From: Candidatus Zixiibacteriota bacterium
GTDB taxonomy: Bacteria > Zixibacteria > MSB-5A5 > GN15 > FEB-12
Length of the DNA stretch: 64,000 nucleotides
Direction: 5' to 3'
Assembly (NCBI GenBank): GCA_022571845.1
Contig: JACZXB010000002.1
Span: forward strand, 107,979-171,978
The position numbers and the translations under genes are program-made. Numbering within the stretch: the first letter of the stretch is position 1; the number at the start of each line of letters is the position of its first letter. Below, piece after piece: positions 1 to 64,000 of this stretch. Under the pieces are notes generated by a model. The model was not told the DNA's origin. It searched no databases and saw only the letters and a list, made by a program, of their open reading frames with translations.

Positions 1-554
1 AAGAAGCTAAACGTTGCGGCGGCTTCTATGTAACCGAACGCTGGCTTGGCGGTATGCTGACCAACTTTGACACCATCAAGCAGTCGATAAAAAAGCTCAA
101 AAATATCGAGAAGATGAAAGAAACCGGCGAGATTGAACAGTTCACCAAGAAAGAGCGAATCAAGTTTGACAAACAGGCTGAGCGCCTTGAAAAAGTGCTG
201 GGCGGTATAAAAGATATGAATGTAAAGCCCGGACTGGTAATAGTTGTCGATGCCAGGCGCGAGCAAATTGCAGTATCAGAAGCCTCGAAACTTGGAATCC
301 CTATTATCGGAATTCTCGATACCAATGCTGATCCTGATTTGATTGATTTCCCCATTGCGGCTAACGATGACGCTATTAAATCAATCAAGATTTTAATCAG
401 AGAGCTGGTTGATGCCGCACTGGAAACCAGAACCGGCCTTACACAGGGCATGATTGAATCCGCTGTCGATGAAGAAAGAGAAACTCCTCAGACCGTTTAC
501 ATTTCTTCGGAAGAAGAGGCATCTGCCGATACCAAGAACGAAAAAAATAATTGA
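1..554 (+). CDS. rpsB: 30S ribosomal protein S2 (5' truncated by window edge)
   Basis: Frame 3 is open from the window start (EAKRCGGFYVTERWLGGMLTNFDT...); S2 motif WLGGMLTNF; followed by tsf-pyrH-frr. Confidence 0.95.
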   Translation, partial: EAKRCGGFYVTERWLGGMLTNFDTIKQSIKKLKNIEKMKETGEIEQFTKKERIKFDKQAERLEKVLGGIKDMNVKPGLVIVVDARREQIAVSEASKLGIPIIGILDTNADPDLIDFPIAANDDAIKSIKILIRELVDAALETRTGLTQGMIESAVDEERETPQTVYISSEEEASADTKNEKNN

Positions 555-597
555 AATAACACGAATAACTAAACGAGTAGTATACAGGAATCAGATA

Positions 598-1194
598 ATG
601 GATATAACTGCAAGCATGGTCAAAGAGTTACGCACTAAAACCGGAGCTGGCATGATGGACTGTAAAAAAGCGCTGTCTGAAGCAAACGGCGATGTGGAAA
701 AAGCCATAACAGTCTTGCGTGAGAAAGGAATTGCCAAAGCTGCCTCAAAAGAAGGGCGTCAGACTGCCGAAGGTGTCGTGGCCTCATACATTCATGCCGG
801 TGACAAACTTGGGGTTATGGTCGAAATCAACTGCGAAACAGACTTTGTAGCGCGCACTGATCAGTTCAAAGGATTTGCCCGGGACGTTGCCATGCATATT
901 GCTGCGACCAATCCGAGCTGTGTCTCGCGTGAAGAAATTGACCCGACTTTGCTGGAAAAAGAGCGCGAAATTTTTAAAAAGCAAGCGCTCAAAGAAGGTA
1001 AGCCTGAAAAAATTATTGAAAAGATAGTAAACGGCAAAATTGAAAAATATTACGCCGAAACAGTTCTTTTAGAGCAGGCTTTTGTGAAAGATAACGACAA
1101 AACAATAGAAGAACTTGTCAAAGAAACGATTGCTGCATTGGGGGAGAATATGAAAATCTGTAGATTTTCCCGCTTCCGCCTGGGTGAAGAATAA
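598..1194 (+). CDS. tsf: Elongation factor Ts (short form, 198 aa)
   Basis: MDITASMVKELRTKTGAGMMDCKKAL...; the 246-aa ORF call starts too early, inside rpsB. Confidence 0.95.
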   Translation: MDITASMVKELRTKTGAGMMDCKKALSEANGDVEKAITVLREKGIAKAASKEGRQTAEGVVASYIHAGDKLGVMVEINCETDFVARTDQFKGFARDVAMHIAATNPSCVSREEIDPTLLEKEREIFKKQALKEGKPEKIIEKIVNGKIEKYYAETVLLEQAFVKDNDKTIEELVKETIAALGENMKICRFSRFRLGEE

Positions 1195-1916
1195 TGTCTG
1201 AAGAGGATAGTCCTAAGTACAAAAGAATTCTTCTCAAACTTTCCGGCGAAGCTCTGATGGGCAGCGAATCGTTTGGGCTTGACCCTTTAGCTATTCAGCG
1301 CATCTGCGAACAAGTCCTTGAAATCAAAAACCTAAATCTGGAAATCGGCCTGGTTGTTGGCGGCGGAAATATCTGTCGCGGCCAGGAAATGGTCAAACGC
1401 GGCATGGACCGCGTCACCGCTGACAATATGGGCATGATGGCCACAGTCATCAATAGCCTGGCTCTGATGGACTGCTTAGAAAGCCTGGGTGTCTATACCA
1501 GAGTGATGTCGGCTGTAAAAATGGAAGCTTTCGCAGAACCATATATCAGAAGACGGGCTATCCGCCATATGGAAAAAGGACGTCTGGTAATTCTAGCTGC
1601 CGGTACGGGTAATCCTTATTTCAGCACCGATACTGCGGCCTCGCTGCGGGCGATGGAAATCGGCGCCGAAGTATTTATAAAAGCGACCAACGTAGACGGC
1701 GTCTATTCAGCCGACCCCAAGGAAGATAAAGAAGCAGAATTTTACCGCCAGCTGAATTATATGGATGTACTGGTCAAAGAGCTGAAAGTTATCGACTCAA
1801 CCGCTATTTCGCTTTTAAAAGAAAACCAAATTCCTATCCGTGTTATAGATCTAAACGTGTCCGGCAATCTCAAGCGGGTTGTCATGGGAGAAGAAGTAGG
1901 GACGCTGATTTCATAG
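1194..1916 (+). CDS. pyrH: UMP kinase
   Basis: KRILLKLSGEALMG, VVGGGNICRG; synteny. Confidence 0.97.
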   Translation: MSEEDSPKYKRILLKLSGEALMGSESFGLDPLAIQRICEQVLEIKNLNLEIGLVVGGGNICRGQEMVKRGMDRVTADNMGMMATVINSLALMDCLESLGVYTRVMSAVKMEAFAEPYIRRRAIRHMEKGRLVILAAGTGNPYFSTDTAASLRAMEIGAEVFIKATNVDGVYSADPKEDKEAEFYRQLNYMDVLVKELKVIDSTAISLLKENQIPIRVIDLNVSGNLKRVVMGEEVGTLIS

Positions 1917-1944
1917 AGAATCGGAGTAGATTCAGGAGGCAATA

Positions 1945-2502
1945 ATGCAGGAAGCCTATAGAAAAGAGATTGACCAAAAAATGGACAAGACCGTGGAGGT
2001 CGTGGCCAGCGAATTCCGGGCAGTCCGCACCGGCAAAGCCAGTTCGCATTTGCTGGATACTGTTAAAGTCGAGGCTTACGGAACTTCTATGCCCTTAAAT
2101 CAAGTAGCCACAGTCAACGCCCCGGAGCCGCGCTTGCTGGTTGTGCAGGCCTTCGACAAGGGAACGGTCGGTGACATTATCAAAGCAATCCAGTCGGCAG
2201 ATCTGGGACTAAATCCGATAGCCGATGGCGCCACTATCCGCGTTCCCATACCGGCCTTAAATGAAGAACGCCGCAAAGAAATGGCCAGGCAATGCAAGCA
2301 TCTGGCCGAAGAAGGCCGGGTGGCTATCCGAAATATCCGCCGCGAGGCCAACGAACACATCAAAAAACTGCAGAAAGATAAAGAAGTTTCCGAAGACCAA
2401 GAACATGATTTGCATGACGAGATTCAGAAACTTACCGACAACCACACCAAAAAGATCGACTCACTCCTTGCCGAAAAAGAAAAAGAGGTAATGGAGGTTT
2501 AG
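1945..2502 (+). CDS. frr: Ribosome recycling factor
   Basis: 185 aa, RAVRTGKASSHLLD, NPIADGATIRVPIPALNEERRKE; synteny. Confidence 0.97.
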   Translation: MQEAYRKEIDQKMDKTVEVVASEFRAVRTGKASSHLLDTVKVEAYGTSMPLNQVATVNAPEPRLLVVQAFDKGTVGDIIKAIQSADLGLNPIADGATIRVPIPALNEERRKEMARQCKHLAEEGRVAIRNIRREANEHIKKLQKDKEVSEDQEHDLHDEIQKLTDNHTKKIDSLLAEKEKEVMEV

Positions 2503-2581
2503 CCTAAGTTGTCGGATTGGCAATTCTCGTTATCTTTGTCTTTCCAGCCCGCCTCGGCGGGGAATCTATCTTTATTCAGGT

Positions 2582-2633
2582 GTCACCCTTCGACTCCCTC
2601 GAGTACGTGGGACCATGTCCGCTCAGGATCACG
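2582..2633. repeat. Repeat family R4 (GTCACCCTTCGACTCCCTCGAGTACGTGGGACC...GCTCAGG), copy a
   Basis: Inverted copy at 3326-3374; diverged copy at 18097-18148. Confidence 0.85.
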
Positions 2634-2639
2634 TTTTAT

Positions 2640-2668
2640 GGCAGAACCGCTAAAGGGTTCTGCCCTAC
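2640..2668 (-). repeat. REP element copy 1 (GTAG foot + GGCAGAACC/GGTTCTGCC hairpin)
   Basis: ggcagaaccgctaaagggttctgccctac; reverse strand reads GTAG-hairpin. Confidence 0.9.
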
Positions 2669-2740
2669 TTTTCTGGAATCCATCTTTTCTTTGCATGTAA
2701 CCATGGTTCAGCGCATTACGGCAAATCCACCACGGCCACA

Positions 2741-2776
2741 ATTGGGTTCGTTTTGTTATATTTAACATCTTTTTTT
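2741..2776. repeat. Repeat family R2 (GGGTTCGTTTTGTYATATTTAACATCTTTTTT), copy a
   Basis: Near-identical to 2966-3003 and 43648-43684. Confidence 0.85.
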
Positions 2777-2862
2777 AGAGCTGCCTCCTGTTTAGTGGAT
2801 CGACCGCACGCTTTCCGCCGAGGCGGACTCAGGACCATGACATAATCGGTGGGCGACCTTGG

Positions 2863-2953
2863 CTGTCATTGCGAGGAGCGAAGTGACGCGGCAATCTCAG
2901 TAATTTAAAGCGAGATTGCCACACCCTGATTTCATCAGGGCTCGCAATGACAG
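2863..2953. repeat. MITE-like element R3 with perfect 13-bp terminal inverted repeats
   Basis: CTGTCATTGCGAG ... CTCGCAATGACAG; second copy in inverse orientation at 63071-63162. Confidence 0.85.
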
Positions 2954-2965
2954 TACCTGAACACA

Positions 2966-3003
2966 AAATGGGTTCGTTTTGTCATATTTAACATCTTTTT
3001 TTT
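2966..3003. repeat. Repeat family R2, copy b
   Basis: aaaatgggttcgttttgtcatatttaacatctttttttt. Confidence 0.85.
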
Positions 3004-3112
3004 CAAATTCGGTGGCTGAAACAGCGGTATCCGGCTGAGGGGCAGGGCATTACGGCAAATACACGCCAACGGTACAAATGCCCCGCTAGACTAAAGCCTC
3101 GCGGGATTAAAA

Positions 3113-3139
3113 GGTTCGTTTTGTCATATTTTACTTTTC
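3113..3139. repeat. Repeat family R2, copy c (diverged)
   Basis: ggttcgttttgtcatattttacttttc. Confidence 0.65.
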
Positions 3140-3325
3140 GGTTATTAGGATTTGTAGTGATTTTGTAATCAGCAGACACAGAAAAAGATGAGACAAGAAC
3201 TTGTATGCGATGTTCGGGATTGAATTGTTTTTTAGTCATGGTATTCAAGGGCTGATGTTTTATATAGTGGTGGGGCGGAGTATTTTGCTGAGATTTGCAA
3301 GTTAATTTGCGGAGGATGTTACAAA

Positions 3326-3374
3326 GTCACCCTGAGCGGACATGGTCCCACGTACTCGAGGGAGTCGAAGGGTC
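3326..3374. repeat. Repeat family R4, copy b (inverted relative to copy a)
   Basis: gtcaccctgagcggacatggtcccacgtactcgagggagtcgaagggtca is the near-perfect reverse complement of 2582-2633. Confidence 0.85.
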
Positions 3375-3390
3375 ATTACAAAACACGGGA

Positions 3391-3419
3391 ACCCACCTAA
3401 AAGGTGGGCCACCCCGGCC
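3391..3419. repeat. Short palindromic repeat CCCACCTAAAAGGTGGGCCACCCCGGCC, first copy
   Basis: Second copy at 3510-3538 (one mismatch); internal CCCACCT/AGGTGGG stem. Confidence 0.7.
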
Positions 3420-3425
3420 AATGCT

Positions 3426-3461
3426 GGGGCAGATGAGGACACGCCTTTGGCGGCCGCCCAC
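3426..3461. repeat. Repeat family R5 (GGGGCAGATGAGGACACGCC...GGCGGCCGCCCA)
   Basis: Copies at 63251-63286 and, inverted and partial, at 11502-11530. Confidence 0.75.
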
Positions 3462-3470
3462 AGAAAGAAT

Positions 3471-3499
3471 GGCAGAACCGCTAAAGGGTTCTGCCCTAC
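3471..3499 (-). repeat. REP element copy 2
   Basis: ggcagaaccgctaaagggttctgccctac. Confidence 0.9.
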
Positions 3500-3534
3500 G
3501 ATATCTGGAACCTACCTAAAAGGTGGGCCACCCC

Positions 3535-3558
3535 GGCCGCTAAAGGGTTCTGCCCTAC
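3535..3558 (-). repeat. REP half-copy 3 (GTAG-proximal arm and loop only)
   Basis: gctaaagggttctgccctacgatatctgga duplicates 3480-3509. Confidence 0.75.
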
Positions 3559-3653
3559 GATATCTGGAGAATAGTTGGATTAGGCTCTTGGTATGTGAGG
3601 ATCCCACCCTTCGGCAAGCTCAGGACTAGGCCGCAAGCAGTGGGCGACCAGCC

Positions 3654-4133
3654 CTAATCTTCCCCGTCCAGTTTTGCACTAATGGAGTCAGTATATAGTT
3701 CAATTGAATCTGACACCTTTTTTAATTGTAAATAGAAGAGTAAAGTGCTAATTAAACCAATTCCCAAACACAAGATCGCGAATGCATAGCTTTTTACAAT
3801 TAACAAGTAAATTCCAAGAGCTATTCCCAAAAACATAAACATATTTGCAATCAGACCCTTGAGAAAAAAACCCTTAATCACGCTTCGAATTTCTGGATTG
3901 GATTTTATTATTAAGAATAAATGATCAAGAGATTTAATTTCCCCTCTCATCAACGGAATTGATGCAAGTACTACGACTATTGATGTCAAAAATGCCGGGA
4001 CAACTGCTAATAAACTAAAATATAAGTTCCAGCACATTGCTTTTGTGTAGAATATGAACGCTCCACAAAAGCCGAAGATTATAAGTAGAATTCTCCAAGT
4101 AATTGAAAAGTAGATTGATTTCTTCTGCTTCAT
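3654..4133 (-). CDS. Hypothetical multi-pass membrane protein
   Basis: 159-aa ORF with several hydrophobic segments. Confidence 0.6.
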   Translation of the reverse strand: MKQKKSIYFSITWRILLIIFGFCGAFIFYTKAMCWNLYFSLLAVVPAFLTSIVVVLASIPLMRGEIKSLDHLFLIIKSNPEIRSVIKGFFLKGLIANMFMFLGIALGIYLLIVKSYAFAILCLGIGLISTLLFYLQLKKVSDSIELYTDSISAKLDGED

Positions 4134-4206
4134 ATGTTCTCCATTAAGATTTACTCAAAACAGTTGAATCAATACTATAATTACGATTGCAATTTACGAG
4201 GATTCT

Positions 4207-4647
4207 TCATCCCGGATAGTCGCCGCTGATATAATTCATCAGGTAGCGGTTTTCGACTTCGATTGAATCAATATGTGATTTAACAACATCACCCACAGAG
4301 ACTAGGCCGACCAGCTGGTCATTCTCGACGATGGGAATATGCCGGATATGATTTTTGGTCATGACACTGCCGATATAGCCGAGGTCATCGTCAGGAACGC
4401 CAATTATTAAATGAGTAGTCATCAGGTCGCTGACCGAAAGATTTTTGAAAGCGTTATTGTCAACCGATATAGAGCGGAAAATATCGCGGTCGCTGACAAT
4501 TCCTTTGAGTTTACCGTTTTCGTCCAAAACAGGCAGGGAGCTGATGCGGTTGGTGACGAGCAGCTGCATTGCCTCAAGTATGGACATCGACGGTGTGCCG
4601 GTGATAACCTCCCGGTTTCTGTTTTTGAGGAAATCCTTTACTAACAT
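4207..4647 (-). CDS. CBS-domain pair protein
   Basis: Two CBS motifs (ISSLPVLDENGKLKGIVSDRDIFR; IRHIPIVENDQLVGLVSVGDVVK). Confidence 0.9.
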   Translation of the reverse strand: MLVKDFLKNRNREVITGTPSMSILEAMQLLVTNRISSLPVLDENGKLKGIVSDRDIFRSISVDNNAFKNLSVSDLMTTHLIIGVPDDDLGYIGSVMTKNHIRHIPIVENDQLVGLVSVGDVVKSHIDSIEVENRYLMNYISGDYPG

Positions 4648-4786
4648 AGCCAGCCCTCCTATGGTTGGCAGGCAGGGTTTATTGGAAAGAGAGAGGTATC
4701 ACAAAAGACGCTGTCAGTTTAGACTGTAAAATAAACCCCTATTGTGAATATGAATTATCTGTTTTAGTATGTATAATTATTGAATA

Positions 4787-5449
4787 ATGACCAAACGATT
4801 TCTTCAGATACCGGCTGCCCTGATACTGGCTGCGATTCTTTTTATTTCAGTCCCAGCGCAGGAGCCAACTGACCCGGTACTCGGTTTCTATGTCACCCAG
4901 GCCAATAAAGCGTTGGAAAAGTCAGAGTTGCGCTCAGAAGAGATGCGCTATACTTTTTTAGCTTCCAGCCACTACAAACAGATAGGCAGAGGTGGTATTG
5001 TCGAAAGGCTGGATACGGCGATTACCAGATACTTCATGAGCGGCAGCCGGATTGACTCGACTCAGGTGGTGGTCGAGCCGACCTCAGAAATGCCCGCTCC
5101 AACTTTTGCGTTCCCGAACATCTTTGCAGAATCCTATATTTATAATTTTTTCCCCAACGATATTGGTGAGGAAGACATTGCCATTGGTTTTGACACCCCC
5201 GGCAGCGAAGACGGCTTGCCGGCAGGTCTGGCTGTGATAGACAGGGCAGAGTATAAGCTGAAACGGCTGCATCTTTATTATCAAAACCCTGACGGTTTCA
5301 AACGCTTAACACGCTCATACCTGTTAAAAGAGCAAAACGGCTTTATCTTTGCTGATTCGATCTGGGAGCTTAATGCTAAACACGGGGTTTTCTCGACCGA
5401 ATACTACCGGCTGGATACAGATATCAGGCAGCTGCAGCTAATTAGATAA
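4787..5449 (+). CDS. Secreted hypothetical protein
   Basis: N-terminal signal peptide; 220 aa; no family recognised. Confidence 0.6.
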   Translation: MTKRFLQIPAALILAAILFISVPAQEPTDPVLGFYVTQANKALEKSELRSEEMRYTFLASSHYKQIGRGGIVERLDTAITRYFMSGSRIDSTQVVVEPTSEMPAPTFAFPNIFAESYIYNFFPNDIGEEDIAIGFDTPGSEDGLPAGLAVIDRAEYKLKRLHLYYQNPDGFKRLTRSYLLKEQNGFIFADSIWELNAKHGVFSTEYYRLDTDIRQLQLIR

Positions 5450-5525
5450 AAAAGGGATTAGCAGGTTGTAGCGGCCTTTTCTGGTTGACTAAGAGAGGAA
5501 ATTGCATTCTAATTGCAGTTAAATT

Positions 5526-6290
5526 ATGAAGAAAATTGAAGAAAATCTTAAAGCCCGGATTTTAGAAACCCCTGAGCGGATGCCTGTCCATGTAGCCATC
5601 ATAATGGACGGCAACGGCCGCTGGGCAGCCCAGCGCAATCGCCCCAGAACTTTCGGGCATAAAGCCGGAGTTGAGGCTGTTAAGAAAGTTGTCAGGTCGG
5701 CAGGTGAGATTGGCGTCAAGTATTTGACGCTTTACACATTTTCAAGCGAAAACTGGAGCCGGCCGGCTACCGAGGTCGCCGCGCTAATGCAGCTGCTGAC
5801 GCGGACTACTAAGAATGCTATAAATGAATTAATCGAAAATGATGTCAAGCTTATCACAATCGGCCGTATCAATGGTCTGCCGCAAAAGAAGCGGGAAGTT
5901 ATTCTGGAAGCGATAGAACGCACCCGCGACAACAAAGGCATGGTTCTAATTCTGGCTCTTAACTACGGCGGACGGTCCGAGATTCTCGATGCTGTCAAAG
6001 CGATAGCCAATTCGTCGCGGGCGGGGATGCTTAACACCAAAGATATTACCGAAGAGCTTTTCTCCAGATTTCTTTATACGGTAGACCTGCCCGACCCTGA
6101 TATGCTGATCAGAACCTCGGGCGTAAAAAGAATTTCAAACTTTCTGTTGTGGCAAACAAGCTACACCGAGCTGTTTATTACCGACGAACTCTGGCCCGAT
6201 TTCGGCCGCAAAGAATTGTTCGAAGCCATACTCGACTACCAAAAACGCGAACGTCGATTCGGAAAACTAACTGCCCGCAATAGCGCATGA
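5526..6290 (+). CDS. uppS: Isoprenyl transferase (undecaprenyl diphosphate synthase)
   Basis: VAIIMDGNGRWA, LYTFSSENW, RTSGVKRISNFLLWQ. Confidence 0.95.
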   Translation: MKKIEENLKARILETPERMPVHVAIIMDGNGRWAAQRNRPRTFGHKAGVEAVKKVVRSAGEIGVKYLTLYTFSSENWSRPATEVAALMQLLTRTTKNAINELIENDVKLITIGRINGLPQKKREVILEAIERTRDNKGMVLILALNYGGRSEILDAVKAIANSSRAGMLNTKDITEELFSRFLYTVDLPDPDMLIRTSGVKRISNFLLWQTSYTELFITDELWPDFGRKELFEAILDYQKRERRFGKLTARNSA

Positions 6291-7126
6291 GCAAAAATAT
6301 GCTGACCAGAATACTGGTGGCGGCTGTGGCTATACCGGCAATCTTATGGATTGTTTACCAGGGCGGAAAGTGGTTTTTGGGCATGATATTTATTTTTGCT
6401 TCTGTAGCTTTCGGCGAATTTCTATGCCAGGAAAAAATTAAACCGAGTAACGTTATCTATTGGCTGGCGCTCATAACTTTTGCCTTCATTTTCCTTACGC
6501 TTACTGGAAACATAACCGGTGATGACTTAACAAAGAACGCTTCATGGGTAATAGTCGAAATAATCGGCTTCTTTTTAGTATCGGGCATGCTGCTCAGCAT
6601 GGGCAAAGAGTCACCGTCCGAATTGTTCGCCCGGCACAGCCGGCTGGTCTGGGGGCTGCTTTATATCAGTCTGCTTTATCCGACTGTCTATCTGGTTGGT
6701 AAGGGAGTAGGGCAGTTTCATGGCGGTGACAGCTTGTTGTTTTTATTCGGAATTCTATGGGTAGGGGATACTGCCGCGATGCAAGCGGGGAGAATTTTTG
6801 GCAAGACAAAACTGGCGCCGTCAGTCTCACCGAACAAGACTGTCGAAGGATTCTTCGGTGGTTTGGTCGGCGCCGCTGTTATTGCGGCAATATTGTATTA
6901 TTGGAAATTTTCGTTCATGAACGTCTCTGATATGTTTGTTATCGCTATTGGCTGCTCGATTTTCGGGCAGCTGGGGGATTTGGTGGAATCAATGTGGAAA
7001 CGTTCTTTGGGAATCAAAGATTCATCGGGGATTATTCCCGGTCACGGGGGAGTGCTGGACCGTTTTGATTCGCTTTTGTTTGCGGCGCCGTTTATGTACG
7101 CTTATCTGACTTTAATTTCGAGATGA
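6287..7126 (+). CDS. cdsA: Phosphatidate cytidylyltransferase
   Basis: SPNKTVEGFFGG, DSSGIIPGHGGVLDRFDSLLFAAP. Confidence 0.95.
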   Translation: MSKNMLTRILVAAVAIPAILWIVYQGGKWFLGMIFIFASVAFGEFLCQEKIKPSNVIYWLALITFAFIFLTLTGNITGDDLTKNASWVIVEIIGFFLVSGMLLSMGKESPSELFARHSRLVWGLLYISLLYPTVYLVGKGVGQFHGGDSLLFLFGILWVGDTAAMQAGRIFGKTKLAPSVSPNKTVEGFFGGLVGAAVIAAILYYWKFSFMNVSDMFVIAIGCSIFGQLGDLVESMWKRSLGIKDSSGIIPGHGGVLDRFDSLLFAAPFMYAYLTLISR

Positions 7127-8034
7127 AACTGTTAGATTATATATTCGCTGCCCGGCCGATGCTGCTTTTGCCGGTCTGGTCAATTTTCTTAGTGGCACTG
7201 CACTACCATCATAAGCTGGCGGAAAAAACGTTTAGCTGGCCTGATCTTTTAATTTTATCATGTCTGACTATTTTAACTGCCGGCGCCTATTACATAAACC
7301 AGGTTTTTGATTTTGAATCAGATAAGTTAAACAGCAAGCTCGGCTTTCTTCAGAAAGGGCTGGTCAGCGCTGGAATGCTGATGGCAATGTATATGATTTT
7401 TTCGGTACTGGCTATATCAGCTGCTGTTTTTATTTCAACGGCTTTGTTCATTATCTTTTTGCAACTGCTCCTGCTTTCATTTGTATATTCAGCGCCCCCA
7501 TTTAGACTGAAGGACAGACCAATCTCCGGACTTTTTGCTAACGCCTATTCGTTTGGCTTTTTGATACCAGTCTCGGTCATGCCTTTTATCACTTTGCACA
7601 ATGCCGGACTGTTAGGCTGGGATAATCCGCTTTACTTTTTCCTGTCTGTAATGGGAGTGCATATCCTGACAACTATTCCTGACATAAAAGGTGACAAAGC
7701 AGCAGGCAAAAAAACAATTGGTCTGATTCTTCCGCTGAGGGCAGCTCTGCTGGCTGCTTTAATTTCATTCGGAGGGGCGGCCTTGGTGGCACATTATTCC
7801 AATTTCCCGCCGCTTATGATAATTGCCATAATTTCAGCAACCCTGGCTTTGACAGCGCTCTTAACCTCGAATCTTCAGATAATACTGGCAGCGGCAAAAA
7901 TCCCTATTCTGCTGCTGACACTACTGGCCGGATATTTCTACCCGATTTACTTTTTGTTTGTTGTTGCCTTGCTCTTTTTAACCCGGGCATATTATAAAAG
8001 AAGATTTAATATAGTATATCCCGGGTTGACCTGA
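7123..8034 (+). CDS. UbiA-family prenyltransferase
   Basis: NQVFDFESDKLN and DIKGDKAAGKKTIG motifs; polytopic. Confidence 0.85.
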   Translation: MKLLDYIFAARPMLLLPVWSIFLVALHYHHKLAEKTFSWPDLLILSCLTILTAGAYYINQVFDFESDKLNSKLGFLQKGLVSAGMLMAMYMIFSVLAISAAVFISTALFIIFLQLLLLSFVYSAPPFRLKDRPISGLFANAYSFGFLIPVSVMPFITLHNAGLLGWDNPLYFFLSVMGVHILTTIPDIKGDKAAGKKTIGLILPLRAALLAALISFGGAALVAHYSNFPPLMIIAIISATLALTALLTSNLQIILAAAKIPILLLTLLAGYFYPIYFLFVVALLFLTRAYYKRRFNIVYPGLT

Positions 8035-8534
8035 TGCGACTAAGTAAAGCAATTCTAATATTTATGATTCTTGTGGTTGGCTGTTCGCCTTATCCTCGTT
8101 ATCGGACAGACGGCGCCACCCAGCCGCACCGGCCGGCGGTGAAATCCAGCACGCAATCGATAAATCCAAAAATAAAATTCGGGCAAATCCTGCAGTCATA
8201 TCTCGGCCGTCCGTATCGCGGCCGCTCCAAGACAGACCCCGGGCTGGACTGCTCGCTTTTCACCAGTGAAGTTTACAAGAAATATAACCAGACCCGGCTG
8301 CCCCGTACTGTTGCCGACCAGTTCAAAACCGGCCAGCCGGTAGGTAGAAACAAACTCAGATTCGGCGACTTGGTGTTTTTCAAAACCGACCGCAAAAATG
8401 TGTCCCATGTCGGTATCTATATGGACTACGATGAATTTATGCACGCTTCGTCTTCAAACGGCATCATAATCACCAGCATGAAGAATAAATACTGGTTAAA
8501 AAGGTATATTGGCGCCCGTAGAGTTGTTGAATAG
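8034..8534 (+). CDS. NlpC/P60 family lipoprotein/cell-wall hydrolase
   Basis: Lipobox-like VGC; LDCSLFTSEVY, RFGDLVFFKT, VSHVGIYMD. Confidence 0.9.
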   Translation: MRLSKAILIFMILVVGCSPYPRYRTDGATQPHRPAVKSSTQSINPKIKFGQILQSYLGRPYRGRSKTDPGLDCSLFTSEVYKKYNQTRLPRTVADQFKTGQPVGRNKLRFGDLVFFKTDRKNVSHVGIYMDYDEFMHASSSNGIIITSMKNKYWLKRYIGARRVVE

Positions 8535-8563
8535 TTAAGCTTTTTTTTGTTACTTTAGGTCTG

Positions 8564-10396
8564 ATGCCAAAAACTGAATCGCCGCTTCAAAAGAAACTGC
8601 AAACTCTGCCCAATGCCACGGGAGTCTATATGTTCAAAGACTCATCGGGTAAATATATTTATATCGGTAAAGCCAAAGTTCTAAAAAACAGAGTGCGCAG
8701 TTATTTTGGTGCAAACAAACTGGCTGACCCAAAATCTGCCCGGATAGTCGCCAAAACCACAGATATTGAATTGTTAGTAACTGACAGCGAAGTTGAGGCA
8801 TTAATTCTTGAAGCCAACTTAGTCCGTCAGCACAAACCGCGTTACAATGTAGATCTCAAAGATGACAAGCACTTTCCCTATATCAAAGTCACCACTTACG
8901 AGCCGTTCCCGCGCATCTTAGTAGTGCGCAAAATCGAAAAAGACAATGCCCGTTATTTTGGGCCGTTTACATCGGCCAAGGGGATGCACAAAACTATCGA
9001 GTTCTTAAGACGTCTTTTCAAAATCCGAACCTGTAATCTCGTTATCCCTCCTCCCAAAGGACGCCAGTATAAAGTCTGCCTCGACTATCATATCAAACGT
9101 TGTAAAGGTCCCTGTGAAGCTTTTCAAACAGTCGAAGATTACAAAGAAAACATACATGCCGTGCTGATGATTCTTTCGGGCAAGTCCAAAAAAGTAATTG
9201 AAAATCTTCAGAGTAAAATGGAAGAAGCCTCAGAACAGCTGGAATACGAAGAAGCCGCACTCATCCGTGACCAGATTGAAGCAATTGAGTCGGTTATGGT
9301 TAAGCAGAAAGTCGATGTCGGCAGCGGTGTTGACCGTGATATCATAGCACTGGCGCGCGAAGGTCGCTTAGCCGTAGCAGCAGTACTGCAGCTGCGCGAA
9401 GGCATCTTAATTGGCAGGCAGGATTTTCAGTTGACTGCTGAAGCCGATGAGACAGACGAAGCGATAGTCGATACGTTTTTGACACAGTATTACAGCCACC
9501 AGCCGAATCTGCCCAAAGAAATTTATCTGCCAATCAAAGTCGAAAACCTCAAACTGATTAACGCCTGGCTCAACCAGCAGAAGGGGAGCAAAATCAATAT
9601 CGTCATTCCGCAAAAAGGGGAGAAAGTCCGGCTGGTAGAACTTGCCGCACAAAACGCCCGTCTTTTGCTCGATGATTTACTTATTCAAAAACGTCAGCAG
9701 TCCGAGCGCACCAGCAAAATGGTGACCAGCTTAAAGAAAGAACTAAGTCTGTCTGAGTCTCCGCGGCGCATTGCCTGTTTTGATATTTCCAACACCGGCG
9801 AGACCGATGCCGTCGGTTCCTGCGTTTATTTTGAAAACGGCAGGCCGAAAAAGAAAGAGTACCGGCATTTCAAAATTAAAGGCGTCAAAGGGCAGGATGA
9901 TTACAGAATGATGCGCGAAGTTGTCGGCCGCTATTTTTTTCGCATTAAGAAAGAAGCTGCGCTTCCGCCTGATTTGTTAGTTATCGATGGCGGTAAAGGC
10001 CAGCTGTCATCTGTCATCAAAGAACTACGTTATCTCGGCTTCGATAAGCAGCCGGTTGTATCATTGGCCAAGCGCTTGGAGGAAGTCTTTGTGCCGGGCG
10101 CTTCGGATTCGATTACAATCAGCCGAACATCGCCCGCTTTGATGCTCCTAAAACAACTTCGTGATGAAGCCCACCGCTTTGCTGTTTCTTACAACCGCAA
10201 AGTTCGCAGCAAACGTACGATTAAATCCGAACTGGACAAAATCCCAGGTGTCGGCCCGTCAAAAAAACATGCGCTGTTAAAACAATTCGGCTCGGTCAAA
10301 AGAATCAAAGCCGCCACGCCGGAACAGATAGCCGAGCTAAACGGCATAAACATAAAACTGGCTAATGCGATATTGAGCAGTTTGAATGGAGTGTAA
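8564..10396 (+). CDS. uvrC: Excinuclease ABC subunit C
   Basis: GIY-YIG N-terminus (GVYMFKDSSGKYIYIGKAKVLKNRVRSYF), C-terminal HhH. Confidence 0.97.
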   Translation: MPKTESPLQKKLQTLPNATGVYMFKDSSGKYIYIGKAKVLKNRVRSYFGANKLADPKSARIVAKTTDIELLVTDSEVEALILEANLVRQHKPRYNVDLKDDKHFPYIKVTTYEPFPRILVVRKIEKDNARYFGPFTSAKGMHKTIEFLRRLFKIRTCNLVIPPPKGRQYKVCLDYHIKRCKGPCEAFQTVEDYKENIHAVLMILSGKSKKVIENLQSKMEEASEQLEYEEAALIRDQIEAIESVMVKQKVDVGSGVDRDIIALAREGRLAVAAVLQLREGILIGRQDFQLTAEADETDEAIVDTFLTQYYSHQPNLPKEIYLPIKVENLKLINAWLNQQKGSKINIVIPQKGEKVRLVELAAQNARLLLDDLLIQKRQQSERTSKMVTSLKKELSLSESPRRIACFDISNTGETDAVGSCVYFENGRPKKKEYRHFKIKGVKGQDDYRMMREVVGRYFFRIKKEAALPPDLLVIDGGKGQLSSVIKELRYLGFDKQPVVSLAKRLEEVFVPGASDSITISRTSPALMLLKQLRDEAHRFAVSYNRKVRSKRTIKSELDKIPGVGPSKKHALLKQFGSVKRIKAATPEQIAELNGINIKLANAILSSLNGV

Positions 10397-10661
10397 TGGT
10401 GCCCAAATTTGCCTAAATGAAGAGCAAGAGAAGTTTAAAATATGACAAAATTCAAGCAAGATAAATCCCTTAAATAAAAATGAACGAAAAATCGCTTTAC
10501 TTACTTTTATTGAAAGGGAATATCTATAGTGATAAAAACTATATTATCATAGCATGTGATATTTAGTATAAACCCAGAGAGGAGTTTTTATCGAGGACCT
10601 ATTAATATATTGTAATATCGTCTTTTTCTTAGTAATCTTATTTTCGAAAACGAAATCACAA

Positions 10662-11486
10662 TTGACAGTTAAAACGATAGTCTTTCTTTGGGCCGTAATA
10701 AATGTACTGGCTTTCTACTACTCCTTTGCCATGCTAGGTGGAACAGATCCATTCATAAAAATTTACGGTTATAAGGTGCCGTTTTATTGGACAATTGTTT
10801 TTTCTTTTATCGTAATGATCCTGCTCGAGTCAAAGGGTCCTTTACTGCCACTTCGATACTTAATCGCATTTGCAGTAGTTGCAGGAATGGCTCTGCTTGT
10901 CCACGTTCCCGCAATTCCTGCGCTCGCTTATAAGTCTGAAACAGAAATTACAAGAATGGTATACGTAAGTCTTTTTGTTGTGCCATTTCAAGTAGGCGTT
11001 TTGGCACCGTTAACGGCATTTACAGGTGAACAAAAGAGCGCGTTCAACAGATTATTCCAATTGTCAAACGAGCAATTTAAGAAGGAAAAAAAGTCTATCA
11101 TAATTGGTGTCGTGTTGTGGGCACTAATTCTTTTAGTAGGGAATATTCCAATTCATGGTAAGATCATTGAACTCAGTGTCATCATACCTATTGAAGCATT
11201 TGCAAAATGGTTTGCTATACATAGTTTTTTCTTTGTGCTTATTGACCACTTCATATTCATTGGGTTTGCTAAATTTATTCTCGACAATCTATTCAAAGAA
11301 GAAGAGACAAGTATGCTTGAAATTATTCTCTATGCTGGTCTCTTAGCGGGCTTTCACTACAATTATCAAGTTGGAGAGATTATTCGGACGTTCCTTTTTG
11401 GTTTAACTTTTGCTTACTTGTATATTAGAACGAGGACATTGATCTACGGAATTGCTTTGGCCACCTTCATGTTTGTATTTATGTAA
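10662..11486 (+). CDS. Polytopic membrane protein, possibly CPBP-like
   Basis: Many TM segments; LLAGFHYNYQVGEIIRTFLFGLTFAYLYIRTRTLIYGIALA weakly resembles a CPBP C-terminal motif; canonical start uncertain. Confidence 0.5.
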   Translation: MTVKTIVFLWAVINVLAFYYSFAMLGGTDPFIKIYGYKVPFYWTIVFSFIVMILLESKGPLLPLRYLIAFAVVAGMALLVHVPAIPALAYKSETEITRMVYVSLFVVPFQVGVLAPLTAFTGEQKSAFNRLFQLSNEQFKKEKKSIIIGVVLWALILLVGNIPIHGKIIELSVIIPIEAFAKWFAIHSFFFVLIDHFIFIGFAKFILDNLFKEEETSMLEIILYAGLLAGFHYNYQVGEIIRTFLFGLTFAYLYIRTRTLIYGIALATFMFVFM

Positions 11487-11501
11487 GTATTTCGGAGGTG
11501 A

Positions 11502-11530
11502 ACGCCTAAGGCGGGTCCTCATCTGCCCCA
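11502..11530. repeat. Repeat family R5, inverted partial copy
   Basis: cctaaggcgggtcctcatctgcccca is the reverse complement of ggggcagatgaggac(a/c)cgcc. Confidence 0.6.
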
Positions 11531-11715
11531 TCTTGAAACCAAGTGCTCGTATCACCGGCTGGATTCCAAGTCAAGCTTGGAATGACGAAGAAAGATGGAT
11601 TCCCGCCTATCCCTCGAGTACTCGGGACTAAAGCGCGGGAATGACAAAAGGGGGGAACGACGAATGTGAAAATCTATTAGTTGCGCAGGCCCCGCAATTA
11701 CATTTATTGCCATTT

Positions 11716-12927
11716 ATGCAAGAACAGACGCAAACGCTCACTGTCTCAGCCCTTACTAAGATGATCAAGACGACTCTTGAGGGTTCTTTCTCCGGTCTCT
11801 GTATCGAAGGTGAAATCTCAAACTTTCATCATCATCATTCTTCGGGACATAGATATTTTAGCCTCAAAGATGACAAAGCAGTATTGCGCGTGGCCATGTG
11901 GCGGCCCTTCGGGCAGCAGTTGCAGTTTGAACCCGAAGACGGACAGCAGGTATTAGCATTCGGCGATATTTCTTTGTATGAGAAACGGGGAGAGTACCAG
12001 CTAATCTGTCGCAAACTGGTGCCGGTAGGAGTCGGGCCGCTGGAACTGGCTTACCGTCAGCTGTTTGAAAAACTATCGGCTGAAGGACTTTTCGATGAAG
12101 AGCACAAACAGCCAATTCCGGAATATGCCAGTCGTATCGGAATTGTAACTTCACCAACCGGTGCGGCAATCCGCGACATAATTCAAATCGCACAGCGCAG
12201 AAATCGGGCCGTAGAGTTAGTTATATATCCGACAGCTGTGCAGGGAGACGGGGCCGAGGACAGTATTGCAGAGGGTATAGAATATTTCAATGAACAGAAC
12301 AATGTTGATTTGATAATCACCGGTCGCGGCGGCGGTTCGCTTGAAGACCTCTGGTGTTTCAATACTGAAAAAGTTGTCAGGGCGATATTTGATTCAGAGA
12401 TTCCGGTAATTTCAGCAGTCGGCCATGAAATAGATATCACTCTGTCAGATTTGGCGGCAGACCTGCGGGCGCCTACTCCCTCTGCCGCGGCAGAATTGGC
12501 GGTCTGGTCCAGAGAAGAATATATCTCGAAGATTCAGGGACTAATAGCGCAGCTGACTACGTATCTGGAAAGACAGGCCGGCTCGGCCAGAGATTTTCTG
12601 TCAGCGCTGTTCAGCCGTCCGGTTTTGTCCCGGCCGCTTGAACTTGTTTATGAACGACAGCAGAATATCGACAATCTCTTGCGTCTCTTAAACAGCTCCG
12701 GAAAAAACCTTTTTGAAATGTACAAAAACCGTCTATCTTTGGGGCTGTCAAGGCTGGAGGCTTTGTCACCGGTGAAAGTTCTGGCCAGGGGGTATTCGGT
12801 AAGTTCGTTATTGCCCTCAAACGAAGTGATTAAATCAATCAAAGATGTCAAAACCGGAGACAGCATGCAGACCAGACTGAAAGACGGACAGATAATTTCA
12901 AATATCGAAAAAATTAGCAGGAATTAG
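11716..12927 (+). CDS. xseA: Exodeoxyribonuclease VII large subunit
   Basis: LTVSALTKMIKTTLEGSFSGLCIEGEISNF; ITGRGGGSLEDLWCFN; the ORF-track start at 11641 runs into repeat sequence. Confidence 0.95.
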   Translation: MQEQTQTLTVSALTKMIKTTLEGSFSGLCIEGEISNFHHHHSSGHRYFSLKDDKAVLRVAMWRPFGQQLQFEPEDGQQVLAFGDISLYEKRGEYQLICRKLVPVGVGPLELAYRQLFEKLSAEGLFDEEHKQPIPEYASRIGIVTSPTGAAIRDIIQIAQRRNRAVELVIYPTAVQGDGAEDSIAEGIEYFNEQNNVDLIITGRGGGSLEDLWCFNTEKVVRAIFDSEIPVISAVGHEIDITLSDLAADLRAPTPSAAAELAVWSREEYISKIQGLIAQLTTYLERQAGSARDFLSALFSRPVLSRPLELVYERQQNIDNLLRLLNSSGKNLFEMYKNRLSLGLSRLEALSPVKVLARGYSVSSLLPSNEVIKSIKDVKTGDSMQTRLKDGQIISNIEKISRN

Positions 12928-12931
12928 CAAC

Positions 12932-13186
12932 ATGCCGCCCAAAAAAAAGTATAAAGACTTTGAGACTGCTTTGGAAAGACTCGAAGAAATCACCGAGTCA
13001 ATGGAATCTGGCGACAGTACTCTCGAAGAGTCAATAGACCTCTATACGGAGGGACTGGAGATTGCCAAATATTGTAACAGCAAACTGGCCGAAGCAGAGA
13101 AGAAGATAAAGATAATTAAGGAAAAAGGCGGCGCGCTGGTTGAACTCAGTTTTGAATCTTCCGGGGATGACAGTGAAATCGACTGA
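12932..13186 (+). CDS. xseB: Exodeoxyribonuclease VII small subunit
   Basis: FETALERLEEITESMESGDSTLEESIDLYTEG. Confidence 0.95.
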   Translation: MPPKKKYKDFETALERLEEITESMESGDSTLEESIDLYTEGLEIAKYCNSKLAEAEKKIKIIKEKGGALVELSFESSGDDSEID

Positions 13187-14060
13187 ACTTCTGAATATTA
13201 AAGATTATTTAGGCGAAAAGCGTAAGTTAGTCGACGAATTGCTCAGCCGGTATATTCCCTCTGCGTCTGAAGAACCCAGGACGCTGCACGCCGCTATGCG
13301 CTATTCGGTCATGGCGGGGGGCAAGAGAATCAGGCCGATACTGGCCCTGGCAACATATGAACAGTTCCGGCCCGACAGTTCTGAGACAGACAGCTCTATT
13401 GGCTACATTATGGCCGGACTTGAAATGATTCACACTTATTCACTTATCCACGATGACCTGCCCTGCATGGATGATGATGACCTTCGCCGCGGCCAGCCCA
13501 CTTGCCACAAAAAATTTGGAATTGCCACTGCCGTATTGGCCGGAGATGCCCTGCACGATATAGCTTTTGACCTGATGGCCCGCTCAGGCCACACAGAAAT
13601 TGTCAGAGAATTAGCGCAGGCTATCGGCACCATGGGTATGATAGGCGGGCAGATAGCCGATGTTGAGGCCGAAGGCCGTGAAGTCAGCAAAGCTGAAATA
13701 ATCAAAATTCACAGCTGCAAGACCGGCAGCCTGATTCGCTGTTCAGTGCGGGTGGGCGCGATTCTGGCTGGCGCTGAGAGGTCGACTTTTGAATCATTAT
13801 CTCAATATGGCGAGAAAATCGGCCTTGCTTTTCAAATCATAGATGACATTCTTGACGTCGAAGGCAGCCAGGAACTGCTGGGGAAAAAAGTGGGGGCTGA
13901 TAATATCAAAGGAAAAGCCACTTATCCGGGCGTTGTCGGCCTGGAGCAGGCCAAAAAAGATGCTGACCTTTTAATTGACGAAGCGATTGAATTGTTAGAT
14001 GATTATGATGACAACATGCTTAAACATATCGCACTGTTTATAGGCCAAAGGGAAAGCTGA
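13167..14060 (+). CDS. ispA: Polyprenyl (farnesyl/geranylgeranyl) diphosphate synthase
   Basis: DDLPCMDDDD first Asp-rich motif; IIDDILD second; internal start preferred over 13140. Confidence 0.93.
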   Translation: MTVKSTELLNIKDYLGEKRKLVDELLSRYIPSASEEPRTLHAAMRYSVMAGGKRIRPILALATYEQFRPDSSETDSSIGYIMAGLEMIHTYSLIHDDLPCMDDDDLRRGQPTCHKKFGIATAVLAGDALHDIAFDLMARSGHTEIVRELAQAIGTMGMIGGQIADVEAEGREVSKAEIIKIHSCKTGSLIRCSVRVGAILAGAERSTFESLSQYGEKIGLAFQIIDDILDVEGSQELLGKKVGADNIKGKATYPGVVGLEQAKKDADLLIDEAIELLDDYDDNMLKHIALFIGQRES

Positions 14061-14065
14061 AACTT

Positions 14066-16072
14066 ATGGAAGAGACCCAGATGAAATATTTGTCCAAAAT
14101 CGACTCTCCGGTTGATCTGAAAAAGCTGTCAGTTGAAGAATTAGGGGAACTGGCTACAGAAATCAGACAGGAGTTGCTATCGGCTTTGTGTGAAACCGGC
14201 GGCCACTTGGCTTCGAATCTTGGGGCGGTCGAGCTTACCTTAGCTCTGCATTATGTCTTTGATGCTCCGACAGATAAAATAATCTGGGACGTCAGCCATC
14301 AGACTTATACCCATAAAATGATTACCGGCAGACGCGACAGGATAAGAACACTGCGCCAGTATCACGGTCTGGCCGGATATGCCCGGCAAGTAGAATCTGA
14401 GTACGACCCCTACGGCGCGGCGCATGCTTCGACCTCGATTTCAGCATCGCTTGGCTTTGCAGTCGCCAGAGACCTGGCCGGCCAGAATCATAATGTTATC
14501 GCTGTAATAGGCGATGGGGCCATGACAGGCGGTCTGGCATTTGAGGGACTCAATAATGCCGGCAGCTTGAAGAAAAATCTGCTGGTGATTCTAAATGACA
14601 ATACCTGGTCGATTTCCAAAAACGTTGGCGCTATTTCGAAATATCTGACGAATATCACGTCGGACGAAAGATTTAACAAACTCCGCGATGAAATTTGGGA
14701 GTTGACCGGCAGGTTCAAGCGCCGCGACAAAATCCGTAAAGCTATTTCAAATATTGAAGATTCAATCAAGGGCTTTTTAGTGCCCGGAATGTTATTCCAG
14801 AAACTCGGCTTTAATTATTTTGGTCCGATAGACGGTCACTGTCTGCCGACTTTGATAAAAACTCTGGAGCAGCTTAAAAACCTGCGGGGTCCGGTGATGC
14901 TGCATATTGCTACTGTCAAAGGCAAAGGTTTTGCTCCCGCCGAGGGGGATGCTCACTCGTACCACGGGATTGGCAAGTTTGATAAAGTTACCGGTAAAGC
15001 AGCCTCAAAATCAGGTCTGCCGGCCTACACCAAAGTTTTCGGCAGTACTATGATAGAGCTGGGGCACAAGGATGAAAAAGTTGTGGCAATCACCGCCGCT
15101 ATGCCAGCGGGAACAGGCCTGGTAGGTTTTGCCAAAGAGTTTCCGGAGCGGTTTTTCGATGTCGGCATCGCCGAATGCCATGCCGGTTGCTTCGCGGCCG
15201 GACTGGCCAGCGACGGCCAAAAACCATACCTTACAATATATTCGACATTTCTGCAAAGAGCCTACGATCCGCTTATTCATGATATCACTCTTCAAAGCCA
15301 GAAAGTTGTCATTTGCATGGATAGAGCCGGACTTGTCGGAAATGATGGCCCCACCCACCATGGCGTTTTTGATATCGCCTATCTTTCGGTAATACCAAAT
15401 ATAACTTTCGCCGTTCCAAAAGACGGCAACGAGCTCAGGTCAATGCTCCATTGGACTGTTGATAACAAGCTCGAAACGTCTGTTGCCATAAGATATCCCA
15501 GAGACAGTGTCCCTACTGAAATGACCACAGAGATTAAGCAAATCGAATGGGGAACCTGGGAAACGCTTACGCCGGCGAGTGATATTACTATTTTGGCATG
15601 CGGACCAATGGTAACCGAAGCTTTAAGAGCTATCGATATTCTGGCGGAACACGGCTATAATGTGGCGGTAGTCAATGCTCGTTTTATCAAGCCATTAGAT
15701 TACAAGACTCTCGATAGAGTTCGTGATAATTCCCGGACTATTTTTACGATCGAAGAAGCTCAGCTTCGGGGAGGATTCGGGGAAGCAGTCGGAAGTTACC
15801 TGCTGCGCTCAGGCTGGAAGGGCACTTTCAAAAACATTGGTCTTTCTGACCGCTATGTTACTCACGGAAGTCGCGCAGAATTACTTGATGAAGTTGGTCT
15901 TGATGCCAAGGGATTAGCTCAGACCCTAGGTGTTGCGATTGAAGCCAGTGAATCCGGCAAAAAAACTCCGGGCCTGTTCCAAAAACTCCGTTTTCGCAGG
16001 TCACCGGAGCTAAAGCAAAAAGTCGTCGGGGCAGAGACATCCCGGAGCATTTATACTTCCAAAGAGGGATAG
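14066..16072 (+). CDS. dxs: 1-deoxy-D-xylulose-5-phosphate synthase
   Basis: GDGAMTGGLAFEGLNNAG TPP motif; full length. Confidence 0.97.
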   Translation: MEETQMKYLSKIDSPVDLKKLSVEELGELATEIRQELLSALCETGGHLASNLGAVELTLALHYVFDAPTDKIIWDVSHQTYTHKMITGRRDRIRTLRQYHGLAGYARQVESEYDPYGAAHASTSISASLGFAVARDLAGQNHNVIAVIGDGAMTGGLAFEGLNNAGSLKKNLLVILNDNTWSISKNVGAISKYLTNITSDERFNKLRDEIWELTGRFKRRDKIRKAISNIEDSIKGFLVPGMLFQKLGFNYFGPIDGHCLPTLIKTLEQLKNLRGPVMLHIATVKGKGFAPAEGDAHSYHGIGKFDKVTGKAASKSGLPAYTKVFGSTMIELGHKDEKVVAITAAMPAGTGLVGFAKEFPERFFDVGIAECHAGCFAAGLASDGQKPYLTIYSTFLQRAYDPLIHDITLQSQKVVICMDRAGLVGNDGPTHHGVFDIAYLSVIPNITFAVPKDGNELRSMLHWTVDNKLETSVAIRYPRDSVPTEMTTEIKQIEWGTWETLTPASDITILACGPMVTEALRAIDILAEHGYNVAVVNARFIKPLDYKTLDRVRDNSRTIFTIEEAQLRGGFGEAVGSYLLRSGWKGTFKNIGLSDRYVTHGSRAELLDEVGLDAKGLAQTLGVAIEASESGKKTPGLFQKLRFRRSPELKQKVVGAETSRSIYTSKEG

Positions 16073-16081
16073 CGAATTGTT

Positions 16082-16942
16082 ATGCGCTTCGGGCTGGTAG
16101 CCAATTTACAGCGGGAAGGCACTAAGCAAGCTGTCAGTGATTTTCTTGACTGGTCTAAGCAGTCGGGAACAGAGATTTTCCTATGGGACGGCCTGAAAGA
16201 AATCGCGCCCGGCCAATCTTATTGTTCGTTTGAAAAACTCTCTGAGAAGTGTGATGTGCTGGTTTCAATGGGCGGCGATGGCACTCTGATTCATTCTGCC
16301 AGGGCGGTGGGAGATAGAAAGACCAAACTGCTGGGTGTTAATGTCGGCTCACTCGGATTTCTGACACTGATTACGCCGCAATCGATGATTCCCTGCTTGG
16401 ACAGAATAGTCAAAGGGGATTACAGCGTGGAAGAGCGCATGGCCTTGACAGTAAATATAGAGCGAACTGGCGAAACTTTTAATGCTCTTAATGAAGCGGT
16501 CGTAGATAACGGGCCTATCGGCCGTATGATTGATATCCGGCTGCAGGTCAATGGAGAAGATATCGTTAACTACCGCTGTGACGGCCTGATTATCGCCACT
16601 CCCACTGGTTCGACAGCTTACTCGCTGGCTTCCGGCGGCCCGATTCTGCATCCGACAATGGAGGCAATAATCGCTTCGCCTATTTCTGCATTTTCTCTGA
16701 CGACGCGGCCGATGATTTTCAGGGCCGACGATGCTCTGGTGCTGAAAGTAAGGTCGCAGCACAAAGTTGCCTCTTTGACAGTGGACGGGCAGGTGATGAG
16801 AGAACTTTTAGACGGTGATGTTGTTTCAATCAGGCGGGCAGATTTTGCCTACCAGTTTATTTCCTTTGAGGAAAATTCCTTTTATCGTGTCTGCCGGTCG
16901 AAACTGCACTGGGGGGTGTTACCTTCGGGAGACTCGGATTAA
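16082..16942 (+). CDS. nadK: NAD kinase
   Basis: VSMGGDGTLIHSAR; CDGLIIATPTGSTAYSLASGGPI. Confidence 0.96.
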   Translation: MRFGLVANLQREGTKQAVSDFLDWSKQSGTEIFLWDGLKEIAPGQSYCSFEKLSEKCDVLVSMGGDGTLIHSARAVGDRKTKLLGVNVGSLGFLTLITPQSMIPCLDRIVKGDYSVEERMALTVNIERTGETFNALNEAVVDNGPIGRMIDIRLQVNGEDIVNYRCDGLIIATPTGSTAYSLASGGPILHPTMEAIIASPISAFSLTTRPMIFRADDALVLKVRSQHKVASLTVDGQVMRELLDGDVVSIRRADFAYQFISFEENSFYRVCRSKLHWGVLPSGDSD

Positions 16943-16988
16943 ATTCAAATTGCAGTTTTGTTCAGGATGCTCTAAATTATGTTAAAGA

Positions 16989-17017
16989 GTAGGGCAGAAC
17001 CCTTTAGCGGTTCTGCC
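16989..17017 (+). repeat. REP element copy 4, just upstream of tRNA-Gly
   Basis: gtagggcagaaccctttagcggttctgcc. Confidence 0.9.
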
Positions 17018-17025
17018 AGATATAT

Positions 17026-17098
17026 GCGGGAGTAACTCAGTTGGTAGAGTCACAGCCTTCCAAGCTGTTGGTCGCGAGTTCGAGCCTCGTCTCCCGCT
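17026..17098 (+). tRNA. tRNA-Gly(TCC)
   Basis: Acceptor GCGGGAG/CTCCCGC; anticodon stem ACAGC-CTTCCAA-GCTGT; GTTCGAG T-loop. Confidence 0.95.
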
Positions 17099-17101
17099 TT
17101 T
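17065..17101. repeat. 37-bp direct repeat = tRNA-Gly 3' part, proximal copy
   Basis: CTGTTGGTCGCGAGTTCGAGCCTCGTCTCCCGCTTTT, identical to 18031-18067. Confidence 0.95.
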
Positions 17102-17132
17102 TTAATTTTCTTGGTTCTCAAGGAGTTGGTTA

Positions 17133-17396
17133 ATGACCATTTTCTATAAAGCTTTATTCTTTGTTTCCCCCTTATGGCTTATTTCATTTTTATTCTTTCT
17201 AGAAACAGTTGATATCGGTATCTTAGTATTTCTTGCATTACCAGGAATTTTTGTGAGCATGATTATTAGTGGAAACGTACACTATCACAGCATGCCTCTC
17301 GTTTTAATAGCCAATATTCTTATTGATTACTTATTGGTTCTATCCGTGCTCTATTTTCGACGAGAGAGAGCTAAAAGAAAAACAATTCTTCTTTGA
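17133..17396 (+). CDS. Small hydrophobic protein
   Basis: 87 aa, predicted TM segments, no family recognised. Confidence 0.4.
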   Translation: MTIFYKALFFVSPLWLISFLFFLETVDIGILVFLALPGIFVSMIISGNVHYHSMPLVLIANILIDYLLVLSVLYFRRERAKRKTILL

Positions 17397-17421
17397 AAAA
17401 GTGAATAGTGAATAGTAAACC

Positions 17422-17453
17422 GTAGGGCACCATGGCCCTTTAGCGGTTCTGCC
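17422..17453 (+). repeat. REP element copy 5 (variant), upstream of RAYT
   Basis: gtagggcaccatggccctttagcggttctgcc. Confidence 0.8.
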
Positions 17454-17474
17454 ATCATTTGAGATAAGTAAATC

Positions 17475-17933
17475 ATGTCGAAACTAATTAGACATTATTC
17501 GCCGGGGCAAATCTATTTTATAACCTCTGTAACTCATAATAGAGAAAGAATCCTCGTAGAAAATAGTGATATGTTTTGGGCAGGTATAGAAAAAGTAAAA
17601 AAAGACACTTCATTTGAATTGAGTGCCTGGGTGATAATGCCGGACCACTTTCACTTTGTGCTGGATCCGCTGGAGTCAGACTTATCCTCAGTTATGAAGC
17701 GCATTAAGCTGGCATTCGCTTATCGATTCAGAAAATCCAAAGGTCTTTATCGTGGTAAAGTCTGGCAAAGCCGCTTTTGGGATCACATTATTCGTGACGA
17801 TAATGACCTCAGCAGACATTTGGATTATATACACTATAATCCCGTCAAGCATGGCTTAGTGAGTAGCCCATTTGATTGGGAGCTGTCTTCAATTCATGGA
17901 TTTCTGAAGAGGGGACAGTATGAGTCCGATTAG
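17475..17933 (+). mobile_element. REP-associated tyrosine transposase (RAYT; Y1 transposase/IS200-like fold), truncated by an in-frame TAG
   Basis: PDHFHFVL (HUH) and HLDYIHYNPVKHGLV (catalytic Tyr region); flanked by inverted REPs; conserved in-frame tail continues to a TAG at 17976-17978. Confidence 0.92.
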
Positions 17934-17996
17934 GGGACTCGTAAAGCTCCAATTTTTGAAGGAAATTTTGGTGAGTAGGTTTTGGTCGTTATTTAT

Positions 17997-18025
17997 GGCA
18001 GAACCACTAAAGGGTTCTGCCCTAC
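17997..18025 (-). repeat. REP element copy 6, downstream of RAYT
   Basis: ggcagaaccactaaagggttctgccctac. Confidence 0.9.
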
Positions 18026-18030
18026 GTATT

Positions 18031-18067
18031 CTGTTGGTCGCGAGTTCGAGCCTCGTCTCCCGCTTTT
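18031..18067. repeat. 37-bp direct repeat = tRNA-Gly 3' part, distal copy (tRNA fragment)
   Basis: Identical 37 bp to 17065-17101; no 5' tRNA half present. Confidence 0.95.
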
Positions 18068-18096
18068 ATTTAATGCGCAGAATCGTTGGGTTTACT

Positions 18097-18148
18097 ACCT
18101 TTCGACTCCCTTGAGTACAGGGGACCTTGTTCGCTCAGGGTGACGTGG
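18097..18148. repeat. Repeat family R4, copy c (diverged)
   Basis: acctttcgactcccttgagtacaggggaccttgttcgctcagggtgacgtgg. Confidence 0.75.
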
Positions 18149-18157
18149 CCATGCTGG

Positions 18158-20554
18158 TCAGCACGGTCCCGGGGGGTCGCCGCCGCGGAATATAAAGTCG
18201 ACCAGGTAAGTCAAATCCAGGATATTGGCTGAGTCACCATCTCCATTAACATCACTCTCTTCGGGACAAGCACCCGGGTCTCCGCTGCCGCGGAATATAA
18301 AGTCGACCATGAAAGTCAAATCAAGAATACTGGCGTCATCACCATCGCCATTTAAATCGCCACGATTGCCGTCACAGCAGGGAGGCGTGAATTTGGTCAC
18401 AAAGGCATCCCAACCAACCTGATCGGTTTGGTATTCTCCCTCGGTAGGGAAATCGATGGAAGTAGTATAGCCGTTAATATAAATATTGCCGAAATTGCCA
18501 ACCGAAATGCTTCTGCCAATGTCGTCACCACTTCCCCCCAGATAAGTGCTGTATACCAGGGCATTGCCTGAAGAATTGAGTTTGGTCACGAAGGCGTCTC
18601 TACCATCTTGATCGGTTTGGAATTCTCCCTCGGTTGGGAAATCGGTGGAAAGAGTCCAGCCCGTAACATAAGCATTGTCGGAAGCGTCCAATGCAATGCC
18701 AAGGGCCTCGTCATTACTACTTCCTCCTAAGTAAGTGCTGTAAACCAAAGCATTGCCGGAAGAATTTAGTTTGGTCACAAAGGCATCGGTCCCACTTTGA
18801 TCGGTTTGGTATTCTCCTTCAGTTGGAAAGTCCGTGGAGAAAGTAAAGCCGGCAATATAGGCATTGCCGTAATCGTCCACCGCGATGCCCCAGCCTATAT
18901 CACTGCTGTCTCCCCCCAAATAAGTGTTGTAAACTAAAGCGTTGCCGGAAGAATTTAGTTTGGTCACAAAGACATCTCCTTCTCCCTGATAGCTTGCCTG
19001 ATATGCACCCACGGTTGGAAAATCGGTGGAAAAAGTATAGCCGGTAATATAGGCATTGCCGGAACCATCCACCGCGATGCCAAAGCTTATATCAAGATCA
19101 CTTCCTCCTACGTAAGTGCTGTAAACCAAGGCATTGCCGGAAAAGTTTAGTTTGGTCACAAAGACATCAAAGTTACCTTGGTGGGTAGCCTGATATGCAC
19201 CCTCAGTTGGGAAATTGGTGGACTGAGTATACCCGGTAACAAAGGTATTGCCGGAAATATCCACCACGATGCCCCAGCCTACATCACTGCCATCCCCCCC
19301 CAGATAAGTGCTGTAAACCAAAGCATTGCCGGAAGAATTTAGTTTGGTCACAAAGACATCCCAGACACCTTGAAAGGTTTGGTATGCTCCCTCGGTTGGG
19401 AAATTGGTGGAATTAGTATTGCCGGTAATATAAGCATTGCCGGAACCGTCCACAGCGATTCCATTACCAGCATCATAACCATTTCCCCCCAAGTAGGTGC
19501 TGTAGACCAAAGCATTGCCGGAAGAATTTAGTTTGGTCACAAAGACATCCCTGCCACCCTGATCGGTTTGGTATTCTCCCTCGGTTGGAAAGTCGGTGGA
19601 AACAGTTTTACCGGTAATATAAGCATTGCCGGAATCGTCTGTTGCGATCCTTGTGTTTGTCTCATCACCACTTCCCCCCAGGTAAGTGCTGTAAGATAAC
19701 AGAGGGTCGATTACCAGAGGTAGAGCCGGATTGTAGCTGCTAAGTTCAAACCCAAATGAATTATCACCCATCATTTTGTATTCACCTTCAACAACAATAC
19801 GGGAGTTATTTTCTATCTGATATATAACCGGGCGTTGTTCAATTACTTCACCCCATTTAGTTGTAACTATTAGCTCTCCACTTCCATTAATTGAGATTGA
19901 TTCTGCCCCCTCATAATGTATCCTTATTTGGGAATAGTCAGCGCCGGGGGAGACTATAAAATCATACTCCATCTGCCTGCCGTTGCCATAATACTTCAAG
20001 TTTATACCGTCATATATTTCTTCGTACAATACGGCAGAGAAATTAGGAACATCGGTATGCCATTCATTTGGGTCATTGCCGATGAAGTAGTTGCATTTGT
20101 AGTCCATCATATCAACACCAATCATTCGCGGATTTGGATTGGCTCCCACAAATGTCGCTTTGATCATCATAGTTTCGACAGACTTTGGTTCTCTATCAAA
20201 AATATCATCAACAGGCATGCCATATCTCTTATCTACAATAGAGATTGGTTTGTTATCCTCTGATTCAATAGTTCTCGTAAACTGATAATAGGCGCCGTCG
20301 GATGCAAACCACATGGTGGCTCCGTTAGCATTAGCCCTAAAAAGAACTTGATCGTCCCATTGGCCCTGATTTGCAGTAAAAGCCAGCGGCATGGAGGTGA
20401 TATTTCTGGTTATTTGGACGTTGGACAGATTATCTTTTACGATTGATTCTTTTGAGGAAGCTATTTGTGCTGTTAAAGACACCAAAACAGCAAGAAAGAT
20501 AGTAATTAGGTGCCAAAGTTGTGGATTACCTTTAAGCATAAATCTTCCTTTCAA
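18158..20554 (-). CDS. Secreted SBBP-repeat beta-propeller protein with C-terminal dockerin-like tail
   Basis: Signal-like N-terminus; seven repeats STYLGGSG..DxSGNAYITGxTxSTDFPTEGxYQ...DVFVTKLNSSGNALVY; tail DLNGDGDDASILDLTFMVDFIFRG...DVNGDGDSANILDLTYLVDFIFRGG. Confidence 0.9.
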   Translation of the reverse strand: MKGRFMLKGNPQLWHLITIFLAVLVSLTAQIASSKESIVKDNLSNVQITRNITSMPLAFTANQGQWDDQVLFRANANGATMWFASDGAYYQFTRTIESEDNKPISIVDKRYGMPVDDIFDREPKSVETMMIKATFVGANPNPRMIGVDMMDYKCNYFIGNDPNEWHTDVPNFSAVLYEEIYDGINLKYYGNGRQMEYDFIVSPGADYSQIRIHYEGAESISINGSGELIVTTKWGEVIEQRPVIYQIENNSRIVVEGEYKMMGDNSFGFELSSYNPALPLVIDPLLSYSTYLGGSGDETNTRIATDDSGNAYITGKTVSTDFPTEGEYQTDQGGRDVFVTKLNSSGNALVYSTYLGGNGYDAGNGIAVDGSGNAYITGNTNSTNFPTEGAYQTFQGVWDVFVTKLNSSGNALVYSTYLGGDGSDVGWGIVVDISGNTFVTGYTQSTNFPTEGAYQATHQGNFDVFVTKLNFSGNALVYSTYVGGSDLDISFGIAVDGSGNAYITGYTFSTDFPTVGAYQASYQGEGDVFVTKLNSSGNALVYNTYLGGDSSDIGWGIAVDDYGNAYIAGFTFSTDFPTEGEYQTDQSGTDAFVTKLNSSGNALVYSTYLGGSSNDEALGIALDASDNAYVTGWTLSTDFPTEGEFQTDQDGRDAFVTKLNSSGNALVYSTYLGGSGDDIGRSISVGNFGNIYINGYTTSIDFPTEGEYQTDQVGWDAFVTKFTPPCCDGNRGDLNGDGDDASILDLTFMVDFIFRGSGDPGACPEESDVNGDGDSANILDLTYLVDFIFRGGDPPGPC
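18380..19700 (-). repeat. Seven tandem ~189-bp (63-aa) coding repeats inside the SBBP gene (approximate bounds)
   Basis: ggaagaatttagtttggtcacaaag recurs with 189-bp spacing (e.g. 19331 and 19520). Confidence 0.85.
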
Positions 20555-20646
20555 TTAAGAAAGTTTATAGTGTACTTAATGTCTAAAACTATCATATTAA
20601 GATAGATATTACGGCAAATTAAACAAGTATTTTTCTCCTAACTCTA

Positions 20647-20721
20647 TTTGAGAGTGGACGGTATGGGTCCGATTGGGGGACTCGTAAAGCTCCAATTATT
20701 GGGGGAGATTTTGGTGAGTAG
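20647..20721 (+). pseudogene. RAYT 3'-end remnant
   Basis: FESGRYGSDWGTRKAPIIGGDFGE*; DNA closely matches 17912-17978 downstream of the resident RAYT. Confidence 0.8.
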
Positions 20722-20733
20722 GTTTTGGTTTTT

Positions 20734-20764
20734 GGCAGAACCACTAAAGGGCAAAGTGCCCTAC
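20734..20764 (-). repeat. REP element copy 7 (variant), adjacent to RAYT remnant
   Basis: ggcagaaccactaaagggcaaagtgccctac. Confidence 0.8.
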
Positions 20765-20961
20765 GAAATGCTTCCACTAAATGTTCCCATGTCACAATTA
20801 AGTCATTGTGAGGCAGGTGGTTAATATCCATCTTGAATTTTTCTACTGTGCAAAAAAAACACAAATTGTGCTAAATTTGAACAGATTTTTGCCGAAATAA
20901 GAAAATGGCAACGAATACCCGGTTTTTTGATATTAAAATAGTGAATCTATAGAAAATGCGC

Positions 20962-20989
20962 TTGACAAAATCTTGTAAATTGTTATACC
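20962..20989 (+). promoter_or_regulatory. Sigma-70-like promoter of tRNA-Thr/tuf operon
   Basis: TTGACA - 16 bp - TATACC, upstream of tRNA-Thr. Confidence 0.6.
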
Positions 20990-21038
20990 TTGCCATCTTG
21001 CCTGTAAAACGGCATTTTTTTTGGCTGAAGAAATTTCA

Positions 21039-21111
21039 GCCCAGATAGCTCAGTTGGTAGAGCACATCCTTGGTAAGGATGAGGTCACCAGTTCAATCCT
21101 GGTTCTGGGCT
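21039..21111 (+). tRNA. tRNA-Thr(GGT)
   Basis: GCCCAGA/TCTGGGC acceptor; CATCC-TTGGTAA-GGATG anticodon arm. Confidence 0.95.
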
Positions 21112-21160
21112 TGTTTAAATTTTGAAGTTAAGTTGGTAAAACGAAAGGAATATAGCTGCT

Positions 21161-22375
21161 ATGGCCAAGGCGAAATTTGAGCGCACGAAACTGCATGTAA
21201 ATGTTGGTACAATCGGTCATGTTGATCACGGAAAGACAACTTTGACTGCGGCGATGACCATGTATTTGTCTCGCAAGAGCGGTAACACAGAGGTCCGTTC
21301 GTTCGACTCTATCGATAACGCTCCTGAAGAACGTGAACGGGGCATAACCATTGCCACCTCTCACGTAGAATATGAGTCAGAGAATCGTCACTATGCCCAC
21401 GTCGACTGTCCCGGTCACGCGGACTATGTCAAGAACATGATAACCGGAGCGGCTCAGATGGATGGAGCGGTTCTGGTGGTGTCGGCTTCCGATGGTCCTA
21501 TGCCCCAGACGCGCGAGCATATTCTTTTAGCTCGTCAGGTTGGTGTTCCTTATATCATAGTTTATATGAACAAGGTCGACCAGGTAGACGACCCGGAGCT
21601 TTTGGATTTAGTCGAGCTTGAGGTCAGAGAGCTTTTAAGCAGCTATGATTTTCCGGGAGATGATATACCTGTTATTCGGGGTTCGGCCTTGCAGGCCATG
21701 ACGGCCGGTTTGGATGAATCCAAGAGTCTGGATGATCCGGCTTTCAAATCGATAGATGAGTTGATATCTGCTTTAGATAATTATATCCCTGAGCCTAAGC
21801 GTGAGATTGACAAGCCATTTTTGATGCCGATTGAGGATGTTTTTTCGATAACTGGTCGCGGCACAGTGGGAACAGGTCGAATTGATCGCGGCATTATCAA
21901 GGTCGGCGAAGAGGTCGAAGTAGTCGGTATCAAAGACACCACCAAGACAGTAGTCACCGGCGTAGAGATGTTTCGTAAGCTTCTTGATGAGGGTCGTGCC
22001 GGTGATAATGTTGGTCTTCTTTTAAGGGGCGTCAATCGCGAAGATATAGAGCGCGGTATGGTATTAGCCGAGCCGGGTTCTATAAAGCCTCACACCAAGT
22101 TTAAGGCGGAAGTATATATATTGACCAAAGAAGAGGGTGGCCGTCACACGCCTTTTTTCACCGGTTATCGTCCCCAGTTTTATTTCAGGACAACCGACGT
22201 GACTGGCATAGCCCAGCTTCCCAGCGGAGTCGAGATGGTCATGCCGGGTGATAATGTAACCATGGATGTCGAGTTGATAATGCCCATAGCTATCGAGAAA
22301 GAGCTTCGTTTTGCCATACGTGAAGGCGGCAAGACCGTCGGCGCCGGCGTTGTCAGTGAAGTGATTGAAGGATAA
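21161..22375 (+). CDS. tuf: Elongation factor Tu
   Basis: [38 protein letters not shown]. Confidence 0.98.
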
Positions 22376-22387
22376 GTAGAAAGAACA

Positions 22388-22696
22388 ATGGAAGCACAAA
22401 AGATAAGAATCAGGCTGAAAGCATACGATCATTACGCTTTAGACCGTTCGACAAAAGAGATAACTGACACGGTGCTGCGTACTGGTGCGCGTATTATCGG
22501 ACCTGTGCCGCTTCCGACCAAGCGCACGGTTTATACTGTGTTGCGCTCTCCGCACGTAGACAAGAAGTCGCGTGAACAATTTGAAACCAGAATACATAAG
22601 AGATTAATTGATATTTACGAATCGACCCCGGCCACAGTTGACGCTTTGATGAAGCTCGATTTGCCGGCTGGTGTGGACGTCGAAATAAAAACCTGA
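22388..22696 (+). CDS. rpsJ: 30S ribosomal protein S10
   Basis: [14 protein letters not shown]; synteny. Confidence 0.98.
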
Positions 22697-22707
22697 TAGA
22701 TGATCTG

Positions 22708-23334
22708 ATGAAAGAAATTCTAGGAAAAAAACTTGGAATGACCCGGGTCTTCCGCGATAACGGCGAGGCTGTGCCGGTTACCGTGATAGAAGCGGGGCCA
22801 TGCTATGTCGTTCAGGTCAAAACAAAAGAAAAAGACGGCTACCAAGCTTATCAGGTAGGCTTTGGGTCGCAAAAAGAAAGTCGCTTCAACAAGCCTTCAA
22901 AAAAGAGATTTGAAAACGCCAACGTAAAACCAACCCGCTATCTTCGGGAAATTAAGTTCGACGAAAGTGAACTCGAAGCCGGCGCTGAAATAAAGGCTGA
23001 TATTTTCAAAGAAGGCGAGAGGGTTGATGTAACCGGCATCTCGCGGGGACTCGGTTTTTCAGGTACTATGAAGCGACATCATTTTTCCGGCGGAGATAAG
23101 ACACACGGTCAATCTGACCGCTGGCGGGCGCCCGGTTCTATCGGACAGTCATCAGATCCCTCGAGAGTATTCAAGGGCATGAAGATGTCCGGCAGGATGG
23201 GAAAAGATAAAGTAACCGTTTTGAACTTAGAAGTAGTGCGAGTCGTACCGGATGAAAATCTGATTCTTGTAAAGGGCCCTGTTCCCGGTTTTAATGGTTC
23301 GCTGGTAAAAATTCGAAACTCGAATAGAAGATAA
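22708..23334 (+). CDS. rplC: 50S ribosomal protein L3
   Basis: ILGKKLGMTRVF; synteny. Confidence 0.98.
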   Translation: MKEILGKKLGMTRVFRDNGEAVPVTVIEAGPCYVVQVKTKEKDGYQAYQVGFGSQKESRFNKPSKKRFENANVKPTRYLREIKFDESELEAGAEIKADIFKEGERVDVTGISRGLGFSGTMKRHHFSGGDKTHGQSDRWRAPGSIGQSSDPSRVFKGMKMSGRMGKDKVTVLNLEVVRVVPDENLILVKGPVPGFNGSLVKIRNSNRR

Positions 23335-23340
23335 AGTCAG

Positions 23341-23964
23341 ATGATAGTTAAGGTTTACAATCAGGATGGCAAAGAGGTCGGCAAGGTAACTCTCAAGCCG
23401 GAAGTTTTTGGCGTTGAGCCAAACCCGTCGCTGGTCCATCAGTATGTGGTCAATTATCTGGCTCGCCAAAGACAGGGTACGGCCAAGACCAAACAGCGCA
23501 GCGAAGTTCGCGGCGGCGGCAGAAAGCCTTATCGCCAGAAAGGCACAGGGCGCGCCCGGGCAGGTACTATCCGTTCACCTCTTTGGAGAGGTGGCGGTAC
23601 TGTTTTCGGCCCTCAGCCAAGGTCATATGGTTCTAAGCTGCCTAAGAAGATGAAGAGAAAAGTATTTCAGTCAATATTTTCCGATAAGGCTCAGAGTAAG
23701 TCAATTAAGGTGCTGGATAAAATTTTATTCGATGAGCCTAAAACCAGGGCTATGGTGAACATGCTGGCCAATTTGGGATTGGAAAATAAGAAGTGTCTGG
23801 TGCTCGATGAAGGCAAAAACGATAACCTGGTCATGTCCTGTCAAAATCTTCAGCGTACCAAGTATACGCGCGCTTCACTGGCCAATGGCTACGATCTGAT
23901 CAATGCAGAGGTTCTGGTAATGACCAAAGCCGGCCTTGACAAGGTTCAGGAGGTGTTCGTATGA
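23341..23964 (+). CDS. rplD: 50S ribosomal protein L4
   Basis: RGGGRKPYRQKGTGRARAGTIRSPLWRGGGTVFGP. Confidence 0.98.
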   Translation: MIVKVYNQDGKEVGKVTLKPEVFGVEPNPSLVHQYVVNYLARQRQGTAKTKQRSEVRGGGRKPYRQKGTGRARAGTIRSPLWRGGGTVFGPQPRSYGSKLPKKMKRKVFQSIFSDKAQSKSIKVLDKILFDEPKTRAMVNMLANLGLENKKCLVLDEGKNDNLVMSCQNLQRTKYTRASLANGYDLINAEVLVMTKAGLDKVQEVFV

Positions 23965-24254
23965 GCCACGATTCACGCCAGCTGATTTATTCTCATATTG
24001 CTACAGAGCGCACGACTGATTTACGCACTAAGAACAATGAATACGTATTCAGGGTTGCTAAAAAGGCAAATAAACACGTAATCAAAAAAGCAGTTGAAAA
24101 CGCCTTCAAGGTCAAAGTTGTAAATGTCCGCACATTGGTGGTCCCCGGGAAAACTCGCAGAGTCGGGCGGCATCCTGAGGGCAAAACTGTAAGCTGGAAA
24201 AAAGCATTTGTCAGGCTTAAAGACGGCGAAGTAATTTCGATATTTGAGACTTAA
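23961..24254 (+). CDS. rplW: 50S ribosomal protein L23
   Basis: Sequence and synteny. Confidence 0.95.
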   Translation: MSHDSRQLIYSHIATERTTDLRTKNNEYVFRVAKKANKHVIKKAVENAFKVKVVNVRTLVVPGKTRRVGRHPEGKTVSWKKAFVRLKDGEVISIFET

Positions 24255-24275
24255 TGATTAGGGCAGATATATAAG

Positions 24276-25109
24276 ATGGCTATAAAAAAGTTTAGACCGG
24301 TTACACCGTCGCTCAGGTTCAGGACTGTTCCTGTATTTGATGACGAAATTACGTCGAGCGTGCCGGAAAAGTCTTTGATGAGGCCGCTGAAGAAATCAGG
24401 TGGCCGCAACAACAAAGGTCGCATTACAGCCTATTGCAGAGGCGGCGGACACAAGCGCCGCTACCGCCTAATCGACTTTAAGAGGAATAAGTTTGATGTC
24501 CCGGCCAGGGTAGCTTCAATAGAATACGATCCGAATCGTTCGGCCCGAATCGCGCTGCTTCATTATCTTGACGGCGAAAAAAGATATATTGTTGCTCCGG
24601 CTAATCTCAAGGTAGATACTATGGTTGTCTCGGGCGAAAATGTTGACAACAAAATTGGCAACGCCACCAGGTTGCAGCATATGCCGCTGGGAACAATCTG
24701 TCACAATATTGAATTGCGTCCGGGCAAAGGCGCTCAGATGGCCCGCTCGGCCGGCTCATTTGTTCAACTGGTGGCTCGTGAAGGAAACAAAACGACACTG
24801 AAAATGCCTTCCGGTGAAGTTCGTATAGTGCCCACTTCCTGCTTTGCAACTTATGGTCAGGTTTCGAATCTGTTTCATAAAAATGTCACCTGGGGCAAAG
24901 CCGGCGCCTCACGCTGGAGAGGCAGAAGGCCGTCAGTCAGAGGTGTGGCCATGAACCCGGTTGACCATCCTATGGGTGGCGGCGAAGGCCGTAGCTCCGG
25001 CGGACGTCATCCTTGCACACCCTGGGGTAAACCGACCAAGGGCTACAAGACCAGAAGTAAAAGAAAATCACTGGCCCATTTAGTGGAAGATCGCAGAGCG
25101 AAAAAATAG
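24276..25109 (+). CDS. rplB: 50S ribosomal protein L2
   Basis: [25 protein letters not shown]. Confidence 0.98.
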
Positions 25110-25125
25110 GGAGTAGACTGAACTA

Positions 25126-25425
25126 ATGCCACGTTCATTAAAAAAAGGACCGTATGTAGACGAGAAGCTTCAGAAAAAAGTTGAGGCTCTTAACGAATCA
25201 AATGAAAAGAAAGTCATCAAGACCTGGTCGCGACGCTCAACCGTCCTGCCGGAATTTGTGGGGCATACCTTTGCAGTTCACAACGGCAAGAAATTTGTGC
25301 CGATTTTTGTCACAGAAAATATGGTTGGACATAAACTTGGTGAATTTTCTCCCACCAGAACATTTCGCGGCCACGCCGGCAAATTGACCGAACGCGGATC
25401 TGCTATAAAGAGAAGTGCAGGATAA
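25126..25425 (+). CDS. rpsS: 30S ribosomal protein S19
   Basis: [13 protein letters not shown]. Confidence 0.98.
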
Positions 25426-25433
25426 GAAAAGCT

Positions 25434-25994
25434 ATGTTAGTGCGCTCAACAGCAAAATTGAAATATGTCAGCATCCCGCCGCGCAAAATGCGCTTGGTTG
25501 GCGACATGGTAAAAGGACTTCCGGTTGAAGAAGCGCTTAACGTGCTTAACTTTACTCCCCGTATCGCGGCCAGGCATATCGCTAAAACTGTCAAGTCCGC
25601 CGCCGCCAATGCTCTGTCGATTCAGGGGACTGACCATCTGAAACCGGAAGACTTAGTGGTGAAAAATGTGATAGTAGATTCGGCCCCTACTGCCAAGAGA
25701 TTGAGATTTCAATCAATGGGACGTATCTACAGAATCAGAAAACGTTTCTGCCACCTGACGATACATCTCGAAGGTGAAGCAGACATAACTACCCAGCCAG
25801 CAGCAAAGTCGGCCAAGGCAGGCAAGTCCGCCGAAGCTGACAAAAAAGCTGCTGCAGTAAAGAAATCGAAAAAAGTCGGTGCTAAGAAAGCGGTCAAGGC
25901 AAGACGTCAAAAATCCAAAGCGCCGGCAGTTAAGGCTAGAACTACCGCAGCCAAAAGAACAACAACAAAGGCTGTCAAAAAAGGTAATAAGTAA
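25434..25994 (+). CDS. rplV: 50S ribosomal protein L22 with Lys/Ala-rich C-terminal extension
   Basis: L22 core followed by ~75-aa AKSAKAGKSAEADKKAAAVKK... tail. Confidence 0.96.
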   Translation: MLVRSTAKLKYVSIPPRKMRLVGDMVKGLPVEEALNVLNFTPRIAARHIAKTVKSAAANALSIQGTDHLKPEDLVVKNVIVDSAPTAKRLRFQSMGRIYRIRKRFCHLTIHLEGEADITTQPAAKSAKAGKSAEADKKAAAVKKSKKVGAKKAVKARRQKSKAPAVKARTTAAKRTTTKAVKKGNK

Positions 25995-26012
25995 GAGGTT
26001 AGGAATTTAGTT

Positions 26013-27125
26013 TTGGGTCAAAAGACACATCCCATTGGGTTCAGACTGGGCATAATTCGCACCTGGAACAGCCGCTGGTTCGCGCCGGGATATAAGGTTG
26101 CAGATTTACTGTACGAAGATATACTGATAAAGAAATATGTAAAACGCCGTCTGGAAAACGCCGGTATCTCAAGCGTTCAGATTGCACGCGTCCCCAAGAG
26201 AGTATCAGTAGATATTCATACTTCGCGCCCCGGAATAGTGATTGGTCGAAAAGGAGCCGAAGTTGATAAGCTTCGCGATGAGCTCAAGCTTTTGACCGGT
26301 AAAGATATTGTATTGAACATTGTAGAAGTAAGAAAGCCGGAGTTGGATGCAGCTTTAGTGGCAGACTCGATTGCCAGGCAGCTTGAAGGCCGAGTTTCGT
26401 TTCGGAGAGCTATGAAGAAGTCTCTGGCTGCTACAATGAAGATGGGAGCAGTTGGCATAAAAATTCAATGCGGCGGTCGGCTGGGAGGTGCTGAGATTGC
26501 ACGCTCAGAAAAATATCACGCCGGCAGAGTTCCTCTCCATACTCTACGTGCTGATATAGATTATTCCATCGCAACCGCTCACACAACTTACGGCTGCATA
26601 GGAGTCAAGGTATGGATTTGCCGGGGCGAAATTATGGGAAAGGGTAACTTTGTCGGCCAGCCTGAACAGCAGCGTGAAACCGAGCGACCAGGCGAGCAGC
26701 AGGCGTCACGGCACCGTCCTGAGCATCGCAGACCCAGGGGAGGTGGCGACGGCAAACGTCCTCGCGGTCGTGTCCGCAAAGCCGGAACAGGCGACCAGGC
26801 TCCCAAAGGCCGTCGTCCAGATGCGCCGTCAAAACCGACCGGGCAGAAAGCAACTATGCCGAAGAGAACAGATGCTAAGCCAGCAGGCGGCCAGGCTCCC
26901 AAAGGGCATCGTCCTGATGCGCCGTCAAGACCGACCGGGCAGAAAACAACTGTGCCGAAGAAAACCGATTCAAAGCCAGCAGCCGGCCAGGGCTCAAAAG
27001 GGCAGCGTCCAGAGGCGCCATCAAAAGCGACCGGGCAGAAGACAGCTATGCCGAAGAAAACTGATTCGAAGCCGGCAGCGGGGAAACCGGCTGCAAAGGC
27101 TAAAGATGACTCTAAAGAGAAATAA
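26013..27125 (+). CDS. rpsC: 30S ribosomal protein S3 with long repetitive C-terminal extension (TTG start)
   Basis: [36 protein letters not shown] motif; extension of 3 x 32-aa repeats. Confidence 0.96.
26793..27080 (+). repeat. Three tandem 96-bp repeats encoding the rpsC extension
   Basis: CAG of (G/D)QAPKG at 26796, 26892, 26988: exact 96-bp period. Confidence 0.95.
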
Positions 27126-27164
27126 GGAAATCAATAATATTTCCGGATTGATAAATTTATGTTA

Positions 27165-27581
27165 ATGCCAAAGAAAACAAAGTTCCGTAAAATGCAGCGC
27201 GGCCGCAGAGGCGGCAAAGCTAAAGGCGGATATAATATTGATTTTGGTGAATACGGCCTGAAAGCTCTTGAGCCTTGCTGGATGACAAATCGTCAGATTG
27301 AAGCAGCTCGCGTGGCTATGACGCGCTATATCAAACGTGGCGGTAAAATCTGGATCAGAGTGTTTCCGGATAAACCGGTAACCAAAAAACCTGCAGAGAC
27401 CAGAATGGGTAAAGGTAAAGGCGCCCCTGAATATTGGGTGGCAGTTGTTAAGCCGGGTAGAATTATGTTTGAAGTTGAAGGAGTCTCTGAAGAGCTGGCC
27501 AGAGAAGCTATGCGTCTGGCCTCCCGGAAGCTGCCGATTAAAACGAAGTTTATCCGCAGAGAAGATACGGAAGGCGTCTAG
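27165..27581 (+). CDS. rplP: 50S ribosomal protein L16
   Basis: [17 protein letters not shown]; synteny. Confidence 0.97.
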
Positions 27582-27583
27582 TA

Positions 27584-27844
27584 GTGAATAAAGTTCCGCA
27601 ATTTAGAGAGTTGACCAGAGCAGAGCTTGAGCAGAAAAGAGCTGAGCTGATGGATGAAAAATTTAATCTGCGTATGCAGAAGTCTCTCAGGGCTCTGGAC
27701 AATCCGCTTCGCTTAAGACAAATCAGAAGAGAAGTGGCACAGGTCATAACCATACTGCGAGAGGACGAGACAAACATAAGAAAACTTGCTGAAACAACTA
27801 CTACGGTCTTAGGTGATGCCAAGACAAAGGATAAGAAGAAATAG
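27584..27844 (+). CDS. rpmC: 50S ribosomal protein L29
   Basis: RELTRAELEQKRAELMDEKFNLRMQ; synteny. Confidence 0.95.
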   Translation: MNKVPQFRELTRAELEQKRAELMDEKFNLRMQKSLRALDNPLRLRQIRREVAQVITILREDETNIRKLAETTTTVLGDAKTKDKKK

Positions 27845-27862
27845 CAGATAGAGAAGATTAAG

Positions 27863-28132
27863 ATGCCAGAAAATAGCGTACATAGAAATTATAGAAAAGC
27901 CAGAGTTGGCCGGGTTATTTCCGACAAGGCCGACAAGAGCATAGTCGTCAGAGTGGACAGAAGAATGAAACATCCTCTGTATTCGAAAACTGTGGGAACA
28001 TTCTCAAAATATTATGCCCACGACGAAAAAAACGAAGCTAATATTGGCGACGTAGTAAAAATTATGGAAACCAGACCATTGTCGGCCACCAAGCGCTGGC
28101 GCTTGGTCGAAATTGTTGAGAAAGCTAAGTAA
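27863..28132 (+). CDS. rpsQ: 30S ribosomal protein S17
   Basis: Sequence and synteny. Confidence 0.97.
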
Positions 28133-28148
28133 AACTGGAATATTACTA

Positions 28149-28514
28149 ATGATTCAAGAATATACAATGTTGTTAGTCGCGGATAATTCGGGAGCACGGA
28201 AAGCTATGTGTTTCAGAATACTTGGCGGCAGAAAAAAAACTGCCCGAATTGGTGACATTGTGGTAGTGGCCATTAAAGAAGCTATACCCGGCGGCACCGT
28301 AAAAAAGTCAGAAGTTTGCAAAGCAGTGATTGTCAGAACCAAAGCGCCGGTTCGCAGAAAAGACGGTTCTTTGATCAGATTTTCTGACAACGCCGCAGTA
28401 ATTATAAATGACCAGCGGGAACCGCTGGGGACGCGTATTTTTGGGCCGGTAGCCAGAGAACTACGAGAAAAACAATTCATGAAAATCATATCTCTGGCCC
28501 CCGAGGTTATCTAA
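28149..28514 (+). CDS. rplN: 50S ribosomal protein L14
   Basis: [27 protein letters not shown]; internal ATG preferred over 28113. Confidence 0.97.
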
Positions 28515-28832
28515 ATGAGAATCAGAAGAGGCGACACCGTTTATATCCGCACTGGTGCTGATAAAGGAAAAACAGGGAAAGTTCTTAATCTTAATTTTAA
28601 GAAGCAGGCCATTATAATTGAAGGCATCAATATGCGTAAAAAACATCAGCGCCCGACCCAGAAAAATCGAAAGGGTGGAATTATCACTATTGAGGGACCA
28701 ATAAATATTAGTAATGTCGGATTATATAATCCCGCCTTAAGCGGACCGACCAAGATTTCTTCAAGAGAAATTACAGAAGGTGGCAAGACCAAAAGAATCA
28801 GGATTTGCAAAAAAACCGGTGAAGAAATATAA
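28515..28832 (+). CDS. rplX: 50S ribosomal protein L24
   Basis: [21 protein letters not shown]. Confidence 0.97.
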
Positions 28833-28837
28833 AAGCA

Positions 28838-29377
28838 ATGACTACTATATTTGAAAAATACAAGAAAGAAGTTGTACCGAAACTGATGGAAGAGTTCAAG
28901 TATTCTTCTACTATGGAAGTGCCCAAATTGACTAAAATTACGGTCAATATTGGTGTCGGCGAAGCAACTCAGACCCCCAAATCTCTGGATGCGGCAGTTG
29001 ATGATCTTTCCCGGATAACCGGACGTAAACCGCTGATAAGGCGGGCCAAAAAGAGCATTTCAAATTTTAAGCTCAGGCAGGGCATGCCCATCGGTTGCGC
29101 CGTTACACTTCGCCGTGATACTATGTACGAATTTTTTGATAGGTTGGTAAATGTTGCCATTCCCAGAATTCGTGATTTCAGAGGACTTAAGCCAACGTCC
29201 TTTGACGGCCGGGGAAACTATAATTTCGGATTGACAGAGCAACTAATCTTTCCTGAAATAGATATGGATAAAATTGATAAGGTTAGAGGGATGAATATAA
29301 CATTTACTACCACGGCAAAGACAGACGAAGAAGCCAGAAAGCTTTTGACGGAACTGGGCGTGCCGTTTAGGAAATAA
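28838..29377 (+). CDS. rplE: 50S ribosomal protein L5
   Basis: Sequence and synteny. Confidence 0.97.
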
Positions 29378-29382
29378 AAGAT

Positions 29383-29568
29383 ATGGCAAAAACTTGCTTA
29401 ATTGAAAAACAAAAGCGCAAACCGAAATTTGGTGTTCGTGCCTATAGCCGCTGTCGCAGCTGCGGCAGACCCAGAGCCTTTATGCGCCGCTTTGGACTCT
29501 GCCGGATTTGCTTTAGAGAAATGGCGCTGCTCGGAGAAATCCCCGGCGTTACAAAAGCCAGTTGGTAA
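29383..29568 (+). CDS. rpsN: 30S ribosomal protein S14, zinc-binding (C+) type
   Basis: [23 protein letters not shown]. Confidence 0.97.
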
Positions 29569-29590
29569 TGAAAGACGGAGATAGTTTGAT

Positions 29591-29992
29591 ATGACAATGA
29601 CTGACCCGGTAGCGGATTTACTTACCAGAATTAGAAATGGCGCCAAAGCTAATAAAAATGCTGTTGATGTGCCGGCTTCTAATCTCAAAAGAGAGATCGT
29701 AAAAATTCTCATGAATGAGAGATACTTAAAAGACCTGGTAGAGCTCAAAGATAACAAACAGGGCATATTGCGCGTATATCTGCGCTATAGCGCCGGCGAT
29801 GTTCCCATTATCAAAGGCATCCAGCGCGTGTCACGCCCCGGATTGCGCTCTTATTTTGATTCGCAAAAAGTAAAGCAGACGATACATAACTCCCGCGGCA
29901 TGATGGTTATTTCCACTTCACAGGGGTTGATGACAAATTTTGAAGCTGCCAAAAAAGGGATAGGCGGCGAAGTACTCTTAAAGTGCTGGTAG
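29591..29992 (+). CDS. rpsH: 30S ribosomal protein S8
   Basis: MTDPVADLLTRIRNG. Confidence 0.97.
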   Translation: MTMTDPVADLLTRIRNGAKANKNAVDVPASNLKREIVKILMNERYLKDLVELKDNKQGILRVYLRYSAGDVPIIKGIQRVSRPGLRSYFDSQKVKQTIHNSRGMMVISTSQGLMTNFEAAKKGIGGEVLLKCW

Positions 29993-30007
29993 ATTGGAAC
30001 ATTTTGA

Positions 30008-30562
30008 ATGTCAAGAATTGGTAAACAGCCTATCAAACTTTCGGATAAGACAAAAGTCGATTTGAAAGACAAATTGGTTACTGTCACAGGACCTAAAGGA
30101 ACCTTGTCTTACACGACTTTACCCGGTATCTCTGTCGCTGTTGATGGCGATCAGTTGGTGGTGACACGCTCAAGTGATGAGAAAAGTCAGCGGGCTTTGC
30201 ACGGCTTAACCCGGGCTCTAATCAATAATATGGTGGTGGGTGTTAACAGCAGCTTTAAGAAAGAATTGCAAATAATAGGCGTCGGATACCGGGCAGAGTT
30301 AAAAGGCAAAATTCTGGTGCTAAACCTGGGCTATTCGCACCCGATAATTTTTAATCCGCCCGAGGGTGTAGATATAGCAGTTGATGGAAAAGCAAACAAA
30401 ATAACAGTTAGCGGAATTAGCAAAGAAATGGTCGGACAGGCTGCTGCCAAGATTCGCTCATTTAGAAAGCCGGAGCCTTACAAAGGCAAGGGCATCCGCT
30501 ACTCAGATGAATATGTGCGAACCAAAGCCGGTAAGACAGCCGGCAGCGGTGCTGCAGCTTAA
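30008..30562 (+). CDS. rplF: 50S ribosomal protein L6
   Basis: MSRIGKQPI; KPEPYKGKGIRY. Confidence 0.97.
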   Translation: MSRIGKQPIKLSDKTKVDLKDKLVTVTGPKGTLSYTTLPGISVAVDGDQLVVTRSSDEKSQRALHGLTRALINNMVVGVNSSFKKELQIIGVGYRAELKGKILVLNLGYSHPIIFNPPEGVDIAVDGKANKITVSGISKEMVGQAAAKIRSFRKPEPYKGKGIRYSDEYVRTKAGKTAGSGAAA

Positions 30563-30574
30563 TTGAGATAAAAA

Positions 30575-30949
30575 ATGGCAGATAAGAACCTAGTAAAAAA
30601 TAAAAAAGCTGAGAGACGCCGCCGCCGGGTACGCGCCAAAATAAAAGGCAGCGCCGCCATTCCGCGTTTGACTGTATCCAAATCCGCGCAAAACACTTTT
30701 GCCCAGCTTATTGATGACCAGAAATGTGCTACAATCGCCTCGGCTGCTACCAACGCCAGTGCTGTTAAAAGCAAATTGAAAAAGGATCTGTCAAAAGTCG
30801 ATGCAGCTAAAATAGTCGGAGAAGAAATTGCTAAAATTGCCAGGAAAAAAGGCATTGAAAAAATAGTCTTCGACAGAAATAAATATATATATCACGGACG
30901 GATTAAAGCCGTAGCAGAAGGCGCCCGCAGTGGCGGTCTTAAATTTTAG
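30575..30949 (+). CDS. rplR: 50S ribosomal protein L18
   Basis: Sequence and synteny. Confidence 0.96.
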   Translation: MADKNLVKNKKAERRRRRVRAKIKGSAAIPRLTVSKSAQNTFAQLIDDQKCATIASAATNASAVKSKLKKDLSKVDAAKIVGEEIAKIARKKGIEKIVFDRNKYIYHGRIKAVAEGARSGGLKF

Positions 30950-30982
30950 TTTTTTAGAATGTAGAGTATTAAGAGGTAGAAT

Positions 30983-31462
30983 TTGGCCAGAAGATATGAC
31001 GCAGCAGATAGTGAATTCGTTGAAAAGGTAATTCACATAAATCGAGTTGCAAAAGTAGTCAAAGGCGGACGTCGTTTTAGTTTCGCGGCATTGGTAACGG
31101 TCGGTGACAAAAAAGGCAAAGTCGGGGTCGGACATGGTAAAGCGCCCGAAGTTGCCGAGGCTATCCGTAAAGCTACCGAAGCGGCCAAAAAAGCTATGAA
31201 GGGAGTCAGCCTGGTAGACGGCACTATACCTCATCGCATAAACGGTGCCTTCGGCGCCACCACTATCGTAATGAGACCGGCCTCACCGGGCACAGGTGTT
31301 ATTGCAGGCGGTGCGGTCAGGGCAATTCTGGAATCAGTCGGTATAAGTGATATTCTGGCAAAAGTGCTGGGGAGTCGCAATCCGTTTAACGTAGTCAAGG
31401 CTACTATGGACGGCCTCCTTAGATTGCGCACCCGTGAAGAAGAATTGAAATTTAGAGAATAA
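30983..31462 (+). CDS. rpsE: 30S ribosomal protein S5
   Basis: [27 protein letters not shown]. Confidence 0.97.
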
Positions 31463-31477
31463 GAATAGAATCAAGCA

Positions 31478-31660
31478 ATGAAAAAGCTAAAAATAACTCA
31501 GGTTCGCAGTACAATAAAGCGGCCTAAAGAACAGAAAAGAACTATAGTCGCCCTTGGTTTGGGTAAGATTCGTAAAACTGTCATACATAACGCCACACCT
31601 CAGATTAGAGGAATGGTGCGGGCAGTAATTCACCTGATTACAGTCGAAGAGGTTAAGTAA
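31478..31660 (+). CDS. rpmD: 50S ribosomal protein L30
   Basis: 60 aa; synteny. Confidence 0.96.
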
Positions 31661-31664
31661 TATA

Positions 31665-32102
31665 ATGGAATTACACAATTTACGACCGGTCAAAGGCTCC
31701 AGAAAAAACCGCTGCAGGGTCGGACGAGGTACCGGCAGCGGAATTGGCAAGACGTCGGGTAGAGGAGAAAATGGCGCCGGCTCAAGAAGCGGCTGGTCCA
31801 GTCGCCCGGGCCGCGAAGGCGGACAGATGCCTCTTTACCGAAGAATTCCCAAGCGAGGATTTTTTAATATCTTCAGAGTATCCTATCAGGTTGTAAATCT
31901 GTCCGACTTATCCCGATGCGATGCCGGCGAAATAACTAAGGAAAGCTTAAAAGCTGTGGGTCTGATAAGCAAAATCAAGGAGCCCGTCAAGATTCTGGGT
32001 AACGGTGAAATCAAAAAAGCCTTGACCGTAAAAGTACAGGCTTTTTCCAAATCAGCCAAAGAAAAAATTGAAAAGGCCGGCGGTAAGGCCGAGGTAGTTT
32101 AG
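31665..32102 (+). CDS. rplO: 50S ribosomal protein L15
   Basis: Sequence and synteny. Confidence 0.97.
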
Positions 32103-33409
32103 TGTTCGAAAAATTCGCGTCCGTTTTTAAGATTGAAGAGCTACGCCGGAGAATTTTTTATACTCTGATGATTCTGGTTGTTTACCGCATCGGCGGACAT
32201 ATCCCTACTCCCGGAATTGATGGCTCAATTCTTACGGCCGCCCTGTCAGGAAACACTATTTTTGGACTGCTTGACCTTTTTGCTGGCGGAGCCTTTGCCA
32301 AAGCCACTATTTTTGCGCTGGGCATAATGCCATACATCTCAGCTTCGATTATGATGCAGCTCATGGGCGCTGTCGTCCCATATTTGCAAAGACTACAGCG
32401 CGAAGGCGAAGAAGGACGACGCAAAATCACTCAGTACACCCGCTATTTGACAGTGATGATTGCCTCCATGCAGGCTTGGGCAACCGCTATATTTTTGACC
32501 TCAATCAATATCAACGGTGTCTCGGCGGTCTTTATGGATCATATCAGTTTTATCCCCTTAACTGTGCTGACATTTACCTCCGGCTGCATTCTGATAATGT
32601 GGCTCGGCGAGAAAATTACTGAGAATGGAATCGGTAATGGAATTTCCCTTATAATATTCATTGGTATAATCGCAAGATTCCCCGAAGCGATTGTCGAAGA
32701 AATTCAGCTTATGTATTACGGAGTGCGGCCAATCTGGCTGGAGATAGTCATGGTCGTTATGATGGTACTCGTTATTGCCGCGGTAATTCTGGTGACCAGA
32801 GCACAGAGGAAAATCCCGGTTCAATACCCCAAAAAGATTGTAGGCCGAAAAGTTTTCGGCGGCACCTCTACGCACCTGCCTTTATCAGTAAACTCAGCCG
32901 GCGTAATACCGATTATCTTTGCCCAGTCAATAATGTTCCTGCCGGCGACAGTCGCACAGCTCTTTCCTGAAACAGACTGGATACAGAACATGGTTGGTGT
33001 CTGGCTGGCTCCGGGCAGCGGCGTCTATTCTTTAGTCTATGGCTTGATTATTGTATTTTTTGCATTCTTCTATACGGCCATCGTATTTAACCCGATAGAA
33101 ATCGCCGACAACATGCGTCGCAATGGCGGCTATATACCGGGCATAAGACCCGGCAGAAATACTTCCGAATATATCGAAAGAATTTTGACAAGAATCACAC
33201 TTCCTGGAGCCATATTCTTTGCAGCCATAGCTGTTTTGCCCTGGCTGCTTATATCGCGGGCGAACGTAAACTTCTTTTTTGGTGGCACCAGTGTGCTTAT
33301 CGTCGTCGGTGTCGCCCTGGATACCTTGCAGCAGATTGAATCACACCTGATGATGCGCCACTATGAAGGATTTATGAAAAAAGGTAAAATTCGCGGGAGG
33401 TCAATGTAA
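32102..33409 (+). CDS. secY: Preprotein translocase subunit SecY
   Basis: 10-TM protein; GGHIPTPGID; synteny. Confidence 0.98.
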   Translation: MFEKFASVFKIEELRRRIFYTLMILVVYRIGGHIPTPGIDGSILTAALSGNTIFGLLDLFAGGAFAKATIFALGIMPYISASIMMQLMGAVVPYLQRLQREGEEGRRKITQYTRYLTVMIASMQAWATAIFLTSININGVSAVFMDHISFIPLTVLTFTSGCILIMWLGEKITENGIGNGISLIIFIGIIARFPEAIVEEIQLMYYGVRPIWLEIVMVVMMVLVIAAVILVTRAQRKIPVQYPKKIVGRKVFGGTSTHLPLSVNSAGVIPIIFAQSIMFLPATVAQLFPETDWIQNMVGVWLAPGSGVYSLVYGLIIVFFAFFYTAIVFNPIEIADNMRRNGGYIPGIRPGRNTSEYIERILTRITLPGAIFFAAIAVLPWLLISRANVNFFFGGTSVLIVVGVALDTLQQIESHLMMRHYEGFMKKGKIRGRSM

Positions 33410-33411
33410 TC

Positions 33412-34056
33412 GTGAATCTGGTATTTTTAGGTCCTCCGGGATCAGGCAAGGGAACACAGGCCTTAAGAGTGGCCAAAGAATTGAACCTGATTCATATCTC
33501 CACCGGAGATTTGCTTCGTGAGGCTGTCAAAAATCAGACCGAACTCGGCCAGCAGGCTGAAGAGTTCATGAAGAGCGGTAATCTGGTTCCCGATGAATTG
33601 ATTGTAAAATTGATAGAAGAGAAAATATCAAACGGCGATAAAGGCAACGGCATTATTCTTGATGGTTTCCCCAGAACGATTCCGCAAGCTGAAAGCCTCA
33701 AGAAAATGTTTGAGCAAAATCAGGAACATCTTGATAGCGCGGTCCTTTTAGAAGTCAGCGATGACGAAGTTGTTAAGAGACTATTGGGCCGCTGGTATTG
33801 CCCGAAGTGCAATGCCGGCTATAACTATCCCAGTAACAGGCCTCAACAAGAAGGCCTGTGTGATAACGATGGTCAAGAGCTTTTACGACGACCTGACGAT
33901 GAAGAAGCAGTCGTAAAGAACAGATTAGATGTCTACAAGAAACAGACTCAACCGATTGAAGAATTCTATCGTCAAGAGTCTATTCTAAGAGAAATCAAAG
34001 GTGAACAACAGCCGGATACAGTCTTTCAGGACATTCTGGCTGCGGTAAAAGATTGA
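33412..34056 (+). CDS. adk: Adenylate kinase (zinc-type LID)
   Basis: GPPGSGKGTQ; CPKC...CDND LID. Confidence 0.98.
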   Translation: MNLVFLGPPGSGKGTQALRVAKELNLIHISTGDLLREAVKNQTELGQQAEEFMKSGNLVPDELIVKLIEEKISNGDKGNGIILDGFPRTIPQAESLKKMFEQNQEHLDSAVLLEVSDDEVVKRLLGRWYCPKCNAGYNYPSNRPQQEGLCDNDGQELLRRPDDEEAVVKNRLDVYKKQTQPIEEFYRQESILREIKGEQQPDTVFQDILAAVKD

Positions 34057-34799
34057 TAAATTTGAAGACCAAAAAAGAAATAGCAATAATGCGCAAAGCA
34101 GGACGAGTGGTAGCGCGTACTCTTGATATGGTAGGTGACAATATCAAGCCGGGCATTACCACCAAACAACTTGATACTCTGGTGGAAGAATTTATCTTGG
34201 CCTGTGGGGCTGTTCCGGCTTTCAAAGATTACCACGATTTTCCGGCTTCAGCTTGTATCTCTATAGACGAGGAAGTTGTTCACGGCATCCCGGGAGACAG
34301 GGTTCTTAAGGAAGGGGAGATTGTTTCGATTGATATTGGCTCTATTATCGATGGCTTCTATGGCGACGCTGCCCGGACTTATGCAGTCGGAGAAGTTTCA
34401 GAATCAAAAAAGGCTCTGATGGAATACACTAAAAAGTGCCTTAAAGCAGGCATTGACAAAGCCCGTGCCGGCAATAAAGTAGGTGCTATATCTGCGGCGG
34501 TGCAGGACAAGGCCGAATCAAACGGCTACGGTGTTGTTCGTTCATTAGTTGGTCACGGAATCGGACGCAGCATGCATGAAGAGCCGCAAGTCCCGAATTT
34601 CGGATTGCCTGATGAAGGACCGGAGCTTAAGGAAGGCATGGTTCTGGCTATTGAGCCGATGATAAATGCCGGCGGATTTGAAGTAAAAACTATGCCCGAT
34701 GGCTGGACTGTGGTAACTTCCGACGGTCAACCTTCGGCGCATTTTGAGCATACAGTAGCGATAACTTCGGGTAACCCCGAGATTTTAACGCTGAGCTAA
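34053..34799 (+). CDS. map: Methionine aminopeptidase
   Basis: Sequence and synteny; [18 protein letters not shown]. Confidence 0.97.
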
Positions 34800-34809
34800 G
34801 AAGGAGTAT

Positions 34810-35028
34810 ATGGCCAAAGAAGAAACTATAACGGTTGAAGGAAAAGTTATAGAAACAATGGCAAATGCTATGTTTAAGGTGGAACTCGACAACGGCCATG
34901 TTGTTTTGGCTCATATATCCGGTAAAATGCGCATGCATTTTATAAAGATACTGCCGGGAGATAAAGTAACCATGGAGCTCTCTCCCTACGACTTATCCCG
35001 CGGCAGGATTACGTACAGGTACAAATAG
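34810..35028 (+). CDS. infA: Translation initiation factor IF-1
   Basis: 72 aa; S1/OB fold; synteny. Confidence 0.97.
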
Positions 35029-35047
35029 GTTTTGGAGATAGATTATT

Positions 35048-35164
35048 ATGAAAGTTCGTTCAGCGCTAAAGAAACGATGTGACCACTGCAAGATTATAAA
35101 AAGGCACGGAATTTTGAGAGTTATCTGTTCGAAAAATCCAAGCCATAAGCAGCGTCAAGGTTAA
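35048..35164 (+). CDS. rpmJ: 50S ribosomal protein L36 (absent from supplied ORF track)
   Basis: Read directly: [38 protein letters not shown] (38 aa). Confidence 0.97.
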
Positions 35165-35191
35165 GGTGAAGCAGTTTTTGGGAGATAAATA

Positions 35192-35575
35192 GTGGCAAGA
35201 ATTTCAGGTGTAGATTTACCGAATGCTAAGCGTGTAATAATTGCGCTTACTTATATATTTGGTATTGGGCCTTTTCGGGCTCAGGAGATTATAAATAAAA
35301 CTAAAATAAGTCCGGACGTCCGGGTGAATAAACTGACCGATGAAGATGTTGCCAAGCTTCGCTCTGTAATCGAAAATGATTACGATGTCGAGGGTGTTCT
35401 TCGCAGTCAGACCACCATGAACATAAAGAGATTGATTGATATAGGCTCGTATCGCGGACTGCGTCACCGCAGAGGCTTGCCGTGCAGAGGGCAGCGTACA
35501 AAAACAAATGCCCGTACCCGCAAGGGACCGAGCCGTCCTATTGGCGGCATGAAAAAGAAACCCCTTAAGGGTTAA
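35192..35575 (+). CDS. rpsM: 30S ribosomal protein S13
   Basis: Sequence and synteny. Confidence 0.98.
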
Positions 35576-35600
35576 ACATATATTTTAATGGAGTAGAGTT

Positions 35601-35996
35601 TTGGCAGATCCCAAGAAAAAGAAAAAATCGAAAAAGAAATCACGTGCCAGCGACCCCAATGGAGTTGCTCATGTTAAAGCTACTTTTAATAACACTATTA
35701 TTAGTATAACTAACAATAAAGGTCAGGTCCTGTCTTGGGCCAGCGCCGGTCGTGCCGGATTTAAGGGTTCGAAAAAATCCACTCCTTTTGCAGCCCAGCA
35801 AGCTGCTGCCAGTGCAGCCAAGGAAGCTATGGATATGGGACTGCGCAAAGTTGAAGTATGGGTCAAAGGACCCGGTTCCGGACGTGAGGCAGCCATACGC
35901 TCGCTTTCTGCTGCCGGATTAGAAGTTACCATGATTAGAGATGTGACCCCCATTCCACACAACGGCTGTCGTCCTCCAAAGCGACGTCGGGTGTGA
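35601..35996 (+). CDS. rpsK: 30S ribosomal protein S11
   Basis: Sequence and synteny. Confidence 0.98.
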
Positions 35997-36065
35997 TAAA
36001 ATATAATAAACGAGGGTATTAAGATTATTAATGAGACAATATCAGTTTCAGGAGGCTTTGTAAAA

Positions 36066-37058
36066 ATGAAATTAAAGCCGCTGTCAATTCCGAAAGAGGT
36101 TGTCAACGACCAGTCGTCTTCGGGCGAAAATTATTCACGCTTCATTATCGAACCGCTTGAAAGAGGGTTTGGTACTACCCTGGGAAGCAGCCTGCGCAGA
36201 GTTCTTCTCTCATCTATTCAGGGCTCGGCCCCGATAGGAATGAGAATTGCCGGAACCCTGCATGAGTTTTCTGCTTTGGAAGGTGTCTTTGAAGATTCCA
36301 CCCAGATAGTCCTGAACGTAAAAGGCATTATTACCAGGTGCCACTCTGAAGAAGTCAAAACACTGCGACTCAAAAAGAGTAGCAAAGGAAAAATAACTGC
36401 CGGGATGTTTGAAGCAGACGCAAATGTGGAAATTCTTAACCCCGATCATCACGTTTGTGAGCTGACGGAAGATGTTGACTTTGAAATGGAAATAGATGTT
36501 GCCAGCGGCCGCGGTTATGCGGTTGCTGAATCTAATAAATACCCCGATGCCCCCAGCGGTACGGTATTTATTGACGCGCTCTATTCCCCGGTTATCAAAG
36601 TTGCATTTTCTACTCAGGATACGCGTGTCGGACAGAAGACAGATTATGACAAGCTGGTTCTGGAAATTACAACTGATGGTTCTATATCCCCCGAAGATGC
36701 TCTCAGCGGAGCTGCCAAAATTATCAAGAACCACCTGCACCTGTTTATTCAGGTCGATGAAGAAGTTGTAGTAGAGGAAGTGCCTGAAGAAGATGAAGCT
36801 ACCCAGCGTGTGAGAAATCTGCTGAACACACGGGTAGACGAACTTGAGCTGTCTGTAAGATCTTCAAACTGCCTTAGAGCAGCCAATATCCAGACAATTC
36901 AAGAGTTGGTTACGAAATCAGAGTCAGAAATGCTGAAATTCAGAAACTTTGGCAGAAAGTCACTTAATGAGATAAGCTCTATCCTGGAAGAAATGGGACT
37001 CCATTTTGGCATGGATATTGGTCAATATCTTGAATCAGAAAAAAACGGTAACGGATAG
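36066..37058 (+). CDS. rpoA: RNA polymerase subunit alpha
   Basis: Sequence and synteny. Confidence 0.98.
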
Positions 37059-37073
37059 AAATAATAAGCTACT

Positions 37074-37538
37074 ATGGGACATAGGGATAAAACGGCTAAA
37101 TTATGCCGCACAAAACCACACCGCGAGGCAATGCTGTCAAATATGGCCATGTCTCTACTTACGCATCGCATCATTCGCACAACTGATGCCAAAGCAAAGG
37201 CCTTAAAACCGGTTATAGACAGAATTATTTCGACCGCCAAGAAAAATGACCTGTCTGCCATGCGTCAGGTGGCCAAAAGGGTTAAGGACAAGAAAGTTTT
37301 TAAGAAACTTTTTGATGAAATAGTTCCTCAGTTCGAGGGACGCAACAGCGGCTTCTCCCGGATTTTAAAACTGGGCGTGCGACGTGGCGACGGTGCGCCG
37401 ATGTCTATTGTTGAGCTCTTGATTGAAGCTCCCAAAGCTGCCGACAAAAAAGATGAAAAAGGCAAGAAAAGTAAAAAGGCTGCCACTGCTTCAAAAAGCA
37501 AACCCGCTAAAGCTAAGAAGGCAGCCAAAGCCAAATAA
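37074..37538 (+). CDS. rplQ: 50S ribosomal protein L17 with Lys/Ala-rich tail
   Basis: MGHRDKTAKLCRTKPHREAMLSNMAMSLL; basic tail. Confidence 0.97.
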   Translation: MGHRDKTAKLCRTKPHREAMLSNMAMSLLTHRIIRTTDAKAKALKPVIDRIISTAKKNDLSAMRQVAKRVKDKKVFKKLFDEIVPQFEGRNSGFSRILKLGVRRGDGAPMSIVELLIEAPKAADKKDEKGKKSKKAATASKSKPAKAKKAAKAK

Positions 37539-37566
37539 GATAACGACTAAGCCCTGTTAGAATTAA

Positions 37567-37594
37567 AAGCCCGCAGATAAAGCGGGTTTTTTTT
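37567..37594 (+). terminator. Rho-independent terminator after rplQ
   Basis: AGCCCGC-agataa-GCGGG + T8. Confidence 0.85.
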
Positions 37595-37635
37595 GTTACA
37601 CATCGGGGTTTTTCCAAGAACTTTTTAGAAAATCG

Positions 37636-37665
37636 TTGACTGGCCGTCTGATAAGGCTTTATAAT
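37636..37665 (+). promoter_or_regulatory. Sigma-70-like promoter
   Basis: TTGACT - 18 bp - TATAAT upstream of the 37701 ORF. Confidence 0.6.
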
Positions 37666-37700
37666 AAACTATCCCATTAGCTGTTTAACTGATACGAAAT

Positions 37701-38162
37701 ATGACTGAACAAATTCAAGAAAAAGGATTATCAAAAGGCTGCACCATCGCTCTAATAGTCGGTGGTGTTATTTTTGTACTGGTAGTAGCTCTGATAATTC
37801 TGGTGATTGTAAAAAAAGATGAATTTGCGTCATGGGCATATAGCAAAGCTGTGATAAGCGAAAAGAGATTAATTACAGAGGCTGATTTACCGGGTATTGA
37901 TACAGTCGAAGTTAATCGCATAGCAGATGAATTCCTTGCAAAGGTAGATACGGCAAGATATACTCAGGTAGAGCTAATGCCTTTCGTGAAATTTGTGCAG
38001 GATGGCGGAATGGATGAAAAAGTAGATTCGGCCGAAGTTGCTGCTTTTCTGAATGCGATGGTGGAAAGTTTTCCGGATCTTGAGCAATACAAGAATAGCG
38101 ATGGTACGGATGATATGACAGAGCAGACAGACAGCCCAGCTGTCTCAGAGCAGTCATATTAA
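37701..38162 (+). CDS. Hypothetical single-pass membrane protein
   Basis: One strong N-terminal TM; 153 aa. Confidence 0.6.
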   Translation: MTEQIQEKGLSKGCTIALIVGGVIFVLVVALIILVIVKKDEFASWAYSKAVISEKRLITEADLPGIDTVEVNRIADEFLAKVDTARYTQVELMPFVKFVQDGGMDEKVDSAEVAAFLNAMVESFPDLEQYKNSDGTDDMTEQTDSPAVSEQSY

Positions 38163-38213
38163 AAGACGTTTAGGTTGGTCTTGTCTGAAATGTATTTGAG
38201 TTACAGCGTTTAA

Positions 38214-38864
38214 ATGCTGATTTCGTTGACAATATTAATGGCCTATTTAGTAGGCGCGGTTCCATTCGGTATTATCATAAGCCGGATTTTTGGAATCAAG
38301 GATATAAGAAGTGAAGGTTCAGGAAACATCGGCGCCGCAAATGTCTGGCGGGTTGCCGGATATAAGGCTGCTGTTTGGGTTTTTATTGCGGATATTGGTA
38401 AAGGTGCGGTGGCAATCTTGATGGCAGAAGCTGCTTACAACAATTTAAATTTGTCTTTTTATTCGCTGGATTTGTTTCTGGCAATTTGCGGAGCAGCAGT
38501 TGTGATTGGTCATATCTTTCCGGTCTTTTTGAAATTTAAAGGCGGCAAAGGTGCTAACACTACTTTAGGCGTGGCGGCGGCATTGCTTCCGATTCATTCA
38601 TTGATTTGCGTCGCAGTATTCTTGATAGTTTTGATGGTGACTAAATATGTGTCTCTTGGTTCAATCATAGGCGCTACTGTGCTTTCATTGAGTCTCGCAT
38701 TTGAAAAATTCGTTTTGGGACATGCCGTAAGCAATGTTTATTTAGTTATGACCTCAATTTTAACAATCTTAGTAATTTTTGCACATCGTCAAAATATCTC
38801 AAGAATGATTTCCGGCAACGAAAAAGTGTTCTCGTTCTCGACAAAAACGGGGAATGTCAGGTAG
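38214..38864 (+). CDS. plsY: Glycerol-3-phosphate acyltransferase PlsY
   Basis: AYLVGAVPFGIIISRIFGIKDIRSEGSGNIGAANVWRVAG. Confidence 0.96.
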   Translation: MLISLTILMAYLVGAVPFGIIISRIFGIKDIRSEGSGNIGAANVWRVAGYKAAVWVFIADIGKGAVAILMAEAAYNNLNLSFYSLDLFLAICGAAVVIGHIFPVFLKFKGGKGANTTLGVAAALLPIHSLICVAVFLIVLMVTKYVSLGSIIGATVLSLSLAFEKFVLGHAVSNVYLVMTSILTILVIFAHRQNISRMISGNEKVFSFSTKTGNVR

Positions 38865-39873
38865 CATGCAAAAAGGGGTAACCATACTCGGCGCCGGTTC
38901 CTGGGCAATGGCCGTTTCTCAGATTCTTAGTGATAATGATTGCCAGACAACTCTCTGGGAATACAATCCGAAAGAGGCGAGGAAGCTTGAATCCAAAAGA
39001 ATCAGAGAGGACAAACTTGTTTCATTCAAGCTGCCCGAATCAGTAACTGTTACGAGTTCCTTAGAAAAAGCCTTAAGCAATACCGGTCTGGTCATCTTAG
39101 CTATTCCGTCTCAAAATCTTCGAGCTGTACTGAACCAGGCCCAAAGTTATCTTGGAGAGAAGCCCAAATTACTGAATCTGGCAAAAGGTATAGAGAATAA
39201 GACTCTGAAGCGAATGTCCGAAATAGTTGCTGATGTATTAGGTGACTCAAAATTTTCGTTTGCAACTCTGTCGGGACCTTCGCATGCCGAAGAAGTAGCC
39301 CGACGCATGCCAACTACCATCACGGTAGCCGGTCACGATGACCGCCTTAACACAAATCTTCAGGAGCTTTTCAGCAATAGCTATTTCCGGGTTTATAAAT
39401 CCAGCGATCTTATTGGGGTTGAAATGGGCGGAGCCTTAAAAAACATTATCGCCATAGCGGCAGGTATAATCTTCGGACTGGGCATGGGAGATAATACTAC
39501 CGGCGCTTTAGTTACCAGAGGTCTGGCAGAAATATCCCGACTGGGCATCTCAATGGGCGCCAGTGCCGAAACATTTGCGGGACTTTCCGGGGTCGGCGAT
39601 TTGATTACCACCTGTGCCTCCAAGCACAGCCGTAACCGCTACGTTGGAGTAGAGATCGGCAAAGGCAGAAATCTGGCAGATATCTTAGAGGGCATGACCA
39701 TGGTTGCAGAAGGTGTGGAAACAACCAGGGCTGGCTATGAACTTTCGCGGTTAAAATCCGTAGAAATGCCTATAACAAAAGAAGTTTACAAAGTTTTATT
39801 TGAAAATAAACCTCCGGGAGAGGCGATATGGGAATTAATGGGGCGCGAACTAAAATCAGAAATTTGGAGTTGA
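38854..39873 (+). CDS. gpsA: Glycerol-3-phosphate dehydrogenase [NAD(P)+]
   Basis: ILGAGSWAMAVSQIL; SGPSHAEEVARR; GMGDNTTGALVTRGL. Confidence 0.96.
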   Translation: MSGSMQKGVTILGAGSWAMAVSQILSDNDCQTTLWEYNPKEARKLESKRIREDKLVSFKLPESVTVTSSLEKALSNTGLVILAIPSQNLRAVLNQAQSYLGEKPKLLNLAKGIENKTLKRMSEIVADVLGDSKFSFATLSGPSHAEEVARRMPTTITVAGHDDRLNTNLQELFSNSYFRVYKSSDLIGVEMGGALKNIIAIAAGIIFGLGMGDNTTGALVTRGLAEISRLGISMGASAETFAGLSGVGDLITTCASKHSRNRYVGVEIGKGRNLADILEGMTMVAEGVETTRAGYELSRLKSVEMPITKEVYKVLFENKPPGEAIWELMGRELKSEIWS

Positions 39874-39895
39874 TTAAAGCAAGAGGGATAACGTT

Positions 39896-40246
39896 ATGAC
39901 TACCGTCACAAAAAACGAAAAACTTTATTATTCAATCAGCGAAGTATCCGAAATGACCGGCCTGGCTCCCTATGTGCTGAGGTTCTGGGAAAAAGAATTT
40001 CCCATTCTTCAGCCCCGCAAAAACAGAGGAGGCAACAGAACTTACACTATAAAAGATATCGAAGTCGTAAACCGGATAAAGCACCTGCGCACCAAAGAAA
40101 AACTGACTATCCCGGGCGCACGTTCCAAGCTGATGATGAAGCGTCAAGGAGAAGAAAAAACAGGAATGGTCGCGTCTGCCAGAGCAAAAACTCTGATAGG
40201 AAATATCAGAAAAGACGTTCAGGACATTCTTGAACTTTTCTCTTGA
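39896..40246 (+). CDS. MerR-family transcriptional regulator
   Basis: YYSISEVSEMTGLAPYVLRFWEKEFPILQPRKNRGGNRTYT. Confidence 0.92.
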   Translation: MTTVTKNEKLYYSISEVSEMTGLAPYVLRFWEKEFPILQPRKNRGGNRTYTIKDIEVVNRIKHLRTKEKLTIPGARSKLMMKRQGEEKTGMVASARAKTLIGNIRKDVQDILELFS

Positions 40247-40300
40247 GTTTGCCTCTATTTAGAGTAGATTTTCCTAAAGAAAGAGATTTTCACCATAAGT

Positions 40301-40377
40301 CGGAGCGTGGCGCAGCCAGGTAGCGCACTCGCTTGGGGTGCGAGAGGTCGGCCGTTCAAATCGGCTCGCTCCGACCA
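40301..40377 (+). tRNA. tRNA-Pro(GGG), CCA encoded
   Basis: CGGAGCG/CGCTCCG; CTCGC-TTGGGGT-GCGAG. Confidence 0.95.
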
Positions 40378-40405
40378 TATTATATAGGGCGGCTCGGCAG
40401 CAATT

Positions 40406-41101
40406 TTGACAGTTTCAAAAGATTCCATATTGAGAACTACTGCGGCTTTAGTAATTATCCCGGCTTACAATGCTGCGCCATATCTAAGAGACCTGATTCC
40501 CAGACTTCGCCAGTACGTCTGCGATGAAAATTTACTATTTGTAAACGACGGTTCAACAGATAACACTCTGGAAATATTAAAGGAACTGGGTGTAACATTT
40601 CTTAGCTTTAAACAAAACGGGGGCAAAGGCGCTGCCCTGATTGCTGGTTTCAACTACGCCAAAGAAAACGGCTATCGCTCGGTGCTTACTATAGATTCCG
40701 ACCTGCAGCATCTGCCCGAAGAGATTCCCGCTTTTTTTGCAGAAGACAACGGCCAAAAACTAATTATGGGCACCCGCAATATCGATTCCAAGGTTATGCC
40801 CTGGGACCGCTGGCTGACCAACAACCTGACATCAATTATAATTTCTATCTTTTCCTGCTGCAGAATTCGAGACAGCCAATCAGGCTTCAGGCTGCTTCCG
40901 GTCAGCCTGCTGAGATCAATCGAGCTTAAGACTATCAACTATGATCTGGAATCCGAAATGCTATTTAAAGCCGGCGCGGCTGGTTATAAAATTGACGAAG
41001 TTTCCATTTCAACTGTTTACGAAGGTTCCCATTCATATATTAATCCGTTGGTCGATTCAGGAAGATTTATAAAACAGATTTGGAAACGTATCTGGTGTTG
41101 A
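40406..41101 (+). CDS. Family 2 glycosyltransferase
   Basis: ALVIIPAYNAAPYL, FVNDGSTDNT, TIDSDLQH. Confidence 0.92.
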   Translation: MTVSKDSILRTTAALVIIPAYNAAPYLRDLIPRLRQYVCDENLLFVNDGSTDNTLEILKELGVTFLSFKQNGGKGAALIAGFNYAKENGYRSVLTIDSDLQHLPEEIPAFFAEDNGQKLIMGTRNIDSKVMPWDRWLTNNLTSIIISIFSCCRIRDSQSGFRLLPVSLLRSIELKTINYDLESEMLFKAGAAGYKIDEVSISTVYEGSHSYINPLVDSGRFIKQIWKRIWC

Positions 41102-41132
41102 TTCTTTCAGATTACTTGGGTAAGATTGCAGA

Positions 41133-41912
41133 GTGAAAAAGTCACCCGCCCGCAAAAAGAAACTCAACATTTTAGTCACCAATGATGACGGCTATTTTTC
41201 TGACGGCATAAAAGCGTTAGCCAGAGAACTTGGCAAGACCGCCAATGTCTATATAGTAGCTCCCGACCGGGAACAGTCGGCCAGTTCGCATTCTCTTACC
41301 CTAAACAGACCGCTTAGAGCACAAAAAATTTATGACAACTGTTTCGCCATCGACGGCACCCCCACAGACTGTGTCATGCTGGCAATTCATCTTTTCTTTA
41401 AGTCAGTCAGCCTGGATATGATAATATCCGGAATAAATCATGGACCGAATATGGGCGATGACATCACGTATTCCGGAACTGTGGCTGCGGCAATTGAAGG
41501 CTCTGTTCTTCAGATTCCATCAATTGCAATTTCCGTGTCAGACTATGAACCTGACATGCCCATGACAAGAGCTGCCAGGTGGGTAGCCAAACTCATTCAG
41601 GCCTTTCCGGGGTTTGAACTGGAGCCATCAGTATTCTTGAATGTAAATCTGCCGCCGGACAACGGCCGGCCCTACAAAGATTTTCTGTTCACAAAACCAG
41701 GTGTTCGAAAATACAAAGACATTGTGATTCATAAAACAGACCCCAGAGGCAAGTCCTACTACTGGATTGGTGGTAAACCGAAGTGGCAAAAAACTTCGGG
41801 AACAGATTTTGCTGTAGTAAAGAGTGGAAAAATATCAATTTCCCCTATGAAACCTGAGTTTTTGGATTCGGTTTCGTTAGAAAAGCTACGTTCCGGCAAT
41901 ATTAAGATTTAG
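41133..41912 (+). CDS. surE: 5'/3'-nucleotidase SurE
   Basis: ILVTNDDGYFSDGIKAL; APDREQSASSHSLTL; SGINHGPNMGDDITYSGTVAAA. Confidence 0.97.
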   Translation: MKKSPARKKKLNILVTNDDGYFSDGIKALARELGKTANVYIVAPDREQSASSHSLTLNRPLRAQKIYDNCFAIDGTPTDCVMLAIHLFFKSVSLDMIISGINHGPNMGDDITYSGTVAAAIEGSVLQIPSIAISVSDYEPDMPMTRAARWVAKLIQAFPGFELEPSVFLNVNLPPDNGRPYKDFLFTKPGVRKYKDIVIHKTDPRGKSYYWIGGKPKWQKTSGTDFAVVKSGKISISPMKPEFLDSVSLEKLRSGNIKI

Positions 41913-41970
41913 CAAGAGCAGCATGTGCGTTATGGATGCCCGGCCATGCCATTATAAAAGCTGAAAATAG

Positions 41971-41998
41971 TTGACTTAATTTCCGATTCTTGTATCAT
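41971..41998 (+). promoter_or_regulatory. Sigma-70-like promoter of tRNA-Pro(CGG)
   Basis: TTGACT - 16 bp - TATCAT, ~25 nt upstream of the tRNA. Confidence 0.5.
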
Positions 41999-42022
41999 GA
42001 ACTACTTGCATAAACGTTTACT

Positions 42023-42096
42023 CGGGGCGTGGCGCAGATTGGTAGCGCGCTTGGTTCGGGACTAAGAGGTCGCTGGTTCGATTCCAGTCGCCCCGA
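42023..42096 (+). tRNA. tRNA-Pro(CGG)
   Basis: CGGGGCG/CGCCCCG acceptor; CTTGG-TTCGGGA-CTAAG anticodon arm. Confidence 0.93.
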
Positions 42097-42181
42097 TATT
42101 TGTTTCAAAATTTACTACATTGAAGTGGCAGCATCATTTGTGAATTGCAGCCATGAAAAACACATTTCAAGGTAGGACAGC

Positions 42182-42661
42182 ATGAGTGACAGCACTGATA
42201 GAAAACCTGTAATAGCCATAATAGGCGCTGGGAAATGTTCCAAGAAGCTCCGCGACATGGCAGCCGATATCGGCAGGTATGTAGCGGAAAACGGGGGGGT
42301 AGTTCTTTGCGGAGGATTGGGAGGAATTATGGAAGGGGCAGCGAGAGGCGCCAAAGAAGCCGGTGGGACGACAATCGGTATCATTCCCTCAGAAAACAAA
42401 GCTGATGCCAACCAATTTATCGATTATGTTATCCCGACCGGATTCGGCCAGGCCCGCAATGTGCTGGTAGTTCGTGCTGCTGATGCAATAGTTGCCTTAC
42501 CGGGGAAATTCGGTACCTTGTCTGAAATGGCCTTTGCGCTAGTATCAGGCAAACCGATTGTTTCAGTGCAGGCCTGGAAACTTGGCGAGGAAATACAACA
42601 GGTTGAAGACCCTATTGAGGCAGCCAAAATTGCGATGGAGCTTGCCCGAAAACAAAATTGA
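42182..42661 (+). CDS. LOG/lysine-decarboxylase-like protein
   Basis: VVLCGGLGGIMEGAARGA; ADAIVALPGKFGTLSEMAFAL. Confidence 0.85.
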   Translation: MSDSTDRKPVIAIIGAGKCSKKLRDMAADIGRYVAENGGVVLCGGLGGIMEGAARGAKEAGGTTIGIIPSENKADANQFIDYVIPTGFGQARNVLVVRAADAIVALPGKFGTLSEMAFALVSGKPIVSVQAWKLGEEIQQVEDPIEAAKIAMELARKQN

Positions 42662-42936
42662 GTTATGTCGCTGCTGAAATTAAACTGACTGGACTCGTAC
42701 AGGGAGTCGGATTTCGGCATTTCTGCTATCGCACAGCCACAGATTTGAACCTGACTGGCTGTGTCAGAAACGAGCCGGACCGCTCTGTTTTGGTCATCGC
42801 CGAGGGTGACAAGAGCCAAATCGAATCGTTAATTAAATCCTTGAATGTTGGACCATCATTCTCTAACGTAAAGAATATTACTGTTCGCTGGACTGAATTT
42901 AGCGGTAAGTATAATTCGTTTGCAATAGAGAGCTGA
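42658..42936 (+). CDS. acyP: Acylphosphatase
   Basis: LTGLVQGVGFRHFCYRTA. Confidence 0.9.
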   Translation: MSYVAAEIKLTGLVQGVGFRHFCYRTATDLNLTGCVRNEPDRSVLVIAEGDKSQIESLIKSLNVGPSFSNVKNITVRWTEFSGKYNSFAIES

Positions 42937-42958
42937 TTTCAACAGAATCGAGGGAGCT

Positions 42959-43483
42959 ATGTCAAACTTAGCATCGTATATCCGCGAGGTGCCGGATTTC
43001 CCCAAGCCGGGAGTCCGCTTTTATGACATCACCACACTAATGCAGGATCCCAAGGGTTTTCGGCAGGCGCTTGACGGCATGGAAAAGTATGTCCGCAGCT
43101 GCAACCCTGATGTGCTCGTAGCCATAGAATCTCGGGGCTTTATATTTGGGGCGGCTTTGGCCGACAGGCTCAATATCGGATTAGTGCCGGCCAGAAAAAT
43201 CGGAAAACTGCCCTCAGACAAAATTTCGCAGGAGTACACGCTGGAGTATGGCACCGACCATGTCGAAATGCACTCCGACGCTATCAGCTCCGACCAGAGG
43301 GTCGTCGTAGTCGATGATCTCATAGCTACAGGAGGAACTGTCGCCGCCACCTGCAAACTGATTGAAAGGCTCGGCGGCGAAGTGGTCGGGATTTCGACTG
43401 TTATCGGATTGATTTTTTTGCCCTGGCAAGATTTGCTAAAAGATTACGATGTCAACTTTCTGATTTCATTCGACTCCGAATAG
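42959..43483 (+). CDS. apt: Adenine phosphoribosyltransferase
   Basis: IREVPDFPKPGVRFYDITTLMQDP; VVVVDDLIATGGT. Confidence 0.96.
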   Translation: MSNLASYIREVPDFPKPGVRFYDITTLMQDPKGFRQALDGMEKYVRSCNPDVLVAIESRGFIFGAALADRLNIGLVPARKIGKLPSDKISQEYTLEYGTDHVEMHSDAISSDQRVVVVDDLIATGGTVAATCKLIERLGGEVVGISTVIGLIFLPWQDLLKDYDVNFLISFDSE

Positions 43484-43493
43484 ATTCTCGTAG

Positions 43494-43516
43494 GTCAGGA
43501 ACCTCGTGTTCCTGAC
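43494..43516. repeat. Hairpin GTCAGGAAC-ctcgt-GTTCCTGAC
   Basis: Perfect 9-bp stem just after apt; repeat or terminator-like. Confidence 0.6.
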
Positions 43517-43542
43517 TCTTGTCACAGACAGCCCTTTACTTT

Positions 43543-43562
43543 GGGCTGAATATATTCAGCCC
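43543..43562. repeat. Perfect 20-bp palindrome GGGCTGAATATATTCAGCCC
   Basis: Sequence equals its reverse complement. Confidence 0.9.
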
Positions 43563-43647
43563 CTACATAGGACCCTGCATATCGATTCTCAGCTCACCAT
43601 GACGATTATGTTCTCTAAAGCCTATTGATGGTCCTGATAGTCAGAAG

Positions 43648-43684
43648 AAATGGGTTCGTTTTGTTATATTTAACATCTTTTTTT
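43648..43684. repeat. Repeat family R2, copy d
   Basis: aaatgggttcgttttgttatatttaacatcttttttt. Confidence 0.85.
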
Positions 43685-43743
43685 GAGTTGCCTCCAACTG
43701 GGGGGCGTCCACAAATGGGCCACGGCCCCTGGACGCTCTGCGC

Positions 43744-43777
43744 AAATGGGTTCGTTTTGTCATATTTAACTTTTCTT
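43744..43777. repeat. Repeat family R2, copy e
   Basis: aaatgggttcgttttgtcatatttaacttttctt. Confidence 0.8.
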
Positions 43778-44047
43778 GACTATTGAGTTTGCAGACATTT
43801 TGAAATGGCTGACTCATCATGATTTTAAATGTCTTAATTCCATAGTAATAAGCGGCTAGAAACGTTTCTTGCATTGTTTGTGTAGAGTATCTGTCGAGTC
43901 TGTTGTCTTTCCAGCGCAGGCTGGAATCCATCTTCTATAGTTGTCATCCTGAGTCCGCCCTGGCGGAAAGGGTGACGCACATAACCTCTTATTCGCGCTT
44001 GTCTTTTGCATCAATTCTGATTTCATTTAGACCATCAAAAATAGAAT

Positions 44048-44121
44048 GCCCTCGTAGCTCAGTTGGATAGAGCAGTGGTTTCCTAAACCAAAGGTCGCAG
44101 GTTCAATTCCTGCCGGGGGTA
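44048..44121 (+). tRNA. tRNA-Arg(CCT)
   Basis: GCCCTCG/CGGGGGT acceptor (G-U pairs); anticodon loop TTCCTAA; GTTCAATTC T-loop. Confidence 0.88.
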
Positions 44122-44310
44122 TTGTAACTCTAAGCTGTCCTGAAACTTCCGAAAACGGCCCCCTAACGACTTGACAAAAAGCCCTTTTTAATGCAAATTA
44201 GAGAGTAAATTCTTTTATTACAAATCTATTGGGCTGTGGATTTATCATCAAGAATCGTCTCTTGTAGCCTGATATAAGTTATTAAGTCAGCCTCAGAAAG
44301 AGGAATTACT

Positions 44311-45507
44311 ATGAATTTCTCTAAACTTTATTTTGCACTATCCATTATTATTCTAATCGTGGCTGTTTCACCGGCCCAATCCGCGACAATCCACGTTCCA
44401 GCCGATCAGCCTACTATTCAAGCCGGAATTGATGCAGCAGTAGTGGGTGACACCGTGCTTGTTGCAGATGGCACCTACACCGGTCCCGGCAACAAAAACA
44501 TGAGTTTTGAGGGGAAAAATATTGTACTAAAGTCTGAGAATGGCCCGGAAGTGACAAGAATTGTTTCCCCAAGTCCATTCACTCCCACACGTGGATTTGT
44601 TTTTGAGAGTGGAGAGGATACTACTGCTATTATAGACGGTTTTACCATAGCAGGTTTTAGAGGCCTTACTAGCGGTGGGGCAATCAGTTGCATTTCATCG
44701 TCACCATCTATATTGAATAATATCATTGAAGAAAACTCGACTGTTGGTTCAGGCGGCGGGATCAACTGCACGTTTAATTCAAATCCTCGAATCATTAACA
44801 ATATAATTGCCCATAATTCATCTCCATCCGGCGGAGGGATTACCTGCATAAATAATTCCAATTCAATTATCACAGGAAATACTTTTATAGGAAATTCTGC
44901 AAGATGGGGTGGAGCTATATACTGTAACCGTTCAAGCCCAATGATAAGCAACAACACTATAGTAATGAATTCAGCCCGCCAGGGGGGAGCTTTGTTTTCT
45001 ATTGACTCATCACCAATGCTGGATAATTGCATCATTGCATTTAACTCTGACACCACAGGTGCTGTTTTCTGTCCAAGTGACAGTTTCCCTGTGCTCTCCT
45101 GCACCAATGTCTACGGCAATTCAGGGGGAGATTGGGTCGACTGCATAGCCAGCCAAAACGGACAAAATGGCAACTTCTCCTCCGACCCTCTCTTCTGTGA
45201 TACTTCCACCTTTTACTTCTCGCTCAGGGACAATTCACCCTGCGCTCCGGCTAACAACAGTTGTGGTGTACTGATTGGGGCCTTAGATGTTGGTTGTGGT
45301 CTTATCTGCGCTGATGCGAATGGCGACTCAATGGTAAATGTTGACGATGTAGATTTTCTCATTGACTTCTATTTCTATGGCGGTGCTACACCTTTCCCTT
45401 ACTTTGCAAGCGACCTGAATTGTGACGGCTCAGTTAATATTGCTGACATAACCTATCTGGCAGCCTACATAAACGGCACCGGCGCCGCGCCGTGTTGTGT
45501 GGAGTAA
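44311..45507 (+). CDS. Secreted right-handed beta-helix protein with dockerin-like C-terminus
   Basis: Signal peptide; IHVPADQPTIQAGIDAAVVGDTVLVADGTY; DANGDSMVNVDDVDFLIDFYFYGG...DLNCDGSVNIADITYLAAYI. Confidence 0.85.
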   Translation: MNFSKLYFALSIIILIVAVSPAQSATIHVPADQPTIQAGIDAAVVGDTVLVADGTYTGPGNKNMSFEGKNIVLKSENGPEVTRIVSPSPFTPTRGFVFESGEDTTAIIDGFTIAGFRGLTSGGAISCISSSPSILNNIIEENSTVGSGGGINCTFNSNPRIINNIIAHNSSPSGGGITCINNSNSIITGNTFIGNSARWGGAIYCNRSSPMISNNTIVMNSARQGGALFSIDSSPMLDNCIIAFNSDTTGAVFCPSDSFPVLSCTNVYGNSGGDWVDCIASQNGQNGNFSSDPLFCDTSTFYFSLRDNSPCAPANNSCGVLIGALDVGCGLICADANGDSMVNVDDVDFLIDFYFYGGATPFPYFASDLNCDGSVNIADITYLAAYINGTGAAPCCVE

Positions 45508-45596
45508 TTAGGGCCTTGCCATCAAAGCCCGCCTGCTGGCCAGTAATCCCCCATACCTCAACAGCTTATAATTGCATAATTCCGCCCCCAAATCGT

Positions 45597-45625
45597 TTGA
45601 CACGGCCAAAAAAGGGGTATATATT
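45597..45625 (+). promoter_or_regulatory. Sigma-70-like promoter
   Basis: TTGACA - 17 bp - TATATT upstream of the 45694 ORF. Confidence 0.5.
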
Positions 45626-45693
45626 CATTGCTTATTTTGAGCAGCTGTTGCGTCTAAGGGCTGTAACAAATTAAGAATCTGGCTATAGGAGTT

Positions 45694-47130
45694 TTGGGAA
45701 TGAAATTATCGATTCAGAGAATCTCATTGGTTTTGGGAGTACTTTTAGTTCCATTTTTCAGCGCAAACGCACAAGAAATAATTCTAAATGAGTTAGTTCG
45801 GTTCGAAGGCTTCAACTTTGGCTTCACCGGCAATGGCGCTCGCGCGCGGGGAATGGGCAACGCCTTTCTGGCTGTTTCAGATGATATCACCGGAATAGGC
45901 TGGAATCCCGCCGGACTTTACAAAATTGAATTACCCGTACTGGGTCTCAGCTTCGGCTCTTTAAGACCACGCGGTTCATCAAGCAGCGACAAACTTGACC
46001 TGTCTGGAGCTTTACCTGTTTTTGAAAGAATTTCAAGGAATCATGCCGGAACTTTTGGGTCGCTAAGTTCGGTAAACTTTGTAGCCCCGATAAGAGTCAA
46101 GGGACATCCGTTTGTTGCCTCTGCATCTTATACCAGAGTCTCCGACGAGTACCAGTTCTCTAACATAGAATTTGACGAGATTGCAATCTTCGCGATATTT
46201 AACGAAGTTGGTGTCCTGATTGATCAGGATACGGTTATAGTATCGATTGGTGCTATAAGTGAGCTTGAAGGTGGTATTAATGCTGTCAATCTTGGTTTTG
46301 GAACAAGACTAAGCGGCAATTTGGCCTTAGGCTTCAGCCTGAATATTTATGGCGGAGCCGTTCAGAGACACACCAACGTTTTAGTCACAGGTGACAATAT
46401 TCCTGTAAATAATTTACAGAACGGTTTTTTTGAAAGAAATATTTTCGTTGCTGACAGCAGCGGTTTCGGTGGATTTAATTTTACCATCGGACTTAAACAT
46501 GATGGTGAAAGATTTGATGCAGGCCTTGTTATAAAAACACCATTTTCACTAAGCCAGAAGAGCCTTAACTTCGCTTCAAATATTATTAAAATCAATGGTG
46601 TCGTAGACTTCACTGATACGACCATCACAATTGACCTGTTAACAAAATATGAAATTCCGATGATTGTAGGTTTCGGAATTGGCTACAACGTTTCTGAAAG
46701 CTGGCTCTTGGCGTTTGACGCCGAATATCGCCATTTCAGTACTCAGCAGATAAAGATTCGCCAGAACATTACGTTGGTTCCAGGCGCTGACAATATCGAG
46801 GAATTCCTGATTCTTTCTGAGGAGCAGTGGCAGTGGAGTAATGTCTTTATTCTGCGGGCCGGTACAGAATATCTTAATGAAACCGGTCTTGGAACAATCC
46901 CTTTTAGAGCAGGTATCGGATACGTGCCGGTGCCCACTCCGGATAGGGACATAAATGGCATCCGTTCCACTGCTGTCAGCTACGAGTTTTCGCTTGGCAC
47001 CGGAATTCACTGGGAGCAAATCAAACTGGACCTGGCCTATAACTATTCAACTTTGAAACTCGACATCGGTTCTGCAACAGAGAACAACAAAAATCATTTT
47101 CTGACTGCCAGCTTTACGGGATATTTTTAA
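45694..47130 (+). CDS. Outer-membrane beta-barrel protein (PorV/FadL-like)
   Basis: Signal peptide; GNGARARGMGNAFLAVSDDITGIGWNPAGL. Confidence 0.75.
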   Translation: MGMKLSIQRISLVLGVLLVPFFSANAQEIILNELVRFEGFNFGFTGNGARARGMGNAFLAVSDDITGIGWNPAGLYKIELPVLGLSFGSLRPRGSSSSDKLDLSGALPVFERISRNHAGTFGSLSSVNFVAPIRVKGHPFVASASYTRVSDEYQFSNIEFDEIAIFAIFNEVGVLIDQDTVIVSIGAISELEGGINAVNLGFGTRLSGNLALGFSLNIYGGAVQRHTNVLVTGDNIPVNNLQNGFFERNIFVADSSGFGGFNFTIGLKHDGERFDAGLVIKTPFSLSQKSLNFASNIIKINGVVDFTDTTITIDLLTKYEIPMIVGFGIGYNVSESWLLAFDAEYRHFSTQQIKIRQNITLVPGADNIEEFLILSEEQWQWSNVFILRAGTEYLNETGLGTIPFRAGIGYVPVPTPDRDINGIRSTAVSYEFSLGTGIHWEQIKLDLAYNYSTLKLDIGSATENNKNHFLTASFTGYF

Positions 47131-47251
47131 ATTTTGGTTTAGTCAAGAATCATTGAGATAAACCAGAGAAAACCGAAAAATCATACCAGGCAGCTCTACT
47201 TCAGGGAATAACTATCCGATATAAAGTAAATAGTTTTTAATTGGAAGAGAT

Positions 47252-47947
47252 ATGTACGGAAAAGTAAAACTAACCAAGCGTCAGATTAAAGAAGATAAGT
47301 TCACTGCCTTTATGCTTAACTCCAAGCAGCAGGTTGAGGAGAACTGGCAGTATCTGGCCATTGCCGTAATCGTTGTTATACTGGGTGTTGTTGGTTCGGT
47401 TTATTATTTCGATTCAGTTGAAGAGGCCTCCCGTCAGGCAGCGGCCAATCTATCGCAGGGAAATCTGGAATTTCGCGGCGGCAACAGTCCGGAAGCAATC
47501 CTGACCTTTATCGGAATAATCAATAATTTTGGCGGCACCAAGTCAGCTGAACAGGCTACTTTTATGCTCGGCAAAGTAAACCTTCAGACCAGAAACTATC
47601 CCGAATCAATAAGATACTTTGAAATGTATTTGCAGAAGTATCAGAAAAATCTGCTTAATCGGGCTTCCTCATATACCGGACTCGGAACGGCCCTGGAGAA
47701 TCAAGGCAATTTTCAGGAAGCTGCCGAAATGTTTGAAAAGGGAACTATGGCAATGCCTGAGAGTCCGCTTCAGCAGAGTCTTCGCATTGGCGCCATGCGC
47801 AACTATCTGAAAGTAGATAACGTAGAAAAAGCGCGTCCGCATTTCGAATATATTTCCGAGAGATTTGAAGGGTCAGAGACCGCCAACAGGGCGGCCAGAC
47901 TATTCTACGAAAAAGCTAGAGCCTCCTATAAAGATACAGACCATTAG
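47252..47947 (+). CDS. Membrane-anchored TPR protein (YfgM-like)
   Basis: One N-terminal TM followed by TPR units. Confidence 0.75.
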   Translation: MYGKVKLTKRQIKEDKFTAFMLNSKQQVEENWQYLAIAVIVVILGVVGSVYYFDSVEEASRQAAANLSQGNLEFRGGNSPEAILTFIGIINNFGGTKSAEQATFMLGKVNLQTRNYPESIRYFEMYLQKYQKNLLNRASSYTGLGTALENQGNFQEAAEMFEKGTMAMPESPLQQSLRIGAMRNYLKVDNVEKARPHFEYISERFEGSETANRAARLFYEKARASYKDTDH

Positions 47948-48141
47948 AGACATAGCAAATTGCCTCACAAATCCTCTACTAAAATCGCCATTCTTCGGCA
48001 TATGTACCAGCAACTGACCTCTTTCCAAAATAGAAAACCGACTAAAAATTTTTGTGGATTAAATGATTTGGTTCTATTGTTTTTAGGTATGAAGTATTAT
48101 TCTGATACGCTTAGTTGAATAAAAAAGCGATAGGTAGCAAA

Positions 48142-48555
48142 ATGACTGAACCATTTTTTAGCGATAAATCAAAACAACAGCACAAGGCCGAGTCAGGCCA
48201 GACAGAATCTGGTTCAGATAAGAATTCTGATAATATCGATTTCTCTGAGGAAATGCCTGCTGAAGACATAAAGATGGCCTCCATTATGGCTTACATTCCA
48301 TTCTTGTGCTTTGTTCCGCTGTTGAATGTAAGCAGCAGCAAAGATGTCCGTTTCCATGCCAGACAGGGAGTAATTCTCTTTATAATAGAGCTGGTAGCTG
48401 CGCTTTTCCTTATTGACCAGGTTTCGGATTTCTTCTTTAAGGTGATTTTGATTTTTGCGGTCGCCCTATCCGTGGCAGGGTTGATATTCGCGGCACAGGG
48501 GAAGAACTATAAGCTGCCTGTCATTGGGGATTTGATAGACAAAACAAAATTGTAG
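48142..48555 (+). CDS. Small membrane protein (DUF4870-like)
   Basis: IMAYIPFLCFVPLL...VRFHARQGVILFIIE. Confidence 0.65.
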   Translation: MTEPFFSDKSKQQHKAESGQTESGSDKNSDNIDFSEEMPAEDIKMASIMAYIPFLCFVPLLNVSSSKDVRFHARQGVILFIIELVAALFLIDQVSDFFFKVILIFAVALSVAGLIFAAQGKNYKLPVIGDLIDKTKL

Positions 48556-48566
48556 CTGAAGAATAG

Positions 48567-49397
48567 ATGCGTTTTTTGTCAAAACATATTCTGCTTATTA
48601 TTGTCGCTTCACTCTATTTCTGTGCCTGCGCCACCACCGGTCCCGGCGGTAAAAAATCGCTGATAATTATTCCTACTTCACAGGAAGTTGCTATCGGCTC
48701 AGGCATGGCCGAAGAGGTGGCCAGAACAGAAAAAACCCTGGCCGACAGCGTCTGGCAAAACTATTTGAACGAAGTCGGCCAAAGAATTGTCTTAGTCTCT
48801 GACCGCAAAGACATTAAATATCACTTTACAGTTATCGAGTCAGATCAGATAAATGCTTTTGCGGCGCCCGGTGGTTATGTCTATTTCTATACCGGACTGC
48901 TCAGGGAAATGAATTCAGAGGCAGAAATGGCGGCAGTTATGGCTCATGAAATCTCCCACGTAGTAGCCAGGCACGGTATCAAGCGGGTGCAGCAGGCCTT
49001 GGGTGTTCAGTTAGCCTATGCTTTGGTCTTCGGAGGTGACGATGCCGGTGCGGCCGTGAACGCCGGAATCGGTCTGGGGATGGGTTTACTTTTTGCAGGC
49101 TATTCCCGCGGGGCCGAAAGGGAAGCCGACCAGTATGGCATTCATTATATGATAAAGGCTGGCTATGACCCGGCCGGAGCAATAGACATGTTTGAAACTC
49201 TGGGCAGACTGGGCGGAGAAAGATCAGGAAATGTTTTTGAGAAACTGGTCAGCTCTCACCCTGAAACACAGGAAAGAATTGCCAACACCAAAAGCCAAAT
49301 CAGTAAACGGCAGCCGCTGCCAAAACATCTAAGTTTGGGTAAAGAGAAATATCAGCTTATGCTGAAGCGTCTGCCGCCGAAACATGACGGCAACTAG
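48567..49397 (+). CDS. M48-family metallopeptidase lipoprotein
   Basis: Lipobox; MAHEISHVVARH HExxH; EREADQYG. Confidence 0.92.
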   Translation: MRFLSKHILLIIVASLYFCACATTGPGGKKSLIIIPTSQEVAIGSGMAEEVARTEKTLADSVWQNYLNEVGQRIVLVSDRKDIKYHFTVIESDQINAFAAPGGYVYFYTGLLREMNSEAEMAAVMAHEISHVVARHGIKRVQQALGVQLAYALVFGGDDAGAAVNAGIGLGMGLLFAGYSRGAEREADQYGIHYMIKAGYDPAGAIDMFETLGRLGGERSGNVFEKLVSSHPETQERIANTKSQISKRQPLPKHLSLGKEKYQLMLKRLPPKHDGN

Positions 49398-50458
49398 CTA
49401 ATAGTGTCTTCTCGAACATTTCGTTTAAAGACAGGCGGCAGCCATCTGCCGGTTGTTAACCGGTAAATTTTGAGAAGTTCTGCAAAGGGCAGTTTCTTCT
49501 TGCTGGCAAAGTAAACCGCCTTTTCGATGCCCCGGAATCTACTCTTGTGAAATGACAAGCCCTTATAATTAAACGAGAAATCAGCATACTTGTAAATCAT
49601 CTGGAACAACGTTGCGGTCTCTCGGCAGTTGCAGAAGGTGCTGTGGTCATAATTTTCTTTGACCTTATGAAAAGGCGAGAGGCCCAGGCTGACAACTTTG
49701 ATGCCCTCGGACTCAAACTGCCTGATGGCACCGAGCAGAATGCCCACCCGGGTTCCTTTGGGAGCAGCCGGATTTCGCTTGGGAACAACTTCGCTGTACC
49801 CAAAAACTTTTCCATCGTCGTACATAGGGAAAAACAATGATGTTCCGACAAGTTTGTTATTATCAAATCCTGCAAATATTCTGGAGCCTGTTACTTGCTC
49901 AGTAAGGCTGCTGACAGCCAGAAATTTCAATTCTCCTGAAAATCTGATAGCTCCCTTAGTCAGTCCTGCAAAAGTAGAGCGTAGCCAGTTGTCTGTTAGA
50001 TGAGAGACTTCGAGCTCCCTAATTTTTAGCCCCGCTCTTTCTGAGCAGTTTTGCAGATGCCTGATATCGCAGCGGCCAGCGCCTTTCAGCAGGTACGGCA
50101 GCTCCAGGAGTGTTTCGATACCCAGCGGAGTCAGATAATATCCAAGCGATTTCAAAATCAGGGCAGTCTTCTTTGAACATTGCACAAAACTGCTGAGCGG
50201 ATATTCGGACAGAAAAGCTTTTAGGATTTCTTCAAATCTACCTTCGGCAATAACGGGATCACCAATGACAAATCTGTTTTTTCCAAGTTTTTGATAAGCA
50301 ATATAGCCCGATTCATCTAACCGAAAATGGGTCATATCATTATGCAGGGTTTGTCCCGCACAGGGGAAATTGCCAAAGTTCATAAAATTGACCACAGCCG
50401 ACTCTGAACTCTCAACTACAATCCTCTTAGAAACAATATTTGCAAGTTCGGTAGGCAT
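49394..50458 (-). CDS. Phosphatidylglycerol lysyltransferase-like (DUF2156) protein
   Basis: GYSEVVPKRNPAAPKGTRVGILLGAIRQFESEGIKVVSLGLSPF. Confidence 0.75.
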   Translation of the reverse strand: MPTELANIVSKRIVVESSESAVVNFMNFGNFPCAGQTLHNDMTHFRLDESGYIAYQKLGKNRFVIGDPVIAEGRFEEILKAFLSEYPLSSFVQCSKKTALILKSLGYYLTPLGIETLLELPYLLKGAGRCDIRHLQNCSERAGLKIRELEVSHLTDNWLRSTFAGLTKGAIRFSGELKFLAVSSLTEQVTGSRIFAGFDNNKLVGTSLFFPMYDDGKVFGYSEVVPKRNPAAPKGTRVGILLGAIRQFESEGIKVVSLGLSPFHKVKENYDHSTFCNCRETATLFQMIYKYADFSFNYKGLSFHKSRFRGIEKAVYFASKKKLPFAELLKIYRLTTGRWLPPVFKRNVREDTIS

Positions 50459-50690
50459 CCCTTAATTAAACATTGCTGCGGAGATTGTCCAGTTAGATAT
50501 GGTGAATTCAGCTGCCAGAGAAGCAGCCGCAAATATGCAGCTATATCGCAAGAAAATAGCCATTTTATTGACAAATATTTGCAGAATGCATTTGGCTCGA
50601 AACTTGCCGTTGTCGCACATAGAGTTACGGGAGCAAAATAGCCGAAAACCGGGCAGTTTTCTTGCTCGATATGATTAAGCATAAATACAT

Positions 50691-51599
50691 ATGAGTATAC
50701 TTATGAATTTAGTTAGAGAAGACAACACCTTACTTGATGAACTGGAAAGAATCAGTTCCAGACAGGCAATCCCTGCCTGCAGGGCATCTGTTACCTTGAC
50801 ATTTAAAAACAGAAAAGATTACTTTGGCCATGGGAATTCTCTTGATATGGTAACAGGTGAAGAGATAACTGACTCAGCCAATCCAGCTGCTTCAGCGGAC
50901 AGTATTACTACTTCTTTGGATAAAGCGGGTTCGAGAATAATAAAAAGACTGTTCGATATTGTTGGCGCTATTTCAGGTATCATAATAACTCTGCCCCTGT
51001 GGCTGATCATCACAGTTTTAATAAAGATAGACTCTCAGGGTCCTGTTTTTTACTGTCAGACCAGAGTAGGCAAAAACCGCAGAAGAGACAGAAGACGGAC
51101 GAGCTCCGAAGACAGCGTGGGTAACAGCCGCAGCAGAGAGCGTCGCCGTGATAATTATTTCGGCCGGACATTTAAATTATTCAAGTTTCGGACTATGATC
51201 CATGATGCCGAAAGAGAGTCAGGTCCGGTCTGGGCAAAACCGAATGACAAAAGAGTCACCAGATTCGGAGCATTGTTAAGAAAAATGCGGCTTGATGAAC
51301 TACCACAACTTCTAAACGTTTTGTCAGGCGAAATGTCTTTGGTCGGTCCCAGACCTGAACGGCCTACATTTGTAACTGATCTGACTGACAGAATCGATGA
51401 CTACTCTCTGAGGCTGATAGTCAAGCCGGGAATTACGGGACTGGCTCAGGTAAAAGGCGGCTACGATTCAACTGAAACAACAGTTACCAGAAAACTCGGT
51501 TATGACCTGAACTACATCAGGACCTGGTCAATTTGGCTGGACATTGTAATACTTTTTAAGACTGTCAAAGTTGTTCTTACCGGAAAAGGTGCGCACTAA
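50691..51599 (+). CDS. Exopolysaccharide sugar transferase (undecaprenyl-phosphate sugar phosphotransferase)
   Basis: RIIKRLFDIVGAI; FKFRTM; LRKMRLDELPQLLNVLSGEMSLVGPRPERP. Confidence 0.92.
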   Translation: MSILMNLVREDNTLLDELERISSRQAIPACRASVTLTFKNRKDYFGHGNSLDMVTGEEITDSANPAASADSITTSLDKAGSRIIKRLFDIVGAISGIIITLPLWLIITVLIKIDSQGPVFYCQTRVGKNRRRDRRRTSSEDSVGNSRSRERRRDNYFGRTFKLFKFRTMIHDAERESGPVWAKPNDKRVTRFGALLRKMRLDELPQLLNVLSGEMSLVGPRPERPTFVTDLTDRIDDYSLRLIVKPGITGLAQVKGGYDSTETTVTRKLGYDLNYIRTWSIWLDIVILFKTVKVVLTGKGAH

Positions 51600-51875
51600 T
51601 ATTCAACTTTCTTCATCTTTCAACTAAGATTCTTAGACAAGCAAAATGACAATCATCCGCTATGGGCGGAACTAGATTTGTTCATTCCATTTTGAAACAT
51701 TTGCTGTAGTTCTTCTGTTTCTGTTTCGTTTTTTGTTTTACAACTGCAAAATAATTCAACTTTGTGCAAGCGGGTTTCATAGCTGAAATAATTCATTTAT
51801 TGTGCACTCAGGCTCTTAACAAACCGCCATTTTCACCGACATAATTCAATACATAGATAATTAAAAATTGGTAAT

Positions 51876-53309
51876 ATGAAAAAGATACTATTAGTAGACG
51901 ACGACAAAAGTCTTTCTCGTTCTTTGGCTAATCTGTTCGATTCTCAAGATTTCAATTTTGATTTTCTTGAAGACGGCAGCGAAGTCAAAAAAATCATCGC
52001 AGGCAATTCCAAGTATGACCTGGTTATGCTTGATGTGAATTTGCCAACCATGTCCGGTCTGGAAGTTTTAAAGGAAATTAAGAAAGTAAACAAAAGTATC
52101 CCGGTCATAGTTATCAGCGGTTTCGTTTCTACTGAAAATGCCATACAGGCAATTCGGGAAGGCGCTTTTGAATATCTGACCAAGCCTTTCGAATTAAAGA
52201 AGCTGGTGGCTACGGTCAACAGAGCCTGCGGCTTAACTGCACAGCCGGCCGAAGCTCCGGCAGTTGCCCATACCAATCAGGTTTCTTCCAAGACAATCGG
52301 GGAAATGATTGGTAAAGCTCCTGAGATAGTGGAAATCGCCAAAATGGTCGGGCAGCTTTCCAAGAGCAATGCACCTGTACTAATAGTCGGTGAGCAGGGC
52401 ACAGGCAAAGAACTTGTAGCCAGAGCCATCCATCGCAATTCTCTGCTGAGTTCTAATCAGTTCTTGTCGATTAACTGTGCATCGATGCCGGAATCTCTTT
52501 TGGAATCTGAGCTCTTTGGTCATGAAAAGGGAGCATTTACCGGCGCCTATTATAAGCGAATCGGTAAAATTGAACAGGCCAATCAGGGAACTCTCTTTTT
52601 AGCGGATATAGGCAAGGCCTCGATGCTGACACAGTCAAAACTCTTGCGAGTACTTCAGGAAGGCAAGTTTGAACGCGTCGGCGGAGAAGAAAGCATAGAC
52701 GTCGACACCCGTCTAATTGTTTCTTCATCCGGTTCACTGGTGGAAGCAATGAAAGAAGGTTCGTTTAGAGTAGATCTTTTTTACAAGCTCAAAGTAGCTT
52801 CGATTTATATCCCGCCTCTGCGCGACAGGCGCAACGATATTCCGCTATTAGTAGATCACTTTTTAGAAAAGTTTTCAGGCAAAGAATTAGATAATCCCAA
52901 AAGGATTTCCAAAGAAGCAATGCAGTATCTATCTGGTTATGACTGGCCGGGAAACATTCGCGAACTGGAAAACAATGTTCAGAGTGCAGTCATGATGGGT
53001 CGCAGCAATATACTGACTCTCGAGGATTTCCCTGCTTACACCGAGAGGAATACTACCAACGGCAAGAAAACTCTGGAAATCAAAAGCGATTATACTGATT
53101 CTTTCAAGAATATTATCGAGCCGGTAATGCCAAAATTAATCTTAAATTCGCCGGGACAGATATATCAGTTCCTTGAATCAGCTTTCGAACGTGCTATCAT
53201 ATCGTCATGTCTCAAGCTTTTTAACGGCAATCAGGTAAAGACATCTGAGTCTCTCGGTATTTCCCGCAATACACTCAGAGACAGAATTTCCCGTTACGAT
53301 CTCTACTAA
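51876..53309 (+). CDS. Sigma-54-type response regulator (receiver + AAA+ + Fis HTH)
   Basis: KILLVDDD; GEQGTGKELVARAIH; GAFTGA; C-terminal Fis HTH. Confidence 0.93.
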   Translation: MKKILLVDDDKSLSRSLANLFDSQDFNFDFLEDGSEVKKIIAGNSKYDLVMLDVNLPTMSGLEVLKEIKKVNKSIPVIVISGFVSTENAIQAIREGAFEYLTKPFELKKLVATVNRACGLTAQPAEAPAVAHTNQVSSKTIGEMIGKAPEIVEIAKMVGQLSKSNAPVLIVGEQGTGKELVARAIHRNSLLSSNQFLSINCASMPESLLESELFGHEKGAFTGAYYKRIGKIEQANQGTLFLADIGKASMLTQSKLLRVLQEGKFERVGGEESIDVDTRLIVSSSGSLVEAMKEGSFRVDLFYKLKVASIYIPPLRDRRNDIPLLVDHFLEKFSGKELDNPKRISKEAMQYLSGYDWPGNIRELENNVQSAVMMGRSNILTLEDFPAYTERNTTNGKKTLEIKSDYTDSFKNIIEPVMPKLILNSPGQIYQFLESAFERAIISSCLKLFNGNQVKTSESLGISRNTLRDRISRYDLY

Positions 53310-53316
53310 TTTTCTC

Positions 53317-54696
53317 TCATTCGTAGCTGACGAACGGCAACAACTCTAAGCCGTGAAGCAAGACCATCAGCACTGCCAGCGGTGTTACATAACCGAGCAA
53401 AATTCTCAGACCTTTGTAAGCCAGACCCGTCGAACCAAACTCTTCCTGCACATCTTTTTCTTTCATGACCCAGGCCACAAACAGACAGGTTAAGACACCT
53501 CCTATGGGCAGCATGTAATTAGTAGTCAGATAGTCAAAAATGTTCAGAAAACCTTGCTGCTGTCCTCTAAAAGAAACCTGCCATGAAACTACTGCCGAAA
53601 GAATACCTATCAAATAAGTAACTGTTCCCATCGTGATAGTAGCTTTGACTCTTTTCCAGCCTAACCGGTCGACAAAATAAGATACAACGACCTCTAGCAG
53701 ACTTATGGCCGAGGTTAAAGCAGCGAAAGTGAGCAGCACGAAAAATGGTACTGATATCCAGCGCCCGGTTTCTTTAAACAGAACCGGCAGAGTTTTGAAA
53801 ATCAAGCCGACCGACTGCCCCGGCTCCATGCCATAGTGAAAGACCAGCGAAAAGATTGCAATACCGGCCATGAGAGCAATGACAGTATCCAGAATAGAAA
53901 TAGTAATAGCGTCTTTGACGATATTGGCTCCGCGTTCCATATAGCTGCCGTAGGTAATCATGGCGCCCATTCCCAATGACAGCGTAAAGAAGGCATGCCC
54001 TAAAGCTGAGAGAAAACCGGTGGCAGTCAATTTTGAAAAATCAGGGTTGAACAGAAATGAAACCGCTTGCCAGCCGCCGCTGGTTCCAAACAGACCGTAA
54101 AACATCAAGCCTGTCAAAAGGATAAATAAAGAGGGCATCAGAATTTTCGACCAGCGCTCAATTCCATTCTTAATGCCGCCAGCAACAATAGCAATTGTCA
54201 AAGCCATAAACAGGGTGTGCCAGAAAATTGATTGTACCGGATTTGTGACCAACGCTACAAACTGACCCTGTATTTGTTCAGCTGTGCCCGTAAATCCTGC
54301 CAGAGACTTAAAAACATAGGCTATGGCCCAGCCGGCGATGACGCTGTAAAATGAGAGGATTATAAAGCCAGAGGCTACTCCCAGCCAGCCGGCTGTCTGC
54401 CAGAGACTTCCGGGCTTATGCAAGACCTGAAAAGCTCCGACGGGGTTTGTTTGAGCCCTGCGTCCGACCATAAGCTCCGCCACCATTAAAGGCAGCCCCA
54501 GCAGCAAAACGCAGCCAAGATAGACTATTACGAAGGCTCCACCACCGAATTCTCCGGTGATATAAGGAAATTTCCAGATATTACCTAATCCGATGGCGGA
54601 ACCGGCCGCAGCCAGCACAAATCCCACTCTTGATGACCAATGCGCTCTGCCCCTGGGGCTTCCCTGGCTACTGTCAATAATCTCATTACTGCTCAT
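53317..54696 (-). CDS. Sodium:neurotransmitter symporter (SNF) family protein
   Basis: RVGFVLAAAGSAIGLGNIWKFPYITGEFGGGAFVIVYL. Confidence 0.95.
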   Translation of the reverse strand: MSSNEIIDSSQGSPRGRAHWSSRVGFVLAAAGSAIGLGNIWKFPYITGEFGGGAFVIVYLGCVLLLGLPLMVAELMVGRRAQTNPVGAFQVLHKPGSLWQTAGWLGVASGFIILSFYSVIAGWAIAYVFKSLAGFTGTAEQIQGQFVALVTNPVQSIFWHTLFMALTIAIVAGGIKNGIERWSKILMPSLFILLTGLMFYGLFGTSGGWQAVSFLFNPDFSKLTATGFLSALGHAFFTLSLGMGAMITYGSYMERGANIVKDAITISILDTVIALMAGIAIFSLVFHYGMEPGQSVGLIFKTLPVLFKETGRWISVPFFVLLTFAALTSAISLLEVVVSYFVDRLGWKRVKATITMGTVTYLIGILSAVVSWQVSFRGQQQGFLNIFDYLTTNYMLPIGGVLTCLFVAWVMKEKDVQEEFGSTGLAYKGLRILLGYVTPLAVLMVLLHGLELLPFVSYE

Positions 54697-54950
54697 AAAT
54701 CGACCTCTCCGTGCATTAAATGCTCAACTATACTTTAAACTCTAAGATACCTGTAGTTCAAGCCGATAATTAGTTAGTATCATAGATGACTATTTTTGCG
54801 ATTAATTATGGCACAACGGGCTAAAACAATTGAAAATTATCACCATAAGTCAAGAAGAAATAGCCAGAATAGGTTTTTAGTTGATTGACGTTTATAAAGA
54901 GAAGTTGTTTGCTTAACTATTAGTAGGAATAAGAAGGAAAGGATTTTGAA

Positions 54951-55667
54951 ATGAAAAAAATTATGTTAACAGTGGCAATGCTGGCCTTAGCTCTTTCAGC
55001 CCAGCCAGTATTGGCCGCTGGGGGTTCTGTCTTTGGCACCCAGAGCACAGCTGTTGCCATAGGCCAGGGAAATGCCAATGGCGCAATTACTCTTGGCCTG
55101 GCAGATATCACTTCGTTTGTCGGCACCTTTGACTATGGAATGTCAAAATTCACGACCGGCCGTCTGAAACTTGGTTTTGCCGATGCCAACAATTCAGACC
55201 TGGCTATTTCACTTGGCGCTGAAATCCGCTGGCAGGTTTGGTCGGTAGCTCGTTCAATGGCCAACAAAAGCAATAAAAGAGGAAAAAGTAATTTGTCCAG
55301 AAAGGCCAACCAGAAACCTTTTGATCTTTCTATTGGAGTCATGACAGAATATCTGTCAGTCGATAAAAAAACCAGCTTACTAACGTCCTCCAGCTTTTCA
55401 GTCTTTCAATTTGGCGGATTCTTGCTGGGTTCTCATTCGTTCGTGACCAATGGCGGCAAAATGATTACTCCCTATGGCCGCTTCAACGTCAGACTTGAAG
55501 ACACCAATTTCGAAAACACCAGCGGAAAGATTTCTAACTCGGATATTGAAATTGGTTTTACTACCGGAGTTTCTTACCAGTTTACCAATACAATGAATAT
55601 TTATGGCGAATTGCAGATGGACGGCAATGACGGGCTGTTTGTTGGAATAGATTTTAAGGTAATGTAA
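54951..55667 (+). CDS. Secreted/outer-membrane hypothetical protein
   Basis: Signal peptide; beta-rich sequence. Confidence 0.6.
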   Translation: MKKIMLTVAMLALALSAQPVLAAGGSVFGTQSTAVAIGQGNANGAITLGLADITSFVGTFDYGMSKFTTGRLKLGFADANNSDLAISLGAEIRWQVWSVARSMANKSNKRGKSNLSRKANQKPFDLSIGVMTEYLSVDKKTSLLTSSSFSVFQFGGFLLGSHSFVTNGGKMITPYGRFNVRLEDTNFENTSGKISNSDIEIGFTTGVSYQFTNTMNIYGELQMDGNDGLFVGIDFKVM

Positions 55668-55689
55668 GTTTGATGATAATTATTTTCCA

Positions 55690-55717
55690 AAGGCCCCGCC
55701 ACTAAGCGGGGCCTTTT
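55690..55717 (+). terminator. Rho-independent terminator abutting the uppP start codon
   Basis: GGCCCCGC-cactaa-GCGGGGCC-TTTTT. Confidence 0.8.
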
Positions 55718-55718
55718 T

Positions 55719-56492
55719 ATGTCATATCTTGACGCTTTAATACTGGGGCTGATACAGGGACTGACAGAGTTTCTGCCGATATCTTCGTCCGGACACTTAG
55801 TTCTGGCTCAGGAACTTCTCGGTGTCAATCCTGAAGGAGTAACTTTCGAAATCCTGGTACATCTGGGCTCGCTTCTGGCTATTTTCATATATTTTCGGAG
55901 TAAGCTATGGATACTTACCTTATCACTTTTCAAAAAAGATAAAGCAAGCCACAGAAAAGAGATTCTTTTTCTGTCAATGGCTACTGTTCCAGCTGCCTTG
56001 ATAGGTCTGTCATTTGAGAGTTTTATTGATTCTGTTTTTTCGTCTGCTCTCTTTACTTCGACAATGCTGATTATGACAGGATTTATTCTTCTTTCGACAA
56101 AGCTGGCCAGGACCGGCAATCAAGAGGTCGATGGCAAACGAGCGATATTGATAGGCCTGGCACAGTCGCTGGCCATTTTGCCGGGAATCTCTCGCTCTGG
56201 TTCAACTATTGCAGCCGGAATGCTGCTCAAAATTGAACCATCCAAAGCAGCAGAATTTTCCTTTCTGCTGGCCATACCGGCCATTATCGGAGCGACTATC
56301 TTTAAGTTTGACGATATACTGGCCAGCGACTCCGCTATGATGCTGGCCTATTTGGCAGGCGCTGTTATGGCTTTCGGTTCCTCTCTGATAGCTATTCGTC
56401 TGCTGATGTCAATAATCAGAAAAGGACGATTCGAATTTTTTGCCTATTATTGCTTTGCTGCCGGCACCATGGGCTGGTATCTTTTCTCCTAA
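55719..56492 (+). CDS. uppP: Undecaprenyl-diphosphatase
   Basis: LILGLIQGLTEFLPISSSGHLVLAQ; LPGISRSGSTIAAGM. Confidence 0.96.
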   Translation: MSYLDALILGLIQGLTEFLPISSSGHLVLAQELLGVNPEGVTFEILVHLGSLLAIFIYFRSKLWILTLSLFKKDKASHRKEILFLSMATVPAALIGLSFESFIDSVFSSALFTSTMLIMTGFILLSTKLARTGNQEVDGKRAILIGLAQSLAILPGISRSGSTIAAGMLLKIEPSKAAEFSFLLAIPAIIGATIFKFDDILASDSAMMLAYLAGAVMAFGSSLIAIRLLMSIIRKGRFEFFAYYCFAAGTMGWYLFS

Positions 56493-58088
56493 ATGAGTCT
56501 TAACATTCTGGTAATTCGTCTCAGCTCGCTGGGCGACATCATTCTAACCTCCCCGACAGTCCTCAATCTGAAAATCGGATATCCGCAGAGCCGTATCACT
56601 TTTCTGACCAAACCTAAGTACCGGCAAATAGTCGAAATGTTTGGCACCGTAGATGAAATTGCTCTGTTGCCCGAATCAGGAAACTTTACAGGACAACTCT
56701 CGCTGTTGAAAAGTCTTGAACAGCAGAATTTTGATATCATAGTAGACCTGCACAGCAATTTCAGGTCTTCGGTAGCCAGAACAGTTCTGACTGCTGGGCA
56801 AAAAGTAGTTTATCTCCGCAACCGCAGCGCCAGGCAGCGTATCGTCCGGTTCAAAGATTTCGCGACTACGGAAAGCAATACTCATACACATACACATACA
56901 ATAGACAAATATAACGATTGCCTGCTGCAGCTCGGTTTGTCAGCGCCTGCACGCCGGCCGGTCTTTGAAAAATGCAATGGAAGAATCCTAGCGAAGCCTC
57001 CTGCAGTTCTGATTGCTCCCGGCGCCGCTTTTGAAAATAAAAAGTGGCCGGTAGAAAAATTCGCCGAAGTTGCTGTTAAACTCCACGACTTCCATCAGGC
57101 GAAAATCATCTGGGCTGCCACAGCAAAAGATAAAACTCCGGCCAGTCTCAGAGAAAAAATCCCCATAGAAAAACTAAGAGTATTAACTGACCATCCGCTG
57201 GAAAGTCTGGCGTCAATTATTTCACAGGCAACGCTTACTATCGCCAATGATTCAGGCATTGCTCATCTCTCGTCAGCAGTCGGAACGCCGGTGATTTCAA
57301 TCTTTGGACCGACCCATCCGGCGCTGGGGTTTCAGCCAAGGGGGCTGCTTGATATAATAATTCAGGCCGATGTTTCCTGCTGTCCCTGCTCTTTACATGG
57401 CGATAAGAAGTGCTTCCAAAAGGAACAATACTGTTTCACCCGCATAGAACCGCCGGAAGTCGTTGAAAAAGCAGGAGCGTTGATTTCTGTGCGATCAAAG
57501 ATGACCAAAGCTCTATTCGTTGACCGGGACGGTACTGTCATAGTGGATAGGCCGTTTGATTCAGACCCGGCTAACATTGAATTTGAAAACGGCTCAATTG
57601 AAGCCCTCAAAAAAGCTGCAGAACTGGGATTTAAATTAATAATTGTCACCAATCAGTCAGGTGTGGCCAGGGGATACTTTGGAATAGATAAAATGAAACA
57701 GTTCAATTCTGCTTTAGAGCAAAGGCTGGTAGAACATAATATCAAGATTGACGCCATTGAATACTGCCCGCACTATCCCACCGGTTCGGTAGCAGAGTAC
57801 TCGTTTCGCTGTGATTGTAGAAAACCGGCCGGGGGAATGGCAGAAAAGGCCGCTCTGGAGCATAATATTGACCTGCGCAATTCCTACGTTATTGGCGATA
57901 AACTGGACGATCTCAATTTTGGCAGAGTGCTGGGAGCAGGGCATTTTCTGGTTTTGACCGGACAAGGCCAGGAGAATTGCCAAAGGTTAGGCGAAGACAG
58001 CGACGAGTGTCGTAACTTAGTATGCGATAATCTCTTGGCGGCAGTCAAAAAAATAGAAACTCTGGAAAATCAATATGTTAAAAAATGA
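56493..58088 (+). CDS. Fusion: GT9 heptosyltransferase-like + HAD-IIIA (GmhB-like) phosphatase
   Basis: N-terminus NILVIRLSSLGDIILTSPTVLNLK; C-terminus KALFVDRDGTVIVDRPF...CPHYP...CDCRKPAGGM. Confidence 0.9.
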   Translation: MSLNILVIRLSSLGDIILTSPTVLNLKIGYPQSRITFLTKPKYRQIVEMFGTVDEIALLPESGNFTGQLSLLKSLEQQNFDIIVDLHSNFRSSVARTVLTAGQKVVYLRNRSARQRIVRFKDFATTESNTHTHTHTIDKYNDCLLQLGLSAPARRPVFEKCNGRILAKPPAVLIAPGAAFENKKWPVEKFAEVAVKLHDFHQAKIIWAATAKDKTPASLREKIPIEKLRVLTDHPLESLASIISQATLTIANDSGIAHLSSAVGTPVISIFGPTHPALGFQPRGLLDIIIQADVSCCPCSLHGDKKCFQKEQYCFTRIEPPEVVEKAGALISVRSKMTKALFVDRDGTVIVDRPFDSDPANIEFENGSIEALKKAAELGFKLIIVTNQSGVARGYFGIDKMKQFNSALEQRLVEHNIKIDAIEYCPHYPTGSVAEYSFRCDCRKPAGGMAEKAALEHNIDLRNSYVIGDKLDDLNFGRVLGAGHFLVLTGQGQENCQRLGEDSDECRNLVCDNLLAAVKKIETLENQYVKK

Positions 58089-58258
58089 TTTTTATTACCT
58101 TATTAGCTTATAGAATGCGACGGTTTAATCTATTAGAAAAAGGTCGATTATAAAGTAAAAATAGTCCGGCAAGGATTCTGGCGATTGCTTGAGTCGAAAC
58201 CTATAGCTATAACAGAGTGTTATAATATTATCAATACCGCCGGCGGATAAACAACGAT

Positions 58259-61054
58259 ATGTGCAATTTTAAGTTCAAATTTCTAACTCTGATTCTTGCT
58301 TTGCTCATAGCAGTATTATTTTGTCCTTCTGCTGTTCTGGCTCAATTCTACTTCGGGAAAAACAAGGTCCAGTATACTGATTTTGACTGGCAAATAATGA
58401 CCACCGAGCATTTCAGGATTTACTTTTATACAGATGAACACGAAATCGCCCAGATTGCGGCCCAGATTGCAGAAGACTCCTACCGCGAATTAGCAATTAG
58501 ATTCAATCATGAACTAAAGCATAAGACGCCGTTTATTATTTATTCGTCACCCAACTATTTCTCACAGACGAACATAGTACCGGGCATCCTCCCCGAAGGT
58601 GTGGCCGGATTTACAGAATTTATCAAAGGCAGGGTTGTGCTGCCTTTCCACGGTTCATATCACGATTTTGACCATGTTATCAGACACGAGTTAGTGCATG
58701 TCTTTACACTTGACCTGCTTGATGCCGCCTACAACCGTCAAACATCGAGGCGCGTAGCCAGGCCGCCGCTATGGTTTACCGAAGGCTTAGCCGAGTTCTG
58801 GTCAAAAAAATGGGATACTGAAGCTGACATGATAGTCAAAGATATGGTGATAGGCGGCAAGCTCTATAGTATTCCCCAGTTGTGGCGGGTGCATGGTACT
58901 TTCTTTATGTATAAGCTGGGTGAATCAATCTGCCAGTTTATAGACTCTGCCTACGGCGAAGATAAACTGGCGCGCATCTTTGACAACTGGTATAAAGGCA
59001 AAAATTTTGATCAGGTAGTTCAGATAACACTTGGGGATAATCTGGCAACTCTCTCTAGGAAGTGGGAGTATTCCCTGAAGAAAAAATATTTTCCTCAGAT
59101 AGCCGAGCTGGGGCTGCCCAAGATGGACTCAAGGCGCGTTGTCAAAGATGGCTTCGCAGTCAAAGGAGTGCCCATCCGGCTCACTACCGATGATACGGCA
59201 AGAGATTATCTGGTTTTCAAGGCCAATAAGCTTGGTTATTCGGGGCTCTATTTGCAGCCGCTTGAAGGTCCTAAACGTGATGTCAAAACCCTCATCAAAG
59301 GAGAACGCTCTTCGGATTTTGAATCATTGCATCTGCTTCGCTCGGGAATCGACGCCAATAATTCAGGGTTAATAGTCTTTTCTTCAAAATCCAAAGAAAA
59401 AGATGTTATTTACCTCTACGATATTCATAAGAGTAAAGTCGTTCGCCGCTTCGAATTTGATTCTCTGGCGGCGGCGCGCTCTCCCAGATTCTCTCCCGAT
59501 GGGACAAAGATAGTATTTACCGGAGTAGGCACCGACGGTATCTCGGATATTTATTTGCTCGACTTAGAAACAGGCGCCTACGACAGACTATTAGCCGACA
59601 TATACTATGATATCGACCCGACTTTTTCGTTCGATGGCAGTTCGATTCTATTTTCTTCAGACAGGGCTATCGATGGTCCGGCGGGGGCGCTCAATATTTT
59701 TGAGTACGATCTGGTGACATCAACTATCAGGCAGCTAACATTCGGTCCGTTTCGCGACCAGTCGCCGGAATCGGTCGAGGATGGCCTCTATTTTTCATCG
59801 GATCGCGGCGGTACTTTTAACCTGTTCAAGTTGTCAAACGACGGCGCCCTGACGCAGCAGTCGACCTATGTAACGGGAGCGTTCGACCCGCGCCTTTCGC
59901 CGGATAAAAGCAAACTATTCTACACCGGCTACCAGGATATGTCGTTCCAGATTTACCAGATGGAAATAACGCTTGAGCCAAAAGAAATATCCCAGCCGCT
60001 GGCCTCAAAAGAAAATAACTGGCAGCCCAAAAAAATATCCAGAGCAGTCTCAAATACTTCGATAAAATACGACACCGACTATTCTTTTGATATTGCCCAG
60101 TCCGCTATCGGATTCGACCCGGTCTATGGCTCATTGGGAGGGATGCAGGTGGCAATATCCGATATGCTGGGTAATCATGCTTATCATTTTCTGCTCAGCA
60201 ACACCGCCCGATCCAAAGATCAGCTTCTGCAATCATTTAACGTCGGTGTAACTTATATCAACCGCAAGAACCAGTTAAACTGGGGCGTTGGTTTATTTCA
60301 TCTATACAATGAATATTATAATGACTTTGACCTGTTCTTTTTTGAAAGACAGGTAGGCGCACTTTCTCTGTTCAGCTATCCGATTTCAAAATTTCACCGG
60401 GTCGACTTTACCACCACCGCCAGATATTCCAAGCGCGACTTCCGCTTCGGAATCAAAAGCCGTGAAACATTTCTTCTGACACATTACATCAGCTGGGTCT
60501 ATGATAACTCTCTGTGGGATATCTCAGGGCCGATTGACGGACGCAGATATAATTTTACTCTCGGACTTTCTAATTCGCTTAGCGAAGGCCGGGCTTATAA
60601 TAAACTGGCCATGGCCGATGTCCGTCACTATTACCGGCTGGGCAGGAATTCCGCCCTGGCCAACAGATTGTTCGCTTTTACTTCGTCAGGCCTTGAGCCG
60701 CAGCGGATTTACTTTGGAGGCAGCTGGTCTTTCCGGGGCTATAGCAGGAGAGCCTTCTACACCAGGAACGTCCTGTTTGCTTCAACCGAACTGAGATTCC
60801 CCCTGATAGATAACCTCTTGATAGGTCTGCCCATCGGGAATATGGGTTTCAGGGGTATCAGAGGGGTTTTGTTTTTCGATGTCGCTTCGGCCTGGGAAAA
60901 CGACTTTGACCAGTTTATCGGCTCATTTGGAACCGGCATAAGGTTCGCCCTGGGCTACTTGGTAGTACTACGTTTCGATTTCACCCGTACCACAGATTTC
61001 AGGTCTATTTCGCCAAAAACCGACTTTGACTTTTTCTTCGGATGGAACTTCTAA
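58259..61054 (+). CDS. Secreted composite protein: gluzincin-like peptidase + TolB/WD40-like propeller + BamA-like barrel
   Basis: IRHELVHVFT and WFTEGLAEFW; SPRFSPDGTKIVFTG; FGGSWSFRGYSRRAFYTRNVLFASTELRFPL. Confidence 0.85.
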   Translation: MCNFKFKFLTLILALLIAVLFCPSAVLAQFYFGKNKVQYTDFDWQIMTTEHFRIYFYTDEHEIAQIAAQIAEDSYRELAIRFNHELKHKTPFIIYSSPNYFSQTNIVPGILPEGVAGFTEFIKGRVVLPFHGSYHDFDHVIRHELVHVFTLDLLDAAYNRQTSRRVARPPLWFTEGLAEFWSKKWDTEADMIVKDMVIGGKLYSIPQLWRVHGTFFMYKLGESICQFIDSAYGEDKLARIFDNWYKGKNFDQVVQITLGDNLATLSRKWEYSLKKKYFPQIAELGLPKMDSRRVVKDGFAVKGVPIRLTTDDTARDYLVFKANKLGYSGLYLQPLEGPKRDVKTLIKGERSSDFESLHLLRSGIDANNSGLIVFSSKSKEKDVIYLYDIHKSKVVRRFEFDSLAAARSPRFSPDGTKIVFTGVGTDGISDIYLLDLETGAYDRLLADIYYDIDPTFSFDGSSILFSSDRAIDGPAGALNIFEYDLVTSTIRQLTFGPFRDQSPESVEDGLYFSSDRGGTFNLFKLSNDGALTQQSTYVTGAFDPRLSPDKSKLFYTGYQDMSFQIYQMEITLEPKEISQPLASKENNWQPKKISRAVSNTSIKYDTDYSFDIAQSAIGFDPVYGSLGGMQVAISDMLGNHAYHFLLSNTARSKDQLLQSFNVGVTYINRKNQLNWGVGLFHLYNEYYNDFDLFFFERQVGALSLFSYPISKFHRVDFTTTARYSKRDFRFGIKSRETFLLTHYISWVYDNSLWDISGPIDGRRYNFTLGLSNSLSEGRAYNKLAMADVRHYYRLGRNSALANRLFAFTSSGLEPQRIYFGGSWSFRGYSRRAFYTRNVLFASTELRFPLIDNLLIGLPIGNMGFRGIRGVLFFDVASAWENDFDQFIGSFGTGIRFALGYLVVLRFDFTRTTDFRSISPKTDFDFFFGWNF

Positions 61055-62205
61055 TGAAACGAACTGCTCAATACTTTCTTCTTTTCATATTGCTTTTAGT
61101 TTTAGCCGGCTGTTCAAATAAGTTCAAGATGCCTCGTGAATCTATCGGTGAGCCGTCGGAATGGGCCTATTACAAATACAATATCGAAAGCGGCGGCGCC
61201 AGGCCCGGAACTTTTTCTGGGAAGCTTGATGTTGTCTGGGAGAATTCATTTCGAAACAAACCGTCCGGCCCGCTGACAATTTCTAACGGCTATTTGATCT
61301 ATCCCGGCAGCAAACGTAAAATAGAAATCTTTGAAATCGCCACTGGTTCGTCACGAGGCTATGTCCGCTCCAAAAGGCACCCCCAGTCAGGCATGATTTT
61401 TCAGGACAGTCTCGGTTTTTTTGTCGAAGCTCCCCGCTTGAGCCGGATTCGGTGTGTGAACCTTTTAAACAAGAAAAAACTCTGGCAAAGGAAAATCAAA
61501 GATGCCACCGCCGGTTTGATAATCGTTGATTCATTTTTGATTGTCAGCTCCAGCGAGGGCTCAATCTATGCTTTCAATATCAAAACAGGGGAGACCGGCT
61601 GGGTTTATCACTCAGAGACGCGTCTGGCGGCGCCTCCGAGCAGTAACGGGCATTTGATAGTGCAGACTACTGACGGCGGCAAATTACTGGTGCTAAGCGC
61701 CTCTGACGGCGAGGAAGTTTTCGTAATTGAAATCGAGGCGCCGGTCCTGGGTTCTGCTGCAATTGATGACAAAGTCTATCTGGCGGATTACAGCGGCAAT
61801 GTTTATGCGCTGGAGCTGGATAGCGGAGAGGTTGTCTGGAAAAATAAGCTCGAATCCAAATTCTGGGCGGCTCCGGCGCTTTCGGGCGGTCTGCTATATC
61901 TGGGGAGCACCGATGGAAAATTTTATGCCCTGAACTCTGACAACGGCGAGATTGTCTGGGAGTTTTCACCCGGTGATGTTATCCGCTCTTCACCAATCGT
62001 TGTCGGTGACTACGTGCTGTTCGGGACAATGTCGGGAATTTTATACAGCCTGAGAGCCGAAGATGGCTTGATTGCCGCACGTCGCGAGCTGGCCGGGTCA
62101 ATTTTATTTTCTCCTGTTTCCGATGGCCGGCATATCTTTGTGGCCACCGACAAAGGGGAGCTGCTTTGCTTGGGCTCAGCCCCTGAAACTGCCTCTATTA
62201 AATAA
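61042..62205 (+). CDS. PQQ-repeat beta-propeller lipoprotein (BamB-like)
   Basis: Lipobox LAGCS; repeated GSVYALELDSGEVVWK-type blades. Confidence 0.85.
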   Translation: MELLMKRTAQYFLLFILLLVLAGCSNKFKMPRESIGEPSEWAYYKYNIESGGARPGTFSGKLDVVWENSFRNKPSGPLTISNGYLIYPGSKRKIEIFEIATGSSRGYVRSKRHPQSGMIFQDSLGFFVEAPRLSRIRCVNLLNKKKLWQRKIKDATAGLIIVDSFLIVSSSEGSIYAFNIKTGETGWVYHSETRLAAPPSSNGHLIVQTTDGGKLLVLSASDGEEVFVIEIEAPVLGSAAIDDKVYLADYSGNVYALELDSGEVVWKNKLESKFWAAPALSGGLLYLGSTDGKFYALNSDNGEIVWEFSPGDVIRSSPIVVGDYVLFGTMSGILYSLRAEDGLIAARRELAGSILFSPVSDGRHIFVATDKGELLCLGSAPETASIK

Positions 62206-62464
62206 TAAAACATCAAGAATTTTTGCCTTTAGCAGCTAAAGCCACCTGCCATTTTGGCCGATAGACCGCCATATGTGTATTTCATGTATGACATAAACGC
62301 AGGTCAGTCTGCCATATTGTCTGTATATTTTGGCGTAAAATATAAGAAAATATTCAAGTTATTGTAATATAATGACTTAGCAACTTGGCACGAAATTTGT
62401 TTATAAGTTTGATAGAAATGGAAACTAACAAACAACATAATAGTCCAACATGGAGGATTAAAAG

Positions 62465-62923
62465 ATGAGAAGTTTAATGATTTCACCAAGCCGCAATGTT
62501 TTCCCGTTTGAAAAGATTTTCGATAATTTCTTTTCAAATTCACCGTTTCTAGAAGATGCCGGCAATATCTGCAATGTCGCGAATGCCGAAAGCAGTTTTT
62601 CACCACGGGTGAATATCACCGAAACCGATGACCAGCTTAAGCTGAACTTTGAGATGCCCGGAATCGACAAGTCCAAAATCAAAGTTACCGTAAAAAACGG
62701 CCTGCTTACTGTCAGCGGTGAGCGCAGTGTCGAGCAAAAGACAGAGACCGAAGATTTTGTGAGAAGCGAAATTTTCACCGGACAGTTCTCGCGTTCGTTT
62801 ACGCTGCCCAAGAATGTCCGGACGGACAAAATCAAAGCCGACTACAAAAACGGTATGCTGCTTATATCTCTGCCTAAGACCGAAGAGTCCAAGCCCAAAG
62901 AAATCGATATCAGCATCAACTAA
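62465..62923 (+). CDS. Hsp20/alpha-crystallin small heat-shock protein
   Basis: PRVNITETDDQLKLNFEMPGIDKSKIKVTVKNGLLTVSGER. Confidence 0.95.
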   Translation: MRSLMISPSRNVFPFEKIFDNFFSNSPFLEDAGNICNVANAESSFSPRVNITETDDQLKLNFEMPGIDKSKIKVTVKNGLLTVSGERSVEQKTETEDFVRSEIFTGQFSRSFTLPKNVRTDKIKADYKNGMLLISLPKTEESKPKEIDISIN

Positions 62924-62972
62924 GCTGTTTCTAATTTGATTCACTTACAGTAGTTGCAGTTAATGAGAGCAA

Positions 62973-63008
62973 GGCCGGTTGTATTAAATGACAACCGGTC
63001 TTTTTTTT
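62973..63008 (+). terminator. Rho-independent terminator after hsp20
   Basis: GGCCGGTTGT-attaaatg-ACAACCGGTC + T8. Confidence 0.85.
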
Positions 63009-63070
63009 GCCCGGGGTTTATGAGACGAAAAAATATTGAAGAGGCATATTAGAATTGAGCAGGGTTTATT

Positions 63071-63162
63071 CTGTCATTGTGAGCCCTGATGAAATCGGGG
63101 TGTGGCAATCACAATCGACAAAAGACGAGATTGCTTCGTTGCTTCGCTCCTCGCAATGACTG
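63071..63162. repeat. MITE-like element R3, second copy (inverted relative to 2863-2953)
   Basis: ctgtcattgtgagccctgatgaaatcggggtgtggcaatc...gattgcttcgttgcttcgctcctcgcaatgactg. Confidence 0.85.
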
Positions 63163-63217
63163 TAATGACTGTATTGTGCTTACAGCTCTGATTAGTCCAT
63201 CCACGCCTATGCATTCT

Positions 63218-63243
63218 TCACCCTGAGCTTGTCGAAGGGTGAC
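63218..63243. repeat. Short R4-like repeat TCACCCTGAGCTTGTCGAAGGGTGAC
   Basis: Shares ends (CACCCTGAGC...GTCGAAGGGT) with 3326-3374. Confidence 0.65.
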
Positions 63244-63250
63244 ATATCAA

Positions 63251-63286
63251 GGGGCAGCTGAGGACACGCCATAGGCGGCCGCCCAC
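63251..63286. repeat. Repeat family R5, second copy
   Basis: ggggcagctgaggacacgccataggcggccgcccac. Confidence 0.75.
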
Positions 63287-63353
63287 GTGATTTTCTTTTG
63301 GTCGCCCACTGCTTGCAGTGGGATCCTCTAATCCAGCAGAAATCTCCAGGCAC

Positions 63354-63382
63354 GTAGGGCAAAACCCTTTAGCGGTTTTGCC
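63354..63382 (+). repeat. REP element copy 8 (compensatory stem variant)
   Basis: gtagggcaaaaccctttagcggttttgcc. Confidence 0.9.
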
Positions 63383-63402
63383 TAATAGTAAAAGAAAGAT
63401 TT

Positions 63403-63430
63403 GGCAGAACCACTTCGGGTTCTGCCCTAC
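63403..63430 (-). repeat. REP element copy 9
   Basis: ggcagaaccacttcgggttctgccctac. Confidence 0.9.
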
Positions 63431-63490
63431 GAGAACTAAGAAAGTGATTGTATTATAGACCACCGCGACCTTATAATTACAGCATAAATT

Positions 63491-63775
63491 ATGACAGACC
63501 AAAATTTCCAGCGCCAGGGCAACGACATTTACACTTCGGTAACGATTCCGTTCACCGAGGCGATTCTCGGTACTAAAGTGAATATCAAAACACTCAGCAA
63601 GACCGTCTCGCTCTCTGTGCCTGCCGGCACCCAGCCGGGGACGATACTTCGCCTAAACGGCCAGGGCCTGGCAGTCACCGGAACATCGGGCGATCTCTTT
63701 GTCGAAATAAACGTATCCCTGCCCAAAACGCTGACAGACGAGGAGAGGAAGATTATAGAGGAGTGGGAGGAGTAA
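63491..63775 (+). CDS. DnaJ C-terminal substrate-binding domain only (no J domain)
   Basis: DIYTSVTIPFTEAILGTKVNIKTL...VPAGTQPGTILRLNGQGLAV...GDLFVEINVSLPKTLTDEERKIIEE. Confidence 0.85.
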   Translation: MTDQNFQRQGNDIYTSVTIPFTEAILGTKVNIKTLSKTVSLSVPAGTQPGTILRLNGQGLAVTGTSGDLFVEINVSLPKTLTDEERKIIEEWEE

Positions 63776-63776
63776 A

Positions 63777-64000
63777 TTGTTTGATTGGATATGGGACAAT
63801 AAACTTTGGGTGGCTTCGAGCATCGTTTTTCCTATTGCAATTTGGCTGGTCAATAAGTGGTCTAGACCACGTCTGCGACTGAAGCTGTCAGATGGGAAAT
63901 ACACAACTATAAAGAACCCTCATACAGGGTTCAAATTTCAATGGGCACGAGCTGATGTCAATACAAGGTCGAGACGAATGATTAAGAACTGCCGTACATA
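63777..64000 (+). CDS. Hypothetical protein, 3' truncated by window end (possible TTG start)
   Basis: Open frame LFDWIWDNKLWVASSIVFPIAIWLVNKWSRPRLRLKLSDGKYTTIKNPHTGFKFQ... Confidence 0.5.
   Translation, partial: MFDWIWDNKLWVASSIVFPIAIWLVNKWSRPRLRLKLSDGKYTTIKNPHTGFKFQWARADVNTRSRRMIKNCRT

Follow-up and report, generated by a model that had tools for sequence, protein, structure and literature searches.

A probable REPtron in Zixibacteria: a RAYT gene flanked by inverted copies of its cognate GTAG-tagged REP

When a gene for a REP-associated tyrosine transposase (RAYT, TnpAREP family) lies between two inverted REPs, is it the cognate transposase locus of that REP family, and is the whole block from REP to REP copied as a unit? 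These questions are raised by a locus in a 64,000-nucleotide stretch of DNA of Candidatus Zixiibacteriota, the whole of which is called the window here. The initial annotation of the window had inferred the first and, on the second, had proposed a candidate autonomous unit. The arrangement itself is already known, given that RAYTs were described as invariably flanked by inverted REPs, one on each side, and several cognate pairs were reported within one genome (Nunvar, 2010; PMC2817692), and that the name REPtron is in use for it (Di Nocera, 2013; PMC3733652). The GTAG repeats of the latter study were from Proteobacteria, Cyanobacteria, Chloroflexi and the PVC group, and Zixibacteria were not among them (PMC3733652). 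Our results indicate that the locus is very probably a REPtron, i.e., a gene for a RAYT/TnpAREP nuclease with its cognate REP on both sides in inverted orientation (REP-A; Table 1).

Table 1. Positions of the RAYT gene, the REP-A copies and related features in the window
Feature	Position	Strand	Remarks
RAYT (REP-associated tyrosine transposase, TnpAREP family)	17475..17933	+	152 aa plus stop
HFH codons, residues 58-60 (HUH metal-binding motif)	17646..17654	+	alignment to 4er8
Catalytic tyrosine codon, Tyr118	17826..17828	+	corresponds to residue 115 in the alignment with 4er8
Left REP, genus-specific variant GTAGGGCACCATGGCCCTTTAGCGGTTCTGCC	17422..17453	+	retains the GTAG foot but not the canonical 9-bp stem
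Right REP, canonical GTAGGGCAGAACCCTTTAGTGGTTCTGCC, inverted	17997..18025	-	ends in CTAC
Exact 37-bp copy of tRNA-Gly 3' half	18031..18067	+	original 17065-17101
Second RAYT unit, truncated (3' end of gene, spacer, right REP at 20734-20764)	20651..20764	+	86% identical to intact unit
REP-A copy	16989..17017	+	8 bp upstream of tRNA-Gly
REP-A copy, left arm of non-coding inverted pair (REPIN-like)	63354..63382	+	
REP-A copy, right arm of the 63354-63430 non-coding pair	63403..63430	-	
Dispersed REP-A copy	2640..2668	-	
Dispersed REP-A copy	3471..3499	-	

The protein encoded by the window RAYT matched the NCBIfam profile REP_Tyr_transpos at 150 bits (cut-off 80) and also the Pfam profile Y1_Tnp, and E. 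coli TnpAREP (4er8) aligned with it over nearly the whole length (E 3e-28). By these profile and structure-sequence matches it has a Y1 HUH domain and a single catalytic Tyr, and the HUH motif and Tyr region noticed in the initial annotation are both kept. The score of the window RAYT with the IS200 family profile was 30 bits, under the cut-off of 55, and the protein is closer to the REP-associated transposases than to IS200. The dN/dS of the gene was about 0.1, showing that the protein is under purifying selection. In the RAYT tree, of which the deep branches were long and some supports weak, the window RAYT fell, together with E. coli TnpAREP and members from Chloroflexi, among GTAG-flanked RAYTs that form one clade, which agrees with the initial annotation on the phylogenetic point that it had put up for checking. 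A second clade (type D), whose members were associated with GGTNGCCCAC hairpins, was separate from that of the window RAYT.

Inverted GTAG-tagged REPs were present on both sides of the RAYT gene, and the initial annotation had placed them correctly. The non-coding REP pair to which it had compared their geometry is also real. It had further described both REPs as hairpins, which is accurate for the right REP, but the left one is without the canonical hairpin. The sequence of the left REP (GTAGGGCACCATGGCCC...) breaks the 9-bp stem, and its predicted folding energy was -5.1 kcal/mol (z -1.1), compared with -9.4 to -9.6 kcal/mol (z about -6) for canonical REP-A, including the right REP (-9.6 kcal/mol, z -6.3). 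This left variant belongs to a small set that occurs in 4 of 61 genomes, all in the window genus. The sister genomes G001 and G002 possess a canonical REP at the same position, so that at this locus the variant is a derived form, or the result of conversion, in the window lineage. The inverted repeat around the RAYT gene scored 17 in the window and 29 in both G001 and G002, while the shuffle maximum was 10. REP-A is dispersed through the 2.75-Mb window genome, with 15 exact copies plus variants versus 0 for a reversed control pattern. The window also contains other hairpin repeats, such as GGTCGCCCACTGCTTGCAGTGGGATCC (a type-D REP), found at 63310-63330 and elsewhere, and TCACCCTGAGC...GAAGGGTGA.

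Three further RAYTs were identified in the window genome, on C7, C1 and C16, each between inverted hairpins of its own, which are GTAGGTCGAAACC, GTAGGTCAGGAC and GGTGCCCCACTGC, respectively. The four RAYTs are therefore paired one-to-one with four different hairpin families, two of which, those of GTAGGTCGAAACC and GTAGGTCAGGAC, together had 71 pattern matches in the genome. In the GTAGGTCGAAACC family (family B; L002, L267, L271 and others), GTAG is preceded by an additional, conserved TGA (TGAGTAG), so that the foot is longer than that of family A.

The REP was also kept with the type of RAYT across genera. Among RAYTs of other genera that were at least 56% identical to the window RAYT, 5 of 6 loci had the same REP-A flanks, whereas 1 of 51 loci of less similar RAYTs did (Fisher p 8e-6). 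Within the window genus, the genomes with the RAYT had 15, 6 and 2 REP-A copies, and the one in which no close homolog was found had 1. REP-A stems were, however, also found in genomes without a REP-A-flanked RAYT found nearby, including G006 (7 copies), G015 (13 copies) and others. Across genera the presence or absence of REP-A thus does not track the RAYT cleanly, and REP-A was rejected as a cross-genus marker of the window-type RAYT. The four-to-four pairing, the contrast in REP-A flanks and the placement in the tree together uphold the view of the initial annotation that this is the locus of the REP family's cognate transposase.

It is extremely improbable that the two REPs flank the RAYT by coincidence in a REP-rich region. 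REPs are indeed common nearby (those starting at 16989 and 63354), and in G034 (L346 2165-2795) two inverted REP-A copies lie 602 bp apart around DNA that contains no RAYT. However, GTAGG upstream and CCTAC downstream were found in 48 of 60 RAYT loci of relatives, the flanking inverted repeats exceeded the best shuffle in 31 of the 33 RAYT loci examined, and the spacing of the inverted REPs is conserved in all three congeneric species in which the locus was readable. The G034 pair was rejected as a further RAYT unit for lack of a RAYT inside; it could be REP-bounded cargo or a coincidence, and it shows that REPs on both sides are not enough to define a unit.

On the model of E. coli TnpAREP, the window RAYT would bind single-stranded DNA at the GTAG-tagged hairpin, probably on the lagging-strand template, nick near the hairpin through Tyr118 with a metal held by HFH, and rejoin the strands, by which REPs and inverted REP pairs would be spread. 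If binding, cleavage and strand transfer proceed in this way, the dispersed REPs and inverted REP pairs of the window genome would be non-autonomous copies.

Similar to the REPtron of E. coli (TnpAREP/yafM with Y and Z2 REPs; 4er8), the window locus has a gene between inverted GTAG-tagged REPs that encodes a protein of the same family, with aligned HUH motif and Tyr. Different from E. coli, the REP sequence is unrelated to REP-A beyond GTAG, the E. coli REP needs a bulge in its stem while REP-A has a perfect 9-bp stem, and the 15 exact copies in the window genome compare with about 600 REPs in E. coli (PMC8266576). The RAYT-REP units of Stenotrophomonas and Pseudomonas are similar in that a genome encodes several RAYTs, each of them lying between inverted REPs cognate to it, and in the short perfect stem. 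However, the Pseudomonas RAYTs form a separate clade distant from the window RAYT, and REP copy numbers are lower in the window genome. With IS200/IS605 elements (IS608, ISDra2) the window unit shares a Y1 HUH transposase, hairpins near the ends and the idea of a guide tetranucleotide, but it differs from them by the IS200 score below cut-off, the lack of tnpB, the inverted hairpin ends and the low copy number.

The order of dxs, NAD kinase, tRNA-Gly, the RAYT unit and an SBBP/dockerin-type gene is common to the window, G001 and G002, and it runs on to tRNA-Thr where the contigs reach that far. The same RAYT locus was found in all three congeneric species that could be read there; the contig of a fourth (G003) ends inside the NAD kinase gene, and its tRNA-Thr was not clearly located. 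Genera outside the window genus are too diverged for an exact empty site to be recognized. Given this common locus, the unit was not freshly inserted in the window genome. In most of the other genera of the family and order in which both tRNAs were readable, the gap between tRNA-Gly and tRNA-Thr was about 0.3-1 kb, which is too short for the insert, and the insert is thus a genus-level addition. The synonymous distance of the RAYT between the window and G001 was 0.045, compared with 0.21 for dxs and 0.36 for NAD kinase, and that between the window and G002 was 1.07, compared with 0.41-0.48 for the neighboring genes. The RAYT is thus out of step with its neighbors, which argues against simple vertical descent. 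Moreover, the block at 17331-18067 was about 97-100% identical to that of G001 (L120), apart from the left REP, which was only 90% identical with a 3-base gap, while the flanks had diverged (left, 63% identical; right, without good alignment). Judged from these alignments, the block looks like a product of recombination or transfer between lineages.

Whether such units are copied whole was examined with other RAYT units in the window and in relatives. The window itself holds a truncated second unit 2.6 kb downstream of the intact one and upstream of tRNA-Thr, of which the right REP is a variant. In G035, two type-D RAYT units (L144 892-1481 and 2730-3319), 1.8 kb apart, were 99.7% identical over 590 bp. 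The identity begins at GGGTAGCCCACAGC and stops at GCTGTGGGCTACCGG, all four flanks are unrelated, and the genes around the units are only remotely similar; a third, truncated copy is found nearby (L144 123-225). No empty site was found for these duplicated units. In G052 (L134, L135 and L137), window-type units were about 89% identical and homologous only from GTAG to CTAC, and the second copy was split over two contigs. A 1.6-kb perfect repeat in G029 was dropped as evidence of duplication, being tandem and possibly an assembly product. The closely compared genomes, including those of the sister contigs (Candidatus Zixiibacteriota), are MAGs, in which assembly error could mimic duplications. 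We regard REP-RAYT-REP as the heritable unit. As the caveat on MAGs applies to all genomes in question, we propose only tentatively, at somewhat less than an even chance, that this unit is occasionally copied whole in Zixibacteria, a proposal suggested by the two relatives and not by the window copy.

About equally probable, and likewise a little short of even, is that a domesticated host gene, present in single copy and fixed in its place, encodes the RAYT, which copies REPs only, that the flanking REPs landed there or persisted, and that the block never moves as a unit. Such a gene would be expected at a common locus in three species of the genus with one intact copy per genome, as is observed, and the degenerate left REP of the window genome also fits. 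It agrees, moreover, with the published view that REPtrons do not move as units and RAYTs are not self-copying (PMC8049555, PMC6006769). Evidence against it is, however, the homology in G035 and G052 that stops exactly at the hairpins between unrelated flanks, the truncated second unit within the window, and the discordance of the RAYT synonymous distances in both species pairs. The autonomous unit proposed in the initial annotation is therefore plausible for the kind, of which relatives show duplication from REP to REP, but less so for the window copy, which sits at one shared locus as the only intact copy and has a non-canonical left REP.

A fragment of a tRNA gene lies beside the unit. The copy of the 3' half of tRNA-Gly(TCC) starts at a CT 5 bp past the right REP, and with its original it forms direct repeats of 37 bp, 966 bp apart, between which the RAYT unit and a membrane-type ORF of 87 aa are located. 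The copy was found in G001 with one mismatch and was absent from G002; it was not seen at the other RAYT loci examined, including those holding a tRNA. A general link between RAYTs and tRNA fragments was therefore rejected, as only the window genome and G001 show the fragment. Three origins are conceivable for the copy, which may be left over from an att site, be a plain duplication, or have been made by the RAYT.

The first of these origins would make the segment from tRNA-Gly to the copy (17065-18067) the remnant of a small tRNA-targeting integrative element or island, with the RAYT unit as passenger DNA. We consider this unlikely. An exact repeat that starts just past the anticodon loop does resemble attL/attR, and the gene content between tRNA-Gly and the RAYT varies, with the 87-aa ORF in the window and G001 and another gene in G002. 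However, none of the ORFs between the repeats encodes an integrase, G002 has no tRNA fragment although its RAYT unit occupies the same site, and the duplication is missing from the other tRNA-containing RAYT loci. With the tRNA 3'-end repeat present and an integrase gene absent between the repeats, the segment was not classified as a tyrosine-integrase island.

E. coli TnpAREP cuts at the dinucleotide CT (PMC8266576). A CT was present no more than 8 nt beyond CTAC in 14 of the 15 REP-A copies of the window genome (background 0.35), a pattern found after the fact. Elsewhere the frequency was about 21 of 43 in relatives and 37% for families B and C, and CT past CTAC was dismissed as a general site, since the pattern weakens or disappears in relatives and other families; it remains a local lead. 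A bolder reading, which we regard as rather doubtful although not quite as improbable as an integrative island, is that Zixibacteria REPtrons transpose whole, contrary to the published view, and that the RAYT may also join the CT at the unit end to other CT sites, giving the tRNA-Gly fusion. If true, joining of CT to CT would explain why the 3' half of tRNA-Gly is fused to the window unit exactly at CT.

The locus extends GTAG-tagged REPtrons to Zixibacteria, a little-known bacterial phylum. The four RAYTs with four cognate hairpins in one genome constitute a ready-made set for tests of specificity. Moreover, the hairpin-to-hairpin duplications make it a testable question whether RAYTs are immobile domesticated genes or REPtrons are still transposing as units.
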